DNA of 64,000 bases from a bacterium. GTDB lineage: Bacteria > Hydrothermota > Tepidihabitantia > Tepidihabitantales > Tepidihabitantaceae. The notes under the pieces are model-generated. The model was not told where the DNA came from. It did no database searches and saw only the letters and a program-made list of their open reading frames with translations. The position numbers were made by a program, and so were the translations under genes. Of this stretch, positions 1-64,000 are shown piece after piece. The stretch spans positions 1 to 64,000 of the forward strand of contig DATJQV010000083.1 in NCBI GenBank assembly GCA_035505375.1, written 5' to 3'. Within the stretch, counting starts at the first letter, position 1. The number at the start of each line of letters is the position of its first letter.

Positions 1-1296
1 CACCGAGTGACGGCAGTACGCCGTGGTCCATGTGTCGAGCGACAAGAGGGTGACAGGTAAGTGACTGACGCTCATCGCCAAGACATCGAGTGTGTCCGGC
101 GCCACCCGTGACGTGCCCCGGACGAAAAACCCCACCGAGTCATGTCGATACTGGCCTCCAGGGCAGATTGGGGTGCCTATCAGCCAGTCGTCGCTGGTCC
201 CCGTCGACTCGTCTGGGCACGATGCGAATCCAGCTCCTGAGTGGCTGAGGCCCGAGTCCGCTCTGTGCTTCCAGCCACGAGCTTGACTGTCGAGGTCCAT
301 GACAGACCAGCCCTGCGGCGGGAACGCCGACCCATCAAATCCCTCGGCGGCATAGGTCGAGGCTGGAAACGACCAGCATTGGAACTGCGCCGAGTCGTTG
401 GAGCGTCGAAAGTCGGTCTCGTAGTTTGCCCACAGGCTGTAGTCTATCATCGTGTCTCGGGTCGGCGGTGCGGGCAAGGCGATGTGCACCGAGACCGTGT
501 CACCGATCGTAATTGGCTGGACAAGCGTGGACTCACGCGTGAGTCCCAAGGATGCGCACGCCCAAAGCATCCCCGATGCATACGGGCCCTTGTTGGTGAG
601 CGTCAGCGACGCGGTGTCTGCTCCACGAGCAGCCACTGGGTACGTCAGCAACTCGGCGCGTAGCGCCTGGATGTCGGTTTCGCCGGGCAATACGTACTCG
701 ATGCGCAGGCACGGCGGGCTGTCACTGTCGTATCCGTCCGCCGATGCACTGTAGTTGGGTCCGTCTGGGTAATGGATGCCTAGGGATGCCCAGCCCGCGT
801 GGCGGCACGAGTCAAGAAGAGAAAACGCCGCCGTGTCGAACGGCACCGAGTTCCAGCTATCTTGCGACTCGTAGACAGGTGTGACGGCGGCGGCGCTGCC
901 AATCTCGGCCATGAGGTCCCCAGCACTCAGAGACTCCGGGTCCCGAATGATCTTGACATCAACCTGTGGTAGTCCCATATGATGCGACTGCTGGCAGTAG
1001 TCCAACTCCGCGGACACAATGAGGCAGGTGTTCGGCAGCGAATCCAGATTGAACTTCAGGAAGGCTTGGTACCAATAGGCATAGTGTTCCAAGAAATCGA
1101 AGCCATATCGTAGGTAGCCATTGCCCTTGTAGTACGCGCTCCCGCCCTGATCGTCGAGATACAGCGTTGCATTGCCGGTGATTGTCGGGTAGATGTCCAG
1201 TTCTCGGGCGCCTGCCTCCAATGCTAGGCCTGCCAATACGCAACACAAGAGCAATGCCTTGATAGGCGGCCTTCTCTGCTTGACAATCAGGCTGAT
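1..1296 (-). CDS. Secreted surface protein with cleaved-adhesin-like domain (C-terminus off the window)
   Basis: An uninterrupted frame of 432 codons runs off the left edge. The N-terminus looks like a signal peptide: basic KQRRPPIK, then a Leu/Cys-rich core ending LALEAGA. Residues about 35-130 (YLDDQGGSAYYKGNG, then YQAFLKFNLDSLP) resemble DNRLRE/CBM96-type beta-sandwich domains. A middle part carries DTASLTLTNKGPYASG. From about residue 315, EGFDGSAFPPQGW followed by TGTSDDWLIGTPI matches the choice-of-anchor J / cleaved adhesin pattern found in cell-surface proteins. No ATG, GTG or TTG lies between the in-frame stop at 1315-1317 and the signal peptide. GGAGGT at 1303-1308 is spaced 6 nt from an ATC codon at 1296, which I take as the provisional start. 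Later CTG (1290) and ATT (1287) are alternatives. Function beyond the cell surface is unknown. Confidence 0.72.
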   Translation of the reverse strand, partial: MSLIVKQRRPPIKALLLCCVLAGLALEAGARELDIYPTITGNATLYLDDQGGSAYYKGNGYLRYGFDFLEHYAYWYQAFLKFNLDSLPNTCLIVSAELDYCQQSHHMGLPQVDVKIIRDPESLSAGDLMAEIGSAAAVTPVYESQDSWNSVPFDTAAFSLLDSCRHAGWASLGIHYPDGPNYSASADGYDSDSPPCLRIEYVLPGETDIQALRAELLTYPVAARGADTASLTLTNKGPYASGMLWACASLGLTRESTLVQPITIGDTVSVHIALPAPPTRDTMIDYSLWANYETDFRRSNDSAQFQCWSFPASTYAAEGFDGSAFPPQGWSVMDLDSQARGWKHRADSGLSHSGAGFASCPDESTGTSDDWLIGTPICPGGQYRHDSVGFFVRGTSRVAPDTLDVLAMSVSHLPVTLLSLDTWTTAYCRHSV

Positions 1297-1320
1297 ACTT
1301 CGACCTCCGGTCAGTCACCA

Positions 1321-1349
1321 AGTCTAGGTCTCGACCGGCCCGATGTCAA
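1321..1349 (-). promoter_or_regulatory. sigma70-type promoter for the left-edge surface protein
   Basis: On the minus strand TTGACA (1349-1344) and TAGACT (1326-1321) are separated by 17 nt. The predicted start of transcription lies about 6 nt before the GGAGGT ribosome-binding site. Confidence 0.7.
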
Positions 1350-1380
1350 TGCGTGTGCGAGACCCTGAATCCGACACAGA

Positions 1381-1470
1381 AACTCACCACAAAGGCACAA
1401 AGACACAAAGAGGGTGAGGACGGAAATCGGCTCTGTCTGCTTGGTGCTCTTGGTGTCTTGGTGGTTCAAT
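1381..1470. repeat. CACAAAGACAC-type low-complexity inverted repeat
   Basis: CACCACAAAGGCACAAAGACA at the left and the roughly inverted CTCTTGGTGTCTTGGTGGTT at the right form a loose hairpin in the divergent intergenic region. A relative of the same family lies in frame inside the GlmU-like gene near 4104. Confidence 0.6.
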
Positions 1471-1500
1471 ATCGGGTTTGGGGCGGGAGTACGGCCCGAG

Positions 1501-1528
1501 TTGACACGGGGCAGGTGGCATCTATGAT
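1501..1528 (+). promoter_or_regulatory. sigma70-type promoter
   Basis: TTGACA (1501-1506) and TATGAT (1523-1528) are 16 nt apart. The expected start of transcription near 1535 is only about 6 nt before the first ATG at 1541, so the mRNA would be almost leaderless. Confidence 0.7.
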
Positions 1529-1540
1529 TCGCCAGACACG

Positions 1541-1639
1541 ATGAACCACGAGCCAGCGCCGGTGAGCGATCCGCTGATTCCGAAGCACGGCGGTTACCGG
1601 AAGCGGAGAGTTCGTTCATCGTTGATCGTCTATCGTTGA
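1541..1639 (+). pseudogene. Remnant of a four-helix-bundle suffix-type gene
   Basis: This 32-codon frame carries DPLIPKHGGYRK, the same block that opens the complete four-helix-bundle gene at 1766 (GEPLIPKHGGYRK). It then runs into the low-complexity repeat TTGATCGTCTATCGTTGA, which supplies the stop. It looks like the 5' end of a duplicate whose body has been lost to a repeat insertion or deletion. Confidence 0.6.
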
Positions 1640-1651
1640 GGAGGCAGGGCA

Positions 1652-1717
1652 ATGGCGACGTTCAGGACGTACGAAGAGATTGGGGCTTGGCAGCAGGCCC
1701 GGGAGCCGGGCTGGTGA
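1652..1717 (+). pseudogene. Remnant of a four-helix-bundle (S23-type) gene
   Basis: After AGGAGG at 1639-1644 a 21-residue frame reads MATFRTYEEIGAWQQARE and then stops. This matches the usual N-terminus of 23S rRNA intervening-sequence four-helix-bundle proteins (MATF-S-EEIEAWQKARE). Only about one fifth of such a protein remains, so it is a truncated relic. It is the second relic next to intact family members. Confidence 0.6.
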
Positions 1718-1765
1718 GAGTCCGGCAGGGACGGGCACGGACGTACACACACGAGCACGGACGCG

Positions 1766-2413
1766 GTGAATGAGAGGCGGACCATTACCGGCGAGCCACT
1801 GATTCCGAAGCATGGCGGATATCGGAAGCTGAGGAGCTTCCAGGTCGCGCAGCTTGTGTATGATGTGACGGTCAGGTTCTGCGACCGCTACGTAGACAAG
1901 CGTTCCCGCACGCATGACCAGATGGTACAGGCGGCGCGTTCGGGCGTGCAGAACATCGCCGAAGGCAGCCTTGCTTCCGGCACATCCAAGAAGACGGAGC
2001 TGAAGCTGACGAACGTGGCGCGGGCCAGCCTTGAGGAACTGCGCCTGGACTACGAGGACTTCCTGAGACAGAGGGAGCTGGAGCAGTGGGAGCCAAGCCA
2101 ACCCGCACTGGTGCGGTTCAAGGCGAGGCGGGTTGCCTCGATGGAGGAGTTTGCGGCGTGGGTGGGGCAAGAGCAGTCACAGACGAACACGGACGGACAA
2201 GGATGGACACGGACAAAGGACAAGTCCGTGAAGGTCCGTGGTGGTCAGTGGCGGTCGGCCGAGCTGGCGGCCAACGGCGCGCTTTCGCTACTCAACGTCT
2301 GCTGCCATCTGCTCGACCGGCAGCTTGCGGCACAGGCGTCTACCTTTGAGAGGGAGGGCGGTTTTACGGAGAGGCTATACCGGGTGCGAACTGAGAAGAG
2401 GAGCAGTAGCTAG
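1766..2413 (+). CDS. Four-helix-bundle suffix-domain protein
   Basis: A 215-residue protein whose core (about residues 20-120) is a four-helix bundle of the S23 / 23S rRNA intervening-sequence family, recognisable from DQMVQAARSGVQNIAEGS. The C-terminal suffix contains NGALSLLNVCCHLLDRQ and ends in the characteristic EGGFTERLYRVR. Between core and suffix, residues about 137-165 are encoded by a low-complexity repeat (NTDGQGWTRTKD). As I recall, members of this suffix family often carry a similar repeat there. Start is GTG at 1766. The stop codon abuts the ATG of the next gene. The molecular function of these proteins is unknown; an RNA- or ribosome-linked role is only an inference from family association. 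Confidence 0.8.
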   Translation: MNERRTITGEPLIPKHGGYRKLRSFQVAQLVYDVTVRFCDRYVDKRSRTHDQMVQAARSGVQNIAEGSLASGTSKKTELKLTNVARASLEELRLDYEDFLRQRELEQWEPSQPALVRFKARRVASMEEFAAWVGQEQSQTNTDGQGWTRTKDKSVKVRGGQWRSAELAANGALSLLNVCCHLLDRQLAAQASTFEREGGFTERLYRVRTEKRSSS

Positions 2414-3424
2414 ATGATGATTCTTTCCAATTGCGAGGGCGGAGTAGGCATGAAGGCCGCGCGGGAGATTCTGGAGCGCGGCGGAACGGCCCTGGATGCG
2501 GTCGAGGCTGGAATCCGTGAGGTCGAAGCGGACGTGAGCGTTGATTCGGTCGGTCGCGGCGGAGCGCCGGACCTGCTCGGCGTCGTGAGTTGCGACGCGG
2601 CGGTGATGGACGGCGCGACCGGTCGGGCCGGCGCGGTCGGTAACCTGCGGTATTTCCTGCACGCGGTGTCGGTTGCGCGGCAGGTGATGGAGCGCCTCCC
2701 GCACGTGTTCCTGGTGAGCGAGGGCGCGGAGCGATTCGCCAAGGAGATCGGCGCGGAGCGAGCTGAGATGCTGACCGAAGACGCGCGGACCAGGTACGAG
2801 CTTTGGATGAAGGAGCATGCGCCTGCTGCTGAGATTCGCGTAGGTAATGGGCCGTGCGTGCCACCCTCACCCTTCCCTCCCCCTCAAGGGGGAGGGAATA
2901 GAAGGGAGGGGGTCGAGTGCAACCTGTCCGGGGAAGAGCTGGTGCGGCTTGCTTGGGAGTCGAGCCGCGACAAGACGGCAGGCGGAACCGTAGTGTACCT
3001 GTGCCTGGATAGAGAAGGCAACATCGCTGCAGGCACAAGCACGTCGGGCTGGGCGCAGTGCTACCCTGGTAGGCTGGGTGATTCGCCAGTCATCGGTGCC
3101 GGGCTGTACGCCGACAAACGCTACGGCGCCTGCGGGTGCACTCACGTGGGAGAGATGACCATCCGCGCCTGTACCGCGCGATCGGTGGTGCAGTACATGA
3201 AGGCAGGCGCCGGCGTGCGCGAGGCGTGTCTGGAGGCCGTGCGCGACCTGCGGGCGCTCAAGGGCGGGTATCTGGGGCCGGTCATCATCCATGCGATTGA
3301 CCACCACGGGGAGTCGTGCGTGGTTAGCACGGGACCGGTCGTCAAAGGACTGGATTACTTCCAGTGGAGCGGTGGCGGCGGGGAAGTTGAACAGCAGCGG
3401 GCCGAGATAGCCGTCACATTTTAG
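2414..3424 (+). CDS. N4-(beta-N-acetylglucosaminyl)-L-asparaginase / isoaspartyl-peptidase family Ntn hydrolase
   Basis: A 336-residue member of asparaginase family 2. These enzymes are made as a precursor that cleaves itself before a threonine, which then becomes the N-terminal nucleophile. The nucleophile is expected at Thr192 in AGGTVVYLCLD: its distance to GNIAAGTSTSG matches glycosylasparaginases, and GRLGDSPVIGAGLYAD follows as in that subfamily. The usual HDT-I-G context before the threonine is replaced by AGGT. The N-terminal half holds the alpha chain (EGGVGMKAAREILERGGTALDAVEAG). Just before the cleavage region, residues about 150-172 (PPSPFPPPQGGGNRREG) are encoded by a 10-bp hairpin repeat at 2873-2894. 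No signal peptide is evident. The gene starts directly after the previous stop codon. Confidence 0.85.
   Translation: MMILSNCEGGVGMKAAREILERGGTALDAVEAGIREVEADVSVDSVGRGGAPDLLGVVSCDAAVMDGATGRAGAVGNLRYFLHAVSVARQVMERLPHVFLVSEGAERFAKEIGAERAEMLTEDARTRYELWMKEHAPAAEIRVGNGPCVPPSPFPPPQGGGNRREGVECNLSGEELVRLAWESSRDKTAGGTVVYLCLDREGNIAAGTSTSGWAQCYPGRLGDSPVIGAGLYADKRYGACGCTHVGEMTIRACTARSVVQYMKAGAGVREACLEAVRDLRALKGGYLGPVIIHAIDHHGESCVVSTGPVVKGLDYFQWSGGGGEVEQQRAEIAVTF
2858..2920. repeat. CCCTCCCCCT hairpin repeat inside the asparaginase gene
   Basis: CCCTCCCCCT-CA-AGGGGGAGGG at 2873-2894 is a perfect 10-bp hairpin, flanked by looser CCCTTCCC and GAAGGGAGGG. It preserves the reading frame and encodes a Pro/Gly-rich insert in the linker ahead of the catalytic threonine. 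Confidence 0.7.
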
Positions 3425-3455
3425 ATTTTAGATTGATGATTCTAGATTGAGGAGG
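3420..3455. repeat. AGATTTTAGATT-type repeat, left copy
   Basis: TTTTAGATTTTAGATTGATG then ATTCTAGATTGAGG lies just before a four-helix-bundle gene. The inverted counterpart lies just after that gene at 3819-3847. Confidence 0.7.
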
Positions 3456-3459
3456 GACG

Positions 3460-3822
3460 ATGGACGAGCGGGAGTTCAAACGGAGGACGAAGGAACTTGG
3501 ACTCGCCGTGATACGGCTCGTAGAGGCGCTGCCGAGAAGTCGGACTGCGGACGTGGTCAGCCGGCAGTTGCTGCGTTCCGCAACGTCAGTTGGCGCCAAC
3601 TATCGTGCGGCCTGCAGAGGTCGGTCGGTAGCCGACGTTGTCGCCAAGCTCGGAATCGTTCTGGAAGAGTCCGACGAGACCATCTATTGGTTGGAGTTGC
3701 TAGTGGAGAGTGGGACAGTGCCCGCGAGCAAAGTCGCGGATCTGGTCAGCGAGGCCGATGAGCTGGTGGCAATGACGGTGGCGTCAATCAAGACGCTTAG
3801 GTCCCGCGTTCGGCAAATCTAA
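3460..3822 (+). CDS. Four-helix-bundle protein (23S rRNA intervening-sequence family)
   Basis: A 120-residue protein of typical family length. The diagnostic segment is VSRQLLRSATSVGANYRAA, followed by ADVVAKLGIVLEESDETIYWLELL, the usual amphipathic helix pair. The start is ATG at 3460 after GAGGAGGG. The gene is bracketed by inverted copies of the AATCTAAAATC repeat (3420-3455 and 3819-3847), so gene plus repeats has the look of a movable cassette. Function is unknown. Members occur inside 23S rRNA intervening sequences and also, as here, as free-standing genes. Confidence 0.85.
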   Translation: MDEREFKRRTKELGLAVIRLVEALPRSRTADVVSRQLLRSATSVGANYRAACRGRSVADVVAKLGIVLEESDETIYWLELLVESGTVPASKVADLVSEADELVAMTVASIKTLRSRVRQI

Positions 3823-3847
3823 AATCTAAAATCAGCAATCTAGAATC
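3819..3847. repeat. AATCTAAAATC-type repeat, right (inverted) copy
   Basis: AATCTAAAATCTAAAATC then AGCAATCTAGAATC is the reverse complement, with few changes, of the block at 3420-3455 on the other side of the four-helix-bundle gene. Confidence 0.7.
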
Positions 3848-3855
3848 GGTTGGCC

Positions 3856-3883
3856 TTGACTTGCGGTGGGTCGGCAATATCCT
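3856..3883 (+). promoter_or_regulatory. sigma70-type promoter giving a leaderless mRNA
   Basis: TTGACT (3856-3861), a 16-nt spacer and TATCCT (3878-3883). Counting 7 nt on puts transcription start at 3890, exactly on the GTG start codon of the GlmU-like gene. Confidence 0.6.
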
Positions 3884-3889
3884 AGACCC

Positions 3890-5194
3890 GTGATTTGCAT
3901 CTATGAAGGCGATGGCCTTGACCGGCTGTCGCCGACCTGCGATTTGCGGGCTGCATTCGACCTGCGCTGCGGGAGATTCACGCTGCTGGAGAAGCTGCGC
4001 CGCCTATACCCGGCTCAGCCCATGCTCCTTTGGGTGCGTGACGAGGTCGCAGGCATCACTGCCGAAGCGTATCCGGACTGCCGAGTCAATTCCAGACCGG
4101 ACACTGAAGCCACGAAGACACGAAGGACACGAAACGAGTCGGGGTGTCTATTTTTGTCTGCTACGTGCATTCTCGATGACGCGGTGCCGACCAAGGGGCC
4201 GGAGGCGGTGTTGATGGCAGGTGACGAAGTGGTTGGCTTCCGAGTGAGCGAGGAGCGAGCGGCCGAACTAGAATCAGTGCGGGGCCTGCGCGCCGACCTG
4301 GCCGAAGAACAGGTGAAGGCGCGGGTGGTGAGGTGGCCGTGGGACGTGATTGAGTACAACGCGGCGGAGCTTCTCAGAGAGGTCGAAGTCAGAAGCGAGA
4401 AGCTGGATGCTGGAAGTCAGAAGTCAGACGAAGGGCGAATCGAGCCGGGCGCGGCAGTAGTCGGTGACCGGAAGAAGCTGCACATGGAGCCGGGGAGCCG
4501 TGTGTGGCCGGGCACAGTTATCAGCACTGAGACGGGGCCGGTGTTCATTGACCGGGATGCAGTCGTCAGGCCGGGCAGCTTCGTCGAGGGACCGTGCTAC
4601 ATAGGGCCGGGAACTCTGATTGACGGCGCCAAGGTTCGGCCGGGTTGCAGTTTCGGGCCGCAGTGTCGCATCGGCGGCGAGGTCGAGGCGAGCATTTTCC
4701 AGGGCCACGCCAACAAGCACCACGACGGGTTCATCGGTCACGCCTTTGTCGGCGAGTGGGCGAACCTGGGGGCAATGACGACGAACTCGGACCTGAAGAA
4801 TGCGTACCAGCCGGTCGAAGTGATGTGGCAGGGGAAGACAATAGACACCGGTCTGCTCAAAGTAGGCTGCTTCATCGGCGACCACGCCAAGACGGCGATA
4901 GGCACGCTCATCAATACCGGTACGCGTATCGGCACATTCGCCAACTGGTTCGAACCGGGGCTTTCGCCCAAGGAGATTACGCCGTTTGCCTGGGGCAGCA
5001 AGACGCACTGGCCGCTCGGCCACGTCATTTCCAACGCCCGCAAGGTGATGTCGCGACGCAGAGTGGAACTGAGCCCGGCCTATGAGCAGGCGCTGCGGGC
5101 GCTGTATGCAAGATGCGCGGGGAAAACGGGGACAGTCCCACGAAGCGCGAGGACGCGCGGTACAGTCCCCGTTTTCCCAGAGCATGGTGCGTAG
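3890..5194 (+). CDS. GlmU-like sugar nucleotidyltransferase / acyltransferase (alternative bacterial GlmU family)
   Basis: The N-terminal half (MICIYEGDGLDRLSPTCDLR) matches the degenerate nucleotidyltransferase start of the alternative GlmU family. The C-terminal half (about residues 190-400) is a left-handed beta-helix acyltransferase: GPGTLIDGAKVRPGCSFGP, then SIFQGHANKHHDGFIGHA and the conserved GEWANLGAMTTNSDLKN. The likely role is UDP-GlcNAc precursor synthesis for the envelope. GTG 3890 fits the family and the promoter; GTG 3866 in the same frame is the alternative. Three unrelated repeats lie in frame: ACGAAGACACGAAGG near 4104-4165, AGAAGTCAGA type near 4384-4432, and a GGGGACAGTCCC hairpin at 5120-5178 that forms the C-terminal tail. 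The ROK kinase follows 6 nt later. Confidence 0.8.
   Translation: MICIYEGDGLDRLSPTCDLRAAFDLRCGRFTLLEKLRRLYPAQPMLLWVRDEVAGITAEAYPDCRVNSRPDTEATKTRRTRNESGCLFLSATCILDDAVPTKGPEAVLMAGDEVVGFRVSEERAAELESVRGLRADLAEEQVKARVVRWPWDVIEYNAAELLREVEVRSEKLDAGSQKSDEGRIEPGAAVVGDRKKLHMEPGSRVWPGTVISTETGPVFIDRDAVVRPGSFVEGPCYIGPGTLIDGAKVRPGCSFGPQCRIGGEVEASIFQGHANKHHDGFIGHAFVGEWANLGAMTTNSDLKNAYQPVEVMWQGKTIDTGLLKVGCFIGDHAKTAIGTLINTGTRIGTFANWFEPGLSPKEITPFAWGSKTHWPLGHVISNARKVMSRRRVELSPAYEQALRALYARCAGKTGTVPRSARTRGTVPVFPEHGA
5120..5178. repeat. REP-like GGGGACAGTCCC inverted repeat
   Basis: GGGAAAACGGGGAC (5120-5133) and GTCCCCGTTTTCCC (5165-5178) are perfect 14-bp inverted arms. They read through in frame as the last ~25 residues of the GlmU-like protein. 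Elements with this core are, from memory, common in bacteria and linked to REP-associated transposases; no such transposase is in the window. Confidence 0.75.
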
Positions 5195-5200
5195 AGCGTA

Positions 5201-6214
5201 ATGCCGTTCGATTTCGGCATCGACATCGGCGGCACCAACACGAAAATCGGGCTGGTTGACGGCGCGGGCCGGGTCAAGGCACGGCGCGTTCTTGCGACGC
5301 GGGCCACGTCCGGACCCGGACCGGCGCTGAAGCGCGTCGCCGCGGTAGTCGAAGAGCTGCGGCGGCGGCGCAAGGTGGCCTCGGTCGGCATCGGGATTGC
5401 GGGGCTGGTTGATCACACGGCCGGTATCGTCCGGGTTCCGCCGAACCTGCCGGGCTGGAGCGGTACCGCGGTGAAGCGGGATCTGGAGGGTCTCATCGGC
5501 CTGCCGGTGTACTGTGCCAACGATGCGAACGTGGTGGCGTTGGGAGAGTGGTTGTGTGGCGCGGGGCGGGGCTGCAGGCATCTGCTCTGCGTGACGCTCG
5601 GCACCGGCGTCGGCGGTGGGATAATCGCGGACGGCCGGTTGCTGACCGGCGCCAATGACGCGGCCGGAGAAATCGGTCACGCCGCTATCTTCGCGGACGG
5701 GCTGCCGTGCGAGTGTGGTCACAACGGCTGCGTCGAGCGCTACATCGGGGCGCGCTACGTGGAGGACCGGGCCCGGAAGCGCGTGCGGGCGCAGCAGAAG
5801 CGGCTCAAGGACCACAAGAACCAGACCTCGCTTTTCCCCGGCGCGAAGTCCGAAGGCCCCAGCCTGATGCTGGAGCTGGCCCGAGGCGAGACGGCCGGGA
5901 TTACGATGCGTGAAATCGGCCGGGCCGCGCGCGCCGGCGACAGTCTGGCCCTGAAGCTGGTCGGGGAAGTCGGCGACTATCTGGGGACGGCGCTGGCCAA
6001 CGCCGTGGAGCTGCTGGACCCGGAGAGGATAGTCATCGGCGGCGGCGTGAGCCGTATCGGCCGGCCTCTACTCGATGCGGTGCGAAAGTCGGTGTTCCGC
6101 CGGACACAGGCGCTGCCGGGCAGACGGCTGGATGTAGTTTTCTCTGAACTTGGGATAGACGCGGGGATTGTCGGGGCGAGCAGACTAAGAACGATTTTGG
6201 ATTCTGGATTCTAG
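5201..6214 (+). CDS. ROK-family sugar kinase (glucokinase-like)
   Basis: A 337-residue cytoplasmic ATP-dependent hexose kinase. The N-terminal phosphate-binding loop is FGIDIGGTNTKIGLVD. The substrate region includes CANDANVVALGEW with the catalytic Asp, and the second ATP loop is VTLGTGVGGGII. The ROK signature and zinc site are present in EIGHAAIFADGLPCECGHNG with CVE after it. An insertion at residues about 190-225 (RKRVRAQQKRLKDHKNQ) is longer than in many ROK kinases. The final residues (ILDSGF) are encoded by an AATC/GATT repeat at 6192-6227. It sits 6 nt after the GlmU-like gene, so a shared role in amino-sugar or sugar-phosphate supply is plausible. Exact sugar specificity cannot be read. 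Confidence 0.88.
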   Translation: MPFDFGIDIGGTNTKIGLVDGAGRVKARRVLATRATSGPGPALKRVAAVVEELRRRRKVASVGIGIAGLVDHTAGIVRVPPNLPGWSGTAVKRDLEGLIGLPVYCANDANVVALGEWLCGAGRGCRHLLCVTLGTGVGGGIIADGRLLTGANDAAGEIGHAAIFADGLPCECGHNGCVERYIGARYVEDRARKRVRAQQKRLKDHKNQTSLFPGAKSEGPSLMLELARGETAGITMREIGRAARAGDSLALKLVGEVGDYLGTALANAVELLDPERIVIGGGVSRIGRPLLDAVRKSVFRRTQALPGRRLDVVFSELGIDAGIVGASRLRTILDSGF

Positions 6215-6227
6215 ATTTCAGATTGCG
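6192..6227. repeat. GATTTTGGATTCTGGATTC-type repeat
   Basis: A repeat of the AATCTAGAATC family covers the 3' end and stop codon of the ROK kinase gene, in the 27-nt junction with the convergent GNAT gene. Confidence 0.6.
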
Positions 6228-6241
6228 GAAGCGCTAGCGGG

Positions 6242-6904
6242 TCAGACTTTCTCCATCAGGTAGTGCCAGAATCCGGGCGCGGCGATGGGCCTTTCCATGA
6301 TGAAGCTGCCGTCCTGGATGAACGGCCGGAACTCCTGGGCGTAGTACAGCCGGCGCTGCGCCGTATTGTTGCCGTACCACTGCTTACCCTGTTTCAGGAT
6401 GCGATGGAGGGTCGCGTCGTAGTTCCCTTCCATCGTGCGAAAGCCGTTGTTCAGGAGTGTCACGAGCATCGCGACGTGACGCGGGTAGGCGACGACCGAC
6501 TTGGCCTGGTTCTTGCGGGCGAGCGCCATCACCATCTCAACCATGAACAGAGAGTAGTTCTGTCCGCGGTACTTGGGGTGCATGTAGGCGCGGGTCAGTT
6601 CCCAGCGTTTCATGTCCCGGCCCTCGGCGTCGTGCCAGCGCGGGTCGATCCGGTCGTAGCCCATGTAATCGTCGCCGGACTCGTTGTTGCCGATGAAAAT
6701 CTCCAGGATGTCTTCGCCGGTGACCGCGTCGTTGTGGCGCCGGATTGAGAACCAGTGGTCCTCGATCTTTATCTCGGGCTTGGGGGCGATAATCTTGCCT
6801 TCGGGTTTGGACTTGATGAAATGCACCATCTGGTCATAGGTGCGACAGGGAATCATGTCGGCGAGCATGGTGACCCAGCTCATCACCGTCTTGCGGTCAA
6901 TCAT
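6242..6904 (-). CDS. GNAT-family acetyltransferase-like protein
   Basis: A 220-residue protein. The central segment WELTRAYMHPKYRGQNYSLF followed by VEMVMALARKNQ and MLVTLLNNGF has the layout of a GNAT acetyltransferase: beta-4 strand, a Q/RGxGxA-like acetyl-CoA loop (here YRGQNYS), helix alpha-3, then the beta-5 strand. The canonical loop is degenerate, so acetyl-CoA binding is inferred. The N-terminal 30 residues (RKTVMSWVTMLADMIPCRTY) are unlike standard GNAT proteins. The ATG overlaps the FtsK stop by 4 nt (ATGA), so it is the last gene of the operon that begins at 11902. Substrate unknown. Confidence 0.65.
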   Translation of the reverse strand: MIDRKTVMSWVTMLADMIPCRTYDQMVHFIKSKPEGKIIAPKPEIKIEDHWFSIRRHNDAVTGEDILEIFIGNNESGDDYMGYDRIDPRWHDAEGRDMKRWELTRAYMHPKYRGQNYSLFMVEMVMALARKNQAKSVVAYPRHVAMLVTLLNNGFRTMEGNYDATLHRILKQGKQWYGNNTAQRRLYYAQEFRPFIQDGSFIMERPIAAPGFWHYLMEKV

Positions 6905-9579
6905 GGCGTTTGCGCCTTCCCGCCGGATAGCAGCTTCTGCAGGTCGGCCTCGTTGTCGACGAGGACCTTGCGGGATTTCGACCCGACGTAAGGGCCGACC
7001 ACGCCGGCCTGTTCGAGTTGGTCAATTATCCGGCCGGCACGCGCCCAGCCGATGTCAAGACGTCGCTGTAACATTGAAACTGATGCCTCTCTATGTCGTA
7101 CCACGATTTGCGCGGCCTCGGCGAACTTCTCATCGCGCTCGCGGTCTTCTTCCTGTGCCCGGCTCCGCTCGGCTTGAACCTGCGGGCTCTCTTCAGGCAG
7201 TGTCTCATAGTATTTCCTGGACATGAGATTGTCAACAACTTCTTCGGGCAGAATCGTGCGCATGTCGTCGAGCTTGCGGCGGACCCCGGACTTTTCCCGG
7301 TCGTAGAGCAGGTCGACGACGTCGGCTTCGACCATCCTGCGCGCGCACTCGGCCGGGTTCTCGACGAGGCCGGCGAGCAATTCGGCAAGGTAGGTGCGGG
7401 CCCAGAGGTCGACGATGCGCTTGGCCGCCCGGTCCGACACGAACGAGCCGTGGAGCCGCGTGGGTTCACCCTTGCCCGGCGGCAGGAAGAGCATGTCGCC
7501 CCTGCCCAGCAGCGACTCGGCGCCGTTCATGTCGAGAATCGTGCGCGAGTCGGTCTTGGACGCGACCTGGAATGCCGTGCGGCAGGGGAAATTCGCCTTG
7601 ATGAGACCGGTAATGACGTCGACCGAAGGCCGCTGGGTCGCGAGCACGAGGTGGATGCCGACGGCGCGTGACATCTGGGCGAGGCGGGTGATGCGCATCT
7701 CGATTTCGTTCGGCGCGCGGAGCATCAGGTCGGCCAGTTCGTCGATGATGACGACGATGTAGGGCTTGCGCTCGAACCCTTCCTGCTCGGCCCGCTCGTT
7801 GTAGCCGACGATGTCGCGCACGCCGAGGTTCGCGAACTCGCCGTAGCGCGCCTCCATGATTTCCACAACCCGGCCGAGCTCCTTGACCGCTTTGTCCGGG
7901 TCGATGGTGGTGGTGCCGAGCAGATGCGGAATCGGATTGTAGACCGGCAGCTCGAGCTGCTTGGGGTCGATGGTCAGGAAGCGGACGTAGTCCGGCCCGG
8001 ACCGGTAGATGATTGACGCCATCAGGGAGTTGATGCAGACCGACTTGCCCGACCCGGTGGTGCCGGCGATGAGGATGTGCGGCATCGTGCGCAGGTCGGC
8101 GCTGTACGGCTCGCCGGTGATGGTCGTGCCGAGGGCGAACCCGAGCGGCGACTTCACGTCGCGGAACGGTTCGCTGGTCAGTACCTCGCGCAGGTACACG
8201 GTGCGGCGTTCCTTGTTCGGCACCTCGATGCCCACGGCGTTCTTGCCGGGAATGGGCGCGAGTATCCGGATGCGCTCGGCGGCGAGCGCGAGCGAGATGT
8301 CGTCCTGGCGGCTGGATATCGACTGGATCTTGACGCCGGGCGCGGGCTCCATCTCGAACCGGGTGATCATCGGGCCGGACTGGATGTCCGAGATGCGGCC
8401 CTCGATGCCGAACTGCTTCAGCTTGTCGATCAGCACCAGGGCTTCGGCCTCGGACTCCTTCCGGTCCTTGAATACGTGGTCCTTCTCGCCCGGCTGGTCG
8501 AGCGCATCGAGGAATTGCTTCTGGAAGTCACTGAGGTTGTATTTCAGGGGTTGGTGCCGCCGCGGCGGCTCACGCTGGATTTCCGATTTGCGATTGACGA
8601 TTGGCGATTGGTCTTCCTCAGGTTCCGACGCATCGTCTGCGTCTGACTGGTCCGACTCGTCGGACGCGACCGACACCGGTTCGGCTGCAGGCCGCGTCCC
8701 GGGGCTCGGGGCTTGCGGCTTGAGGCCGGTGGCTTCAGCCGCTGCTGCCTGCTTGTCGAGACTCGGGGCGGCAATCAAGGGCTTCGGTTCAGGCTCTCGT
8801 TTGGGTCGGGCGAAGAGCGCCGCGAAGAGCCGGCGCAGCCAACCGAGCTCCGGCACCCGCAGTTTCGTGAACAGCGCGAGGACCATCAGGAACGTGCCGA
8901 GGAGCAGAATCAGGGATCCGGCCGGGCCAATGAGTTTCTCGAGTCCGTGGACGATAATCAGGCCCACCTTTCCGCCGAGTGGGTACAACGCCGACTGCGG
9001 CGGCGGGCCGGGCAGGGACCAGCGCCCTCCGAAGTAGGCGAGGAAGAGGTCGAGGTAGAGGCCGAGCAATGCCATGAATCCGACCTGGGTCAGGTCTCTT
9101 TCCTCCGTCCGTTTCTCCAGCATGCCCAATCCCAGCGGAACCGTCAAGGCGGCGATCGCGTACGCGCCGAACCCGAGCCAGGTCAGCAGCAGGGCCGCGA
9201 CCCGGCTGCCGAGGCTGCCGGTTATGTTGCCGGCCATGTGCGTCTGGTAGGAAAACAACCCGACCAGCACGTACAGGCCGACCAACCAGGCCAGTCCGGC
9301 GCCCCACGTCCGCCAGCCCTTGCCGCGGCGCAGGTAGAGCAACCCGACCACGACCAGAAGTATCGGTATGAGCAGACTGGTTTTGCCGAACGGCTTGTCG
9401 AGGCCCCGGGCCAGCCAGTAGCCGAGCGGGCCGCAGTAGTTCGTGCTCGGCGGCCGGTTGACGAAGTAGTGGCAGACCAGACTCGCGAAGGTGAAGAGAA
9501 TGACGATTGCCGCGGCGATGATGAGTGCGATACGCGCGCCGCGGTTCGAGGAGCTGCTCGGCGTCGTTCTCTTTGCCAT
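6901..9579 (-). CDS. ftsK: DNA translocase FtsK/SpoIIIE
   Basis: An 892-residue septal DNA pump that clears and orients chromosome dimers at division. About six hydrophobic segments fill residues 15-245. A variable Pro/Ser/Asp-rich linker spans about 250-340. The motor follows, with Walker A (GTTGSGKSVCINS, about 505) and Walker B (VVIIDELADLMLRAP, about 608). The C-terminal winged-helix gamma domain (VSMLQRRLDIGWARAGRIID) recognises orienting sequences. Residues about 321-333 (PIVNRKSEIQR) of the linker are encoded by a GATTGACGATTGGCGATTG repeat. The gene begins 1 nt after the M50 protease stop and overlaps the GNAT gene by 4 nt. Confidence 0.97.
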   Translation of the reverse strand: MAKRTTPSSSSNRGARIALIIAAAIVILFTFASLVCHYFVNRPPSTNYCGPLGYWLARGLDKPFGKTSLLIPILLVVVGLLYLRRGKGWRTWGAGLAWLVGLYVLVGLFSYQTHMAGNITGSLGSRVAALLLTWLGFGAYAIAALTVPLGLGMLEKRTEERDLTQVGFMALLGLYLDLFLAYFGGRWSLPGPPPQSALYPLGGKVGLIIVHGLEKLIGPAGSLILLLGTFLMVLALFTKLRVPELGWLRRLFAALFARPKREPEPKPLIAAPSLDKQAAAAEATGLKPQAPSPGTRPAAEPVSVASDESDQSDADDASEPEEDQSPIVNRKSEIQREPPRRHQPLKYNLSDFQKQFLDALDQPGEKDHVFKDRKESEAEALVLIDKLKQFGIEGRISDIQSGPMITRFEMEPAPGVKIQSISSRQDDISLALAAERIRILAPIPGKNAVGIEVPNKERRTVYLREVLTSEPFRDVKSPLGFALGTTITGEPYSADLRTMPHILIAGTTGSGKSVCINSLMASIIYRSGPDYVRFLTIDPKQLELPVYNPIPHLLGTTTIDPDKAVKELGRVVEIMEARYGEFANLGVRDIVGYNERAEQEGFERKPYIVVIIDELADLMLRAPNEIEMRITRLAQMSRAVGIHLVLATQRPSVDVITGLIKANFPCRTAFQVASKTDSRTILDMNGAESLLGRGDMLFLPPGKGEPTRLHGSFVSDRAAKRIVDLWARTYLAELLAGLVENPAECARRMVEADVVDLLYDREKSGVRRKLDDMRTILPEEVVDNLMSRKYYETLPEESPQVQAERSRAQEEDRERDEKFAEAAQIVVRHREASVSMLQRRLDIGWARAGRIIDQLEQAGVVGPYVGSKSRKVLVDNEADLQKLLSGGKAQTP
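8579..8614. repeat. GATTGNCGATTG-family repeat inside ftsK
   Basis: ATTTGCGATTGACGATTGGC continuing as GATTGG lies in frame in the FtsK linker. Close relatives are at 29880-29913, 30708-30742, 36868-36902 and 40243-40290, all of them in or at the edge of coding sequence. Confidence 0.75.
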
Positions 9580-9580
9580 G

Positions 9581-10207
9581 TCAGGCGATCGGCTGGCCGA
9601 CGAAGAGTTGACTGAATATCCGCAAGAGCGGACCCATGTAGAGCCACAGGATATTGATGTTGGTGACCTGCCCGAGCAGGATAATGCCGATGAGGATGAT
9701 GAACCCGTAGCGCTCGATTTGAGCGTAGCCGGCGGCGAGGCTGGGCGGCAGCAGGTGCAAGAGCAGGCGCGAGCCGTCGAGGGGCGGGATTGGTATCAGG
9801 TTGAAGAAGCAGAGAATGAGATTGAAGATCACAAAGTAGGCTGTGAGCGTGGCGACAAATCCACCGACGTGGAGCAGTATGAGCCCGCGCAGGATGAGGC
9901 CGGCGACCGCAGCGGTGAGTAGATTCGCGGCCGGGCCGGCCAGGCCGGAAATGGCAAGGTCACGCGTCGGGTGACGGAAGTTGCGCGGGTCGATCGGCAC
10001 CGGCTTGGCCCAGCCGAACCGGAAAAGGAAGAGCGCGATAGTACCGATAGGGTCGAGATGCTTGAGCGGGTTCAGCGTCAGTCGCCCCATCATCTTCGCG
10101 GTCGGGTCGCCGAGCCGCCAGGCTACCCAGCCGTGGCTGAACTCGTGGATCGTGAGCCCGAACAGAATCGCGGGCGCGGAGAGAATGATGCCCTGGAAGT
10201 CGAACAT
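9581..10207 (-). CDS. Site-2 protease family (M50) membrane metalloprotease
   Basis: A 208-residue polytopic membrane protein with the zinc-binding HEFSH (LTIHEFSHGW, residues about 19-28) and the second metal motif NLIPIPPLDGSRLL near residue 145. Four or more hydrophobic segments surround these, as in the short rhomboid-sized YwhC/SpoIVFB-like members without a PDZ domain. It probably cleaves membrane-spanning substrates such as anti-sigma factors; the substrate is not shown here. Its ATG overlaps the stop of the CCA transferase gene by 1 nt (TGATG), which implies translational coupling within the operon. Confidence 0.9.
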   Translation of the reverse strand: MFDFQGIILSAPAILFGLTIHEFSHGWVAWRLGDPTAKMMGRLTLNPLKHLDPIGTIALFLFRFGWAKPVPIDPRNFRHPTRDLAISGLAGPAANLLTAAVAGLILRGLILLHVGGFVATLTAYFVIFNLILCFFNLIPIPPLDGSRLLLHLLPPSLAAGYAQIERYGFIILIGIILLGQVTNINILWLYMGPLLRIFSQLFVGQPIA

Positions 10208-11514
10208 CAGCCAGCCCTCTGCCGGGCGAGTTTCTGCAGTAGCGCGCGTTCTTCCGACACGGCGCGGATTCTACCGTCCAGACGCGCGAAAAGCAATTCA
10301 TCCAGAATCTCCCGGTACCTCGGCCCCGGCGCCAATCCCAGACCGCGCAGGTCCGCGCCGGTCGCGGCGATGCGTACCTTGCTGTAATCGTCCAGAAATG
10401 CGCGGATGTTCGCGCTCACGGCCTTCGTTTCCAACACAGCCAGAATCTGCAACGCCGGCTCAGGTACGGACCGGAGCGTCCTGTAGACCTCGCTGGGCAT
10501 CGGCTTGTGCCTGAGCTTGTGCTTGAGCTCCGCAAAGCCCGCCACCGCTTTGGCCGCGTCCCGCTCTTCCTTGCGGATGGGGAAACGTTCGGTCAGCGGC
10601 AACACGCTGAGCCAGTAGATGAACAGAAGGGATGAATCGGGAAGGGATGAAGGCGGAACCGCGCCCAGCCGAGCGAACGCGCGCATGAAACCGGCGGGCG
10701 GAGTCCAGCGCCAGGCGGCCTCCAGTACCCGTTCGCGGACGAGCATCTTGACCATCGGCACCGCCAGCGGTTCGGCGCAGATGAGCCGTAGTTCATACAG
10801 AATCCGTTCCGGTGTGAGAAACGCAGGCAGGCGCTGCTCAATCGCCGCGCGCATCGGCGCGAGCGTGCCCGGCTCAATCTCGAACCCGAGGCGGACGGCG
10901 AACCGGATGCACCGGAAGATGCGGGTCGGGTCGTCGATGAAGCTGCGGGCGTGGAGAACTCGAACCTGACGCGATTTCATGTCGGCTCGGCCATCGAAGG
11001 GGTCGATGAATGCGCCGAACGAAGCCGGGGTAATCTCCATGGCCATCGCATTGATGGTGAAGTCGCGACGACCGAGGTCACCGACGATGCTCGCGGGCCT
11101 GACTGTCGGGAGCACAGCCGGCGTCGCATAGGTCTCGGCCCGGGTCTGGGTGATATCGATATGCACCGGGGTCGGGGATCGGGGATCAGGGGCCGGGGGC
11201 AGAATGACGGAGCCGGACAAGAAGCGCGCGTGATAGACAAAGCGGCCGCCAAGCTCCTTGGCGACCGCCGCTCCGAACTCATGCGACTTGTCTTCGACCG
11301 CGATGTCGAGGTCCGGCAATTGGACGACGGAGGACGGTCTCCGGTCTCCTGTCTCCTGTCGTTCTCGCGTCTGACCGAGCAACAGGTCACGCACCGGGCC
11401 GCCGACAAGGAACGACCGCGTGCCAAGGTGGTGCGCAATCTCACCCAGCCGTTCGAGCAGGCTACGCTGCCCACTCGGGACCCGATCCGAAATCGCCGAG
11501 CCGATTTCGGTCAT
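10207..11514 (-). CDS. cca: CCA tRNA nucleotidyltransferase / poly(A) polymerase family
   Basis: A class II nucleotidyltransferase that repairs or adds the tRNA 3' CCA, or adds A tails. The head domain has FLVGGPVRDLLLG and the catalytic carboxylates in PDLDIAVED. DLGRRDFTINAMAMEI and the ATP-discriminating DDPTRIFRCIRFAVRLGF follow. ATG 11514 is chosen because the 22 codons back to a TTG at 11580 are made of the GGACAAAG repeat. Two more repeats are in frame within the head: one encoding RERQETGDRRPSS (about 11325-11385) directly before PDLDIAV, and one encoding PPAPDPRSPTP (about 11165-11205). A separate HD domain is not obvious. Confidence 0.9.
   Translation of the reverse strand: MTEIGSAISDRVPSGQRSLLERLGEIAHHLGTRSFLVGGPVRDLLLGQTRERQETGDRRPSSVVQLPDLDIAVEDKSHEFGAAVAKELGGRFVYHARFLSGSVILPPAPDPRSPTPVHIDITQTRAETYATPAVLPTVRPASIVGDLGRRDFTINAMAMEITPASFGAFIDPFDGRADMKSRQVRVLHARSFIDDPTRIFRCIRFAVRLGFEIEPGTLAPMRAAIEQRLPAFLTPERILYELRLICAEPLAVPMVKMLVRERVLEAAWRWTPPAGFMRAFARLGAVPPSSLPDSSLLFIYWLSVLPLTERFPIRKEERDAAKAVAGFAELKHKLRHKPMPSEVYRTLRSVPEPALQILAVLETKAVSANIRAFLDDYSKVRIAATGADLRGLGLAPGPRYREILDELLFARLDGRIRAVSEERALLQKLARQRAG
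11325..11385. repeat. GTCTCCTGTCTCC-type repeat in the catalytic head of the CCA transferase gene
   Basis: GGTCTCCGGTCTCCTGTCTC lies in frame between the GGxxRD loop and the DLD catalytic motif. A related GACAGGAGACCGGGGACAG block is at 16441-16485 in the YVTN-repeat protein. Confidence 0.7.
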
Positions 11515-11587
11515 GTCCCGCGTGGCGAGGAAACCGGACTTTGTCCTTTGGACCTTGTCCTTCGTACTTGCGCGCTGCAAGCGCTGC

Positions 11588-11902
11588 TCAGAATCCCATG
11601 CTGCGGGCGATGTCTTCTTCTTTGCCGTGGAGCTTTATCTTCCCGAAGCGGTCTTCGTACTTCTTGATGTTGTCGGACAGGGCATTGTGCAACAGGGTGG
11701 CGTGCTGCGGGGTCATCACGATGCGTGAGAACACCTTGGCCTTGGGCAGGCCGGGCAGGATGCGGGCAAAGTCGATGATGAACTCGGACGCCGAATGGGC
11801 GATGAGGACGAAATTCGAATAGACGCCCTCGGATTCCTTCTCTCCTATCTCAATCTGGACCGGCGGTCCCTGCTGTGCTGGACGATTCTCTTCCTGAGGC
11901 AT
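11588..11902 (-). CDS. DUF3467 domain protein
   Basis: A 104-residue protein matching the small DUF3467 family: VYSNFVLIAHSASEFIIDFA, then MTPQHATLLHNALSDNIKKYE and a short charged tail. The family has no known function. ATG 11902 is chosen because AAAGGAG sits 6 nt upstream; the open frame upstream has no family character. It is the first gene of the operon that continues through the CCA transferase, M50 protease, FtsK and GNAT genes. Confidence 0.85.
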   Translation of the reverse strand: MPQEENRPAQQGPPVQIEIGEKESEGVYSNFVLIAHSASEFIIDFARILPGLPKAKVFSRIVMTPQHATLLHNALSDNIKKYEDRFGKIKLHGKEEDIARSMGF

Positions 11903-11921
11903 GATGACTCCTTTGGCGGAC

Positions 11922-11949
11922 ATTCTAGAGGCAGAGGCAGGAGAGTCAA
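11922..11949 (-). promoter_or_regulatory. sigma70-type promoter of the DUF3467-cca-M50-ftsK-GNAT operon
   Basis: Minus-strand TTGACT (11949-11944), 16-nt spacer, TAGAAT (11927-11922). A leader of about 13 nt contains AAAGGAG. Confidence 0.75.
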
Positions 11950-12061
11950 GGCGAGGGCCGGCAGACCCAGGCGATGCTGGAGGCGAGCAGCGAGAGTGCA
12001 GAGCGCAGAACTCCGGATGCTCCAGCTTCTGCCTTCGCCCGACCCGCGATTGCGTTCCGTC

Positions 12062-12089
12062 TTGACAACGGGGCACAGGATGGTATAAC
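12062..12089 (+). promoter_or_regulatory. sigma70-type promoter for the secreted Kelch protein
   Basis: TTGACA (12062-12067), 16-nt spacer, TATAAC (12084-12089). This gives a leader of about 105 nt before the gene at 12203. Apart from this promoter and the divergent one at 11922, nothing else is recognisable between 11903 and 12202. Confidence 0.75.
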
Positions 12090-12202
12090 TCAAGTCCGAT
12101 GCGGGATGACGGGGACTGCACCGCGCCCCGTCAGACTCAGGCGCTCCGTCGCTCTGTCCCCGGCTTTTCCCACTCGGACCGCAAACCCCAAGGAGGTAAG
12201 GG

Positions 12203-13888
12203 ATGAACAAACTCGCGGTATCGCTTGTATGTTTGACGTTGGCCGGAATCGTCGTGGGCCAGTCCTGGCAGACCGGGCCTACAGCGCCGTTTCCATACGG
12301 TCGTTTCGACGGCGAGTACTTCCCGGGCACGGCCAGAGTCTACTTTCCCGGCGGCCGCCTCGGCTACTCCACGACGTCCGGCGAGGTCTACAGCTACACG
12401 CCCGCGACCGGAGTTTATGCCGACGACAGTGTGAGCATGCCTGTGCCGGTATCCAACTACGATGTCTGTCTCCTGCGCGACAACCATGACGTGCTCAACG
12501 GCGATACGTTCGGTCTCTACATCGTTGGCGGCCGCCGCGACAGCTATCCCAACTACGTTGACTCGCTTCAGGTTTACTACCCCGTGAGCAATACTGCCGT
12601 CATGCTCTCCACCGACCAGTTCCCGGGGCGTTGTGACAGCTGGATAACCGTTGCCCAATCTTCCATCGTGTACGACAACGTCATCTACACTGTCGGAGGG
12701 TTCAGCGATTCCGCTTCCAAGACATCGGGTCAGACCTGGTCCTTCAACCCGCTCGCTTCGGCCGGTTCGCGCTGGTCGCAGCTCAAGGACATGCCGCTGG
12801 CTCGGGCGTACCCGATTGTCGCGACGGTCGACTCATTCCTCTACGTCTGCGGCGGCGACACTTGGTCGACCTCAATGCTGTATCCGCGTTCCGAGTGCCA
12901 ACGGCTTAACCTCAACGACACATCAGCCGGCTGGACCATGGTTGCCAGGATGCCCGATTCGAACTCCCAGGTGCGGGCCTTCGGATTCAACTCCAACGAC
13001 CCGAGCGGCTTCGCGGGCGACATCATCGTTGCCGGGCGCGGGATGTGGCCCTACGAGTCGTCTAACTGCTACATCTATCACACGGCGACCGACACGTGGG
13101 ATACGTTCCCCAGACTCAACCAGCGCCGCCGCAACTACGCCGGCGTGTTCATCCCGGCAGCGGCGGGCGGCACGGGCGTTCCCGGCATCTGGGTGTTTGG
13201 CGGACGCCAGGACCTGGACACGAGCTACTTGACGATCAGCGAGTACTGCGGCTTGAACATCCCCACCCATGATGTGGGAGCAACCCAGATACTTGCGCCC
13301 CGCGATACGGTTGACTCCGGCGCAACGGTCACGCCGCGGGCCGTGGTCCACAACTTCGGTTCATCGGGAGAAACGCTTGACGTCCGGCTCGTCATCGGCA
13401 GCGGCTACGCCGATACCGTGTCGCTCACGCTCGCGCCCGGCGCGATTGATACGGCCGAATTTGCGGACTGGACTGCGCTCGATCTCGGCACGTTTGCGGT
13501 GACCTGTTCCACGATGTTATCAGGTGACCTCGACACGGCCAACGACGCGGCCCGCGGCTCGGTCTTCGTCAGCCCGTTCACCGGCATCGCCGACCGGAGC
13601 AGACTACCCGGAGTTTTCTCGCTGGACAGGGTCGCACCGTGCCCGTCCGTGGACCGGGCAGTTCTCCGCTTCGGCGTCCCGCGCCAGACACCGGCGACGC
13701 TGAGAATCTACTCCGCAGCCGGTACGGTAATACGGACGATCTGCAGTTCGCGGCTGGCTCCGGGCCGCTACTCGTTCGTTTGGGATGGCCGGGACGGCAA
13801 CGGCCGCATCGCCGGGGCCGGTATCTACCTGGCGCGGTTCGAGGCCGGTGGCTTCACCGCCACGCGCAAGCTTGTTCTGCAAAGGTAA
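12203..13888 (+). CDS. Secreted Kelch-type propeller protein with CARDB-like and sorting domains
   Basis: A 561-residue exported protein. AGGAGGT at 12191 precedes ATG 12203. Residues 1-19 form a signal peptide (KLAVSLVCLTLAGIVVG). Residues about 20-345 hold Kelch-like blades with repeated Y-VGG or V-GG turns (LYIVGGRRDSYPNYVD, VIYTVGGFSDS, GIWVFGGRQDLD). Residues about 350-455 are a CARDB-like beta-sandwich (DVGATQILAPRDTVDSGATV) whose closest relatives in this window are the five tandem copies in the protein at 40028-42013. The C-terminus (APGRYSFVWDGRDGNGR then AGAGIYLARFEAGG and KLVLQR) is a FlgD/Por-secretion-like sorting domain. Probably displayed at the cell surface; no enzymatic motif is seen. 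Confidence 0.82.
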   Translation: MNKLAVSLVCLTLAGIVVGQSWQTGPTAPFPYGRFDGEYFPGTARVYFPGGRLGYSTTSGEVYSYTPATGVYADDSVSMPVPVSNYDVCLLRDNHDVLNGDTFGLYIVGGRRDSYPNYVDSLQVYYPVSNTAVMLSTDQFPGRCDSWITVAQSSIVYDNVIYTVGGFSDSASKTSGQTWSFNPLASAGSRWSQLKDMPLARAYPIVATVDSFLYVCGGDTWSTSMLYPRSECQRLNLNDTSAGWTMVARMPDSNSQVRAFGFNSNDPSGFAGDIIVAGRGMWPYESSNCYIYHTATDTWDTFPRLNQRRRNYAGVFIPAAAGGTGVPGIWVFGGRQDLDTSYLTISEYCGLNIPTHDVGATQILAPRDTVDSGATVTPRAVVHNFGSSGETLDVRLVIGSGYADTVSLTLAPGAIDTAEFADWTALDLGTFAVTCSTMLSGDLDTANDAARGSVFVSPFTGIADRSRLPGVFSLDRVAPCPSVDRAVLRFGVPRQTPATLRIYSAAGTVIRTICSSRLAPGRYSFVWDGRDGNGRIAGAGIYLARFEAGGFTATRKLVLQR

Positions 13889-13957
13889 AGAAACATGTCG
13901 TCACGCTACCGACCTCAAGTTGTCAGCACCGTTGACGTCACCAAGTCGGGAGGTAAG

Positions 13958-16636
13958 ATGAGAGCAACCAGCAGTAGAGCACACAGGCTGGCCGTGTGCG
14001 TGGCCGTCGCGGCGTGCATTGGAACCGCTTCAGCGGATTGGGTCACGACCACGGTGCCAGTAGGGAATACGCCTTGGGCCGGAGCCGTGAACCCGGTGAC
14101 CAACAGAACCTACGTCGCCAACTTCAACAGCAACAACGTGGCAGTGATCGACGGCGCGACCTACAACGTGACACTGGTAGGCGTCGGTTCGAACCCCGCT
14201 GCCGTGGCGGTGAACCCGGTTACAGACAAGATCTATGTTGCGAACTCGGCGAGCGGCACGGTTACGGTGATTCAGGGCGGGACCAACGATACACTGCAGG
14301 TTACCGTTGGCCTGAGACCCAATGCGGTGGCGGTGAACGCCGTGACCGACAAGGTTTACGTTACCAACAGCGGCAGTGATGACGTGACCGTCATTGACGG
14401 CGCGACCAACGTCACGACCACCGTGCCCGCGGACTCCAGTCCCTGCGCCGTAGCCGTGAACCCGGTCACGAACAGAATCTACGTGACCAACTACAACAGC
14501 GCCGACGTTACGGTCATCAACGGCGCAACCAACGACACAGCGCTCGTACCCGTCGGTCTGCTGCCCAATGCCGTGGCGGCAGACGTGGTCACCAACAAGG
14601 TTTACGTCACCAACAGCGCAGGCAACAGCGTGACCGTTGTTGACGGCGCGACCAATGGCACGGCCACCGTACCGGCAGGAATCACACCCTATGCGGTGGC
14701 CGTGAATCCTGTCACTAACAAGGTCTACGTCGCGAACTACCTAAGCAACAGCGTCACGGTCATCGACGGTGTGACGAACGACACGGCCTTGGTCGCCACG
14801 GACTCAAGCCCCTGGGCCGTCGCGGTCAATCCGGCCACCAACAAGGTCTACGTTGCGAACTGGCACGGGGATAGTGTGACTGTAATCGACGGCGCGACGA
14901 ACCGCACGGAGGCATTGGCCGTCGGGACAGGTCCTTTCGCCGTCGTCGTGAATCCGGTCACCGGCAAGGCCTTCGTGCTGAACTACCACAGCAACGATGT
15001 GACGGTCATCGACGGCGCGAGCAACGACACCGCCTCGGTGTGCGGCGGTGCGTCCCCGAAAGCCGTGGCGGTGAACCCGGTTACCGACAAGATTTACGTC
15101 GCGAACTATGGCAGCGGCAATGTGTCGGTGATTGACGGCGCGTCCGGCGACACCGCCACCGTGGTCGCCGGCACGGGCCCCATTGCCGTGGCGGTGAACC
15201 CGGTCACCGACAAGATCTACGTCGCGAACTACGGCAGCGGTAATGTGTCGGTGATTGACGGCCCGACCAATGACACCGCTACGGTGACCACCGGTGCAAA
15301 CCCCGATGCTGTGGCGGTGAATCCGGTCACCAACAAGGTATACGTTGCGAACGGCGGCAGCAACAACGTCACCGTGGTCGACGGTGTGACCAACGCCACA
15401 ACCAACGTGGCCGTCGGTTCGTGGCCCGCTGCCGTGGCGGTGAACCCGGTCACCAGCAAGATCTACGTCGCGGACGAGACCAGCCGCAGAGTGACAATCA
15501 TCGACGGTGCCACCAATGACACAAGCAGTGTCGCCGCGGGTTTGTATCCCTATGCCCTCGCGGTGAACCCGGTCGCCAACAAGATCTACGTCGCGAACTA
15601 CGCCGGCAACAACGTGACCGTGATCGACGGCGTGACCAACGTTACATCCACTTTGGCCGTCGGCACGAACCCCGATGCCGTAGCAGTGAACCCGGTCACC
15701 AACCGGATATACGTCGCGAACGACGGCAGCAACAACGTGACCGTGATTGACGGCGCGACCGACACCATGGCTACGGTTCCCGCCGGCACAGAACCATTTG
15801 CGGTGGCGGTGAATACGATTACCAACAAGGTCTACGTCGCGAACAACGGTGACAGCAGCGTAACAATGATCGACGCTGCCACCAACTCCGCGACCACGGT
15901 GGCCGTCGGCCCGGAGCCCATCGCGGTCGCGGTGAACCCGGTAACCGGCAGAATCTACGTCGCGAACAACGGGGACAGCAGCGTGACAGTGATAGCGGAT
16001 GCGCCGGTGAACGACACGAAAGTGCGCGCGGCATTCAATCCGCTGCCGGGGGATACGACTTCGTTCAATCGTCCGACGCTTACCGGCAAGGCAGTGAATC
16101 GCTCGTCGCCCGCCGGGACTGCGATGATGGGCGTGTGCAACCGGCTGGGCACGGCTCAGAGGGCGTGGAGCTGGGCGAACGTCACCAGCGGTGCGGGAAC
16201 CGACTCTATCATGTGGTCCTACAACTGGGGCACCGACTCCCTGATTCCAGGCGAGAACTTCATCTGCTGCGTGCCGCTCGAGGCCCAGGCCGCGACTCCG
16301 AACGACCTCGGGTTGGGCTCGCCGTTCGCCGGTAACATTGAGGTCTACCCGGTGTATCGTGTCGGACTCGCGCCCGGACTTGCGGGAACGATAAGTACCA
16401 GGCTCCAAGCGGCGAAGCTGCCGACCATCGTCCGCGGCGTGCTGTTGACAGGAGACCGGGGACAGAAGACAGGAGACCGGACGGAACTGCTCGACGCAGC
16501 CGGGCGGAAGGTAATGGACCTTCATCAAGGCGCGAATGACGTGAGCCGCCTCGCGCCGGGGGTGTACTTCATCCGTCAGGCGTCGAGCGTGAGGCGTCAA
16601 GCGTCTAGCGTCACGAAGGTCGTGCTGGCGAAGTAG
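13958..16636 (+). CDS. Secreted YVTN beta-propeller repeat protein with sorting module
   Basis: GGGAGGT 8 nt upstream and a signal peptide (HRLAVCVAVAACIGTASA) support ATG 13958; ATG 13895 in the same frame is less likely. Residues about 25-680 are 16 tandem copies of a 41-residue blade of the form IYVANYGSNNVTVIDGATN and P-AVAVNPVTNK, the YVTN propeller repeat seen in surface-layer proteins. The copies near 15064 and 15187 are almost identical at DNA level. A short beta domain follows. The C-terminal module is GRKVMDLHQGANDVSRLAPG then VYFIR, shared with the proteins ending at 20499 and 61372. Two low-complexity repeats lie in this last part (16441-16485 and 16580-16612). Likely cell-surface; ligand unknown. 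Confidence 0.85.
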   Translation: MRATSSRAHRLAVCVAVAACIGTASADWVTTTVPVGNTPWAGAVNPVTNRTYVANFNSNNVAVIDGATYNVTLVGVGSNPAAVAVNPVTDKIYVANSASGTVTVIQGGTNDTLQVTVGLRPNAVAVNAVTDKVYVTNSGSDDVTVIDGATNVTTTVPADSSPCAVAVNPVTNRIYVTNYNSADVTVINGATNDTALVPVGLLPNAVAADVVTNKVYVTNSAGNSVTVVDGATNGTATVPAGITPYAVAVNPVTNKVYVANYLSNSVTVIDGVTNDTALVATDSSPWAVAVNPATNKVYVANWHGDSVTVIDGATNRTEALAVGTGPFAVVVNPVTGKAFVLNYHSNDVTVIDGASNDTASVCGGASPKAVAVNPVTDKIYVANYGSGNVSVIDGASGDTATVVAGTGPIAVAVNPVTDKIYVANYGSGNVSVIDGPTNDTATVTTGANPDAVAVNPVTNKVYVANGGSNNVTVVDGVTNATTNVAVGSWPAAVAVNPVTSKIYVADETSRRVTIIDGATNDTSSVAAGLYPYALAVNPVANKIYVANYAGNNVTVIDGVTNVTSTLAVGTNPDAVAVNPVTNRIYVANDGSNNVTVIDGATDTMATVPAGTEPFAVAVNTITNKVYVANNGDSSVTMIDAATNSATTVAVGPEPIAVAVNPVTGRIYVANNGDSSVTVIADAPVNDTKVRAAFNPLPGDTTSFNRPTLTGKAVNRSSPAGTAMMGVCNRLGTAQRAWSWANVTSGAGTDSIMWSYNWGTDSLIPGENFICCVPLEAQAATPNDLGLGSPFAGNIEVYPVYRVGLAPGLAGTISTRLQAAKLPTIVRGVLLTGDRGQKTGDRTELLDAAGRKVMDLHQGANDVSRLAPGVYFIRQASSVRRQASSVTKVVLAK

Positions 16637-16645
16637 TTGGCAACC

Positions 16646-19270
16646 ATGAGAGCGCCTGTGTTGATATTCTGCCTGTGCATTCTGCTGGCAGGTGTGGCGA
16701 GAGCTGATTCGCTCTACTTCCGGCGCATTGGCAGATTGGGCGCCGGGACAACAGAGGACGTAGCCGTAGCCGGGCAGTACGCCTATGTCGCTGGGGATTT
16801 CGGCGGGTACGATGGCTTGCATGTCATTTCCATAGCCGACCCGCACAATCCCGTCGAAGTTGGTCGGTGTTCCACGCTATCTGGGTCGCGCTGTGTCGCT
16901 GTGAGTGGCATGTATGCATACTATGGAGAGGACACAGCCGGTCTACGGGTCATCTCTGTTTCCGATCCCACACACCCGGTCGAAGTCGGACGTTGCAGCT
17001 CTCTTCATTGGCCTTTCTCCGTAGCGGTCAGAGGGGACTACGCCTACGTGCTCGATACGGCCGGTCTCGGTGTCACCTTGATCAGCGACCCGTCGCATCC
17101 GGCCGTGGTTGGGCGCTGCAGCGGGCCACCGGGACCGATGGCGGCGCCGCGGTGTGTCAGGGTCGTCGGAGATTGCGCCTACACGGTGTATGATTATGCG
17201 GGCGGGCTGCGCGTTGTCTCAGTCGCTGACCCGACGCATCCGGTTGAGGTCGGACACTGGCCACTTGGCCGGGCCTGGGGTCTTGCCGTGAACAACGGCC
17301 TTGCCTACGTCTCATCCGACCTCACCTTCCTGGTCCTGTCTGTATCCGACCCGACAAATCCGGTCGAGGTCGGACGACTCGATTCTGTGGGAGCGCCGAC
17401 GGCGATGTCGTTGACCCACGGTTATGTCTTCTGCTCGAACGAAGGGGGAGTTGGATTACAGGCTATTTCAGTAGCGGACCCGGCGCATCCGGCCTATGTG
17501 GGCTACTTTGGGGGCTCTTTCAGCATGTCCGCTGCCGCTGACGGGGACTATGTCTATGATGGCGATGACGGGCTGACCATATATCAATTCTACCAACTTG
17601 GCGACCTTGACATCGACAACGACTCGCTCGATGTCGTAGCCGACACGCTTCGACTGCGGTATCCGTTATCCGGTGTCCGCACGACGGGCAGCCAGTGTGC
17701 CATCGGCGCGTTCGTCCTGGCAAACACCAGCGCGTCATACAACCCGGACTCGATCGATGGCCCGAGTGTGTCCCCCGTAGATTCCATACGCTTCACTTGC
17801 TCGCTTGCCGGCCCGGGCGGGACCATCGACAGCATCCTTGTTCCCAACTTGCCTACGTTTCTTGCTCAAGGCCAGACCGTGGTCTGCACCTTGGCAGCAT
17901 ACATGCCGTTGAATCTTAGAGACGGTGACTACACAGGCTCACTCCTAATCAGCGGCAAGGACACGGCCGGCCTGCAGGTGTATGAGAGTTGCTACGTGTC
18001 GGTCAGGAAGCTGGGCGACATCGACGTGGACAACGACTCGCTGGATGTTGTCGCCGACACAGTACGGCTGCGGGAGACGTGCACGCCTTCCCGGTCATTC
18101 CGACCGAGCCACGAGGTCGCGAAAGGAGGAATCTCGACCGAGAGTTCCCTCGATTCGCGCCACTCGCTCGCGGTGACGGCAGGATCGCGTCTGGAGAGCG
18201 CTCTTGGCGAGTTCGTCCTGGTAAACACGAGTGCCTCTAGTAACCCGGACACGTCCGATGGCCCGAGCCGGTCACCGGTAGACTCATTCGGCTTCTTCGG
18301 CAAGCTCACAGGGCCGGGCGGTACTATCGACAGCCTCCTCATCCGAAACCTGCCCGGTTCGCTGGCGCAGGGCCGATCCGTGACCTGCACGCTTGCGGTC
18401 TACGTGCCGGATAGTCTTTCCATAGGCGACTACTCCGGCCCGATATTCATGGCGGGGTTTGATTCAATACACTGCCAGATATCAGCGGTAGTTTACGCGC
18501 ATCTGCACAAGAGCAAGAGGGAAGCACTCGGAGACTTGGACGTTGACCCTGACTCTCTGAACGTGGTGCATGACACCATGAACCTGCACACCCAGCCGGC
18601 AGGGCCGGTATATCATCCTTATGCCAAGGCCGAGTTCATGCTCGTCAACACCAGCAGCGCGTACAACCCTGATACTACGGATGGGCCCAGCCGCTCACCG
18701 CTCCGACAGGTCAAGGTTGAGGCTGAGGTTGAGGCGCAGAACAGGACCACAAAGTCCCGGTCCGCGTTTCACTCTTCTGACTTCACTCTTCACTCTTCGT
18801 CTGCCGCTGACAGCGTCTACGTTCTCAATCTACCGGAGTCGTTGGCGATTGGTCAGGCGGTTCAATGCACGCTGGCACTCGTCTTCCCGGTCGGCGAGTC
18901 GCTCGGCAGCCATTCGGGATGGGTCATAGTCAGCGCCATAGACACGCTGGGCTATCAGGTCCGGGACAGCTTCTTCCTCAAGGTGACTGGGCCGCAACCA
19001 CGGCAGAGCCTCGACTCGCTCCGGGTCGCGCCGATACCGTTCAAGCCGCACACGCACCCGGAGCAGGATGCCATCCACTTCCAGGGGCTGAGTGCGGGGG
19101 CCCGGGTGACTATCTACGACAACTCAGGGCAGTCGGTCTGGAGTGCAACCGAACACGGCGACGGCCATCTGGCGTGGGACGCCAAGGTAGCCAGTGGCAT
19201 TTACGTGTATCTGATCGTCACGGCCGACGGCAAGTCGAGCAAGGTCGGGAAGCTGTCGGTGATCCGTTAG
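16646..19270 (+). CDS. Secreted LVIVD-repeat protein with sorting domain
   Basis: ATG 16646 opens a signal peptide (RAPVLIFCLCILLAGVARA); a TTG three codons earlier is less likely. Residues about 20-320 contain LVIVD-type propeller repeats of the form LRVISVSDPTHPVEVGRC, a family of extracellular propellers. Residues about 320-740 hold three related domains that each open with LGDLDIDNDSLDVV or a variant. The C-terminus (SVWSATEHGDGHLAWDAKVA then SGIYVYLIVTADG) is a sorting-type domain. Two stretches look like repeat insertions kept in frame: SRSFRPSHEVAKGGISTES (about 18085-18175) and TTKSRSAFHSSDFTLHSSS (about 18735-18800). No enzyme motif is seen. Confidence 0.8.
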   Translation: MRAPVLIFCLCILLAGVARADSLYFRRIGRLGAGTTEDVAVAGQYAYVAGDFGGYDGLHVISIADPHNPVEVGRCSTLSGSRCVAVSGMYAYYGEDTAGLRVISVSDPTHPVEVGRCSSLHWPFSVAVRGDYAYVLDTAGLGVTLISDPSHPAVVGRCSGPPGPMAAPRCVRVVGDCAYTVYDYAGGLRVVSVADPTHPVEVGHWPLGRAWGLAVNNGLAYVSSDLTFLVLSVSDPTNPVEVGRLDSVGAPTAMSLTHGYVFCSNEGGVGLQAISVADPAHPAYVGYFGGSFSMSAAADGDYVYDGDDGLTIYQFYQLGDLDIDNDSLDVVADTLRLRYPLSGVRTTGSQCAIGAFVLANTSASYNPDSIDGPSVSPVDSIRFTCSLAGPGGTIDSILVPNLPTFLAQGQTVVCTLAAYMPLNLRDGDYTGSLLISGKDTAGLQVYESCYVSVRKLGDIDVDNDSLDVVADTVRLRETCTPSRSFRPSHEVAKGGISTESSLDSRHSLAVTAGSRLESALGEFVLVNTSASSNPDTSDGPSRSPVDSFGFFGKLTGPGGTIDSLLIRNLPGSLAQGRSVTCTLAVYVPDSLSIGDYSGPIFMAGFDSIHCQISAVVYAHLHKSKREALGDLDVDPDSLNVVHDTMNLHTQPAGPVYHPYAKAEFMLVNTSSAYNPDTTDGPSRSPLRQVKVEAEVEAQNRTTKSRSAFHSSDFTLHSSSAADSVYVLNLPESLAIGQAVQCTLALVFPVGESLGSHSGWVIVSAIDTLGYQVRDSFFLKVTGPQPRQSLDSLRVAPIPFKPHTHPEQDAIHFQGLSAGARVTIYDNSGQSVWSATEHGDGHLAWDAKVASGIYVYLIVTADGKSSKVGKLSVIR

Positions 19271-19278
19271 GGGCGACA

Positions 19279-20499
19279 ATGAGAACACCATTACTCGTAA
19301 TCTCGCTTGGCCTGCTGCTGGTCGGCGCTGCGCCGGCTCTGGATTCTCTCAACGTCCGGCTAGTCGGTCACTGCAGCACGCCCGACGTGGCTCAGGGCGT
19401 GGCCGCGATGGCGAGCTATGCCTATGTCGCGGATCTCGATTCCGGACTGCGGGTCATCTCGGTTGCGGACCCGGCGCATCCCACGGAGGTCGGTCACTGC
19501 GCCACGCCTGGCCGCGCGTGGCGCGTGGCGGTCAGCGGGTCGTATGCCTACGTCGCGGATCGGCCCGGTGGTTTGTGCGTTATATCGATTGCTGACCCGG
19601 TGCACCCGGTCGAAGTAGGGAACTGCGACTCGACGCTCAACGCCGTTGGCGTAGCGGTGAGCGGAGACCACGCCTACCTCGCGGGCGGCGATTCGGGGCT
19701 GCGGGTTATCTCGATTACCGACCCTGCTCATCCGGTCGAGGTCGGGTACTTCGACACGCCGGGGAATGCTAATGACGTGGCGGTCGACGGGGACCTTGCC
19801 TACGTCGCAGGTGGTGATTCGGGGCTGCGGGTGATTTCGGTCGCCAACCCGGCACATCCGGTGGAGGTCGGATTCTGCGTCACGCTGGGAGAGGGTTTGA
19901 GCGTAACCGTCAATGGGGAGTATGCCGACTACTCCGATGGCGGTTCCGGGCTACGGGTCATCTCGGTTGCCGACTCGGCGCATCCGGTGGAGTTGGGACA
20001 CTGGGGGCCAGGTTACCCGAACTACGTCCGAGCCGCGGCGGTGATAGGGGATTTTGCCTACGCCGCATCCGACATGAGTCCCGTGAGAGTGATTTCGATT
20101 GCCGACCCGGCAAACCCTGTCGAGGTAGGATACTACAACAGCGGTGCCTTGGCACTGGGCGTGGCCGTCGCCGGCGACTACGCCTATGCAGCGCTGTCCG
20201 CTGGCGGGCTGCTGATATTTCAGTACTACGGCGGCGGAGTAGAGGAAGAGCCCAGCGCAGAACTACGAACTGCGTCACGCATGCCGACAGTCGCACATGG
20301 CGCGCTCTTCGTGCCCGAAGCCACAGGCCAAAAGCCGCAGGCCGCAAGCCTGATGGATGCAGCGGGGCGGAAGGTGATGGACCTGCATCCGGGTGCGAAT
20401 GACGTGCGGGCGCTGGCGCCGGGGGTGTATTTCGTCAGGGGCGAGGGACGAGGGATAGGGGACGAGGGACCTATCCGCAAGGTCGTGGTCACGCGTTAG
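19279..20499 (+). CDS. Secreted LVIVD-repeat protein with sorting module
   Basis: A 406-residue paralogue of the preceding protein, starting 8 nt after its stop. A signal peptide (PLLVISLGLLLVGAAPA) is followed by about eight LVIVD repeats (LRVISVADPAHPTEVGHC) to residue 310. The C-terminal module is GRKVMDLHPGANDVRALAPG then VYFVR. Low-complexity repeats occur before it (EATGQKPQAAS) and in the last hairpin (GEGRGIGDEG). The open frame extends upstream to 18865, but that part overlaps the previous gene in another frame and has no domain character. Confidence 0.82.
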   Translation: MRTPLLVISLGLLLVGAAPALDSLNVRLVGHCSTPDVAQGVAAMASYAYVADLDSGLRVISVADPAHPTEVGHCATPGRAWRVAVSGSYAYVADRPGGLCVISIADPVHPVEVGNCDSTLNAVGVAVSGDHAYLAGGDSGLRVISITDPAHPVEVGYFDTPGNANDVAVDGDLAYVAGGDSGLRVISVANPAHPVEVGFCVTLGEGLSVTVNGEYADYSDGGSGLRVISVADSAHPVELGHWGPGYPNYVRAAAVIGDFAYAASDMSPVRVISIADPANPVEVGYYNSGALALGVAVAGDYAYAALSAGGLLIFQYYGGGVEEEPSAELRTASRMPTVAHGALFVPEATGQKPQAASLMDAAGRKVMDLHPGANDVRALAPGVYFVRGEGRGIGDEGPIRKVVVTR

Positions 20500-20688
20500 C
20501 TGGAATCCGCCGCAGGATAAGCAGGCCCGGTAGTCGGCCTCGGTCGCCGAAACAGGCGGCTCTTGGGGCTTGGAATCCGGCAGAGCAGGTCACTGATAGC
20601 AATCGGTGCGGCTGGGCGAGCCCAAGGTCACATAACTAACCGCAATGTGCCATGTTAGGTACCGTACGGCTCGTCTGATTCGACCTTC

Positions 20689-20988
20689 CGGGAACCACGG
20701 CGGGAACCGTCCCGGGAACGGTTCCCGGGGTGGTTCGGACCGTGGTTCTGGACCCGGTTTCCGGCGCGAGTCTGACCGCGAATTCCATCGCGTCTGGGAG
20801 TGTGGTTCGCGGGCAGAATGCCACTGTGACTTGGAAGTTGAGTCGAAGCGCGATTGGTAGAACCTCTGCCACGGCGACTTGGAAGGTCTGTTGCAGGGCC
20901 TCTCGCGGTTCGACTTGCGGGTCGGTTTCCGACGCGGTTTGCGAGGTGAGTCGTGCCGCGACCTGCGCGGCGAGTCGCAGAGTTCGAT
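20689..20988. repeat. Degenerate 12-bp tandem array 1 (25 units)
   Basis: Between the convergent ends of the LVIVD gene (20499) and the bS22-like gene (21135), 300 bp divide into 25 consecutive 12-mers. Most fit five variable bases followed by G-Y-G-R-N-T-Y, for example GCGAGGTGAGTC, GCGCGGCGAGTC and CCGACGCGGTTT. Units at either edge (20677, 20989) are weaker. The minus strand is open across the whole array with a four-residue rhythm (RKPR RKPT RKSN). The rest of 20500-21134 shows nothing recognisable. Confidence 0.75.
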
Positions 20989-21134
20989 TCCAAACCAGGC
21001 GTCGGCCAGTCGGTAGAGGGGAGAGGCAAGGCAGAAGCCGGGGCGCATGAGGCGTCCCGGCTGAATCAACTTAGGGCCAGGCGTTTCGCACAGTGGAACA
21101 GGGCAGGTCCCGTTCCTAAGAAGCCGTCACCGGA

Positions 21135-21230
21135 CTAGCGCAGCTTCTTCTTGTGGCGCATCGCCTTGATGCGCTTCTTATACTTGTGGCGCCGGATCTT
21201 AGACAGCTTGCGCTTTCGACCACAAGGCAT
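21135..21230 (-). CDS. Small basic bS22 / AURKAIP1-COX24 domain protein
   Basis: A 31-residue protein (MPCGRKRKLSKIRRHKYKKR then IKAMRHKKKLR). It matches the tiny AURKAIP1/COX24 C-terminal domain, which in bacteria is a small-subunit ribosomal protein (bS22) and in mitochondria is mS38. Nearly half of the residues are Lys or Arg, fitting rRNA binding. Its ATG follows the HU stop codon directly, and its GGGAGG ribosome-binding site lies inside the last codons of HU, so the two are translationally coupled. Confidence 0.8.
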   Translation of the reverse strand: MPCGRKRKLSKIRRHKYKKRIKAMRHKKKLR

Positions 21231-21527
21231 CTATTGGCCTCCCTTCATGAGACTTGCTTTCAGGAGCCGCGAGGCTTTGAATACCGGCACGCGCCGTGGC
21301 GGGATGTTCACCGGTTCCTTGGTCTTGGGGTTGCGGGCGACTTTGGGCTTGCGGAGCTTGGTGGACATTACGCCGAAGCCTCTGATTTCTATGCGGTTTC
21401 CTTCGAGCAGCATCTTACACATCTCGTCGATGAACATCTGGACGAGTTTGCCGACGTCACGTTTGGTGATGTTGGGATGGACCTGGCGGGAGATTGTCTC
21501 GACCAGGTCGGCCTTTGTTATCGTCAT
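21231..21527 (-). CDS. HU/IHF-family DNA-binding protein
   Basis: A 98-residue histone-like protein, normal family length. It begins with the dimerisation helices (MTITKADLVETISRQ). The beta arm that inserts into the DNA minor groove is seen in IEIRGFGVMSTKLRKPKVAR with NPKTKEPVNIPPRRVPVFKA, including the conserved RNPKT and Pro at the arm tip. GAGGAGGG lies 6 nt before ATG. It is the middle gene between the zinc-ribbon gene and the bS22-like gene. Confidence 0.93.
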   Translation of the reverse strand: MTITKADLVETISRQVHPNITKRDVGKLVQMFIDEMCKMLLEGNRIEIRGFGVMSTKLRKPKVARNPKTKEPVNIPPRRVPVFKASRLLKASLMKGGQ

Positions 21528-21539
21528 GCCTGCCCTCCT

Positions 21540-21764
21540 CTAGCCACAGGTACTGCAACTGTGCGAACTGCAATGGCCGCAAGACTTAGACGACGATGAT
21601 GACACTCTCTTCTCGGCCCCGGCTACGGCAAACGCCGAGAAGCAGCGCGTGAGCTTTCCTGCACCGCATTTGGGACAGACAAGCTCATCCTCGTCGCGCT
21701 TGCTCAGTACGAGTTCCTCAAATTCGTGGTTGCAGATGTCGCAACAGAACTCACGAATTGGCAT
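21540..21764 (-). CDS. FmdB-family zinc ribbon protein
   Basis: A 74-residue protein. MPIREFCCDICNHEFEELVL and LVCPKCGAGKLTRCFSAF give the two CxxC knuckles of the FmdB putative regulatory family, usual length 60-90. The tail (SSSSSKSCGHCSSHSCSTCG) adds more Cys and His, possibly a further metal site. ATG 21764 lies only 5 nt after the -10 box of a near-consensus promoter, so the mRNA should be leaderless. Role unknown. Confidence 0.87.
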   Translation of the reverse strand: MPIREFCCDICNHEFEELVLSKRDEDELVCPKCGAGKLTRCFSAFAVAGAEKRVSSSSSKSCGHCSSHSCSTCG

Positions 21765-21769
21765 AAACG

Positions 21770-21798
21770 ATTATAGGACAATGACTTTTGCGTGTCAA
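21770..21798 (-). promoter_or_regulatory. Consensus sigma70 promoter, leaderless
   Basis: Minus-strand TTGACA (21798-21793), 17-nt spacer, TATAAT (21775-21770), then 5 nt to the ATG of the zinc-ribbon gene. This is the best promoter match in the window. Confidence 0.85.
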
Positions 21799-21836
21799 GG
21801 CCGGTCTTTTGGCTAAGTTGCAGGCTGGTGGGTAGT

Positions 21837-22043
21837 TGGCGCAGATTGAGGATTGGGATAGAGCGGAGTTCAGAAGCCAGAAACCAGAATTTGCGCCGGA
21901 CGGAAGAGGACAACCGCAGGTGACGCAGATGTCCGGGCAGATGAGCCACGAAAGAACCGGAGCGGAGAAGAGTCCACAGATTACGCAGATTGAGGACTCA
22001 AAGAAATCAGAATTGACGAAGGACGAGGGACGATGGACGGAAT
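21837..22043. repeat. ACGCAGATTGAGG / CAGAAACCAGAA low-complexity repeats
   Basis: Several short repeats (GGCGCAGATTGAGGATTGGG, CAGAAGCCAGAAACCAGAA, ATTACGCAGATTGAGG, GACGAGGGACGATGGACGG) fill the space between the zinc-ribbon promoter and the end of the ABC permease gene. No gene is seen here. Confidence 0.55.
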
Positions 22044-22052
22044 GACGATCTG

Positions 22053-23291
22053 CTACTCGTAGCGCAGCGCTTGTATCGGGTTAAGCCGCGCGGCGCGCGA
22101 GGCGGGGTAGATGCCGAAGAAAATGCCGACCCCGGCGGAGAAGCCGACGCCGACGAGTATGACCCAGAGCGGCGCGGCAGCGTGGAGATGTGCCGTGACT
22201 TGAACCACTTTGGCGATGCCGATGCCCAGAGCGACGCCGATGGCGCCGCCGACAATCGAGAGCATCACCGCCTCAAGCAGGAATTGCCATAGCACGTCCT
22301 GGTTGGTCGCGCCCAGCGCCTTGCGCAGGCCGATTTCGCGCGTACGCTCGGCCACTGCTACAAGCATGATGTTCATGATGCCGATGCCGCCCACGAGCAG
22401 GGAGATGGCGGCGACCGCGATCATCACGAGATAGGCTACCCGCGTGATATTGCGATAGATATCGCGGATGGTGTCCTGGGTGCTGATGCCGAAGTCGTCC
22501 GGTTTGTCGTAGCCGAGTTTGTGCCGGCGGCGCATCAGTTCGCGGACTTCGTCGATAGCCTTTTCGAGCGCCACGCCTTTCTTCGGCATGGCCGCCACCG
22601 AGACGCTGTATTGGATCTCTCCAAATCCGCGGCCGGGCGCGAAGTCTTTCTCGAATGTCGTTATCGGCACGATGATGACATTGTCCTGGCTCTGGCCGAG
22701 GAAGCTGCCCTTGCGGGCGAGCACGCCGATGATGATGTAGCTCTTCCCATCCATTACCAGCCGCTTGCCGAGCGGGGTCTCATAGGGGAAGAGGTTGTCG
22801 ACGATGTAGCCGCCGACCACGCAGACCTGGTGGCGACGCAGGCTGTCGTCGGAGTTGATGAACCGGCCCGTCTCGACTGAGTAGTTGCTGACGACTGAAA
22901 GCGCCGGGGTGGAGCCGCTCACCTCGACGTTGGTTACCTTGTTGCCGCGCCAGGTTATCTTGCTTATCGTGCGGCCGCGCGAGGGCGCGACCTTGTCGAT
23001 GGTCGGCAACTCGGCGATGGCAGACGCGTCGTCCATCGTCAGGTTCGGACGTCGGTTTATCTCGTCCCAGTCGAGGCGGCCCATGCCGAAGGCAAACTTC
23101 TGGATGAAGAGGGTATTGGAGCCGAGCGACGATATCTGCTTCTCGACTTCGTAGTTCATGCCCTGGATGAGGGAGACGATAGCAATGACCGTCATCACGC
23201 CGATGATGATGCCGAGCGCGGTCAGGAACGAGCGCATGCGGTGGGTGCGGAAGGTCTCGAGCGAGAGGCGGACCAGTTCAATCAGGCGCAT
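22053..23291 (-). CDS. MacB-type ABC transporter permease
   Basis: A 412-residue MacB/FtsX-fold permease. An N-terminal membrane helix (RSFLTALGIIIGVMTVIAIV) is followed by a periplasmic MacB-PCD domain (about residues 50-275, NTLFIQKFAFGMGRLDWDEI) and three C-terminal helices with VAVAERTREIGLRKALGA, the conserved coupling region. ATG 23291 is chosen because the 19 codons upstream are made of the GGACAAAG repeat. With the ATPase, the HlyD adaptor and TolC upstream it forms a tripartite efflux or lipoprotein-handling system. Confidence 0.92.
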   Translation of the reverse strand: MRLIELVRLSLETFRTHRMRSFLTALGIIIGVMTVIAIVSLIQGMNYEVEKQISSLGSNTLFIQKFAFGMGRLDWDEINRRPNLTMDDASAIAELPTIDKVAPSRGRTISKITWRGNKVTNVEVSGSTPALSVVSNYSVETGRFINSDDSLRRHQVCVVGGYIVDNLFPYETPLGKRLVMDGKSYIIIGVLARKGSFLGQSQDNVIIVPITTFEKDFAPGRGFGEIQYSVSVAAMPKKGVALEKAIDEVRELMRRRHKLGYDKPDDFGISTQDTIRDIYRNITRVAYLVMIAVAAISLLVGGIGIMNIMLVAVAERTREIGLRKALGATNQDVLWQFLLEAVMLSIVGGAIGVALGIGIAKVVQVTAHLHAAAPLWVILVGVGFSAGVGIFFGIYPASRAARLNPIQALRYE

Positions 23292-23297
23292 GGTGAG

Positions 23298-23424
23298 AGG
23301 AAAGGACAAAGTAACAAGGACAAAGGACAAAGCAAGCGGAAAGGACAAAGTCCGAACCCACGCAGTGCCCGCCTTTTCTACTTTGGACTTGCTTTGTCCT
23401 TTGTACTTTGTCCTTAGTACTTGC
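23298..23424. repeat. GGACAAAG low-complexity inverted repeat
   Basis: GGAAAGGACAAAGTAACAAG and related copies (23298-23352) face CTTTGTCCTTTGTACTTTGT (23383-23424) in the gap between permease and ATPase genes. The same paired design recurs at 24107-24226 and, as a single arm, at 11535-11575. Confidence 0.7.
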
Positions 23425-23429
23425 TCTGG

Positions 23430-24095
<666 letters not shown>

Positions 24096-24106
24096 GAGGG
24101 GACAGG

Positions 24107-24226
24107 ACGAATTCTTGAGGACAAAGGACAAAGCAACGAGAAAAGGACAAAGTCATAACCCGCGCAGCGTGCGCATTTCCCACTTAGGATTTGCTTTGTC
24201 CTTTCCACTTTGTCCTTTGTACTTTT
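24107..24226. repeat. GGACAAAG low-complexity inverted repeat
   Basis: GAGGACAAAGGACAAAGCAA (near 24117) and CTTTGTCCTTTCCACTTTGT (near 24195) form the two arms between the ATPase and HlyD genes. Confidence 0.7.
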
Positions 24227-24227
24227 C

Positions 24228-25340
24228 TCAGTCGGGCATGCTGTCTTTGGCCGGCTTGGCCGTGACCCGGTCGCCGTCGGTCAGCTTGGTGAGAGTCTTG
24301 TATGGGCCAGTGATGATTTCGTCGCCCAGCTTCAGGCCGTCCGTGACTTCGAGCTGGGTCTCGCTCGTCTTGCCGGTGCGGATGGGCGTCAGCACGGCCT
24401 TGCCGCCTTTGACCAGGAACACCGTCTCGGTTTCCTTGCCTTTGACGTCGCGGCGGCCGGAAGCCTGCACCGGGATGACGAGCACGCTGTCGAGCTTGGC
24501 GGTCGTTATCTCGGCGCGGCAGTTCATGCCCGGGCGCAGCGACGGGGCAGTGCTGTCGAGCGTCACCTCGACCTCGAACGTCGTGGTCTGCTGAGTGGCG
24601 CTGAGTACGTTCTGGGTCGGCATGTAGGCGATGTTGGTGACATGTCCGGCAAACGAGGTGTCGGGCAGGGCATCGATGAAGACCTGGGCCGGCTGGCCGA
24701 GCGCGACCGAGACGACGTCGGCTTCGTCGACGTCGATGAGCGCCTGCATCCGCGACAAGTCGGCGAGGACCATCAGCACTGTACCGGTGTAGTTCATCGT
24801 GCCGATCATCACCGCCTCGCCTTCTTCGATGTTCCGTTGGGCGACGGTGCCGGATATCGGTGCACGAATGACCGTCTTGTCGTACTCATCAGCCGCCTGG
24901 TCGTACTGTGCCTTGGCCATCTCATAGGCGGCGCGGGACGCCTCATATTCCTCGGCCGAGACCAGTTTTGCCGTGTTCAGACTTTCGACCCGGGCATAGC
25001 TCAGCCGGGCCTGCTCCAGGCGGGCCTGGGAGAGCAGCATGTTCGCTTCGTAGCTCTTGCGGTCGAGCACGAGCAGGGTGTCGCCGGCGTTTACCCATTG
25101 GCCCTCTTTCACCGGCAGCTTGTCGACCGTGCCCATCACCTGGGCCTGCAGGCTCACCTGGTCCTTGGCGCGCAGCGCTCCGGTCGCCGACACTTTGGAG
25201 AGGATGGAACCGTGCTTCACTTTCTGGGTTTCGACCTCGGTGCCGCCGCTGGTCTTGCTCTTCAGGTTGGCCATGACGATGAGGCCGAGTACGACCACGA
25301 CGGCGGCTACGATGACAATTGTGCGCGTGCGCCTCTTCAT
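24228..25340 (-). CDS. HlyD/MacA-type periplasmic adaptor (membrane fusion protein)
   Basis: A 370-residue adaptor. An N-terminal membrane anchor (TIVIVAAVVVVLGLIVMANL) is followed by the lipoyl-like half motif (VSATGALRAKDQVSLQAQVM), an alpha hairpin (LLSQARLEQARLSYARVESL), the returning lipoyl strand (VIRAPISGTVAQRNIEEGEA) and beta-barrel/MP domains to the C-terminus. It would bridge the MacB-type permease and the TolC channel. It lies 12 nt downstream of the TolC gene. Confidence 0.92.
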   Translation of the reverse strand: MKRRTRTIVIVAAVVVVLGLIVMANLKSKTSGGTEVETQKVKHGSILSKVSATGALRAKDQVSLQAQVMGTVDKLPVKEGQWVNAGDTLLVLDRKSYEANMLLSQARLEQARLSYARVESLNTAKLVSAEEYEASRAAYEMAKAQYDQAADEYDKTVIRAPISGTVAQRNIEEGEAVMIGTMNYTGTVLMVLADLSRMQALIDVDEADVVSVALGQPAQVFIDALPDTSFAGHVTNIAYMPTQNVLSATQQTTTFEVEVTLDSTAPSLRPGMNCRAEITTAKLDSVLVIPVQASGRRDVKGKETETVFLVKGGKAVLTPIRTGKTSETQLEVTDGLKLGDEIITGPYKTLTKLTDGDRVTAKPAKDSMPD

Positions 25341-25352
25341 GTGGTTTCCCTT

Positions 25353-26639
25353 CTATTTGGTCTCGGGCCGCGTGCGGCCAAGCAGGTAGCTGATCTGCGC
25401 CGCCCGGACGTAGGTGTTGGTCAGCGCCGTGATGTAGGTCGCGTTGGCCTGTTCGAGCGCGGTCTCGACGCTGAAGAAGTCGATGAGCGAGATGGCACCG
25501 AGCCGTTGCTGTTCGGTCGCCAGGCGGTACAGTTCCCGGTTCAGGTCGAGGTTGGCCTTGGCGTACTCGTAGGTCTGCTGGGCTTCCTGGTAGCCGAGAA
25601 TCGCGGTTGTAGCCGACGCGCGGAGTTGGTAGCGGGCGGATACGTCCGCCGCTCTCGCCTGGCGGGAGCCGGCAATCGCGCTGGTGATATTCAGCGCGTA
25701 GGTCTTGACGTCGAGCAGCGGGAAGTTGAGCCCGATGCCGGTGGTCACCACGTCGTTGTTGTCCCAGTCCTTGATGCTCTTCGGCATGCTCGGGTTCGGA
25801 GTAACCGAGCTGCCGTACTGCGAACGCCAGAAGACCGAGACCGAGGGGAGTATCCCGCCGATCGTGCCGATTTCGCTGATGGTGGCGGCGGTGCTGGCGT
25901 TCCTTGCCTGCTTGACCGACGGGTTCTCTTTCTCGATCTGAGTCAGCAGTTTGTCCGGGTCATCGACCACGAGCGCGGCGGGTGCGGCCAGCGACTCGGT
26001 CGGCTGGATGACGACGTTCTCGCTGATGCCGGCCGTGGCCAGAAACGCGGCGTTGGCCGTGGCGAGTCCGCTGTTGGCCGAAATCAGGTTTATCTTCGCC
26101 TGGGACTGCGCGACCTCGGACCGCATGACGTCAATCCGTGACGCTGCACCGAGCCGCAGCTTCTCCTGGTTCAGCCGCAGGTTATCGCTGGCGCGGTCCA
26201 GCGCCGACGACGCCGCGTCGCGCAGCAGCCGCGAGCCGAGCAGGTTGAGGTAGCCCGACGTGACGTCGTAGATGAGCCTGGCCTCCTTGTCCTGCGCATC
26301 GTAGCTGTAGTAGCCGGCGTTGACGAACGAGTTGGCCGCCCCGGCAAAGACCTGCGGGTCGAACACGACCTGGCTGACAGTCAGACTTCCGGTCCAACCC
26401 TTGGTGGTATCCGGGCCGAGCGGCGACTTCGTGATGGAGTTGCCGTAGTCCAGCGAGCCGCTCGGGTAGGGCAGCAGGGCGTTGATGCCCTGGCCGATCC
26501 GGACGCCCTCGGTCAGCCGGGAAGCCGATGCCTCGGTCCGCGCCGGGCTGTGCTTTGTCGCCATGTCCAGCGCCTGGCCGAGCGAAAGCCGGAGCGTGTC
26601 CGGCGACGCGGAAATGAGTGAGAAGAGTAACAGCAGCAT
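25353..26639 (-). CDS. TolC-family outer membrane efflux protein
   Basis: A 428-residue protein with a short signal peptide (LLLLFSLISA) and two structural repeats of the TolC fold: LRLSLGQALDMATKHSPART opens the first, and long coiled-coil helices (LRLNQEKLRLGAASRIDVMR; LNRELYRLATEQQRLGAISL) mark the periplasmic tunnel with the typical RLGA-S-ID motif. Beta strands for the barrel are interspersed. GGGAGGT lies 5 nt before ATG. An outer membrane is therefore implied. Confidence 0.92.
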   Translation of the reverse strand: MLLLLFSLISASPDTLRLSLGQALDMATKHSPARTEASASRLTEGVRIGQGINALLPYPSGSLDYGNSITKSPLGPDTTKGWTGSLTVSQVVFDPQVFAGAANSFVNAGYYSYDAQDKEARLIYDVTSGYLNLLGSRLLRDAASSALDRASDNLRLNQEKLRLGAASRIDVMRSEVAQSQAKINLISANSGLATANAAFLATAGISENVVIQPTESLAAPAALVVDDPDKLLTQIEKENPSVKQARNASTAATISEIGTIGGILPSVSVFWRSQYGSSVTPNPSMPKSIKDWDNNDVVTTGIGLNFPLLDVKTYALNITSAIAGSRQARAADVSARYQLRASATTAILGYQEAQQTYEYAKANLDLNRELYRLATEQQRLGAISLIDFFSVETALEQANATYITALTNTYVRAAQISYLLGRTRPETK

Positions 26640-26642
26640 GAA

Positions 26643-27323
26643 TTACCTCCCGCCTGCGGTCATGCCGAGCAGCGATAGCACCAGCATCACGACCAGCCAC
26701 ACGGCGAAGACAAGCGTGTAGGATTTCGAACTCTTGACGCCGAACACGACCTGCAGCCCGATCGCGACCAGCACGAACCGCCAGAAATCGAAGATGTCGA
26801 GTTGGCTCAGCAGTGCCTTCAGGAACGGCTGTTTCAGGTTCGGCGCCGCCATCAGCAGACTGGTCGTCACCTCGGACGAATGCTTCAGCAGAACCAGTCC
26901 GCTGCGGACAATGACCGCCGGCACCATCACCAGGCCCGCGTTACAGACGATGGCCCAGGCGCGTTTGAAGTCGCTCGCGGCCCCGAACAACGGCAGGCCC
27001 ACGTTGTAGACCACGGCAAGGAACAAGAACGCGATGATGCCGACAAACAGCGCGCTGATCGCGGGCACGCCATAACGCATGGCCGGGCTGGAGTAGAACT
27101 TCTCCATGCCCGCGGTGGCCTTGTCGATCTGTTCCTGCGGCACGTTGCGATCGCGCATGCGCTCCACAGCCGCCTGCCGCTGTTTGCCCCAGTCCACGTA
27201 GTGACTTGAAACGACGACGAACAGCATGTTGAAGACCAGTACGATCACCAGCGGGATGAGCCAGGTCGGCTTCTCTTTCAGACGGGCGAAGGCTCGACTG
27301 GGCGAAAGGTAAATGTCTAACAT
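26643..27323 (-). CDS. Yip1-family membrane protein
   Basis: A 226-residue protein. The N-terminus YLSPSRAFARLKEKPTWLIP is the classic opening of Yip1-domain proteins, and it is followed by five hydrophobic segments (for example LIPLVIVLVFNMLFVVVS, AVWLVVMLVLSLLGM). GAGGAG precedes ATG 27323. It is the first gene of the exporter operon. Bacterial Yip1 proteins often accompany ABC exporters; their biochemical role is unknown. Confidence 0.85.
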   Translation of the reverse strand: MLDIYLSPSRAFARLKEKPTWLIPLVIVLVFNMLFVVVSSHYVDWGKQRQAAVERMRDRNVPQEQIDKATAGMEKFYSSPAMRYGVPAISALFVGIIAFLFLAVVYNVGLPLFGAASDFKRAWAIVCNAGLVMVPAVIVRSGLVLLKHSSEVTTSLLMAAPNLKQPFLKALLSQLDIFDFWRFVLVAIGLQVVFGVKSSKSYTLVFAVWLVVMLVLSLLGMTAGGR

Positions 27324-27339
27324 GATTGCTCCTCTTATT

Positions 27340-27440
27340 CGGAATCGGATAGTCCAGAATTGAGAATCCGGAAACTAGAATTCATGATGTGCCGACACTC
27401 TTGATTCCGGACTGTGCGTTCTGGATTCAGGATTATCCGT
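27340..27440. repeat. ATTCCGGA / TCCAGAATTGAG low-complexity repeat
   Basis: AGTCCAGAATTGAGAATCCG and an opposite copy GATTCCGGACTGTGCGTTCT occupy the 120-nt gap between the PQQ-repeat gene end and the Yip1 gene start. Confidence 0.5.
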
Positions 27441-27443
27441 CTC

Positions 27444-28856
27444 CTATCTGGTCTTGTCCTTCAGGGGCTTGCTCACGCGGCCGGTGTGCTGGGCGTCGTG
27501 CCGGTGTTGAGGCCAGAGCGTATTCGCGGCCGGGCCGTCGCCGCGGAACGCGTACAGGCCGCCGTCCCATGAGCCGACGTAGACCGTGCCGTCCGGCGCG
27601 ATGGTGGGGGCTGATGTGTAGTAGACGTCCTTGTGACCGGTGGCCACCTGACGGGTCCATAGCATGCGGCCGTTCGCGGTCAGGGCATAGAGAGTCCCGT
27701 CATCGGGCAGGAAGTAGACCGTCCCTTTGTCGCTGGCCGCGGCCGTCCCGACAAGGATGTCCTCCGCTTCATACTCGACGGTCGGCGTGCCCTGCGGCGT
27801 CTTGCGCAGGAGGTAGTCGCCGTCGGTCCCGAAGTAGAACGCGCCGTCGGGGCCGACGACGACCTCGGGCCGGACTTCGTCGCCGTCCGGGACCGGGGTT
27901 CGCCACTGTTGCCGGCCGTCCGGGCCAAGGCAGTAGAGGTATCCGTCGGTGTTGCCGACATAGACGGTGTCATTGGCGTCGACAATGGCGGACGCGTAAA
28001 AGTACTCGCCCTCGGGCGTGCCGTACGCCCATCGCCGATGGCCACGCGGGTCGAGACAATAGACTGAGTCGGAGGTGACGTAGATCAGACCGTTGGGACC
28101 GATGGTCGGCGAGCCCGCGATCTCGTCACCGGCTCTGATGCTCCACTTCTTCTTGCCATCTGGCGCAACGGCGGCAACCTTGCCGCTATCCGTGGTGACG
28201 TAGACGGTGCCGTCGGCGCCGATCGCCGGCGTGCAGTAGATCGCGTCGCCCAGATTCAACGACCAGTGCCGCTTGCCGGTTGTGTCCAGGCAGTAGAGGT
28301 TCGAATCGAGCGAGCACACGTAGACCCGGTCGCCGCTGACGGCAGCGGAGCCGTAGATCGCGTCCCCGGCCTTGAATGCCCAGCGCTCTCTGCCGCTCGC
28401 AGCGCTGATGGAGTGGAACGAGCCGCTCTCGTCGCCGACGTAGATGTTGCCGTGCAGGTCCAAGGTCGGCGACGCGACAATCGGGTCATCGGTCGGGAAC
28501 ATGCCCTTCTGCATGGGCTCGGGCCAGACTTTCACGCTGTAATGTTTGCTCCACGCAGAAACCCGGCCCAGCGAGTCCTTGGCGCGCACGGAAATGGCAT
28601 AGTCGCCCGGGGTTTTGTACAGGTGATAGCGGCTGATGTCTACCGCGCTTCTCAGCGGTTCGGTCCAGTTGAGGGTGTCGCCGTCGCCCCACGCAATCTG
28701 ATAGTAGAGCGGCAGCGCGGCACCGGCCGGCGGCAGGATTCCGGCTTCGACCTCGACCACGGTGTCGGCCAGCATCGGAACTACCAGCGAGTCGGGAGCG
28801 GGCAGCGGACTTGTCCCAAATATCGCCATCAGCGCGATTGCGAAAGAAGATGTCAT
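27444..28856 (-). CDS. Secreted PQQ-type beta-propeller protein with PKD-like domain
   Basis: A 470-residue exported protein with signal peptide (SSFAIALMAIFGTSPLPA). A PKD/Ig-like domain spans residues about 40-110 (WGDGDTLNWTEPLR, SVRAKDSLGRVSAWS). Seven or more PQQ/BamB-type propeller blades follow (SPTLDLHGNIYVGDESG; TPAIGADGTVYVTTDSGKV). The end, WPQHRHDAQHTGR, is common in PQQ-propeller proteins of environmental bacteria. GGAGG lies 7 nt before the ATG. No sorting domain follows. It may bind or present a ligand at the envelope; no catalytic residues are evident. Confidence 0.85.
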   Translation of the reverse strand: MTSSFAIALMAIFGTSPLPAPDSLVVPMLADTVVEVEAGILPPAGAALPLYYQIAWGDGDTLNWTEPLRSAVDISRYHLYKTPGDYAISVRAKDSLGRVSAWSKHYSVKVWPEPMQKGMFPTDDPIVASPTLDLHGNIYVGDESGSFHSISAASGRERWAFKAGDAIYGSAAVSGDRVYVCSLDSNLYCLDTTGKRHWSLNLGDAIYCTPAIGADGTVYVTTDSGKVAAVAPDGKKKWSIRAGDEIAGSPTIGPNGLIYVTSDSVYCLDPRGHRRWAYGTPEGEYFYASAIVDANDTVYVGNTDGYLYCLGPDGRQQWRTPVPDGDEVRPEVVVGPDGAFYFGTDGDYLLRKTPQGTPTVEYEAEDILVGTAAASDKGTVYFLPDDGTLYALTANGRMLWTRQVATGHKDVYYTSAPTIAPDGTVYVGSWDGGLYAFRGDGPAANTLWPQHRHDAQHTGRVSKPLKDKTR

Positions 28857-28949
28857 TCTAACCTCCAGGTCAGGCAGAAGTCCAAGCCCGGTGCGTCTGA
28901 AACCGACCGCTTCGCCAGGAAACCTGCTTTTGCCACTTGAAATAAGAGC

Positions 28950-29927
28950 CTATAGACTATTGGACGGTATCCGGCTGTCAAGGTTGCGGCGGTTGGCCAG
29001 TTCGGCCAGCGCCGTCCGCGCGACCTTAACGTCTTCGGCAATCTGGGCGACTAGTGCTGCCGGGCTGTCGAATCGTCGTTCCGGCCTTATCCTGTCCACC
29101 AACCGGAATACGGCGCTGCGCGGCGATTCGGAAAGCTGCGCGTCCAGAAGGTGAGCTTCGATCGAACGGGTTTCCCCGCCGAACGTAGGACGGTGACCGA
29201 TGTTCAGCAGCGCGTCGTAGGTGCGACCGAGGGTATCAACCCGGCAGATGTAGACACCGTCGGCCGGGACCAGCATTTCCCGTTCGGACGGCAGCAGATT
29301 GATGGTCGGGAATCCCAGTTGCCGGCCGGCGCCTCTACCCGGGACGATGCTGCCGCTCATCGCATAGCAGCGGCCGAGCAGCTCAGCCGCCAGGCGCACG
29401 TGGCCGAGCAGCAGGTGTTCGCGAATGGTCGTGCTCCGCACGGGCACGCCGTTCAGCAGGACCTCGGGAACGACGTCTACTCTGATGCCGAGTGGCTCAA
29501 GGATCCGGCTGAGCAAGCCGGCATCGCCCTTACCCTGTCTGCCGAACCGGTGGTCGTGGCCGATAACGACTGCCGCCGGGTGAAGCGGCTCGACAATGTG
29601 ACGATAGACGAAGTCCGAACTGTCCAGGTCGCGAAGTTCGGCGTCGAAGCGAAGCAGGTAGATGTACTCGACGCCCAGTTCGGCAAGCAGGATTTCCTTT
29701 TCGGCGAGGGTAGACAGGACGTACGTGAAGTCGGGGTAGATGAGCTGTGCCGGCAGCGGGTCGTAGGTCAGGACAGCGGTCAAACCGCCCATCCCGGCGG
29801 CGATTTCCGCCGCGCGGCGGATGATGTGCTGGTGCCCGACATGGACGCCGTCAAACGAGCCCATGGCGACAACCAGGGGGATTGTCGATTGCCGATTGCC
29901 GATTGTGGATTGACTTTCAGTCGGCAT
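28950..29927 (-). CDS. ribF: Bifunctional riboflavin kinase / FAD synthetase
   Basis: A 325-residue enzyme that converts riboflavin to FMN and FMN to FAD. The N-terminal FAD synthetase has the nucleotidyltransferase motif AMGSFDGVHVGHQ (about residues 21-33) and VVIGHDHRFG (about 115-124). The C-terminal flavokinase domain has GRGAGRQLGFPTINL and RSIEAHLLD. The first 16 residues (MPTESQSTIGNRQSTI) are not family sequence: they are encoded by a GATTGNCGATTG repeat at 29880-29913. The start overlaps the truB stop region by 11 nt. Confidence 0.95.
   Translation of the reverse strand: MPTESQSTIGNRQSTIPLVVAMGSFDGVHVGHQHIIRRAAEIAAGMGGLTAVLTYDPLPAQLIYPDFTYVLSTLAEKEILLAELGVEYIYLLRFDAELRDLDSSDFVYRHIVEPLHPAAVVIGHDHRFGRQGKGDAGLLSRILEPLGIRVDVVPEVLLNGVPVRSTTIREHLLLGHVRLAAELLGRCYAMSGSIVPGRGAGRQLGFPTINLLPSEREMLVPADGVYICRVDTLGRTYDALLNIGHRPTFGGETRSIEAHLLDAQLSESPRSAVFRLVDRIRPERRFDSPAALVAQIAEDVKVARTALAELANRRNLDSRIPSNSL
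29880..29913. repeat. GATTGNCGATTG-family repeat at the ribF start
   Basis: GATTGTCGATTGCCGATTGC then CGATTGTGGATTG encodes SQSTIGNRQSTI at the RibF N-terminus. The same peptide core (SQSTFDNRQSTIP) appears in TruB from the copy at 30708-30742. Confidence 0.8.
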
Positions 29928-30825
29928 AGATTATTCGTTCGGTACGCAGGTCTGTACCATTTGACACGACCACGGCGAGAAACCTGTGGTCCTCGGTCCG
30001 GGCCAACGCAAAGCCGTCAACACCGGATGACATCGGGCCGGCGAACTCGCTCACGATCTTGCCCTGGTACAGGTGTTGCGCCTGAGCAGGGGAGACGGTT
30101 ATGTGCGGCATCCCGGCCAGCGCGGCGTCGATTGGCACGAGCCGTTCGGTCAGCGCGGCCGCATCGAGCGCATCCGGCGCGGTCGCGTCCTCAATAGTGA
30201 ACTGCCCCACCTTCGTACGGGCCAGGGACGCGAGTGTCGCAACCGTGCCCAGCGTCTTGCCCAGATCGCGAGCCAGGGCTCGGACGTATGTTCCCGACGA
30301 TACCCGGCATCGGATTGTCGCGTTCGGCGGTTGCCAGTCGAGCAGTTCCAGTTCGTAGACCGTCACCTTGCGCGACTTGGGGCGGACCTCCTGGCCCCTG
30401 CGCGCGAGCCGATAGAGCGGCTGGCCGTCCTGCTTCAAGGCCGAAAAGGCCGGTGGCACCTGCTCGATCTCGCCGGCGAACCGGTTCAATCCGGCCCGCA
30501 ATGATTCGGCGGAGAGGCCCGTCAGCGGCCCTTCGGCGATCGTCTTTCCGGTGATATCGTCGGTATCCGTCTGCCTTCCGAACAGCACTCCGGCAACGTA
30601 CTCTTTGGGCAGCCCGAGCAGGAAACGGCTGACCTTGGTTGTCTCGCCTAACAGGACAAGCAACACGCCCGAGGCGAGAGGGTCCAGTGTCCCGGCATGG
30701 CCCAATGGAATTGTCGATTGACGATTGTCGAATGTCGATTGGGAAGACAGCAGCCGCTTGATGTGTCGGATGACGTCGTACGACGACATACCGGACGGCT
30801 TATCCGCGTTCAACACCCCGCGCAT
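29917..30825 (-). CDS. truB: tRNA pseudouridine(55) synthase TruB
   Basis: A 302-residue enzyme that makes pseudouridine 55 in the T arm of tRNA. GVLNADKPSGMSSYDVIRHI is the family start. The catalytic aspartate is Asp48 in GHAGTLDPLASGVL. YRLARRGQEVRPKSRKV, GTYVRALARDLG and a C-terminal PUA-like region follow. Compared with E. coli TruB, about ten residues (SSQSTFDNRQSTIP region) are inserted directly before the catalytic GHAGTLDP loop, and they are encoded by a GATTGNCGATTG repeat. The order rbfA-truB-ribF is the usual one for ribosome and tRNA maturation operons. Confidence 0.95.
   Translation of the reverse strand: MRGVLNADKPSGMSSYDVIRHIKRLLSSQSTFDNRQSTIPLGHAGTLDPLASGVLLVLLGETTKVSRFLLGLPKEYVAGVLFGRQTDTDDITGKTIAEGPLTGLSAESLRAGLNRFAGEIEQVPPAFSALKQDGQPLYRLARRGQEVRPKSRKVTVYELELLDWQPPNATIRCRVSSGTYVRALARDLGKTLGTVATLASLARTKVGQFTIEDATAPDALDAAALTERLVPIDAALAGMPHITVSPAQAQHLYQGKIVSEFAGPMSSGVDGFALARTEDHRFLAVVVSNGTDLRTERIIYAD
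30708..30742. repeat. GATTGNCGATTG-family repeat inside truB
   Basis: AATTGTCGATTGACGATTGT then CGAATGTCGATTG lies in frame just before the codons for the catalytic loop of TruB. Confidence 0.8.
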
Positions 30826-30848
30826 CGGACGAGCCGGACCGATGGAGG

Positions 30849-31208
30849 TCAGTCCTGTTCTCCGGGCTCGTCCCTGTGCAGCTCGGAGATTATCTCGTTG
30901 ATATGCATCTCGTGGGCCAGCATGTCGTCGAGAGCGAACCGGAGCTCAGGCAGGACGCGGAACTTTACCATCTGGCCCAAACGGCGCCGGACGTAGCCGC
31001 GGGCGCCCTGCAGATGCTCAAAAGACCGCTGCCTTGCGGCCTCGTCCCCCATGATCGAGAAGTACACGGTGGCGTTCTTCAGGTCACGCGAGATGTGGCA
31101 ACGGGTGACGGTCACAAACCCGATCTTCGGGTCGGAGAGTTCGGTCAGCACGATTTTCGCGACTGTATCTTTGATGGCATCGGCGACTCGTTTGTCCCGG
31201 TGTTGCAT
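30849..31208 (-). CDS. rbfA: 30S ribosome-binding factor RbfA
   Basis: A 119-residue KH-fold protein that assists late 30S maturation. RDKRVADAIKDTVAKIVLTE, then DPKIGFVTVTRCHISRDLKN and ATVYFSIMGDE, are the family blocks. The end (LPELRFALDDMLAHEMHINE) fits the RIPEL-F-D family pattern. Length is normal. The ATG sits 6 nt after a TAGAAT -10 box, so the message is predicted to be leaderless. It heads the rbfA-truB-ribF operon. Confidence 0.95.
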   Translation of the reverse strand: MQHRDKRVADAIKDTVAKIVLTELSDPKIGFVTVTRCHISRDLKNATVYFSIMGDEAARQRSFEHLQGARGYVRRRLGQMVKFRVLPELRFALDDMLAHEMHINEIISELHRDEPGEQD

Positions 31209-31214
31209 GGTTGT

Positions 31215-31242
31215 ATTCTAGGGCATGCGGCGCGATTGTAAA
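31215..31242 (-). promoter_or_regulatory. sigma70-type promoter of rbfA-truB-ribF, leaderless
   Basis: Minus-strand TTTACA (31242-31237), 16-nt spacer, TAGAAT (31220-31215), then 6 nt to the rbfA ATG, so transcription should begin on the start codon. Confidence 0.75.
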
Positions 31243-31386
31243 GCGACGCCCCGGACCCCAGGACCGACATCAACCGCCAGGACAGCAAGGACACCAGGCA
31301 GATTGAACCACCTGCGCTGCTCGAGTTCCTGTGTCTTTATGCCTTGGATGTGAATCTCTCTGTCGGTTCCGGGTCCGGACATGTTG

Positions 31387-31415
31387 TTGACCGCCCGGCT
31401 GCGCTCGGCTAGATT
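31387..31415 (+). promoter_or_regulatory. sigma70-type promoter, near-leaderless
   Basis: TTGACC (31387-31392), 17-nt spacer, TAGATT (31410-31415). The ATG of the SpoIID-domain gene is at 31424, about 2 nt after the predicted start of transcription. Confidence 0.72.
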
Positions 31416-31423
31416 GACTGCAG

Positions 31424-32599
31424 ATGCGTGCGCTCACCGGTGCCGTTGTCTCCCTGTGTCTCGCCGGCTGCTGCTACTATGCGCCGAGAGCGACCGTCAA
31501 ACCCTTGCCCACGCCGGCCCCGGCCGCCAGCGTTGAGCCCCTGGTGCGCGTGCGTTTGACTGCGGCCAGTCCGGTTGTCCTGAGTTCGAGCCAGGGATTG
31601 ACTCTGGGCGTGGGCGCGTCGCTGCTGTCGGCAGCGCCCAATCAGTCCGTGCAGGTGGCCTGCAACGAAGGCCATGTGCTCGCCACCGGCGGCACGACCC
31701 CCGTCATGACCGCCGAGACGCTTACCGTTGCCCCTGCAGCCGCAGGTCTCCTGCGGGTCGGCGACCGGAGCTACCGGGGCCGGCTGCTGCTCTACCGATC
31801 GGTCGACGGTGACCTGGCGGTAGTCAACGTGCTTGGATTGGAGGACTACCTGCTTGGCGTTGTGCCCTGCGAGATCGGACCGATCAACCCCCGCACGCTT
31901 GAGGCCGCCAAGGCCCAGGCCGCGGCCGCGCGCAGCTTCACGATGTACCGGCTCGGACGGCGACAAGGGCTGGGCCATGACCTCTTCGACTCGTACCTCC
32001 GGGACCAGGAGTATCGGGGAATTGAGAACGAAACCGACCTTTCTCGCGAGGCAGTGACGGAGACGCGGGGCGAGGTGATTGAGTTTCGCGGCGAGGTGTG
32101 TGAAGCGCTCTACAGCGCCAACTGCGGGGGCGTCACCGCAGACGGGTCGCAGCCGTACCTCAGGAGTGTACCAGATACACCCGAGCACCGTCGGGGATGC
32201 AAGGCCTATTGCTCGGGCAAGCCGAATTCCTCCTGGCAGGTGGACATTGCCAGGGAAAGTCTGGACGCCGTGGCGAGCCGTTCTTCGGGGAAGCAAAGCC
32301 ACGTACGCAGCGGCAGGCTTGAGACAGACCGGTCCGGCAGGGTGCAGTATGTTGATCTCGTGACCGATCGTGGAAGTCTGCGGCTGGCGGGTTCGGACTT
32401 CCGCGTGGCGATGGGGCTCAAGTCCGTCTCATTCACGATGACCTTTCACAGTCGATCCGTGGCCATGGCAGGTCGGGGCTGGGGCCACGGTTCAGGTATG
32501 TGTCAGGACGGGGCAATCGCGATGGCCGAGGCCGGCGCGAGCTACCGGGAGATTCTACAGCAGTACTATTCGGGCGTGACCCTGAAGAGGCGCTACTAG
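31424..32599 (+). CDS. SpoIID/LytB-domain lipoprotein
   Basis: A 391-residue envelope protein. The lipobox is SLCLAGC, with Cys16 as the acylation site, so it is a lipoprotein. Residues about 130-260 carry the SpoIID core: LEDYLLGVVPCEIGPINPRT with the conserved glutamate, then EAAKAQAAAARSFTMYRLG, and later ALYSANCGGVTADGSQPY. The C-terminal GRGWGHGSGMCQDGAIAMAE is the family end motif. SpoIID proteins are lytic transglycosylases acting on peptidoglycan denuded of stem peptides. The organism is not evidently a spore former, so a cell-wall remodelling role is inferred. Confidence 0.9.
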   Translation: MRALTGAVVSLCLAGCCYYAPRATVKPLPTPAPAASVEPLVRVRLTAASPVVLSSSQGLTLGVGASLLSAAPNQSVQVACNEGHVLATGGTTPVMTAETLTVAPAAAGLLRVGDRSYRGRLLLYRSVDGDLAVVNVLGLEDYLLGVVPCEIGPINPRTLEAAKAQAAAARSFTMYRLGRRQGLGHDLFDSYLRDQEYRGIENETDLSREAVTETRGEVIEFRGEVCEALYSANCGGVTADGSQPYLRSVPDTPEHRRGCKAYCSGKPNSSWQVDIARESLDAVASRSSGKQSHVRSGRLETDRSGRVQYVDLVTDRGSLRLAGSDFRVAMGLKSVSFTMTFHSRSVAMAGRGWGHGSGMCQDGAIAMAEAGASYREILQQYYSGVTLKRRY

Positions 32600-32614
32600 C
32601 GGCGCGGCGCCGCT
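32598..32614. terminator. Hairpin between convergent genes
   Basis: AGCGGCG-CGG-CGCCGCT is a perfect 7-bp GC-rich hairpin that begins at the last bases of the SpoIID stop codon and ends 2 nt before the decarboxylase stop. It can serve both strands. Confidence 0.6.
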
Positions 32615-32615
32615 C

Positions 32616-33188
32616 CTATTCCACTTGTTCTTCCGGGATGTGGGTAATCAGAACGGCCGCGGCCACGACCGTGGTCCAGAGCCCGCTCTTGTGGCCGATG
32701 GCCGACTGGGTGATGTTCTGGGTGCGGACGATCTCGTTGGAGATTTTCCAGATTTCCTTGCGCTGGTCGTAGCTCGTGTCGGGGTTGAACTGGACCCCGA
32801 GCGTAGTGGCAAGCATCTGCGCAGCAAGGTCCTCGGCGTAGTCGCCGGCGCTTTCCTCGCGCTGGCCGAACGAATGGTATTCGGAGAGGTAGCCGTACTT
32901 GGTCTGGTCCTTGGGGATGGCCAGCCCGACCGAGGCAGAAATCAGCCGATGGGGCTCATTCGTGGCGTTGTCGCTGATGACGGCGAACATGACCTGGCCG
33001 GGGGTCAGGAGTTTCTGTCCCCGGGTGCGGGAGATGATGCGGCAGCAGGGCGGGAAGATGGACGAAACGCGGACGATGTTGTAGGCGGCGATGCCGGCGT
33101 CCCGCAGCGCGGCTTCGAAACTCGCCAGCTTCTCGCGATGCACGCCCGTGCCTTTGGTGAGGAAAACGTATTTGGGAAGGATTGCCAT
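32616..33188 (-). CDS. Pyruvoyl-dependent arginine decarboxylase (copy 1)
   Basis: A 190-residue proenzyme that makes agmatine from arginine. It should self-cleave between Ser42 and Ser43 in RVSSIFPPCC, with Ser43 becoming the pyruvoyl group. The family blocks KYVFLTKGTGVHREKLASFE, TPGQVMFAVISDNATNEPHR and KYGYLSEYHSFGQREESAGD are all present. GGGAGG lies 5 nt before ATG. A second copy is at 56429-57007 and is about 80 percent identical by eye. The pathway would feed polyamine synthesis; no other polyamine gene lies in the window. Confidence 0.93.
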   Translation of the reverse strand: MAILPKYVFLTKGTGVHREKLASFEAALRDAGIAAYNIVRVSSIFPPCCRIISRTRGQKLLTPGQVMFAVISDNATNEPHRLISASVGLAIPKDQTKYGYLSEYHSFGQREESAGDYAEDLAAQMLATTLGVQFNPDTSYDQRKEIWKISNEIVRTQNITQSAIGHKSGLWTTVVAAAVLITHIPEEQVE

Positions 33189-33239
33189 GCCGCCTCCCGC
33201 TATCGACTGTGAGTTTCTAATTGCGGATCCCGGGAAGAG

Positions 33240-33312
33240 TGGAGCAGACCGGGGTTGAACCGGCGACCTCCAGATTGCGAACCTGGCGCTCTCCCAACTG
33301 AGCTACTGCCCC
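33240..33312 (-). tRNA. tRNA-Ala (CGC anticodon)
   Basis: The minus strand folds into a complete cloverleaf of 73 nt: acceptor GGGGCAG / CTGCTCC with discriminator A, D arm GCTC-AGTTGGGA-GAGC, anticodon stem CCAGG / TCTGG with loop TTCGCAA (anticodon CGC), T arm GCCGG-TTCAACC-CCGGT. The acceptor pair 3-70 is G-U, the alanine identity element. CCA is not encoded. Confidence 0.95.
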
Positions 33313-33317
33313 ACGTG

Positions 33318-33352
33318 GTTTCAGATTCCGGATTGTGGATTGCAGATTGAGG
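33318..33352. repeat. GATTCCGGATTGTGGATTGCAGATTG repeat
   Basis: GATTCCGGATTGTGGATTGC then AGATTGAGG lies just upstream of the tRNA gene on the minus strand and downstream of the cyclophilin-like gene. Confidence 0.6.
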
Positions 33353-33377
33353 GTCCGGCCGACCCGGAGCCGCGCTA

Positions 33378-33803
33378 TTGCGCCGGTCCAACGTTGACCA
33401 GGATACCGTTCCGGCGGCGTTCGATGCGGTCGAAGTCCTCCGGACTGAATTGGAAGGTCCCGATGACCTTCACCGGGCTGGCGACGACCGGCGCGTCGTC
33501 CGTGCTCTTGGGCGTGCGGCCGAAGAACAGGCAGATATCGGGACCATCAGGCCAGTAGGCGATGTCGCCGACCTTGACCTCGCTCACGAGATCGTGGCTG
33601 TCAACTTCCATGTCGACCGGGAAGTAGACTTCCTTGCCCCAGGTCTCGCCGTAGGTCTCATACGGCAGCAGCCTGAGCAGCTTCTCGGTGAGAGGTGAGC
33701 TGTTCAGACTTCCGACGAACTCGACGCCGCCGACATTGATGCGGATGTTACTCAACTGCGGTTGAATTGTAGAGAAGTCGAGCCGAATGTCAACACGTGG
33801 CAT
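33378..33803 (-). CDS. Cyclophilin-like fold protein (TM1367 type)
   Basis: A 141-residue protein with the cyclophilin-like beta-barrel pattern known from TM1367: LLRLLPYETYGETWGKEVYF, then EVKVGDIAYWPDGPDICLFF and GRTP before ASPVKVIGTF. These proteins resemble peptidyl-prolyl isomerases in fold but lack their active site. Function unknown. No Shine-Dalgarno precedes ATG 33803. The open frame continues upstream 25 codons to another ATG, through a repeat-derived stretch (GSGFPGFRLSDF), so the true start is uncertain. Confidence 0.8.
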
Positions 33804-33927
33804 TAGGAGGAAATCGAAGAGGATGAAACAGGAAGGGGTGAAATCCGAAAGGCGGAAACCCGGAAAGCCGGACCCGAGTTCATCCTTCATCCCTCGTCCC
33901 TTCTTAGTCCTTTCCGCTTTGTGCGTC

Positions 33928-33955
33928 TGGACAGCATCGCACCGCGGTCTATAAT
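33928..33955 (+). promoter_or_regulatory. sigma70-type promoter for the GH20 gene
   Basis: TGGACA (33928-33933), 16-nt spacer, TATAAT (33950-33955). A leader of about 75 nt precedes GTG 34036. It contains a 30-codon ATG frame (33966-34058) that overlaps the gene start, possibly a leader peptide and possibly chance. Confidence 0.7.
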
Positions 33956-34035
33956 GCCCTCGCGGATGAAACCCTTTCCTCCGTTGGTTACGGCCTTGAG
34001 ATCGTTCTTGTTGTCGACGACGATGGGAGGTGTGA

Positions 34036-35895
34036 GTGACGCTCTGCTGGAAAACTGAGTCTACCCCGTCCGAACTGCAACCGATCCTGCTCGCGCTCGC
34101 AGAGGAGTACTCGGTCACAGAAGAGGGGCCGGGGGCCGGGGGTCGGGGGTCAGGGAGGACCGAGGTGAGGTTCGAGCACGTCCCGGGAACGGTCTCAACC
34201 GTGCAACTTGCCGGGGGCGTTGCAACAGTGCGTTACGGGGCGCCGAACCAGGCGATGCGGGCGGTCGGGACGCTGCTTGCGGGGCTCGTGCCCGACCCCG
34301 GCACTGCCGAGGAGCACGCGCCGTTCGCGACGTTCGGCTTCATGCTCGACTGCAGCCGGAACGCGGTGATGAAGCCGGAACATCTCAAGCGCTGGCTGCG
34401 CCGCCTCTGCCTGCTCGGGTACAACCAGGCCATGCTCTACACCGAAGATACTTACGAAGTGCCGGGCGAATGGCGGTTCGGATACATGCGCGGCGGCTAC
34501 ACCGCGGCCGAGCTGCGCGAGATTGACCGCTACTGCGAGGGCCTCGGTATTCGCCTCGTCGGCTGCATCCAGACCCTTGGGCACATGGAGCAGGTTCTGC
34601 GCTGGCCCGAATACGCGGCGGTGAAGGACACGAGCGCCGTTCTCCTGGCTGGCGAGGAGCAGACCTACAGCCTGATTGGCAAGATGCTCGACGCGATGGC
34701 CGGCAGTCTGCGGTCGCGACGCATACATGTCGGCATGGACGAGGCGGACGGGCTTGGCCGAGGTCGGTACATCGACCGGTTCGGGTGCATGAAGCAGTAC
34801 GACGTATTCAACGAACACCTGACACGCGTGGTCCGTCTGTGCCGGGAGCGCGGGCTCGAACCGATGATCTGGTCGGACATGTTCTTCGCCCTCGGCAGCG
34901 CGAGCGGGGATTGCTTCGACCCGCAGGCTCTTGTCCCGCCGGGCGTCGCGGACAGGATTCCCAGGGACGTGCAACTGGTCTACTGGGATTACTACCATCC
35001 CGATGCCGAGTTCTACCTGAATCGCATCAAAGGGCACCGGCAGCTTGGGTTCGAGCCGGTCATGGCCTCCGGCGTCTGGACTTGGCAGCAACTCTGGTAC
35101 AACCGGCAATTGACCGAGGCCAATGCGGGCGCGTGCATCGACGCCTGCCGTTCGGCCAGGCTGCGAGAGATCTTCTTTACGCTCTGGGGCGACGACGGCG
35201 CCTATTGCGACATCGACTCCGCTCTGGCCGGGCTCGCGTATGTGGCCGAGCGGGCATTCGCGCCGGACTTGTCTAGACTGGAGTCGCGGTTCAAGGCGGT
35301 ATGCGGGGCAAGCTACGAGGCGGTGGTGGCGGCCTCGGAGCTTACCGGCCCGGTCCGGACCGCCGGCATGCTCTGGGATGACCCGCTGCTCGGCATGTTT
35401 CACCATGAGGCGCTGGCCGGCACCGGGCACGACTGGCAGAACCTGGCGAAACGGTACGAGCGAGTGCGCGAGGACCTTGACTCGTTCCGGAGTGAACATG
35501 GCGCCGGCGACATCACGCACGCGGCGCTGCTCGCCGGTTTCCTCGGGCGTAAGGTCAGACTTCGGTCGCTCATCGACGAGGCCTACGCCCGGCGCGACCG
35601 GTCAGCACTGCAATCGGCGCTCGCCGCGACACCGGCGATGGCGGTTCGGCTCGAGGAACTTGCCGCCTCGTGGCGCAGGCAGTGGCTGGCTCGGAACAAG
35701 CCGTTCGGTTTGGAGGTGCTACAAATCAGGCTGGCCGGACAGGCGGCACGCTACCGCGAACTTGAACAGAGGCTGGACGATTTCATCGCCGGGAGAATCG
35801 ACTCCATACCCGAACTGGAGCAGCGTCCGGTCGAGCCCCACGGCCGAATCGGCACAAGCTGGAAGAACCTGGCCAGCGGATCGACGAACATCTAG
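34036..35895 (+). CDS. Glycoside hydrolase family 20 beta-N-acetylhexosaminidase-like enzyme
   Basis: A 619-residue enzyme starting at GTG 34036 after GGGAGG. An N-terminal GH20b-like domain precedes the TIM barrel (from FGFMLDCSRNAVMKPEHLKR, about residue 100). The catalytic Asp-Glu pair is Asp235-Glu236 in HVGMDEADGLGRGRY, the HxGxDE motif of retaining hexosaminidases. LVYWDYYHPD and VWTWQQLWYNRQ complete the active-site walls. The C-terminal 150 residues are helical. There is no signal peptide, so it probably acts on cytoplasmic GlcNAc-containing oligosaccharides or muropeptides. Residues about 29-41 (EEGPGAGGRGSGR) come from a GGGGCCGGGGG-type repeat at 34124-34160. Confidence 0.88.
   Translation: MTLCWKTESTPSELQPILLALAEEYSVTEEGPGAGGRGSGRTEVRFEHVPGTVSTVQLAGGVATVRYGAPNQAMRAVGTLLAGLVPDPGTAEEHAPFATFGFMLDCSRNAVMKPEHLKRWLRRLCLLGYNQAMLYTEDTYEVPGEWRFGYMRGGYTAAELREIDRYCEGLGIRLVGCIQTLGHMEQVLRWPEYAAVKDTSAVLLAGEEQTYSLIGKMLDAMAGSLRSRRIHVGMDEADGLGRGRYIDRFGCMKQYDVFNEHLTRVVRLCRERGLEPMIWSDMFFALGSASGDCFDPQALVPPGVADRIPRDVQLVYWDYYHPDAEFYLNRIKGHRQLGFEPVMASGVWTWQQLWYNRQLTEANAGACIDACRSARLREIFFTLWGDDGAYCDIDSALAGLAYVAERAFAPDLSRLESRFKAVCGASYEAVVAASELTGPVRTAGMLWDDPLLGMFHHEALAGTGHDWQNLAKRYERVREDLDSFRSEHGAGDITHAALLAGFLGRKVRLRSLIDEAYARRDRSALQSALAATPAMAVRLEELAASWRRQWLARNKPFGLEVLQIRLAGQAARYRELEQRLDDFIAGRIDSIPELEQRPVEPHGRIGTSWKNLASGSTNI
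34124..34160. repeat. GGGCCGGGGGCCGGGGGTC repeat inside the GH20 gene
   Basis: A G-rich repeat kept in frame near the GH20 N-terminus. Related text occurs at about 11165-11205 in the CCA transferase gene and at 42965-43013 in the TPR membrane protein gene. Confidence 0.6.
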
Positions 35896-35947
35896 CTCCG
35901 AGTCGCGGGTGCCGATGCCCGATGCCCTTGCCGCGCCGCAGCGGGCT

Positions 35948-36235
35948 GAGCGGCCCGGGAGGCAATTCTCCGAGCAAACCGGAGAGCAACGGCCGGAGCT
36001 ACCTCGGGACCAACCCGGGCAGGAACCCGCGGACTTACCCGGGCTGCAACGCTCCGACCAACCCGGAGAGGAACCGGTGGAGCAACCCGTAGACTAACCC
36101 TAAGAGCAAGTCGGAGGGCAACCGGTAGACCAACCCGGCGAATTCCGGTGGAGGTTCATCCGGAAATTGCGGTGGAGATAACCCCTCGGGCTATGTCCCA
36201 ACCAATCCCTTAAGCTACCCTGTGGGTAATCCCCT
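35948..36235. repeat. Degenerate 12-bp tandem array 2 (24 units)
   Basis: Between the convergent ends of the GH20 gene (35895) and the beta-helix gene (36628), 288 bp split into 24 consecutive 12-mers close to GAGCAACCCGGN, for example GAGCAACCCGTA, GACCAACCCGGA and GGGCAACCGGTA. Position 6 is A in 20 of 24 units. Read from 35948 the frame has a four-residue rhythm (DQPG QEPA DLPG) but is broken by TAA codons, twice in unit 13. Confidence 0.8.
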
Positions 36236-36396
36236 GGGCGGGGGAGTCGATTCGTGAGCCTCAAGCCTAAAGCCACAAGCTGCAAGCAGATACGCCGAAG
36301 AGCCGGTCCGGACCAATTCTACGACGTTGTAGATTTCGCTCCGGCCGCTAATCGGAAAGGCCGACTGCAGTTTGCGCTTGCGCTGGTTAAGGAGAA

Positions 36397-36419
36397 GGGC
36401 CGCGCCTCCGGCGCGGCCC
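36397..36419. terminator. GC-rich hairpin
   Basis: GGGCCGCGCC-TCC-GGCGCGGCCC is a perfect 10-bp stem with a 3-nt loop in the convergent junction 35896-36627. No clear T-run follows, so it is either a structure-only terminator or another repeat. Confidence 0.5.
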
Positions 36420-36539
36420 CGCGCTCATGCGTAGTCCCGACAGGGAGAACACAGTGCGCGTCGGACGCGCGCGTCAAGAGCCAGGAGGCAGAGGCCAAAA
36501 GCCAAGACGCACCGAGCGGGCTGTACGCTTGTGGCTCAA

Positions 36540-36611
36540 GAAGGACGGAGCCCGGCTTTGGTCGTCTGCTGGTGGCGTGCTTCTGACCTCGGCCTCGCGG
36601 GCTCCGTCCTT
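36540..36611. terminator. Long-loop inverted repeat downstream of the beta-helix gene
   Basis: AAGGACGGAGCCCG (36540-36553) and CGGGCTCCGTCCTT (36598-36611) are perfect 14-bp arms with a 44-nt loop. They lie 17 nt past the stop codon of the minus-strand gene at 36628. Confidence 0.5.
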
Positions 36612-36627
36612 ACGGGAGGCATGTGTG

Positions 36628-38205
36628 CTATCTTCTTACAATCATCTTTCGGGTTGCATCGACCCCGTCGGCACTGAGGCGGACGAGGTAGATGCCGCTT
36701 GCGAGCTTGGAGCCGTCGAATCGCGTCTCGTATCTGCCGGCGTCCCTGGTTTCGTCGAGGAGCGTTGCGACCTGTTGGCCCGAGAGGTTCGTGACCGTGA
36801 GTCTCACGTGGGAGCGCTCGCGGAGTTCGTACGCGATGCTCGTGGTACGGGAGAACGGGTTCGGGAGATTGACGATTGGCGACTGACGAATGGCGATTGG
36901 CTGAGCCTGTGCTTCGGCGATGCCCATGCTGCCGGGCGTGAGTACGCCGCCGTTGATGAGGTTGTAGGTGAGGCCGCCGAGGTAACGATTGCCGGTGAGG
37001 CTCGAATCGTAGTGAACGTCGTGGCCGTTGCCGGTGATGTTGGTGACGCTCGTGCCCGAGATGCCGCTGGAGTCGTTCAGGGTAGTGAGGATCGAGTTCG
37101 CGGTCACGGTCCAGGTGCTGGTCGAGTCAATCGCCACCGCCGCCATCTGGGCTTTGCCGGTGAGAGACGTGTGGCTGCGGAGTGTGACCGTCAGCGTACT
37201 GGTCGAGTCGGCGTAGAGGTTGCCGCTCAACGTTTCGCCCGTGGCCGCGAAGGTCCCGGTGCTCGACTGTATGACGTGGATGATGTTGCCGGTGCCGGCG
37301 CTGATTGCGGCGCCGTTGCTCGCCGTGATTGACGCGGTCGCGGCATTGCCGGTTTCGCCGGTGACGTAGATGGCGTCGCCGGCGGTGGCGGTAAGCGAGC
37401 CGCCGCTTATCGTCACGGTGGCAGCGCCGGTCGCGGGCGCGGTCTTCCAGAGCTTGATGCCCTCGACTTTGCCGGTCAGGCTGGTGTTCGTAAGCAGTAT
37501 CGAGTTAGCGCCGTCAATGACGCCGCCGCAGTCGCCGAGGGAGGAGACCGTGGCGCCGGTGACCTGTATCGTGCCGGTTGAGTAGATGCCGGCCGAGTGG
37601 CTGTTGGCGGCTGTGTCGGCGGAGACGATTGTGCCGCCGTTGACGGTTACGGTTCCGCCGCCGAAGTCAGTCGCCAAAGCTGAAGAGCTGGCTCCGTTGG
37701 TCGTCACATCCACGTCGGTCAGGCTTATCGAACCGGTGTAGGTTGCGTCCACACCGTGTGCGTTACCGCCGGAGGCGCTGATCGTGCCGTTGGACATGGA
37801 AATCGATGACCCGGAACCGCTCGCAAAGAGGCCGTTACCGCCAAGGGCATTCGTGGTTACAGAGCCGCCGAGTATCGTCACCTTGCCGGCAGAGTTGGCG
37901 AGCACACCGGCGTTGAGTCCGTATTGACTGGCGCTGTCGGTACTGGAAGCGTCGCCCGTCTTCGTCATGGTGCAACTCACCAGGGTCAGGTTACCGGAGT
38001 TGAGGACGTAGACCGACGACTGGTCAACGGCAGTCGCAGCATAAGTCTGGCTTGACTCTCTTGCGGTCCCTCCGTTCAGTTCGTAGACGCCGCTGTATTG
38101 CGCAGCGGCGGGCGAGTGGCAGCCGAGGACGAGGAGAAGGATGAGGGAAGGAAGAGGGAAGATTGCAGTTTGCAGGCTGCAGTTTGGAGTGGAGGAGTGT
38201 TTCAT
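36628..38205 (-). CDS. Secreted beta-helix-like adhesin with sorting domain
   Basis: A 525-residue exported protein. The signal peptide (SLILLLVLGCHSPAAA) begins at ATG 38205; upstream in-frame sequence lacks character. Residues about 40-420 are rich in Thr, Ser and Gly, with repeating short strands (GTVTVNGGTIVSADTAANS, GAATVTISGGSLTATAGDAI) typical of right-handed beta-helix or autotransporter-like passenger domains. The C-terminus (NLPNPFSRTTSIAYELRE, then GQQVATLLDETRDAGRYETR and LASGIYLVRLSADG) is a Por-secretion-like sorting domain. A GATTGNCGATTG repeat encodes QPIAIRQSPIVN just before it, and a GCAGTTTGCAGGCTGCAG repeat lies in the signal-peptide codons (38155-38190). Confidence 0.78.
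   Translation of the reverse strand: MKHSSTPNCSLQTAIFPLPSLILLLVLGCHSPAAAQYSGVYELNGGTARESSQTYAATAVDQSSVYVLNSGNLTLVSCTMTKTGDASSTDSASQYGLNAGVLANSAGKVTILGGSVTTNALGGNGLFASGSGSSISMSNGTISASGGNAHGVDATYTGSISLTDVDVTTNGASSSALATDFGGGTVTVNGGTIVSADTAANSHSAGIYSTGTIQVTGATVSSLGDCGGVIDGANSILLTNTSLTGKVEGIKLWKTAPATGAATVTISGGSLTATAGDAIYVTGETGNAATASITASNGAAISAGTGNIIHVIQSSTGTFAATGETLSGNLYADSTSTLTVTLRSHTSLTGKAQMAAVAIDSTSTWTVTANSILTTLNDSSGISGTSVTNITGNGHDVHYDSSLTGNRYLGGLTYNLINGGVLTPGSMGIAEAQAQPIAIRQSPIVNLPNPFSRTTSIAYELRERSHVRLTVTNLSGQQVATLLDETRDAGRYETRFDGSKLASGIYLVRLSADGVDATRKMIVRR
36868..36902. repeat. GATTGNCGATTG-family repeat inside the beta-helix gene
   Basis: AGATTGACGATTGGCGACTG then ACGAATGGCGATTGG is in frame at the junction between passenger and sorting domain. 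Confidence 0.75.
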
Positions 38206-38282
38206 GCTCTGGTGGAGTATGAGCTTCTGAGCCGGTTCTGGGGCACCGCGAGAATCACACATTGGTGATAACCAAAGCAAGA

Positions 38283-38291
38283 ATCATACCA
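38283..38291 (-). promoter_or_regulatory. Possible extended -10 promoter for the beta-helix gene
   Basis: Minus-strand TGGTATGAT has the TGn-TATGAT form. Similar text (TGGTACGGTT, then GCATGGTTCTTGC) lies upstream of the two neighbouring surface-protein genes. No good -35 box is seen. The rest of 38206-38500 holds a GGACGAGGGACGGGGGC-type low-complexity stretch and no gene. Confidence 0.35.
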
Positions 38292-38500
38292 CTCGGGGCC
38301 GTTTGGTTTCTGAGGCAGAACCTCGGCGCGCCGCCTCGCCGCAGGCTCACAGACGTGCAGGAAATGCACACCAGTGCGCAGTGGGGAGAGACGACAGTAG
38401 ACGGCAGAGAAAGGACAGAGGACGAGGGACGGGGGCTGATGACGGATGACTACGGACCAAGGACCGTGGACCAGGGACTATGGGCTGGGGGCTTTGACGC

Positions 38501-38530
38501 GAGAGGGGCGACCGCAAGGTCGCCCCTCTC
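38501..38530 (-). terminator. Terminator hairpin, member of a duplicated element
   Basis: GAGAGGGGCGACC-GCAA-GGTCGCCCCTCTC is a perfect 13-bp stem with a 4-nt loop, 15 nt beyond the stop of the gene at 38545. The sibling at 39978-40003 shares the flanks TTTGACGCG and GGTCGTGG. Confidence 0.75.
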
Positions 38531-38544
38531 TGCCAGGTCGTGGT

Positions 38545-39678
38545 CTAGCGGATGACCAGTTTCTGAGAGAGTTCCTTGGACCCAGTTCCGAGCTTGACGA
38601 GGTAGACGCCACGGGCCATCCTGGCTGCGTCGATGCCGATGGAGTAGCTTCCGGATTCGAAGTAGCCGCGAGCAACATCGTTCACGAGCTTGCCCGAGGC
38701 ATCGTAGACGCGGAGGGTGATGCTGGCCGCATTCGGCATGGAGAGGAGAACTGTAGTGTGACCGCGGAAGGGATTGGGCACGATTGCGATTGCGGGCACG
38801 GAGCTGCTGCCGGAGGTGCTGATACCGGCGGTCGAGACGGATCCCGTAGGTTTGGTAGTCGAGTCGGTCGGCTGGAGCGCGAAGTCGATGCCGGACGTGG
38901 TCTGGCCGGCTACGACAACCACGGTTTCCGGATAGATCGACGGCGAGTAGCCGGTGCACCGGGCGCCCACGACGTACTTGCCCGGGTGCAGGTAGCTGAT
39001 GGTGTAGGCGCCGAGGCCATCGGTGCTGTCACCGTTGGGCATCGGGCCGGGGCAGCCGATGTGCCCATGACCGCTGTCACCAGGTGGGGGCGGCAGGAGG
39101 CGGCCGCTGTCACCGGGCGGAGGCATCCGGCTGCTGTCCGGCTTGGGCGGACGATGGCAACTGTCCGGCACCATGCTGTGCCAGGCACAGACGAACGCGC
39201 CGGCAAGCGGCAACTGCGTGACCGCGTCGGTCACGAATCCGGAGATGGCGCCGAGCGTGGTGTCGGCCTTGAGCGCGAAGTCGATGCCGCTGACGATAGC
39301 ACCGCTGTCTACCGTCACGGTTTCGGGATAGGTCGCGGGCTCAAAGCCCATCGCCCACGCCTGAACGATGTACTTGCCTGGCTGCAGGCCGGTGAACTCG
39401 TAGAACCCGATGCTGTCGGAACGGACTCCGGGCTGCTGGTTACGGTCGCCTTTGGTGCGGCCGTTGTCGCCGGGCGGGGGCCGTTGTCCACCGCGTGGCG
39501 GCGGCATTTGTCCGCTGTCCGGACGACTGCCGAAGTCATGCGAGATGCCCACAAAAGCGCCGACGATGGGCTTGCCCGTCGTAACGTTGGTTATCGTGCC
39601 CGAGATGCCACCGGTTCCCTGAGCCAAACCGAACGCCACGATAGCTACGACTCCTATCAGGGTCGCTAGCTTCTTCAT
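38545..39678 (-). CDS. Secreted protein with two carboxypeptidase-regulatory-like domains and sorting domain
   Basis: A 377-residue exported protein; AAGGAG lies 5 nt before ATG 39678, and the signal peptide is KLATLIGVVAIVAFGLAQ. Two CarboxypepD_reg-like beta sandwiches (GGISGTITNVTTGKPIVGAF; GAISGFVTDAVTQLPLAGAF) each end in a strand with IDFAL. Each is interrupted by a Pro, Gly and Asp-Ser-Gly-rich loop (PDSSRMPPPGDSGRLLPPPP) of the same type, so insertion preceded or accompanied duplication. The C-terminus (PNPFRGHTTVLLSMPNAAS, then MARGVYLVKLGTG) is a Por-like sorting domain. Likely a surface structural protein. Confidence 0.8.
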   Translation of the reverse strand: MKKLATLIGVVAIVAFGLAQGTGGISGTITNVTTGKPIVGAFVGISHDFGSRPDSGQMPPPRGGQRPPPGDNGRTKGDRNQQPGVRSDSIGFYEFTGLQPGKYIVQAWAMGFEPATYPETVTVDSGAIVSGIDFALKADTTLGAISGFVTDAVTQLPLAGAFVCAWHSMVPDSCHRPPKPDSSRMPPPGDSGRLLPPPPGDSGHGHIGCPGPMPNGDSTDGLGAYTISYLHPGKYVVGARCTGYSPSIYPETVVVVAGQTTSGIDFALQPTDSTTKPTGSVSTAGISTSGSSSVPAIAIVPNPFRGHTTVLLSMPNAASITLRVYDASGKLVNDVARGYFESGSYSIGIDAARMARGVYLVKLGTGSKELSQKLVIR

Positions 39679-39977
39679 GGTTACTCCTTTGCTTGAGCTG
39701 GCGTTCTTGACGTCCATCCGATTACCTCCGGTTCGCTCATGCGGACAGCGTGAACGGAGTCACCTCGTCCGCAGGCATCAGAGGGAGGATGGTACATCAT
39801 GAACGGCGTAGAGCACAAACCGTACCAGCGGCCGGAGGGATTGGCTCTGAGGCAGATGCAACCCGCGGCAAAGCAGTTCACGTCGGACATGCGTGCAGGA
39901 TATTCACGCCAGTGCGCAAGAGAAGGAGCGGCGCGGGGCGCCTTGCCGCTCTGTGGGCGAGCCGTCCTTTGACGCGG

Positions 39978-40003
39978 GAGGGGCGACTGCGAAGTCGCCC
40001 CTC
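39978..40003 (-). terminator. Terminator hairpin, second member of the duplicated element
   Basis: GAGGGGCGACT-GCGA-AGTCGCCCCTC, an 11-bp stem, 25 nt past the stop of the gene at 40028. Compared with 38501-38530 the last stem pair changes from C-G to T-A on both sides. The rest of 39679-39977 holds no gene; 39840-39915 resembles 38310-38380. Confidence 0.75.
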
Positions 40004-40027
40004 TGCCCGGTCGTGGGGGGAGGAGGT

Positions 40028-42013
40028 CTATTCGAGCTTGACCAATTTGCTGGTGAGTGTTGTCCCGTCCGCGGTCAGTCGTACGAAGTACGCTCCCTCG
40101 GGTACGGCTCGGCCTTGCCCGTCCGTACAGTGCCAGACCACGGTGTGATAGCCGGGTTCGCTCATGCCTGTGGCCAGAGTCTGGACCGGTCGGCCGCAGG
40201 CATCGAAAACCTCAAGCCGCACCTGGGTGCTCCGCGGCAGGCCGTAGACGATTGGCGAGCGGTGATTTGCGAATGGCGACTGGCTGTTCATGACCACGGT
40301 CCGCGGGATGCCGGCCAGGCTGCTACCGCTGATGCTGGCGCTCTTGACCTGTAGGGTCTCGGTCACCGCGTTGTTGCTCGGCGCCAGGTCTCCGGTCATG
40401 GCCGTGGAGCATGTCACGCTGAACTTGCCTACCACCTTCAACGTGCAGGCCCGGAAGGTCACGGACGTGCCGTTGGTGCGTTGAGTGTCAGCGTAGAACG
40501 CGCCGATGCGGAAGATGACCGGGAAGCTGTCGGTCGTGGTACCGAGGTTCAGCAGGGCAGCGCTGGGCGTGACGACCGTATCCTGCTTCATGGTCCCGAT
40601 CGGAGCGCCGATGCTCTCAACGCCCACGTCGCGGACGCGCCGGAAGAGCGACATCGACGCCAGGTCGTTGGTCGGGTCCTGGTCGCCGGTCGCCAGCGTA
40701 CTGCACGCGGCAGTTGCCAGGCCGCGCTGCGGCACGGTCCAGTTCTTGAACGTGACCGTCAGGGATTCGTGCGACGCGAGGCTGGTGACATGTTGCGTAT
40801 CGGCGTAGGCGCCGATAGTCATCCGTACCGGGAACGACAGCGCGGTGAGCCCGAAGTTCCGCACGACGGCCTTGGGCGCGTAGACGCTCCCGGAATCGAC
40901 CGTGTCGGCCGGAGCGATGATGTGCAAGACGCCCGCATCGGTCGTGCGGACGATCACTTTCACCGAGTCGGAGACCTTGTCGTTACTCGCCGACGTGTCG
41001 CCAGCCAGGGCGGTCGAGCACCGAGTCGCAAACGTGCCGGTTGGGCTCGCGGTCCAGTAGGCGAACGTCACGAGCTGCGAGTCCTGCGGCGGGAGGCTCG
41101 AGACTTGCATCGTGTCGGCATAGCCGGACCCGATCTTGAAGATCACCGGGAACGATGAGGCGATATTGCCGTAGTTGCGTACTATTGCCTGTGGCGTGAA
41201 TACCCTTCCCGAATCAACGACGCCATTCGGCTCAATCATCCGCTCGACGCTTACGTCCCGGTGTATGGCCATGACCGTAAACGAGTCCTGTTTCCAGTTG
41301 TTACCCGGCACCGAGTCGCCGGTCAGCGCCAGCGTACACAGGGCCGCGTAAGTGCCCGAGGTGTTGGCCGGCCAGTTCGTGAAGTTTAGTGTCCGCGAAC
41401 TGCCCGATGTGAGGTTCATGACGTTCTGGCTGTCTCGGTAGGACGTACCGATGCGGAACCTGGCCATGAAGGTCGCGGTGCCGGTGCCGTGGTTGGTCAC
41501 GTGCGCCTGGGGAGTGACGGTCGTCCCGGAATCGACGATTCCGAGCGGAGCGTAGATGCTGTCAACGCCTACGTCCTGCACGCGGACAGTGAAGTTGCGG
41601 GTGACTTTGTCGTTCGCCGTGCTCTCGTCCGCTGCCAGTTGGGTTGAGCACTTGGCCGTCTGAGCGCCGCGCTGGATTGCGATCCAGGTGTCAAACGTGA
41701 CCGTGACCGAGTCGCCGTGGGCAAGGGCAGTCACGGTCTTGGTGCTTGTATAGAACGCACCGATGGTGAACAGCACCGGGAATGTGGCCGTGCTGTCGCC
41801 AGGGTTAGTGATAACGGCACTCGGCACGACCACGGTGCCTGAGTCTGTGTTGCCGGCCGGTGGCGACACGATTCGCTTCGTGCCCACGTTCCATGGTAGT
41901 CCCATCGCCGGGCCAGCGATGCAAGTCACTGCAAGTAGAGCGGCTGCGAACTTTAGCAGCGCCGTCGGTCGTCTGCCGCCTGCGCTGCCGTTATTACGGT
42001 ACTGACGCGCCAT
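40028..42013 (-). CDS. Secreted protein with five CARDB-like repeats and sorting domain
   Basis: A 661-residue exported protein; GGAGGA is about 8 nt before ATG 42013, and the signal peptide includes LLKFAAALLAVTCIAGPAMG. Five tandem domains of about 100 residues follow, each opening like VGVDSIYAPLGIVDSGTTVT and closing like CSTALAGDTSASNDKVSD. These are CARDB-like adhesion modules. The same module occurs once in the Kelch protein at 12203. The sorting domain (YGLPRSTQVRLEVFDACGRP, then PEGAYFVRLTADG) ends the protein. A GATTGNCGATTG-type repeat (MNSQSPFANHRSPIV, 40243-40290) sits at the junction to this domain, at the same place as in the beta-helix protein. Confidence 0.82.
   Translation of the reverse strand: MARQYRNNGSAGGRRPTALLKFAAALLAVTCIAGPAMGLPWNVGTKRIVSPPAGNTDSGTVVVPSAVITNPGDSTATFPVLFTIGAFYTSTKTVTALAHGDSVTVTFDTWIAIQRGAQTAKCSTQLAADESTANDKVTRNFTVRVQDVGVDSIYAPLGIVDSGTTVTPQAHVTNHGTGTATFMARFRIGTSYRDSQNVMNLTSGSSRTLNFTNWPANTSGTYAALCTLALTGDSVPGNNWKQDSFTVMAIHRDVSVERMIEPNGVVDSGRVFTPQAIVRNYGNIASSFPVIFKIGSGYADTMQVSSLPPQDSQLVTFAYWTASPTGTFATRCSTALAGDTSASNDKVSDSVKVIVRTTDAGVLHIIAPADTVDSGSVYAPKAVVRNFGLTALSFPVRMTIGAYADTQHVTSLASHESLTVTFKNWTVPQRGLATAACSTLATGDQDPTNDLASMSLFRRVRDVGVESIGAPIGTMKQDTVVTPSAALLNLGTTTDSFPVIFRIGAFYADTQRTNGTSVTFRACTLKVVGKFSVTCSTAMTGDLAPSNNAVTETLQVKSASISGSSLAGIPRTVVMNSQSPFANHRSPIVYGLPRSTQVRLEVFDACGRPVQTLATGMSEPGYHTVVWHCTDGQGRAVPEGAYFVRLTADGTTLTSKLVKLE
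40243..40290. repeat. GATTGNCGATTG-type repeat inside the CARDB-like gene
   Basis: ACGATTGGCGAGCGGTGATT then TGCGAATGGCGACTGG, in frame just before the sorting domain. Confidence 0.65.
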
Positions 42014-42213
42014 CTATCTATCCTCCTTTATCTCAGCTCCGCTGCGTTTCTCTTGCAGACCGACTCCAGGACATGATGGGTTGCTCTTCGATTGACGGCC
42101 GCGCATTGGGTGCGAATGCCCCGGCCACCAGTCCGGACAGAAATCCCGAGCAGGGCTGCACGGTCATGACAGGGGCAAGAACCATGCCACGCCGACAGAA
42201 AGAAGGGCAAAGT

Positions 42214-42355
42214 GGTCGAGTGGTCCAGTGGTCTAGTGCCGCACTCCCTCACTTGATCACTGGATCTCTTGATCACTGGATCGCTGGTTCCCTGGCTTCG
42301 TCCCTTGCGTTTGGGCATAGGAGAGAAGCGGCGCGGGGAAAGCCGCGCCGCTTCT
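42214..42355. repeat. TTGATCACTGGATC repeats and a 13-bp hairpin in the 42014-42664 gap
   Basis: Short repeats of the type TTGATCACTGGATC (42214-42292) are followed by AGAAGCGGCGCGG and CCGCGCCGCTTCT, a perfect 13-bp inverted repeat around 42324-42355 that may terminate the minus-strand operon ending at 42665. Nothing else is recognisable in the 650-nt gap. Confidence 0.55.
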
Positions 42356-42664
42356 GTGACCGAGCCGTTCGTATCTTACGGACCGGACTACCTTTTGGAC
42401 ACCGTGCAGACCGGCAACGTCCATCCGGTAGAATGAGACACCGTTCGGCGGTCGCCTGCCGTATGTGCCACTGCCGATTCTGGCCCGGCGAGTGATCGCC
42501 GGAGACGGAAGACAAGGGAGTGCGGTGTCACGCTAGGGTCCATAGCAACCGGCATGCCAACCACGGCCGAATTCGGCCACAGGCAGTACGGCAATGGGTG
42601 CGTCGGGAGGGCAGCAAGAACCGGAATAGAGTGCGCATCAATTGCACACCTCCGGTAGGTTATT

Positions 42665-43336
42665 TCACGGTGAGCGAAGCGCGGAGACGAGGCCGATCAG
42701 CCAGAACGCCAGCGCCGAGCCCGAGAAAACCAGGCGGGCGTGAGACCAGCCGTCGGCCTTGCGGTAGCTGTCGGCAATGTCATTGGGGGCCGATGAGCTC
42801 AAGTAGCTGGTGCGTGCGCCGTTGTACTCGACGTGGCTGAGTACGAGTCCCGCGAGTGACAGCGCGGTCGCGCCTGCCAGAGCATAGCCCGCAGTCGGCC
42901 TACCGGTTCTTGCTTGATACAGCCCGGGGACCAGGACAGTCAAGGGCATCGGCTCGCGTCGGTAGATGGGGCGAGGGGCGAGGAGCGAGGGGCTGGGGGC
43001 TATAGACGAGGGACTAGCTTTCACTGACTCGAACACGGCTCGAATCTTGGGGGACACGGTCTGCGGATCAAGCGTCAGACTCGGGTCTCTGGCGATGAGA
43101 CTTCGGAACACAGCCGATGCTTCGTCGGTACTGCCGAGCGCCACGAGCGCGAACGCGTAAGTCCGGTTCACGCTGCCGGAATCGGCTGCGCTTCGCGCCG
43201 AATCGGCCAGGAAGGCGGGGGCAAGCTGGACGACTCGCTCGTAGTCGCCTGACTGGTACAGGCTGTCCAGCGGCGACGATGTAAGTGGCAATATGCAAAG
43301 TGCAAGATGCAGGATTGAGGATAATAGAGGAATCAT
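42665..43336 (-). CDS. TPR-like membrane protein of unknown function
   Basis: A 223-residue protein with an N-terminal signal or membrane segment (LLSSILHLALCILPL), about 80 residues that resemble one or two helical TPR-like repeats (YQSGDYERVVQLAPAFLADS), then a C-terminal part with two hydrophobic helices (AGYALAGATALSLAGLVLS; FSGSALAFWLIGLVSAL). The motif LVPGLYQARTGRPTAGYAL is typical of small membrane proteins with a DUF5683-like core. A repeat (42965-43013) encodes SPSSIAPSPSLLAPRP between the two halves. Its ATG overlaps the stop of the Kelch gene by 4 nt. Function unknown. Confidence 0.65.
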   Translation of the reverse strand: MIPLLSSILHLALCILPLTSSPLDSLYQSGDYERVVQLAPAFLADSARSAADSGSVNRTYAFALVALGSTDEASAVFRSLIARDPSLTLDPQTVSPKIRAVFESVKASPSSIAPSPSLLAPRPIYRREPMPLTVLVPGLYQARTGRPTAGYALAGATALSLAGLVLSHVEYNGARTSYLSSSAPNDIADSYRKADGWSHARLVFSGSALAFWLIGLVSALRSP

Positions 43337-44469
43337 CGGACGACGGTGATCCTGCCCGAAGCGGGCCGGCCGTTCTCATCCGTCACGCGCGCGAAGTACA
43401 CCCCGGGCGCGAACTGAGCATCGACTGGGCCCGAGCCCGCGAAGACGCGATGGCCGGAGCCATCGTAGATCGCGGCGCTGCGGCAGGTGATGCGGACACG
43501 TTTCGACGCAACCGTGGCCCAGCGCAGCGCGGTCTTCACCGGCGTCCGGGTTTCCGGTTCCTCGATGCCGGGCGGGAAGATCGAGTTGTTTTTCTCGACC
43601 GAGGCTTCGGTAGCCCCGTACAAGTCCTGGCCACCCATGACCACCACAAAACCGTCCGCGACCGCTGCCCCGCAGAAGGCGCGCTCCACCGACAGTGACG
43701 TTGTGTCCCTCCAGGGGCCGCTGTCTGCGTTGACGATTTCCACCGAGCTCATCGGCCGGCCACGGCTTTGGCCGCCGATCGCGCACAACCACGGGCCCCA
43801 ACCAACCGCTGCCCCGCCACTGCGCGAGTGGTGCATCTGGACGGCGGACGGCGACCATCCCATGCCAGGATGATACGTCTCGAAGCTGGACAGGTCGCTA
43901 CTGTAATACTTGCCGCCCACCGCGCACATCTTGCCTGCAGCCACGGCGGCCGCCGGGCTCGTGCGCGGAGTCCACAAGGACTCGACTACGTCCCAGCGTC
44001 CCGCACCGGAGTCAGGCGTGAACCGGGCGACCGTGCGTTCGTAGGTTGCCCCCGAGTGCCCGCCAATCGCGTATATGCAACCTCCGTATGCGCAGCCGGC
44101 TAGAGCGGAACGCGGCCATGGTAGAGGCGCCACAGTGTCCCACGTGTTGGAGGATGGGGCGTACCGGTCAACCCGGCTCAGGTCGGAATGCCCGTCCGTA
44201 CCACCGATGACATAGACCTTGCCGTCGAGTTCAGCACAGCCGGCGTCCCATTTTGGACCGGGCATTGGGGCAAGGCCGCGGAGCCAAGAGTCGGCCGGCA
44301 CGTCGTAGGCTTCGGTCGCCTGCCGAGACGAGTCGGGGGCCACAATCAGCCCACCGATGGCGTATATCCGCGAGCCTACCGCGGCGCTGGCGAATCTGAA
44401 GCCCGGGGTGGGCATCGGCGCGCACTGCTGCCAGTTCTGCGTCAGGACCAGCACAAGAAGGCCTATCAT
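43333..44469 (-). CDS. Kelch-repeat protein with C-terminal sorting-like end
   Basis: A 378-residue protein. Six or more Kelch repeats are visible: RIYAIGGLIVAPDSSRQATE, KVYVIGGTDGHSDLSRVDRY, CIYAIGGHSGATYERTVARF, KMCAVGGKYYSSDLSSFETY, LCAIGGQSRGRPMSSVEIV and VVVMGGQDLYG. The end (QFAPGVYFARVTDENGRPAS then GRITVVR) fits the last strands of a sorting domain. The N-terminal hydrophobic stretch is short (MIGLLVLVLTQNW), so export is probable but not certain. It follows the kinase gene by 28 nt and overlaps the next gene by 4 nt. Confidence 0.75.
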   Translation of the reverse strand: MIGLLVLVLTQNWQQCAPMPTPGFRFASAAVGSRIYAIGGLIVAPDSSRQATEAYDVPADSWLRGLAPMPGPKWDAGCAELDGKVYVIGGTDGHSDLSRVDRYAPSSNTWDTVAPLPWPRSALAGCAYGGCIYAIGGHSGATYERTVARFTPDSGAGRWDVVESLWTPRTSPAAAVAAGKMCAVGGKYYSSDLSSFETYHPGMGWSPSAVQMHHSRSGGAAVGWGPWLCAIGGQSRGRPMSSVEIVNADSGPWRDTTSLSVERAFCGAAVADGFVVVMGGQDLYGATEASVEKNNSIFPPGIEEPETRTPVKTALRWATVASKRVRITCRSAAIYDGSGHRVFAGSGPVDAQFAPGVYFARVTDENGRPASGRITVVR

Positions 44470-44497
44470 CTCAGTTCCTAGTTAGCAAATTCCATGC

Positions 44498-46069
44498 CTA
44501 CCTTGCGGCCATGTCATAGCTGAACCGATAGGCGCGAGCCGAATCGGTTCTTATGACCTCGTGTTTGATGCCCAATTCCGGATGTGTGAGTGTGACATCG
44601 TGACTGCCCAGGCTCACTCGTATTGGGTGGTCCATGGGCGTCGTGTCGACTATCCTGCCGTCGATCGCGACCACTGCCCACGGCGTGACACTGATATCCA
44701 CATTTGCCACCTCGCGGTCCAAATTGACCGCGAGCGTGCAGGACGGCTGGTCCATCAGGAGCGTCCGGCTCACCTCAGGATAGTAGGGGTTGAGCAGTGT
44801 GACCACATGCCGGCCCTGGGGTAACACCGGTTCGGTCGACAGCGGTGTAGCTCCCAAGGACTTGCCGTCAATTGCCACGTCAGCCCAAGGCGTCACTGTA
44901 ATCCGCAGCCGGCATTCAGCCGGCGGAGAGAGTTGGCTGTTCGGAGTGGCAATTCCGACGTCAGTGGTCCCGAGTTCGGTACTCGGCATTCCCGAGACAG
45001 GGGGCTGACCAGACAGACGGCGAGTGGTTGAGGAGTCGAGTATCCGAGTCTCGGTCACTGGACCACTTGAATCCCGCGAACCTGCAATCCTGCCGTACGA
45101 GGTGTCCGCGACCAGAGATGTCCCTTCTCCTGTAGACCTGTCGCCTGCATGACGTGAATGGGCAACAACCAGCGACACGGCTACGGCGGCGATCAGTAGA
45201 CCGCACGCCGCCAGCCACACGCCACTGCGGCTTGGCGTCCTACGCCTTATGCTCGAGGCCTGACGTTGGCCGTCGGATGCGTTTAGCAGCCGCACCAACT
45301 CGTCGGCGGTATGCGGGCGCGTTGTTGCATCCTTGGCCAGCATCCGTGTCACGAGGTCGCTCAGCCCGGCCGGCAGGCCGCCCACGAGTTCCGCCAAAGG
45401 GCGAGGCTGGTGGTTAAGCACCAGGCTCAGCGCGTCGGCATAGTTTGAGGCGGCAAATGGGTTGAGTCTGCTCAGCGATTGGTAGATGACAATACCGAGG
45501 GCGAAGATGTCGGTCGCCGCGTCCACTCTCTGGCCCCGGGCCTGCTCCGGCGACATATAGGATGGTGTGCCGATGACGCATCCTTCTTGTGTGAGTTCGC
45601 CGAAGTCACGCGCGCAGGCAAGCCCGAAGTCGGTGAGTTTCACTTCGCCGGTGTCCGAGATCATGATGTTTGCCGGCTTGAGGTCACGGTGAATCACGTC
45701 TTGCCCGTGGGCGTAAGCAAGCGCCCGCGCCACTGCCAGCACGATGGGCGTAAGTTCGGCAAGCGTCAGATGCCCCTTCTCTGCCAGCAGTGCGTCGAGG
45801 GTCCGGCCTTCGATGAACTCCGAGGCGATGTAAAAGTCGTCGTCGGTGCCGAAGTCGTAGACGGTCACGATGCCCGGGTGCTTCAGCCTCGCCTGCAGCA
45901 AGGCTTCTCGCCGGAACCGCTGTACCAGGTCCGTATCCGCAGTCAGCCGCGGGTGGAGTACCTTGAGCAGGACGTTCCGGTCCAACACTCGGTCCTTGGC
46001 CTTGTAGGTCATGGCGACCATCCCTTCCTGGATGGTCTCCAGCACCTCGTACCGCTCAGCGCGCTTCAT
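44498..46069 (-). CDS. Transmembrane Ser/Thr protein kinase with two PEGA domains
   Basis: A 523-residue Hanks-type kinase. The kinase domain (1-265) has the ATP-binding lysine Lys36 (VLLKVL), catalytic Asp129 (HRDLKPAN), DFG (147-149) and GTPSYMSPEQARG. The glycine loop is unusual: IQEGMVAMTYKA keeps only one of the three glycines. A membrane helix follows (about 282-304, WLAACGLLIAAVAVSLVVA), and the outer part has two PEGA-like domains (ITVTPWADVAIDGKSLGATP; ISVTPWAVVAIDGRIVDTTP). It lies between the sigma-54 activator and the Kelch gene in one operon, so it may phosphorylate that regulator or envelope proteins; this is inference. Confidence 0.9.
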   Translation of the reverse strand: MKRAERYEVLETIQEGMVAMTYKAKDRVLDRNVLLKVLHPRLTADTDLVQRFRREALLQARLKHPGIVTVYDFGTDDDFYIASEFIEGRTLDALLAEKGHLTLAELTPIVLAVARALAYAHGQDVIHRDLKPANIMISDTGEVKLTDFGLACARDFGELTQEGCVIGTPSYMSPEQARGQRVDAATDIFALGIVIYQSLSRLNPFAASNYADALSLVLNHQPRPLAELVGGLPAGLSDLVTRMLAKDATTRPHTADELVRLLNASDGQRQASSIRRRTPSRSGVWLAACGLLIAAVAVSLVVAHSRHAGDRSTGEGTSLVADTSYGRIAGSRDSSGPVTETRILDSSTTRRLSGQPPVSGMPSTELGTTDVGIATPNSQLSPPAECRLRITVTPWADVAIDGKSLGATPLSTEPVLPQGRHVVTLLNPYYPEVSRTLLMDQPSCTLAVNLDREVANVDISVTPWAVVAIDGRIVDTTPMDHPIRVSLGSHDVTLTHPELGIKHEVIRTDSARAYRFSYDMAAR

Positions 46070-46095
46070 GCCGTCAGCACTTCAGCTTCTCGTCT

Positions 46096-47568
46096 CTAGC
46101 GTCCGCTTTCGTCTTCGTGCTTCCACTCGGCCAGCTTGTTGAGGAGCGTCCGGCGGGATATCCCCAGGCTTGCGGCCGTCCGGGTCCGGTTGCCATTGAA
46201 CGCCTTGAGCCGATCGAGAACAACTCGCTTCTCGATTTCGGCGGCGGTGCCCTCAATCGCCCTGTTCGTTTCGGACGACGCAGGCAGCATGATGTCCTGT
46301 TCGGTGAGCCTTTCGCCGGAGGAGAGTACTACCGCTCGTTCGATGGCGTTCTCCAGTTGTCGGATGTTTCCCGGCCAGGTGAAGTTCACCAGCTTGTCAA
46401 GCGCCGGGGCGGTGATACCGGTCACGTGTTTGTTTTGTCGGGCAGCGCTGGTAGTGAGGAAGTGGCTGGCCAGGAGCGGGATATCATCCCGGCGCTGGCG
46501 TAGGGGCGGCAGTTCGATGGGAATCACGTTCAGCCTGTAGTAAAGGTCCTCGCGGAACTTCCCCTCATGCGCCATCAGTCCGAGGTTGCGGTTGGTGGCG
46601 CTCATCACGCGCACGTCCACGTGCTGGTTCTCGGTGTCGCCGACTCTGCGTACTTCGCCGCTCTGAAGCGCCCGCAGGAGTTTGGGTTGAAGCGGCAGCG
46701 GCATGTCCGATACCTCGTCGAGGAACAGCGTGCCCCCGCTCGCTGCCTCGAACAGCCCCTGCTTGTCGGTCACCGCGCCGGTGAACGAGCCCTTTCGGTG
46801 GCCGAAGAGCTCGGATTCGAGCAGGTTTTCAGGAATGGCACCGCAGTTCACCGGGACGAACGCCGCCTTCTTGCGTGGCCCGGAGTAGTGAATCGCCCGG
46901 GCGACGAGTTCCTTACCTGTGCCGGTCTCACCGGTGATGAGCACCGGCGCATCGGTCGGGATTACCCGCGCCATCATCTCGTAGACCGCCTGCATCGCCG
47001 GGCTCCGGCCGACTATCTCTGGAAACTGGCGCCAGTCGCCCAGGGCCGAGCGCAACCGGCCGGTCTCCTCGGCCAGCCCCGAGCAGAGCCGGGCGTTCTC
47101 GATGGCCAGCGCCGCAATGTTGGCGAAGGGGCGCAGGAAAGCAAGCGCCGAGTCACTGAACACGTTGCGGTCGGTGCGGCTGTCCACGTAGATGGCCCCG
47201 ACCACTCTCTCCCGGCTTACCAGCGGTGCCACCGCGACCGACCGCACCTGGCCGATGATGAGGCTTTGCGCGCCGGGGAATGCGCCGGGTGCGTCCACGA
47301 ACACCTTTGCCTCGCGGTTGGCCACGACTTCGTCGAGCACGGTCCTCGACACGCCGCTTAGCTCTTTCTCCACCGGGCCGTCGATATGCCGGGCCGCACG
47401 TACGGCAAGGCCACCGGTCTTCTCGTCGGCCAGAAGCAAGAGCCCGCGCTCGGCGTTCATGGTCCTCAGGGCTTCATCCAGTACCTGACCGAACAGCACG
47501 TCCGGGTCCATGATGGAATTGAACAACTGACTGACGCGAAAAAGGGCTTCGTATGTTTCACTTGGCAT
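46096..47568 (-). CDS. Sigma-54-dependent transcriptional activator with GAF domain
   Basis: A 490-residue enhancer-binding protein. An N-terminal GAF sensor (about 10-165) is followed by the AAA+ domain: Walker A GETGTGKELVARAIH, the sigma-54 contact loop as GSFTGA in HRKGSFTGAV (Ser for the usual Ala), Walker B GGTLFLDEVSDMPL and the arginine-containing FREDLYYRLNVIPIELPPLR. A Fis-type HTH closes it (NRTRTAASLGISRRTLLNKL). GAGGAGC is 7 nt before ATG 47568; the longer frame to 47703 runs inside the upstream lipoprotein gene. Overlap with that gene is 11 nt. Targets are not evident; no -24/-12 promoter was found by eye. Confidence 0.93.
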   Translation of the reverse strand: MPSETYEALFRVSQLFNSIMDPDVLFGQVLDEALRTMNAERGLLLLADEKTGGLAVRAARHIDGPVEKELSGVSRTVLDEVVANREAKVFVDAPGAFPGAQSLIIGQVRSVAVAPLVSRERVVGAIYVDSRTDRNVFSDSALAFLRPFANIAALAIENARLCSGLAEETGRLRSALGDWRQFPEIVGRSPAMQAVYEMMARVIPTDAPVLITGETGTGKELVARAIHYSGPRKKAAFVPVNCGAIPENLLESELFGHRKGSFTGAVTDKQGLFEAASGGTLFLDEVSDMPLPLQPKLLRALQSGEVRRVGDTENQHVDVRVMSATNRNLGLMAHEGKFREDLYYRLNVIPIELPPLRQRRDDIPLLASHFLTTSAARQNKHVTGITAPALDKLVNFTWPGNIRQLENAIERAVVLSSGERLTEQDIMLPASSETNRAIEGTAAEIEKRVVLDRLKAFNGNRTRTAASLGISRRTLLNKLAEWKHEDESGR

Positions 47569-48532
47569 GGAATAGCTCCTCGGCTGAACGTGATGAGTTG
47601 CCGAACTGGTCGATGGCCTCAATGGTCCAGTAGTAGTCGCCGGAATCGAGCAGCGAAGACTGAAAACGCCAGGTGGTGTCGGCGGCGTCGAAATCCGCGG
47701 CAACGCCGGCCGGACTGCCGCTCACAATCCGGACCAATTCACCGTGGTAGGTCACACCAAAGCCGTGGTCGAACCGGTACCAGGAAAAGGTGGTGTCCTG
47801 CGACAGTGTATCCAGGCCACCGGATGGGAACGCCGGTTCCGGCAGGTCGGTCATGATGCGAGTGATTCCGTCCAACGTCACCTCAGCTTCCGTGGATTCC
47901 ATGTCAACCACGCAGAACCGCACGCTTTGTCCCACCAACGTGTCGAGGCTCTGCCCGGGCAGGTCGGTGGAATAGAGAGTCTGGGTGAACATCATCTCGT
48001 CCGGGTTGTAGTTCAGCCGCTGGGAGTAACCGACGGCCGGTATCTGAACCATGACCGAGTCGACATCCGCCTCTCCGTCATTGTCCCCGGCCATCGCTGA
48101 CAGCGTGCAGAACTTGAGCGGCTCCGGCGGCCAGTCCCGGCCGTAGACATGGGTCGTCACCCGGCAATTCTGGAGGTATGGCAGGCCATCCAGGTACGTG
48201 GTCATGGTGTCGATTTCACCCTTCACCAACGCGAGGCGTGAGGACTCAGCCGCATACCCTTGGGCGGTAACGAAGACCCACGCGCTCTCTGCCGGCAGTT
48301 CCCGCAAATCGAAATTGCCGGCGGAGTCGGTCTCGACGACGCGCCCGCTTGCCGGGATGCTGATTCTGGCTGCGGCTATGGGCGTTGCGCGTCGCGTCAG
48401 CACGCGGCCGCTGATGTTGCCGCCCAGCGCCGGGTCAAGCGGGTTATCCCGAGGGGCGTCCCATGAGCAGCGCAGCGTCAAGAGCACCGCGAGCGCGACC
48501 AGAAACCTGATGCAGCAGCGCCTGAGCATCAT
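47558..48532 (-). CDS. Lipoprotein with carboxypeptidase-regulatory-like domain
   Basis: A 324-residue protein with a lipobox ending LLTLRC, so probably a lipoprotein. Residues about 35-110 form a CarboxypepD_reg-like sandwich (GGNISGRVLTRRATPIAAAR). The rest is beta-rich and ends with a fibronectin-III-like strand pattern (DSGDYYWTIEAIDQFGNSS). ATG 48532 or 48529 is chosen because the promoter at 48546-48573 would start transcription near 48539, downstream of the ATG at 48544. It is the first gene of the operon with the sigma-54 activator and kinase. A decayed copy of its first quarter, with the same promoter, is at 49521-49752. Confidence 0.72.
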   Translation of the reverse strand: MMLRRCCIRFLVALAVLLTLRCSWDAPRDNPLDPALGGNISGRVLTRRATPIAAARISIPASGRVVETDSAGNFDLRELPAESAWVFVTAQGYAAESSRLALVKGEIDTMTTYLDGLPYLQNCRVTTHVYGRDWPPEPLKFCTLSAMAGDNDGEADVDSVMVQIPAVGYSQRLNYNPDEMMFTQTLYSTDLPGQSLDTLVGQSVRFCVVDMESTEAEVTLDGITRIMTDLPEPAFPSGGLDTLSQDTTFSWYRFDHGFGVTYHGELVRIVSGSPAGVAADFDAADTTWRFQSSLLDSGDYYWTIEAIDQFGNSSRSAEELFHAK

Positions 48533-48545
48533 TGAATTCAGCACT

Positions 48546-48573
48546 AGCTTAGCACGGCAGTAGCTCCGTTCAA
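48546..48573 (-). promoter_or_regulatory. sigma70-type promoter of the lipoprotein / sigma-54 activator / kinase operon
   Basis: Minus-strand TTGAAC (48573-48568), 16-nt spacer, TAAGCT (48551-48546). Both boxes are conserved exactly in the duplicated copy at 49725-49752 although the spacer differs, which supports function. The mRNA would have a leader of about 7 nt. Confidence 0.65.
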
Positions 48574-48762
48574 GTAGAGGCAGGTTGGAATGAGTCCGGC
48601 TTTGCTATGGAACGGGGCAGAAGCAGGCTACCGGTTCCCGAAGCCAGAGAGCCGGCGTTGCACACGCTGCCCGGCCCACGCAGCCGGCGTCATGCGTCGG
48701 TCGCGGGGCATGTAGGATGAGACAGACAGCAGGTCATTGCCGAGTGCAGCCCCGTCCTTCGT

Positions 48763-49416
48763 TCAGTCGGCCGCTTTGACGGCGGGCTCCGCCACTGTGC
48801 TGCCGGGCCTGGAGACGGCCGGTGACAGGAAGTAGATTCCGGGACGAAGTCCTTCGCCGACTCTGTCGCCCCTGCAGACGGCGACCTGCCGCCCAGCGGC
48901 GTCCGATAGAATAAAGACATCAGTCTCGTGTCCGGGGACGCGGGCAAAGGAAGTGAAGGGATTGGGCTGAATCAGAATGTATGTTGCAGCGGCGTGCTCC
49001 CGGGTCGGCGGCTGCTCGGTGATGGCGTTGCCGTTGGCGTCGGTCTTGATCAGGCAGACGTCGTAGCTCCCCGCACCAAAGAAGTTAGTGCAACCCGCGA
49101 TGATGTAGCCACCGTCGGTAGCCTGCCGGACCGAGTAGGCCATGTCGTCCCCTGGACCGCCATAGGTCCTGGTCCAAAGCTCATTGCCCGAGGCATCAGG
49201 CTTGATGAGGTAGACATCCTCGTGGCCTGCACCAAAGGACTTGGCATAGCCTGCAACGATGTACCCGGCATCACTGGTTTGCTCAACCGAGTAGCCGACG
49301 TCGTCACTCGGCCCGCCGTAGGTTCTCCTCCAGCCGGTTTGGGCAAAGGCAGCAGGAGCAAGGCAGAAAACGAGCACGGGAACAAGCAAGCAGCCAGCGT
49401 AGATCCTCGATGTCAC
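48763..49416 (-). CDS. Small secreted repeat protein with sorting domain
   Basis: A 217-residue exported protein beginning at GTG 49416 after GGAGGAAG. The signal peptide is CLLVPVLVFCLAPAAFA. Two blade repeats follow (WRRTYGGPSDDVGYSVEQTS and DAGYIVAGYAKSFGAGHEDV; WTRTYGGPGDDMAYSVRQAT), the W-RTYGG-DDGYSV type common in secreted propellers. Two blades cannot close a propeller, so it is either truncated or assembles as an oligomer. The C-terminus (IQPNPFTSFARV and GLRPGIYFLS) is a sorting domain. Confidence 0.72.
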   Translation of the reverse strand: MTSRIYAGCLLVPVLVFCLAPAAFAQTGWRRTYGGPSDDVGYSVEQTSDAGYIVAGYAKSFGAGHEDVYLIKPDASGNELWTRTYGGPGDDMAYSVRQATDGGYIIAGCTNFFGAGSYDVCLIKTDANGNAITEQPPTREHAAATYILIQPNPFTSFARVPGHETDVFILSDAAGRQVAVCRGDRVGEGLRPGIYFLSPAVSRPGSTVAEPAVKAAD

Positions 49417-49439
49417 TCTTGTCTTCCTCCGATGTCTGC

Positions 49440-49466
49440 GGTTCGATTCATGCCGTGAATCGAACC
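49440..49466. promoter_or_regulatory. Perfect inverted repeat, possible operator
   Basis: GGTTCGATTCA-TGCCG-TGAATCGAACC, 11-bp arms with a 5-nt centre, lies 24 nt upstream of the GTG start of the gene at 48763-49416. It could be a regulator site or an mRNA hairpin. Confidence 0.5.
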
Positions 49467-49520
49467 TGACTCAACGGCTTTAATTGAGTATACGAGAATA
49501 GCGGTTTCTCGACTCTCGCG

Positions 49521-49712
49521 CTACTGGCCTGGCAGGGCGCCTGCCCTGGCTGCGGCCGCCGGCGCTGCGCGTCTCGTCAGTCCGCGGCCGCTGATATTGC
49601 CGCCGATTGCCGGGCCAAGCAGGTTGCTGCAGATTGTGTCCCACGAACAGCGCGGCATCAACAGCAACGCGAGCGTGTGTACGGACTTGATGCAGGAGCG
49701 TGTCCGGTCCAT
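49521..49712 (-). pseudogene. Truncated duplicate of the lipoprotein gene at 47558-48532
   Basis: The frame carries RCSWD, GGNISGRGLTRRAAPAAAAR in the same order and spacing as RCSWD, GGNISGRVLTRRATPIAAAR in the intact lipoprotein, then stops after 63 codons. Upstream sequence, including both promoter boxes, is also duplicated. Only the N-terminal fifth remains. Confidence 0.7.
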
Positions 49713-49724
49713 CAATTGAGCGCC

Positions 49725-49752
49725 AGCTTAGCACGACGGCGGCGCTGTTCAA
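49725..49752 (-). promoter_or_regulatory. Duplicated promoter of the truncated lipoprotein copy
   Basis: Minus-strand TTGAAC (49752-49747), 16-nt spacer, TAAGCT (49730-49725), identical boxes to 48546-48573. Confidence 0.55.
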
Positions 49753-49890
49753 GTGGAGGCAGTCGGGCTCGGGCAGGGCTGCGTCAGAGGGGAACCTAAG
49801 CGGACGGGTATTCTCAAGCCCCAAGAGCAAACGACGCACGTCCGACCGGTATTGCGGCAAGCCGCCGGCGTGGCCCCGCCACGCGGATGG

Positions 49891-50811
49891 CTACTTTGGC
49901 TTCGGTCTCACGCCGATCACATTCGGTATCGGCCAGGCGGTCTGGTTCGCGTCGGACTCATGCATCCTTGTTTCATAGCTGCCGACCAGTTCGACCTCGC
50001 GGCCGCCGGCGGCTACGTACATCTGGGCTACCGGCCCGCCGTCCAGATGTTGCGCGCAGACCAGCCCGAGCGGCAGGGAAAGGAGTATCTGGTCGAAGTC
50101 GTGCATGCTGTACGGCGAGCGGCAGAAGATGAGCAGTGCCCGGCCCTGATCGTCCTCACCGAGCGCGGCTTCGCTCCAAATCTTAGTCTGGTCTGACCAG
50201 CGGTTATCGCCCGGCCGCCGAATCAGCCTGAGGTTCTGCACAACGTAGCGGTAGTCCTTGCGGATCGTCTTGATGCTTGCGCCCGAGTCCAGGTCGAACA
50301 TTCTGAAGCCCGGCTTATCGCCCGAGCGAGGCCCGAAGGCGGCGACCGACTGGTATCGGTTAGCCCTGCCGCAGCGCAGACCGTCCATCGCGAGGAAGCC
50401 GACGTGAGTGGAAGCGTCCCGCGCGTACATCCCGGCGTTGATGGCGGCCACCATGCTTTCCTGCTCACACCACTCCCTTGTTGTCAGCTTCTGCCGGTCC
50501 TTCCGCTGACTGGCGCACAGTATCTCCATGTCCCACAACGACGGGTCAACTCGAAGCACGGTAACTACCTCGTCGCCGGCCGGGCTCGACTCACCGGCCG
50601 GGAAAGATGCCAGCTCCAGTCCCGGCTTGAGTACGTGCCAAACATCCGCGGCGTGTCCTGCGCAGATGGCCAGCGACAAGGCCGCGGCCCAGTGAAGAAG
50701 GAAGGGCCGAGTACGACGATGCAATGTCCTCAGCACGTTTGCCTCATGCGCACTGACGCTGCTCACCTGGCCGCGTCCGCCCGGGGCGGCTGTCCAAATG
50801 CGGCCGGTCAT
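49891..50811 (-). CDS. Phosphodiester glycosidase (NAGPA) family protein
   Basis: A 306-residue protein with the NAGPA fold, a family whose members remove GlcNAc from phosphodiester-linked sugars or process exopolysaccharide. Signs are MVAAINAGMYARDASTHVGF, then ALLIFCRSPYS and the active-site-like AQHLDGGPVAQMYVAAGG near the C-terminus. A hydrophobic segment at about residues 38-53 (LLHWAAALSLAICAGHAA) suggests export. Its start overlaps the TPR gene stop by ATGA, supporting ATG 50811, though internal GTG/TTG starts closer to the signal segment are possible. Substrate unknown. Confidence 0.82.
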   Translation of the reverse strand: MTGRIWTAAPGGRGQVSSVSAHEANVLRTLHRRTRPFLLHWAAALSLAICAGHAADVWHVLKPGLELASFPAGESSPAGDEVVTVLRVDPSLWDMEILCASQRKDRQKLTTREWCEQESMVAAINAGMYARDASTHVGFLAMDGLRCGRANRYQSVAAFGPRSGDKPGFRMFDLDSGASIKTIRKDYRYVVQNLRLIRRPGDNRWSDQTKIWSEAALGEDDQGRALLIFCRSPYSMHDFDQILLSLPLGLVCAQHLDGGPVAQMYVAAGGREVELVGSYETRMHESDANQTAWPIPNVIGVRPKPK

Positions 50812-53087
50812 CGCTTCTTCAACTCCTGAATCGTCGCTCGCGCCTTGGCTGTAAGTTCACTATCCGCCGGTGGCGCGATGGCGAGGAAATGCTCATAGCC
50901 GGCAATCGCGTCAGCGACGTGCCCGGCAAGTTCACAAGCCCTGGCCATGTGATAGTTGGTCACGACCAGGCTCGAGTCCAGTTTCAGCGCCAGGCTGAAG
51001 TCCTTGATGGCCGGTTCGTACTCACCTTTCCCCAGGTAGGCGAGCCCGCGGTTGTTGCAGGCGTCGGCGTTGTTCGAATCCTGCTTGAGCACCTGGTCGT
51101 AGTCCTGGATGGCAAGCTCGTGCTCGCCTTCGGCCTCGTACGCGACCCCGCGATTGTTGCAGATGTCAAAGGCGTAGTCCGGGCGCAGTTTCAGCGCCTT
51201 GGTGTAGTCCCGAATGGCCAGGTCGTTCTCGCCTTTGTCATGATGGGCGAGCCCGCGGTCGCGGTAGACCATGAAGTCACTTGAATCCAGCCTGAGCGCG
51301 CTGTTGTAGTCCTGGATGGCCAGGTCGTTTTCCCCGTTGTGCTGGTGGGCCAGCCCACGGTCGCTGTAGGCCTGGGCCCAATTCGGATTCAGTTTGAGCG
51401 CCCGGCTGTAGTCCTGGACCGCCAGCTTGTAATCGTGCTTGTGGTAGTCGTAGATGAACCCGCGCTCCTCGTAGGCACTGGCGTTGTTCGGATTCAGCTT
51501 GAGTGCCTGGCTGTAGTCGATAAGGGCCGAGTCGAACGCAACTATGGCATCGTAAACCAGTCCACGGTTGTAGTACACGGCGGCGCTGTCGATTGAAGAT
51601 CCCTTTAACGCCTCGGTGTAGTCCTGAATCGCCTTCCGATACTCGCGTTTGCCATAGTAGGCGGCCGCGCGGCCGCAATAGGCGTTCCCGGCAGACGGCG
51701 TGAGCGCCAGCACCTGGCTGTAGTCCCGTATTGCGAGTGCGAACTCGCCCTCGGCTTTGTGGGCGACTCCGCGGTCGTACCACAAGGAGACGTCTTTCGG
51801 ACTCAGCTTGAGCGCCTGCGTGTAGTCTTTGATGGCCAGCTCGTCCTCGCCTTTGGCATGGTAGATGGTTCCGCGGCCGTCGAAGGCGCTGACGCAGGTC
51901 GAGTCCCGCTTCAGGACCTGGGTGTAGATTGCAATGGCCCGGTCATACTTTCCCTTGTTCTCAAAGACACTTCCACGACCGCGGTGCAAGAGAGTCGAAT
52001 CGAGCTCCATCGCGCGGCTGCCGTCCTGAGCGGCCAGGTCGTGCTCGCCTCGGTCACGGTGCGCGTTCGCCCGGCCGTCGTAGGCGCTGATGCAGGTGGA
52101 ATCCAGCTTGAGCGCCTGGGTGTAATCCTGGATGGCCGGGTCGTCCTCGCCTGCAGCGCGGTATGCGTTCCCGCGATCGACGTAGGCGTAGGCAAAGTCC
52201 TGATTCAGCTTGAGCGCTTGACTGAAATCCTGAACGGCTCGTTCGTACTCGCTCCTGGCCTCATGAGCGATGCCCAGGTTGTAGTAGGATGCGGGGTCAT
52301 TCGGACTCAACTGGAGCGCCTGACTGAAGTCCCGGAGCGCAAGGTCGCACTTGCCCTGGTCCAGGCATGCCTGCCCGCGGCCGATGCAGGGATAGGCGGA
52401 ATAGGGGCTAAGCTTGAGCGCCTGCGTGTAGTCCCGGATTGCCAGCTCATACTCGCCTTTGGCCAGATAGGCGTACCCACGGCCCGTGTAGGCGCCGGCA
52501 TAGGTGGAATCCAACCTCAGGGCCCGCGAATAGTCCTCAACAGCCAGGTTGTCCTCGCCCTTGTCATGATAGGCGGCTCCGCGCCTGCCGAAAGAGTAGG
52601 CGTCACCCGGATTCAGCTTGAGCGACTGCGAGTAGTCCTGAATCGCCAGATCGTACTCACCATTCTCCAGATAGGCGGCTCCGCGGTCGGTGTAGGCGGT
52701 CGAGTCATTCGGGTCCTGCCTGAGTGCCTGGGTGTAGTCCTGGATAGCACGGTCGTCGTCGCCTTCGGCATGATAGACCTTTCCGCGGCTGCGGTGGGCG
52801 CGAGTGTCATTTGGATTCAGCTCCAGAACTCGGCTGAAGTCCTGAAGGGCGAGGTCGTACTTGCCTTCGAAGTAGTATGCCCGTCCGCGGCTGAGGTAGG
52901 CCTCGGTATCATGCGGGTTGCGTGCGATTGCCTCGCTGAACTGCGGAATCCACTCGTAGTCGCTCGTGTCGAAAGCAGGGGCACCTTGCACTACTGAGCC
53001 CGCTGCCGGCTCGGCTCGGACTGCGCGCATGCCGGCAAGAACCATGAGTCCGAGCATCAGACCGCAGTACGGCTTTGCGTTTCTCAC
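50808..53087 (-). CDS. Exported protein with about 20 tetratricopeptide repeats
   Basis: A 759-residue protein. A signal peptide (GLMLGLMVLAGMRAVRA) is followed by about 20 TPRs of 34 residues covering residues 55-745, with the rhythm YLSRGRAYYFEGKYDLALQD and FSRVLELNPND. Repeat 10 is shortened by about two residues (LDSTLLHRGRGSVFENKGK). The regular consensus suggests recent internal duplication. TPR solenoids act as protein-binding scaffolds; the partner is not known, but the ATGA coupling to the NAGPA-type gene points to a shared envelope process. Confidence 0.88.
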   Translation of the reverse strand: MRNAKPYCGLMLGLMVLAGMRAVRAEPAAGSVVQGAPAFDTSDYEWIPQFSEAIARNPHDTEAYLSRGRAYYFEGKYDLALQDFSRVLELNPNDTRAHRSRGKVYHAEGDDDRAIQDYTQALRQDPNDSTAYTDRGAAYLENGEYDLAIQDYSQSLKLNPGDAYSFGRRGAAYHDKGEDNLAVEDYSRALRLDSTYAGAYTGRGYAYLAKGEYELAIRDYTQALKLSPYSAYPCIGRGQACLDQGKCDLALRDFSQALQLSPNDPASYYNLGIAHEARSEYERAVQDFSQALKLNQDFAYAYVDRGNAYRAAGEDDPAIQDYTQALKLDSTCISAYDGRANAHRDRGEHDLAAQDGSRAMELDSTLLHRGRGSVFENKGKYDRAIAIYTQVLKRDSTCVSAFDGRGTIYHAKGEDELAIKDYTQALKLSPKDVSLWYDRGVAHKAEGEFALAIRDYSQVLALTPSAGNAYCGRAAAYYGKREYRKAIQDYTEALKGSSIDSAAVYYNRGLVYDAIVAFDSALIDYSQALKLNPNNASAYEERGFIYDYHKHDYKLAVQDYSRALKLNPNWAQAYSDRGLAHQHNGENDLAIQDYNSALRLDSSDFMVYRDRGLAHHDKGENDLAIRDYTKALKLRPDYAFDICNNRGVAYEAEGEHELAIQDYDQVLKQDSNNADACNNRGLAYLGKGEYEPAIKDFSLALKLDSSLVVTNYHMARACELAGHVADAIAGYEHFLAIAPPADSELTAKARATIQELKKR

Positions 53088-53108
53088 GTCAGAAGTTGAG
53101 GCTGAGGC

Positions 53109-53219
53109 CTACTCCTGCACGGCCCGGCTGCGATTCGGGAATCTCCGGCTCTTGACCAGCCGGTCCAGACGGACCAGCAGGTCACGCTCAATCGTGACGG
53201 CGACTTTCGCTGTACTCAC
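53109..53219 (-). pseudogene. Truncated ribbon-helix-helix (CopG/ParD-type) protein
   Basis: A 36-residue frame from GTG 53219 reads [20 protein letters not shown] then [15 protein letters not shown] and stops. This is the complete N-terminal strand and helix-turn-helix of RHH antitoxins, which normally continue for 40 or more further residues to a toxin-binding tail. No toxin gene follows. It keeps a good promoter, so it may still be expressed as a minimal DNA-binding peptide or be a toxin-antitoxin relic. Confidence 0.65.
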
Positions 53220-53240
53220 GCTGTTCTCTTTTAGTACGAC

Positions 53241-53269
53241 ATGTTATGATACCGCGCCTGCCGGGTCAA
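53241..53269 (-). promoter_or_regulatory. sigma70-type promoter for the RHH relic and perhaps the TPR gene
   Basis: Minus-strand TTGACC (53269-53264), 17-nt spacer, TAACAT (53246-53241), about 15 nt before the GTG of the RHH frame. The stretch 53270-53531 shows no gene or recognisable site. Confidence 0.65.
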
Positions 53270-53531
53270 CGTAGCGCATCTGCCTGCGACGAGGGGGTGA
53301 TCGAGGGATCAGACATGGTTCCTCCTCATGAGGCTTGGTTAATGCTCTATGACGCTGCGTTCGGGGGAGTCAACAAGTTCATTCTTACGTCGGTCCACTT
53401 ACGCGCGGCCACGCGGGCAAGCGAGGGGCCGCGCCTTGCGGGCGCTGCCCTCTTCTCGCCAGCTCATTCTGGCTGCCGGAATGGGTCCGGTAACGGCGAA
53501 GTTCGTGCGCAGGGCCCGACGGCTGCTGCGC

Positions 53532-53560
53532 TTGACGAGTTATGGGCATATGCCTATAAT
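53532..53560 (+). promoter_or_regulatory. Promoter with overlapping 20-bp palindrome for the DUF134 operon
   Basis: TTGACG (53532-53537), 17-nt spacer, TATAAT (53555-53560). TTATGGGCATATGCCTATAA at 53540-53559 is a palindrome with one mismatched pair; its core GGCATATGCC is perfect. It covers the spacer and -10 box, an arrangement suited to repression, probably by the DUF134 protein encoded next. Confidence 0.75.
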
Positions 53561-53577
53561 AGATCAGTACCCAATTC

Positions 53578-53937
53578 ATGCCACGTCCCACGTACTGTCG
53601 GAAAGTAGCCGGCAAGCCCGGTGCCTGCGTGTTCAAGCCCGCCGGGGTGCCCGCGTGCCGGCTCAAATGGCTGAACCTGACGCTGGACGAGTTCGAGGCC
53701 GTGCGCCTGGCCGACCTGGATGGTCTGCACCAGGAAGAGGCGGCGGCCAGGATGAAGATCTCCCGCCAGACTTTCGGGCGCATCGTCGAGAACGCGCGCC
53801 ACAAGGTCGCGCAGGCGCTCAGTTCGGGCATGGCACTGAGCATCGACGGCGGCGTGGTCTGCACTCCCGCGGACCGGTGCCGCAAGTGCGACCGGAGGAA
53901 ACGGGGAATGGGCTGCCACCTGAGAGAGAAAGCATGA
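53578..53937 (+). CDS. DUF134 family helix-turn-helix protein
   Basis: A 119-residue DUF134 protein. RPTYCRKVAGKPGACVFKPA and LTLDEFEAVRLADLDGLHQE lead into a helix-turn-helix (EEAAARMKISRQTFGRIVEN), as in sigma region 4. The C-terminal Cys-rich stretch (CTPADRCRKCDRRKRGMGCH) may bind metal. DUF134 proteins are commonly found next to NifX/NifB-like and Mrp genes, as here. The palindrome over its own promoter suggests autoregulation. Its TGA overlaps the ATG of the PLP enzyme. Confidence 0.88.
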   Translation: MPRPTYCRKVAGKPGACVFKPAGVPACRLKWLNLTLDEFEAVRLADLDGLHQEEAAARMKISRQTFGRIVENARHKVAQALSSGMALSIDGGVVCTPADRCRKCDRRKRGMGCHLREKA

Positions 53938-55187
53938 CGAACGCAAGTAAGCAGAGTTTCAGCACCCGGCTCATTCACGCCGGGGTTTCCGAGGACGAGC
54001 ACGGCAGCGTCGTGCCGCCTATCTATCAGACATCGACATTCGCTTTCCGGAGCGCCGAACAGGGCGCGCGCCGCTTCTCCGGTGAGTCAGCCGGCTACAT
54101 CTACACGCGGCTCGGCAATCCTACCGTGCGGGCCTTCGAAGATGCCATTGCCGCGCTGGAAGTCGGCGTCGGTGCGGTCGCGACCAGTTCCGGGATGGCT
54201 GCGGTCACAACCGCTCTCCTGGCGTTGCTTCGATCTGGAGACCATGTGGTCAGCACCGCTTCGGTATATGGTCCGTCCCGTGTGTTAATGGAGGAGCACC
54301 TGTCCCGATTCGGCCTCGAATCGGCGTTCGTCGACACCTCGGATATCGGCGTGGTCAGAAGCGCGCTCCGACCGGAGACGAGGGTGATCTACGTCGAGAC
54401 GCCCTCGAACCCGATGATGCAGGTCACCGATTTGCGGGCCGTGGCAGCGCTGGCGCACGCCAACGATGCGTCGCTTGTTGTCGACAGCACTTTCGCGTCC
54501 CCGTATCTCCAGCGGCCGCTCGAACTCGGTGCCGACGTCGTCCTTCACTCGGTAACGAAGTTCATCAACGGTCATGCCGACGTCGTTGGCGGAGTCCTGG
54601 CTGCGCGCGACCCCGGTCTGGTCGCATCTCTCCGCAAGACGATGACGCTCACGGGCTGCTGCATGGACCCGCACCAGGCGTTCCTGGCGCATCGCGGTCT
54701 CAAGACGCTGGCGCTGCGCATCGAGCGGGCGCAGTCGAACGCTTTCGACATCGCCCGCTGGCTGGAAGGGCGTCCTGAGGTTGCCTGGGTCCGTTACCTT
54801 GGGCTTGTCAGCCACCCGCAGCACGACCTTGTCCGCCGCCAGATGAAAGGTCCCGGGACGATGATCAGCTTCGAGTTGCGCGGCGGCATCGAGGCGGGCC
54901 GGCGGCTGATGAACCGTGTGAAACTCGCGACCTTGGCCGTGTCGCTCGGCGGTGTGGAGACGCTCATCGAGCACCCGGCTTCGATGACCCACGCCTGCGT
55001 GCCCGAGGAAGATCGGCGCGCCGCGGGCATCAGCGACGGACTGGTTCGCTACTCAGTCGGAATCGAGGACGTCCGCGACCTCATCGCCGACCTCGAGCAG
55101 GCTCTAGTCGGTTCGGAGCCGCGCTCGTTGCCGCATCATCAAGAAACCGAACCCGCAATAGTTACCACTGACCTGGCTAAGGAGTGA
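53934..55187 (+). CDS. Cys/Met-metabolism PLP enzyme (cystathionine gamma-synthase / methionine gamma-lyase family)
   Basis: A 417-residue PLP enzyme of trans-sulfuration. TRLIHAGVSEDEHGSVVPPI and YTRLGNPTVRAFEDAIAALE are the family N-terminal blocks. The PLP lysine is Lys209 in HSVTKFINGHADVVGG, and SLGGVETLIEHPASMTHA closes the active site. Whether it is a synthase or a lyase cannot be decided by eye. ATG 53934 overlaps the DUF134 stop (ATGA). The C-terminus runs about 20 residues longer than usual (PRSLPHHQETEPAIVTTD). The operon context suggests sulfur supply for metal or cluster assembly. Confidence 0.9.
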   Translation: MTNASKQSFSTRLIHAGVSEDEHGSVVPPIYQTSTFAFRSAEQGARRFSGESAGYIYTRLGNPTVRAFEDAIAALEVGVGAVATSSGMAAVTTALLALLRSGDHVVSTASVYGPSRVLMEEHLSRFGLESAFVDTSDIGVVRSALRPETRVIYVETPSNPMMQVTDLRAVAALAHANDASLVVDSTFASPYLQRPLELGADVVLHSVTKFINGHADVVGGVLAARDPGLVASLRKTMTLTGCCMDPHQAFLAHRGLKTLALRIERAQSNAFDIARWLEGRPEVAWVRYLGLVSHPQHDLVRRQMKGPGTMISFELRGGIEAGRRLMNRVKLATLAVSLGGVETLIEHPASMTHACVPEEDRRAAGISDGLVRYSVGIEDVRDLIADLEQALVGSEPRSLPHHQETEPAIVTTDLAKE

Positions 55188-55192
55188 ATTCA

Positions 55193-55597
55193 ATGCGAAT
55201 AGCAGTTACCTGCGACAATCCGACGACGGTGGCCGGCCATCTGGGCCGGGCGCCAATGTTTCTGATTTACGACATAGAGGACGGCAAGCCCGTGCTCAAG
55301 GAGCAGAGGATGAGACAGGACGCTGGCCACCACGAGCACTGCGGCGAATCGCCGCATGGAGCCGGTCATCAACACGGCGAAGGCCACCACGACCACGCAG
55401 GCATATTGTCCGTGGTCGGGGACTGCGCTGTGGTTGTGTCGCGGGGCATGGGGCGACGTATTGCTGTCGACCTTGAGGCCCGGGGTATCCGGCCTGCCGT
55501 CATCGACCGCGACCTGCCACCGGCTGAAGCTGCTGCTTGCGCGGCCGCGGGCCAGTGCTTGAAGCCCGGCGGGTTCTGCGGGTGCGAGCATGCCTGA
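55193..55597 (+). CDS. NifX/NifB-type dinitrogenase cofactor-family protein with His-rich loop
   Basis: A 134-residue member of the dinitrogenase iron-molybdenum cofactor family (RIAVTCDNPTTVAGHLGRAP at the start, VVVSRGMGRRIAVDLEARGI in the middle). AAGGAG lies 8 nt before ATG 55193. A loop at residues about 44-68 is packed with His, Gly and Glu (HHEHCGESPHGAGHQHGEGH), well placed to bind metal, and the end has CLKPGGFCGC. Free-standing members without nitrogenase often pair with Mrp ATPases, as here; the metal is not known. Confidence 0.87.
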   Translation: MRIAVTCDNPTTVAGHLGRAPMFLIYDIEDGKPVLKEQRMRQDAGHHEHCGESPHGAGHQHGEGHHDHAGILSVVGDCAVVVSRGMGRRIAVDLEARGIRPAVIDRDLPPAEAAACAAAGQCLKPGGFCGCEHA

Positions 55598-56405
55598 CGC
55601 GCCCGAGCAACCGTCGTCGTCGGCCCAGCCGTCGCCCATCCACAACTCGCTCCTGGTTTTCAGCGGCAAGGGCGGCGTCGGCAAGACGACAGTCGCCGTC
55701 AACCTGGCGCTGGGCCTCGCTCTGGAAGGAAAACGCGTGGGACTGCTGGATGTGGATATTCACGGCCCGAATGCGGCCCACATGCTCGGCGCCGACGGGC
55801 TGGCAGTCACAGTCACTAACGGACGTCTGGTCCCGCCAACCGGCGCAGGCGGTGTCAAAGTCATGTCGATGGCCTACCTCCTTCCTGACACCGATGCGCC
55901 GGTTGTCTGGCGCGGCCCGGTCAAAGGCAACGCCATCAGGCAGTTCATCCGAGAGATCGACTGGGGCGAGCTTGACTGGCTCGTGGTCGACTCACCGCCG
56001 GGCACGGGCGACGAGCCGCTGTCGGTGGCCCAGCTCCTGCCGGGTACCTACGGTATCATCGTGACCACGCCTCAGGCAGTGGCCCTGATGGATGCCCGCA
56101 AGGCCGTGGCTTTTGCCCGTCTGCTCAAGGTTCGCCTGCTCGGGATTATCGAGAACATGAGCGGCCTTGTCTGTCCGCATTGCGGTAAGGAGATTGAGTT
56201 GTTCCCGGTCGGCGCGGCCGAGAAGCTCGCCCGCGAACTGCTGGTACCGTTTCTCGGTCGCATCCCGCTCGACCCGCGCATGGTGACCGGCGGCGATACC
56301 GGTCGCCCGATCCTGTCTGAGGATGACAAGTCCGAACCGGCGCGAGCATTCCGTGCCGTCGTCGGTCGCATCCTCGCAGCCGCCGACAAGCCCGGTGTCG
56401 CCTGA
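55590..56405 (+). CDS. mrp: Mrp/NBP35-family iron-sulfur carrier ATPase
   Basis: A 271-residue P-loop ATPase. The deviant Walker A is FSGKGGVGKTTVAVNLALGL (about residues 24-43), switch I GLLDVDIHGPNAAHML, and switch II VVDSPPGTGDEPLS. The CPHC pair near residue 195 (SGLVCPHCGKE) can hold a bridging Fe-S cluster between two monomers. It overlaps the NifX-like gene by 8 nt. Together they resemble an Fe-S or metal-cofactor delivery pair. Confidence 0.92.
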   Translation: MPDAPEQPSSSAQPSPIHNSLLVFSGKGGVGKTTVAVNLALGLALEGKRVGLLDVDIHGPNAAHMLGADGLAVTVTNGRLVPPTGAGGVKVMSMAYLLPDTDAPVVWRGPVKGNAIRQFIREIDWGELDWLVVDSPPGTGDEPLSVAQLLPGTYGIIVTTPQAVALMDARKAVAFARLLKVRLLGIIENMSGLVCPHCGKEIELFPVGAAEKLARELLVPFLGRIPLDPRMVTGGDTGRPILSEDDKSEPARAFRAVVGRILAAADKPGVA

Positions 56406-56428
56406 CTGCTGCGGCTTGCGTCAGCTCC

Positions 56429-57007
56429 ATGACTGAGGGTGTTTGCCGGTCAGGGGGGACGGCGGTACTACCAAAGAACGTATTCCTGACCAAAGGAGTA
56501 GGCGTCCACCGCGAGAAACTGGCGAGCTTCGAGGGCGCTTTGCGCAACGCCCGGATAGCGGCCTGCAACCTCGTCCGCGTCTCTTCTATCTTCCCGCCGG
56601 GTTGCCGGATACTCCCTCGCGAGAAAGGCTTGAAGCTGCTGACTCCGGGCCAGGTTACCTTCGTGGTGATGAGCGACAACGCTACCTGCGAGCCGCACCG
56701 GCTTCTGTCCGCCTCAGTCGGCATAGCCGTACCCAAGGACAGCACCAAGTACGGCTACCTTTCCGAGTACCACTCGTTCGGCGAGCGCGAGGAACGCGCG
56801 GGCGACTACGCCGAAGATCTGGCCGCGCAGATGCTGGCCACGACGCTGGGCGTCCAGTTCAACGCTGACACCAGCTACGACCAGCGCAAGGAGATCTGGA
56901 AAATATCCAGCCAGATAGTACGCACTCAGAACATCACCCAGAGCGCCATCGGCAACAAGAACGGCCTCTGGACGACCGTGGTCGCCGCAGCGGTATTGGT
57001 CGGATGA
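56429..57007 (+). CDS. Pyruvoyl-dependent arginine decarboxylase (copy 2)
   Basis: A 192-residue paralogue of the protein at 32616-33188. Self-cleavage is expected between Ser52 and Ser53 (RVSSIFPPGC). LTPGQVTFVVMSDNATCEPH and KYGYLSEYHSFGEREERAGD are conserved. The usual start codon position holds ACG, so ATG 56429, ten codons further up, is the only standard start. It sits 23 nt after the Mrp gene and overlaps the methyltransferase gene by 4 nt. Why an arginine decarboxylase lies in this operon is unclear. Confidence 0.92.
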   Translation: MTEGVCRSGGTAVLPKNVFLTKGVGVHREKLASFEGALRNARIAACNLVRVSSIFPPGCRILPREKGLKLLTPGQVTFVVMSDNATCEPHRLLSASVGIAVPKDSTKYGYLSEYHSFGEREERAGDYAEDLAAQMLATTLGVQFNADTSYDQRKEIWKISSQIVRTQNITQSAIGNKNGLWTTVVAAAVLVG

Positions 57008-57585
57008 GCTCCTCCGGCACGCATCGACACTTCCACATGCACCCGGAGGCTGAGCGCCGGCAGTGGCAGAATCCGGAGAGCGTGCTGGCCCTTGCCGGGT
57101 TGAAGCCGACGATGACCTTTGTGGACCTTGGCTGCGGCAACGGGTTCTTTGCCCTGCCCGCAGCGCGGGCCGTGGGCGCCAAAGGCCGAGTCTATGGCGT
57201 TGACGCCAGCCCTGAGTTCATTGAGGAACTGCGCACGCGGGCCGAAGCCGAGGGACTAAAGAACTTGACCCTGACGACCGGGCGCGCCGAGGAGACGCTC
57301 CCCTGCGAGCAATGCGCCGACATCGTCTTTATGGGTAATGTCCTGCACGACTTCGATGACCCGGCCCAAGTGCTGGCGAACGCCCGCAAGATGCTCAAGC
57401 CCACCGGCGTGCTGGTCAACGTTGACTGGAAGGATAAGCCATCACCCATGGGGCCGCCAATGTCAATCCGTTTCTCGGCGGCGCGAGCGTCCGGGTTGAT
57501 AGAGAATGCCGGTTTCAGTGCCGGAGCGCCGCAGGACGTCGGGTCGTACCACTACCTGATTCTAGCTCGCCCGCGTAGCGAATAG
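57004..57585 (+). CDS. Class I SAM-dependent methyltransferase
   Basis: A 193-residue Rossmann-fold methyltransferase. Motif I is TFVDLGCGNGFFALPAA (SAM-binding GxGxG variant GCGNG), the acidic end of strand 2 is VYGVDASPEF, and motif IV lies near DIVFMGNVLHDFDD. The layout matches the UbiE/MenG-like small-molecule methyltransferases. The N-terminus is His-rich (SSGTHRHFHMHPEAERRQW). The substrate cannot be deduced. The start overlaps the decarboxylase stop (ATGA). Confidence 0.87.
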   Translation: MSSSGTHRHFHMHPEAERRQWQNPESVLALAGLKPTMTFVDLGCGNGFFALPAARAVGAKGRVYGVDASPEFIEELRTRAEAEGLKNLTLTTGRAEETLPCEQCADIVFMGNVLHDFDDPAQVLANARKMLKPTGVLVNVDWKDKPSPMGPPMSIRFSAARASGLIENAGFSAGAPQDVGSYHYLILARPRSE

Positions 57586-57652
57586 CCGCTCCGGGTTAGC
57601 GCGGCAAGCAACTCGACCAGCGACCGCGCTCAGGGGTGCGGGAGTTTCGGGG

Positions 57653-58453
57653 CTATTTGCTGGCTTCGGTATCGGCCTGCGTCGCACGGGTTGGCCAGCG
57701 AAGGATCACGATCAGCAAGACGATGCCGACCACAGTCATCCCCAGCGCGACAATCTGATTGCCCCAGAGGTTCGTCTTGTTCTCATAGTAACGCACGAAG
57801 TCGATGCCGAATCGGAAGAGCGAGTAGACTACTAGCAAGACTGCAGACAACACGCCCGGCTTCAGGTTCCGCCGTTCAAGCCAGAGCGCGAACAGGAACA
57901 TCAGAAACCCGGCGGCCGATGAGTAGAGTTGGGTCGGGTGAATCGGTTGGCCGATGAAGGTCGCACCGGCCGGGGAGTTCGGCGGGAAGACGATTCCCAA
58001 GGGGCTGCACGTGGGCGAGCCGAAGCAGCAGCCGTTCAGGAAGCAACCGATGCGAGTGAACCCTTCGCCTAGCACTATTGCCGGCGAGACCGCGTCCATC
58101 ATCCGGCGTACCGGCAGCCTTCTGAGCCAGATGAACAGCACGCCCGCGACAATGCCGCCCAAGAACCCGCCGTAGAACATCAGGCCGCCGAGCCCGCCCC
58201 GCCAGAACGCGATGATCTTGATGAGGTCGTGGCTGAACTCCTGCCAGTGGAACGCGACGTAGAAGAGCCGTGAGCCAAGCACGACCGCGAGCAGCACCCA
58301 GAGCGCAAGGTCGGATACCTTTCTGGGTTCGACGCCGAACTTCTTCGCCCGGCGTTCGACTACGCCGATGCCGACCACGAATGAGATGAACAGCATCACC
58401 CCGTACGAGTAGATGTGCAGGCCGCCTATCCTGAGCAGGATTGGGAACACCAA
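57653..58453 (-). CDS. lgt: Prolipoprotein diacylglyceryl transferase Lgt
   Basis: A 266-residue inner-membrane enzyme that attaches diacylglycerol to the lipobox cysteine of prolipoproteins. About seven membrane helices are visible. The Lgt signature appears as EGFTRIGCFLNGCCFGSPT, and RFGIDFVRYYE carries the C-terminal conserved arginine. GLGGLMFYGGFLGG holds a Tyr where E. coli has its essential His103, a substitution I recall in many other Lgt proteins. Its substrates would include the lipoproteins at 31424 and 47558. Confidence 0.95.
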   Translation of the reverse strand: MVFPILLRIGGLHIYSYGVMLFISFVVGIGVVERRAKKFGVEPRKVSDLALWVLLAVVLGSRLFYVAFHWQEFSHDLIKIIAFWRGGLGGLMFYGGFLGGIVAGVLFIWLRRLPVRRMMDAVSPAIVLGEGFTRIGCFLNGCCFGSPTCSPLGIVFPPNSPAGATFIGQPIHPTQLYSSAAGFLMFLFALWLERRNLKPGVLSAVLLVVYSLFRFGIDFVRYYENKTNLWGNQIVALGMTVVGIVLLIVILRWPTRATQADTEASK

Positions 58454-58739
58454 ACCATACTAGGCTTCGGGCCGAGCCAGTCAACAAAGTTCTCCCCGAG
58501 ATAGACAAGCGCTGTCTGAGTGATGGCCTTCGGGCGAATCCGGTGCGGTGTGCCGCCGGCTGTCGTCGTCTTCTTCAACCGTACGAACCTCGTCCTCGTC
58601 CGGGCCGGAAGCTGTCAGCCGAGGGGCGTCTGCGTTGGATCGGCAGAAACCGTCCAACGTTGACCTCTGAGGTCCCTGTCCGTCAGTACACCGTCTGCTG
58701 GCGCTGCCTTCTGTCTCATATTGTGGTGTCATGCTGTGG

Positions 58740-58768
58740 TTGACAACTCAGGGTCGTCAGGTCATAAT
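58740..58768 (+). promoter_or_regulatory. sigma70-type promoter for the secreted propeller gene
   Basis: TTGACA (58740-58745), 17-nt spacer, CATAAT (58763-58768). Transcription would start near 58775, leaving a leader of about 160 nt before ATG 58934. The rest of 58454-58933 shows no gene. Confidence 0.6.
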
Positions 58769-58933
58769 GGACTCCGTAGCGCCAGATAGGCGGCGGCGCA
58801 GGTCGCCAACCACATAGTGGCGCTGAGTGGTCGTCAAGGTGATGACAGCGCGGAGGCACGCGTGAAGTGTTGTGCTTGGGATCGCTATTGGGCCTGTAAT
58901 CCAACAAGCTCTTTCCAAAATCGGGCCGTGAGG

Positions 58934-61372
58934 ATGAGGATACTCCTATGCGCAGCTGCGCTGCTTCTCGGCGCGAGCGTCGGGTGGGGCTTGCCGGTGC
59001 CAGATACAATCCTGCTGCCGGACTCGCTGGGGCCGCTGCGGCCGGGCTATCATCTGGCCTTCGGCAGTTCAACGGACAACATCTACGTCGCGAGTGAGTC
59101 GTCGGACATCATGGTTGTGGATGGGAACACCTTCCAGCGCATCAAGCGCATCCATACCGGCACGCCGGTCGGAGGTGCGCTGCTCGTCTCCCAGCACAAC
59201 CGGCTATACTGCTCGTATCCCAAGCAGGGCCGCATCGGCGTCATTGACTGTGCGACGAACACTGTGATTGGTACGATTCCGGTCGGGACGTGCCCGACGT
59301 CGCTCTGCTACAGCACAAGCAGCGACAAGCTCTATTGCAGCGACACCATTGACTGCACGGTATCCGTAATAGACTGCGCCGATGACGTAGTCATGAAGGC
59401 TATTCACGTCGGCAACGGCCCGACGGCTATCGCCTATGAACCGACCACCAACAAGTTGTATGCAGGTACTCCGGATGCGCTCCTGGCGGTGTCCTGCTCA
59501 AGGGACTCCATCATCGCAACTATCTCTTCTGTCAAAGGCGCAAGGGGTCTGTGTGTCAACAAGCATCTCCAGAAGGTGTATGTGGCGGGTGTAGATAGTG
59601 CGTACACATGGACCATGAGCGTGGTCTCCGCCGTCTCAGATTCACTGTTAACCAGCGTGCCGGCTGGTGGCAACGTATTCCCTCGCCTGGTCTGCAACGA
59701 GGTCACAGACCGACTATATGAAGCAGTCAACAGCGGTTCTGAAATATGTGAGTTTGACTGCGTGGGAGATACCTACACTCGGGTTGAATCCATGGGCGGT
59801 CTCTTCGTGGCGCGAGGCCTGGTTAGTGACTCTGTCAATAACCGGTTGTACTACCTGCTGGACGGAGAGGTCGTTGTGATGGACTGCGCGAGCATGCGGG
59901 GCAAGTACGTAATCCTGGTCAACGGATATCTTGCCACCTTTGAAATAGACCCAGCCCGGTACAGGGTGATGTTCGCAGGCGGAAACTGGGAGAGTGTGCT
60001 GACGGCGCTCGACTACAAGGGTGACAGCCTTCGTGCAGTGGGCGGTGCGCCGCTCTGCGGCTGGAACGGCAAGCCGTGCCGCAACACTGCTGAAGGTAAG
60101 TTGTACTACTGGTGGGGACCGCTGGCAGGCGGCCTTGGTGTGATAGACGAGCAAACCAAGCGTGTGATCAAGCTGGTTTCCATGCCCCAGGCTGCCAGCG
60201 ACTTCCTGATATACAGCCGGCTGAGCAACAAGCTCTATTTCCCAGTCATGCTTGGTCCCTGGCACGGACAGACAGGCATCGGAGTGATGGACGGGTCGAT
60301 GGATAGCCTCCTTAAGGTCATCGAGTTCGGAGACGGCCACCCGCCAAGCGTTTTCTGCTATTGCCCGGAGGATGACAAGACGTACTGGAGCGTGTATGGC
60401 GGTGCCCGCACATATGTCGCTGCCGTGGACTGCCGGAGCGATTCTGTCGTATCGAAAATGGACGTCTCCTATCCAGTTGACGGGATGCAGTACCTTGGGA
60501 ATCACCATCTGCTCCTTTGGGAGAAGAACGAGCGGCTGATCCTACTCGACAGCCGCACCGACAGTGTTTTGGTCGACAGCGCAATGTCTGGCATATGTGC
60601 GGTCGCGCACACTGGCGACGGCGAGAAAGTCTATGTCGTCCGCGGCCACAGGCTGGAGGTCCGGGGTTCCAATTCGTTGGACTTGCTTGCGACCGTTGAC
60701 TGGGTCTACGACCGGGCCGTGGATCCGTTTCTCATGTGCGCTGATTCTACTAGCAGGCTCTGCTGGTTCGTGCGGGATCAGTTTCCGATCGGACCGGATA
60801 GCGTTCTGACGATAGATACACACGGCGATACTGCAGTTGGGCGGCTGGGCGTAGGCTTCATGCAAGCGCAGGGCTGCTTGGACCACTCCGGTAGGTATGT
60901 TCTAAACCCCGACCCTGCGAACGACTACTACCAGAATCCTGACTCCAACAGCTTGATCATCTATGATACGCAATCCGACAGTGTGGCGGCTATCTATGGG
61001 GATCTGCCAGTTCCCAATTCTGTCACTCCGAATCAGAAACTGCACCGCATCTATGTCGGGTGTCAGGACGTCATGCTTGTATACCCCGACGCACCGCCTG
61101 GAGTCCAGGAAACGCAGAACGCCAAAGTGCGACCGACGAAGTGCGGCCCCACAGTCGTGCGCGGAGTGCTTGTTCTCGACGCAGTGGACAGCAGACAGCA
61201 TGCAGCACAAAGGGCGGATCTGCTGAATGTTGGTGGGCGGAAGGTGATGGACCTGAGGCCGGGCGCGAATGATGTGCGGGCGCTGGCACCGGGGGTGTAC
61301 TTTGTCCGGGAAGAGCCCCAAGCCGCAAGCTCCAGACCGCAGGCTGTCCGGAAGGTTGTGGTGGCGAGGTAG
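58934..61372 (+). CDS. Secreted YVTN-like beta-propeller protein with sorting module
   Basis: An 812-residue exported protein. The signal peptide (RILLCAAALLLGASVGWG) supports ATG 58934; the in-frame GTG at 58817 is less likely. Residues about 30-740 are propeller blades that alternate N-KLYC-or-Y with V-VIDC elements (NRLYCSYPKQGRIGVIDCAT; DKLYCSDTIDCTVSVIDCAD), unusually rich in Cys. The C-terminal module GRKVMDLRPGANDVRALAPG, then VYFVR, is nearly identical at DNA level to those ending at 16636 and 20499. The repeat-coded loop EEPQAASSRPQAV separates the last two strands. Probably surface-anchored. Confidence 0.82.
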   Translation: MRILLCAAALLLGASVGWGLPVPDTILLPDSLGPLRPGYHLAFGSSTDNIYVASESSDIMVVDGNTFQRIKRIHTGTPVGGALLVSQHNRLYCSYPKQGRIGVIDCATNTVIGTIPVGTCPTSLCYSTSSDKLYCSDTIDCTVSVIDCADDVVMKAIHVGNGPTAIAYEPTTNKLYAGTPDALLAVSCSRDSIIATISSVKGARGLCVNKHLQKVYVAGVDSAYTWTMSVVSAVSDSLLTSVPAGGNVFPRLVCNEVTDRLYEAVNSGSEICEFDCVGDTYTRVESMGGLFVARGLVSDSVNNRLYYLLDGEVVVMDCASMRGKYVILVNGYLATFEIDPARYRVMFAGGNWESVLTALDYKGDSLRAVGGAPLCGWNGKPCRNTAEGKLYYWWGPLAGGLGVIDEQTKRVIKLVSMPQAASDFLIYSRLSNKLYFPVMLGPWHGQTGIGVMDGSMDSLLKVIEFGDGHPPSVFCYCPEDDKTYWSVYGGARTYVAAVDCRSDSVVSKMDVSYPVDGMQYLGNHHLLLWEKNERLILLDSRTDSVLVDSAMSGICAVAHTGDGEKVYVVRGHRLEVRGSNSLDLLATVDWVYDRAVDPFLMCADSTSRLCWFVRDQFPIGPDSVLTIDTHGDTAVGRLGVGFMQAQGCLDHSGRYVLNPDPANDYYQNPDSNSLIIYDTQSDSVAAIYGDLPVPNSVTPNQKLHRIYVGCQDVMLVYPDAPPGVQETQNAKVRPTKCGPTVVRGVLVLDAVDSRQHAAQRADLLNVGGRKVMDLRPGANDVRALAPGVYFVREEPQAASSRPQAVRKVVVAR

Positions 61373-61413
61373 GGCAACAAGAAGACAGAATACCGTAGAC
61401 AGAATACAGGTCA

Positions 61414-61435
61414 GGGGCGGGCGAAAGCCCGTCCC
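61414..61435 (+). terminator. Hairpin terminator after the secreted propeller gene
   Basis: GGGGCGGGC-GAAA-GCCCGTCCC forms a 9-bp stem (one G-U) with a GAAA tetraloop, about 40 nt past the stop codon. Confidence 0.6.
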
Positions 61436-61480
61436 GTCTGTCAGCGGGGACGGCAAGGCGCGGCATGCCAACATGGTCGG

Positions 61481-61600
61481 TTCTCACGGAGAACGATGAG
61501 CGATGAGCGCGGAACGATGAACAACGGGCACGAGTGATGGCAGGGCCGGTTGAGACGATGCTGACGGCCGACAGCCTACGGCCTACAGCCTGCAGTCAGC
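61481..61600. repeat. GAACGATGAGCGATGAGCGC and CAGCCTACGGCCTACAGCC repeats
   Basis: Two low-complexity repeats lie between the terminator and the 12-bp array. Region 61601-61782 shows nothing recognisable. Confidence 0.5.
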
Positions 61601-61782
61601 GCATCCTGACGACATAGCAGGCGGTTCCTGACGCGCAGGAGGGCGGATTTCGGGTTCACCGAAAGCTCGAAAAGAACCGAGGGTTTAGTGATTCTCTCCG
61701 GCAGAGCATAACTTTAGCACGCTCAGTTGGTTAGCCCTCATCGTGTTGCGGAGAGTCCGCATATAGGGGTCGCCTGGGGGCT

Positions 61783-62082
61783 AGCCTTCGAAGGAGCGTT
61801 CGAAGAAGCCATGAAACAAGCCTTGAAATGAGCTTTGAGTTGAGCTTTCAGGGGAGCTTTGACCCGAGCCTTCGACGGAGCTTTCAGGCAAGCGATGTGA
61901 GAAGCGATGCGCTGAGCTTTGAGACGAGCGATGCGCGAAGCGATGTCGCGAGCATTGAGATGAGCGATGGAAGAAGCGATGAAGTAAGCCTTCGAGTAAG
62001 CGTTCTACGATGCTTTCCAGCGAACTCTGTAGCGAGCTTTCTAACGAGCTTTCAAGGGAGCTCTAAGAGGAGCAATGAGGAG
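61783..62082. repeat. Degenerate 12-bp tandem array 3 (25 units)
   Basis: Exactly 25 consecutive 12-mers fill 300 bp between the convergent ends of the propeller gene (61372) and pstB (62259). Typical units: AGCTTTCAGGGG, AGCGATGCGCGA, AGCCTTCGAAGG, AGCTTTGAGACG. AGC opens 23 of 25 units, position 6 is T in all 25, positions 7-11 vary freely and position 12 is a purine. One plus-strand frame stays open through the array (S-F/D-x-x repeating every four residues). The 62083-62258 stretch has further low-complexity repeats. Confidence 0.85.
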
Positions 62083-62258
62083 AGGGACGAAGGATGAGTG
62101 ATGAAAGAGGAAGACGGGCAATTCAGAATTCAGAGACCAGAATGCAGAGCACTCCGAGAATGGAGCACTCGACCACGGATGAACACAGCGCGGCCTCGGA
62201 GGCCGCAACCAAACCCGAGGTAACCGCAGATGTCGCAGGTGAGGCGGAGGCGGGATGT

Positions 62259-63008
62259 CTAGCCGAAGCGGCCAGAGATGTAGTTCTCGGTGTCGGTTTC
62301 TTTAGGGTTAGTGAAGATCTGCTTGGTCGTGCCGAACTCTTTGAGCACGCCGAGCATCATGAAGCCCGCATAGTCGGAAACGCGGGCCGCCTGCTGCATG
62401 TTGTGGGTCACGATGACGATGCAGTACTCCTTGGCGAGGCCGCGCATCAGTTCCTCAACGTGGAGCGTGGCGATGGGGTCGAGAGCGGAGCACGGTTCGT
62501 CCATCAACAGCACCTCGGGCTCGACCGCGAGCATGCGGGCGATGCAGAGCCGCTGGCGCTGTTCGTCGGTGAGGCGGAGTGCGCTCTCGTTCAGTTTGTC
62601 TTTGACCTCGTCCCACATATGCACCGAGCGGAGGCAGCGTTCGACGATGGCCTGTAGTTCGGAGCCGTTGTTGGTGCCGTGGACGCGCGGACCGTAGGCG
62701 ATGTTGTCGAATACCGTGAGCGGGAATGCGTTGGGGCGCTGGAAGACCATGCCGACGCGCTTGCGGAGGTCGAGCACGCTCAAGCCATAGACGTCGCGAC
62801 CGTCGAGCAGGATTGAGCCCTTGATGCGTGCGCCGTCCACGAGTTCGTTCATCCGGTTGAGGCTGCGCAGCAGGGTTGACTTGCCGCAGCCCGACGGGCC
62901 GATGATGGCGGTTATCGAACGGCACGGGAAGGCGATGGATACCGATTTCACGGCCTGGAAGGTGCCGTAGAAGACGTCGAGGTTCCGAGTTTCGAGTTTG
63001 GTATCCAT
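62259..63008 (-). CDS. pstB: Phosphate ABC transporter ATP-binding protein PstB
   Basis: A 249-residue ATPase. [20 protein letters not shown] is the PstB start. Walker A is [20 protein letters not shown], the Q-loop [20 protein letters not shown], Walker [16 protein letters not shown] and the H-loop [19 protein letters not shown]. The ABC signature is degenerate: [16 protein letters not shown] instead of LSGGQ-QRLCIARA. The end [16 protein letters not shown] is typical of PstB. It powers high-affinity phosphate uptake with PstA encoded upstream and a second ATPase between. Confidence 0.93.
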
Positions 63009-63087
63009 TTTAGATTTTGGATTCTAGATTTTGGATTGCCTGATTGCCGTCCACCAATCTAAAATCGAAAATCCTAAATCTAGAATC
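63008..63087. repeat. AATCTAAAATC-family inverted repeat between the two pstB genes
   Basis: TTTTGGATTCTAGATTTTGG (63011-63030) faces AATCTAAAATCGAAAATCCT (63057-63076), giving a hairpin of the same family that brackets the four-helix-bundle gene at 3460. Confidence 0.7.
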
Positions 63088-63089
63088 CC

Positions 63090-63911
63090 TCATCCGATTC
63101 TCCCCGAGACGTAGTCGTCGGTGCGCTTCTGTTTGGGCTTGGTGAATATCTGCGCCGTTGCGCCTTCTTCTACCAGGTCGCCGGACAGGAAGAACGCGAC
63201 ACGGTCGGAAACGCGGGCCGCCTGCTTCACGTTGTTGGTCACCAGCACCCAGGTGAACCGGGTCTTCAGTTCCCGCATCGCATTCTCAATCTGGGCCGTG
63301 GATATCGGGTCGAGCCCGGACGTCGGCTCGTCCATCATGATGACCTCGGGGTCGACCGCGACGGTACGGGCGATACAAAGGCGCTGTTGCTGGCCGCCGG
63401 AGAGGCGTAGGGCAGACGTGCTAAGGCGGTCCTTTACCTCGTCCCAGAGCGCGGCGGCGCGCAGGCTCTGTTCGACCACGTCGGCGATTCGGGACTTGCG
63501 CAGCCGGGCCTTGAGGCGCGGGCCGTAGGCGACGTTGTCGAAGATGGTGCCGGGAAGCGGGACCGGTGTGGCGAATATCAGTCCGACCCGGCGCCGCAGG
63601 ACGTCGACGTCGAGCTTCTTGACTTCCGTGTCGTCGAGCAGGACGTCTCCGGAACGGAGCAACTCCCGCTGCGTCTCAATCAGGCGGTTGATGACGCGGA
63701 GGAGCGTGGTCTTGCCGCTGTGGGCCGGGCCGATGACGGAAACGATGGTATTGGCCTCGATGTCGAGATTCACGCCCTTCAGTATCAGGCTCTTGTTGAC
63801 CGCGACCGCGAGGTTGCGGATGGAGATCTTAGGGGCAGGTTGAGGTCCAGGTTGAGGTTGAGGCATGGGGCTTCCAGAACCAGGCTGAGGTTGAGGTTGA
63901 GATTCAGGCAT
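63090..63911 (-). CDS. pstB: Second PstB-like phosphate ABC transporter ATP-binding protein
   Basis: A 273-residue ATPase with Walker A as GPAHSGKTTLLRVINRLIET, an intact signature LRLSGGQQQRLCIARTVA, Walker B VIMMDEPTSGLDPIST and the PstB-like end TDDYVSGRIG. The H-loop region reads LVTNNVKQAARVSD: the switch His seen as VTHNM in the other copy is replaced by Asn. The first 27 residues (MPESQPQPQPGSGSPMPQPQ) are Pro/Gln-rich and encoded by a CAGGTTGAGGTTGAGG repeat (63835-63905), so the true start may be downstream. Divergence from the neighbour suggests a heterodimeric ATPase pair or separate regulation. Confidence 0.85.
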   Translation of the reverse strand: MPESQPQPQPGSGSPMPQPQPGPQPAPKISIRNLAVAVNKSLILKGVNLDIEANTIVSVIGPAHSGKTTLLRVINRLIETQRELLRSGDVLLDDTEVKKLDVDVLRRRVGLIFATPVPLPGTIFDNVAYGPRLKARLRKSRIADVVEQSLRAAALWDEVKDRLSTSALRLSGGQQQRLCIARTVAVDPEVIMMDEPTSGLDPISTAQIENAMRELKTRFTWVLVTNNVKQAARVSDRVAFFLSGDLVEEGATAQIFTKPKQKRTDDYVSGRIG

Positions 63912-63947
63912 GGAGTTCTTTACCTTGACCTTAACCTTAGCCTTTTC

Positions 63948-64000
63948 CTAGTGCATCTTCCTGGTCAGACGATACATCAGTAGATAGGCGACGACGTTGA
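63948..64000 (-). CDS. pstA: Phosphate ABC transporter permease PstA, C-terminal end (partial)
   Basis: Only the last 16 codons are in the window: NVVAYLLMYRLTRKMH and a stop at 63948. The N-x-x-A-x-x-L-x-x-R pattern at the very end matches PstA permeases, and the position just upstream of two pstB genes agrees. The rest lies beyond the right edge. Confidence 0.6.
   Translation of the reverse strand, partial: NVVAYLLMYRLTRKMH

Follow-up and report, generated by a model that had tools for sequence, protein, structure and literature searches.

Cyanobacterial STRR sequences are heptamers repeated directly in intergenic regions, and most intergenic repeats in bacteria are either palindromes or short identical units in tandem. 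In the STAR elements of staphylococci, whose repeats are GC-rich, both the number of units and the spacers vary, and we know of none with a conserved leader and a strict 12-bp register. Iteron and partition arrays (e.g., parC of plasmid R1 and tubC of pBtoxis) consist of a few near-identical tandem sites of 11 to 12 bp beside plasmid rep or par genes and are bound by a cognate protein, typically one with a gene close by, and the CsrB/RsmZ sponge RNAs, a few hundred nucleotides long and present in few copies, hold about 20 protein-binding GGA motifs in hairpin loops and end in a terminator. TAACTGA repeats, for which a role as binding sites has been suggested, are intergenic heptamers of Beggiatoaceae, Cyanobacteria, and Bacteroidetes in which one fixed heptamer is present in 2 to 43 copies per set (PMC4679880).

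The array described here, from a 64,000-nucleotide stretch of a WOR-3 genome (the window), appears from its sequence to fit no described system that we found, and a literature search returned nothing on such arrays in WOR-3. Its likeness to the TAACTGA repeats (PMC4679880) is limited to being intergenic and multicopy (26 copies); unlike them, its units are 12 bp long and non-identical, follow a conserved leader, and form an array of near-fixed length. STAR elements (PMC3532100) are interspersed intergenic direct repeats, as is the WOR-3 element. In how it may work, and in that respect only, the element is comparable to iteron and partition arrays, with tandem sites spaced for a DNA-assembling protein, but its units are degenerate and number ~24, and its ~26 copies are dispersed over the chromosome with no consistent neighbor. 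Functionally, its nearest counterpart would be an iteron, partition, or titration array; it is not classed as one because its units are not near-identical. For a reading as RNA, the corresponding functional comparison is with CsrB/RsmZ, which it matches in length and motif number; unlike those RNAs, it lacks hairpins and a terminator, and its units are strictly phased. Unlike a CRISPR array, it has no identical repeat and no unique spacers, its 12-mers being contiguous and degenerate. For MITEs, which have defined ends, terminal inverted repeats, and target duplications, the relevant observation is that the copies of the element vary at their ends and that their flanks do not align.

A dispersed intergenic element with phased 12-bp units

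The array makes up the 3′ portion of an element that is dispersed, intergenic, and noncoding and that is composed of a leader, a junction, and ~24 phased units of 12 bp. The element is about 400 to 410 bp long, and its own genome (G000, 3.6 Mb) contains about 26 copies: a DNA search with positions 61640 to 62110 recovered 26, most of them full length, at 74 to 85% identity. Gene calls around the copies place them between genes, in either orientation. In the window, all parts of the element lie on the plus strand. A 5′ extension (GGCGGATTTCGGGTTCACCGAAAG, 61640 to 61667), which occurs with indels in many, but not all, of the genome's copies, precedes a leader of ~91 bp (61668 to 61758) in which the leader alignment identifies the blocks AAAAGAACYG, TAGYG, CATAAC, GGTTA, and GTCG. 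The junction (61759 to 61782), consisting of GCATATAGGGGTCGCC (61759 to 61774) and a GC-rich link, TGGGGGCT, into unit 1, is near-invariant in the 26 copies. The array itself comprises 24 units of the form AGC-N-W-T-S-N-R-N-N-R (61783 to 62070) that are collinear with the other copies, and the matching interval measures 288 nt in 25 of the 26 copies and 300 nt in the remaining one. Units 25 and 26 (62071 to 62094) are fading and lie beyond the homology common to most copies. A sequence-only reading of this DNA had started the feature at 61783, which leaves out the conserved leader and junction directly upstream (61668 to 61782), and had treated 25 units, or exactly 300 bp, as its extent; this is not a natural boundary, in that the homology among copies weakens beyond about unit 24, and unit 26 (AGGGACGAAGGA) half-fits the unit pattern.

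The count of 25 units of 12 bp at 61783 to 62082 nonetheless holds for the window, as confirmed by the units themselves and by lag identity, which is 0.63, 0.59, and 0.61 at lags of 12, 24, and 36 versus 0.10 to 0.29 for the rest of the lags up to 39 and does not fall off with distance. All units differ. Within these 25 units, C3, T6, and a purine at position 12 are each present in 25, A1 and G2 in 24 each, and AGC is whole in 23, in agreement with the earlier description of AGC openings and terminal purines; the invariance ascribed to T6 applies to the window copy, but not across the dispersed copies, where T6 varies. Only positions 1 to 3, 6, and 12 are near-constant. Positions 7 to 11 are less free than had been thought, with C or G at position 7 in 24 of 25 units and A or G at position 9 in 23; position 5 is similarly restricted (A or T in 23), and the free positions are 4, 8, 10, and 11. 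An A at position 5 is always paired with a G at position 7 (ATG), and a T with C or G (Fisher P = 0.005), dividing the units of the window copy into two submotifs. The array is not a chance pattern, since the three-unit pattern AGCNWTNNNNNR has 257 matches in the 3.6-Mb genome versus 0 for the reversed control, and shuffled sequences contain no arrays at the threshold of the census.

Eight copies (L034, L035, L037, L041, L042, L045, L054, and L055) share a further upstream stretch of up to ~500 to 630 bp. In the copies inspected, this stretch includes a second 12-bp array ~170 to 520 bp upstream, with units of GCYGTTNCGG or GCNGGAACG, that is apparently preceded by a conserved stretch of its own (TTGCATCAGTAGGGATGTTATG). 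Two related loci (L015 and L030) have AGCWWTGNNNCG-type 12-bp units and a different upstream sequence in place of the leader.

Constraint after dispersal

Substitutions are distributed unevenly across unit positions (Kruskal P = 7.5e-11, 20 copies), and heterozygosity at positions 1 through 12, computed over 21 copies, is 0.15, 0.07, 0.03, 0.26, 0.16, 0.07, 0.15, 0.29, 0.37, 0.32, 0.25, and 0.20. The effect of reading frame was evaluated against a null in which the 678 substitutions in 20 copies were redistributed over columns sharing both unit position and base. In frame +0 (AGC-NNT-NNN-NNR), the synonymous fraction is 0.316 versus 0.307 ± 0.006 under the null (z = 1.3), and there are 25 new stops versus 15.8 expected (z = 2.9); the same holds in frame +1, for synonymous changes (z = −0.3) as for new stops (z = 2.8). 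Stops fall below the null in frame −1, but this frame is not coding-like because synonymous changes are also fewer. Before the unit-position null is applied, frame +0 looks like a coding sequence, with a raw pN/pS of 0.53. Protein coding was rejected in every frame: most copies have stops in all of them, and synonymous changes do not exceed this null.

The AGC frame, previously noted as open, is open in the window copy, but 13 of the 26 copies have 1 to 3 stops in it. The inference that the pattern is the reverse of protein-level selection stands, in that positions 3 and 6, both third codon positions, are among the least variable and synonymous changes are not in excess; when the 20 dispersed copies were searched for the contrary pattern, a conserved protein with synonymous changes dominating, it was not found. 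The same comparison supports the original placement of the constraint at the DNA or RNA level, and the way in which the array is made may contribute to the pattern. Core sequence and register are shown to be constrained after dispersal at the nucleic-acid level, and selection on the element at this level is well supported.

Changes confined to single copies, in counts that are small and that ignore the tree of copies, fall at positions 1, 2, 3, and 6 in 18 of 107 cases versus 35.7 expected (P = 1e-4), with 10 of the 107 at positions 1 to 3. By the same counts, T6 is not depleted (8 changes seen versus 8.9 expected), and it accounts for 1 of 70 shared variants. The AGC constraint thus looks to persist in single copies, and T6 looks to be guarded mainly in the propagating lineage.

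Array subfamilies and other periodic arrays

Among the genomes compared, all of which are metagenome assemblies, the element and its junction are present in all six of the genus. A leader model built from sequence only has 26 matches in G000, 9 to 24 in each of the five other genomes of the genus, 4 weak ones (E values of 2e-6 to 3e-4) in a second genus (G008), and no match in the 11 further genomes searched within the family; in a survey of 65 genomes from the class, arrays of the AGC pattern hardly occur outside the genus. Phage and plasmid collections contain no match by DNA similarity, and occurrence of the element in phages or plasmids was rejected on this basis. The four-unit AGC pattern matches at least 120 viral contigs, but most of these matches are near-identical simple repeats (AGCCATAGCCAG, for example) that lie largely within long open frames, indicating that the AGC pattern alone is not diagnostic.

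The unit motif differs among subfamilies, and the 12-bp step is constant. Following the same leader, units are AGCNWTSNRNNR in G000, G001, and part of G003, GCAATGNNNNGW in G002 and part of G003, ACGNCNNNNGRW along with GGTTGA runs in G005, YATGATGACGGC or AGCTTTTGANNG in G004, and AGCNNNTTCCGR in one G008 copy. Lag-12 identity is 0.42 to 0.67 in 58 of the 59 copies measured, versus 0.22 to 0.28 at other lags, the exception being one G008 copy (0.36). In one G004 copy the units number only about 16, and two leaders, L114 (G001:C130) and L170 (G004:C67), are without an evident 12-bp array, possibly representing array-less or broken copies. Some copies in the element's own genome have units 2 to 4 swapped in register for GGTTAAGG runs, GGTTAA/GGTTGA runs have been exchanged into arrays, and one copy with the GGTTAAGG swap is apparently at an orthologous site in another species, as judged from short flanks. 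By synteny of such flanks, nearly all copies occupy different sites in different species, with one apparent exception. On the leader-sense strand, most arrays are rich in purines, with a share of about 0.53 to 0.62 in the AGC, GCAATG, and ACG subfamilies; the AGC arrays of G004, at 0.46 to 0.51, are not purine-rich.

Repeat arrays in the element's own genome are dominated by periods of 12 and 7. Autocorrelation over 464 kb (400 kb of stretches picked regardless of elements, plus the window) detected 21 arrays of period 12, 10 of period 7, 2 of period 6, and 1 each of periods 8, 21, and 28, versus zero at the same threshold in third-order Markov shuffles of the 464 kb. The density of one period-12 array per ~22 kb extrapolates to about 160 genome-wide. 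A larger sample of 1.2 Mb, partly picked around elements, has 41 such arrays, the census covering about a third of the genome; their spans, which the extension rule causes to overshoot slightly, fall mostly into groups of about 225 to 270 bp (largely family C) and 307 to 357 bp. Several period-12 families exist that are unrelated at the DNA level, and a unit motif common to all of them was rejected, performing no better than permuted columns. Arrays of 12-bp units also occur in other genera, with 4 in 100 kb of G007, 2 in G008, and none in G006 or G031.

Family C (AGCWAYCCGGAG) is a second dispersed 12-bp family, about 230 to 270 bp long, with 11 copies in the 1.2 Mb, among them one in the window (35942 to 36246) and L204, L138, L218, L124, L208, and L216. 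In this family, copies exchange a module of ~32 nt, with register kept, either for a repeat of the 7-bp unit TGTCTAC or for a form that is longer by 12 nt. The third 12-bp array of the window (20684 to 21001, GGGAACGGTTCC-like) lies 185 bp downstream of a gene with a C-terminal sorting-type domain. Such WOR-3 genes precede 12 of the 41 period-12 arrays in the 1.2 Mb, compared with 3.7 on average and 10 at most for random intergenic positions (300 trials), an enrichment of about threefold that includes the AGC copy of the window, whose upstream gene of this type encodes 851 amino acids (58817 to 61372). Degenerate intergenic arrays of period 7, the second commonest class (10 in 464 kb and 18 in 1.2 Mb), include one in the window at 38373 and are similar in style to cyanobacterial heptamer repeats. 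Downstream of the element, an imperfect AT-rich palindrome (63008 to 63085) lies between two phosphate-type ABC ATPase genes on the minus strand (62259 to 63008 and 63090 to 63911); its sub-threshold matches to Rfam miRNAs are surely spurious.

Readings of the element

The array is plausibly, if with somewhat less than an even chance, a series of phased sites at which a putative protein would align itself along DNA every 12 bp. The element would act as DNA, its leader serving as a site where one or more putative proteins assemble at fixed spacing and its array as ~24 evenly phased degenerate sites, with AGC-N-W-T as the core in the AGC subfamily. A putative sequence-reading protein would pack side by side at 12-bp steps, as in iteron, partition, or titration arrays; the motif would drift or be replaced while the reader protein co-evolves, and the step would be kept because adjacent protein units touch. 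Chromosome organization, titration of a regulator, and maintenance of the element are candidate outputs. This reading is supported by the collinearity of the 26 copies and their near-fixed array length of 288 nt, by the uneven substitution across unit positions that is visible even in single-copy changes, and by the combination of motif change at a constant step, in-register segment replacement, and recurrence of the same step in unrelated arrays. It is also supported by a leader of fixed spacing with no conserved RNA structure or unusual folding: the 47 to 48 leaders from seven genomes align over about 91 to 95 nt with one single-base gap (L043), have conserved blocks (including GCATATAGGGGTCGCC) at fixed spacing, and contain stops in all six frames, and RNAalifold finds 3 pairs in their alignment, none covarying. 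Against it, a step of 12 bp does not equal a whole number of B-DNA helical turns, such that neighboring sites would be rotated around the helix, and T6 is not depleted in single-copy changes.

A relationship to replication polarity was rejected. Local GC skew, within about 4 kb, agrees with element orientation in 20 of 25 copies of the genome itself and in 13 of 16 others, but over 20 to 60 kb the agreement fails (14 of 24, P = 0.54). The lack of a genome-scale orientation bias, such as might accompany a chromosomal role, also counts against the reading as phased sites.

It is doubtful that the element specifies a noncoding RNA, in which case the leader would be a promoter or regulatory region and a transcript of ~300 nt, starting at about GGGGTCGCC, would present ~24 weakly structured protein-binding motifs as a CsrB-like sponge or RNP scaffold. 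The fixed spacing of the leader, without RNA structure, is that of a regulatory region, and the purine richness of most arrays on the leader-sense strand is as for an unstructured transcript, but the AGC arrays of G004 lack this property. Moreover, positions 61300 to 62300 contain no sigma-70-like promoter and no intrinsic terminator (WOR-3 promoters may differ), and searches of copies from several subfamilies against Rfam 15 returned no match at the leader or array, even at E values of ≤0.5 to 1. Folding, which the sequence-only reading had proposed to check for a regular helix, is not unusual relative to shuffled sequences in the array, leader, or junction. Hairpins seen by eye at the junction disappeared after shuffling tests, and a tRNA-like D-arm in the leader (GCTCAGTTGGTTAG) is not conserved in the leader alignment. 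The leader would seem to behave as DNA read at fixed spacing and not as folded RNA.

An unlikely alternative is a self-propagating noncoding repeat with little host function, spread by ectopic duplication or by a transposition-like process that needs the leader and array in cis. Scattered intergenic copies in either orientation, their differing sites between species (save the one apparent exception), and the additional upstream sequence in eight copies are consistent with propagation, and the protection of T6 in shared variants, and not in single-copy changes, partly favors it, as expected of a constraint acting on the propagating lineage only. Yet positions 1 to 3 are still depleted in single-copy changes, the ends of copies are variable rather than defined, and the element encodes no protein, there being stops in every frame.

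That the array is an unselected by-product of repeat formation, through slippage or templated repeat synthesis, is improbable. The many degenerate period-7 and some period-6 arrays indicate that some repeat-generating process is active, and GGTTAA/GGTTGA runs have entered arrays, but substitution in aligned copies is far from uniform over unit positions, identity does not decay with lag, diverged copies keep array length and register, and a conserved leader accompanies the arrays. A decayed or hidden coding region of tetrapeptide repeats is very improbable: the period is a multiple of 3, frame +1 reads A-[F/L/M]-x-x, and some other arrays of the genome are protein-like (e.g., S-[D/Y/E]-L-P in L206), but every copy in the genome has 6 to 14 stops in frame +1, in which the most variable unit position, 9, falls on a second codon position, frame +0 has the excess of stops and lack of synonymous excess given above, and there is no Pfam match.

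In the WOR-3 arrays, register and unit core persist even as the units diverge in sequence, and arrays of one genome that are unrelated in sequence have the 12-bp step in common. If the reading as phased protein-binding sites is true, they would represent an undescribed nucleoprotein assembly of 12-bp pitch in an uncultured phylum; if the element instead propagates itself, it would be a noncoding repeat of a new kind, one that is copied despite lacking defined ends. More tentatively, the WOR-3 lineage may possess a general nucleoprotein system for reading DNA (or RNA) at intervals of 12 nt, with the ~160 intergenic arrays per genome, which belong to unrelated sequence families, share one pitch, and mostly span 225 to 360 bp, as its sites. 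The leader-bearing AGC element would then be the best-defined class of these chromosomal sites, and the system would be the bacterial analog of satellite-like binding arrays, with stronger selection on pitch than on sequence.
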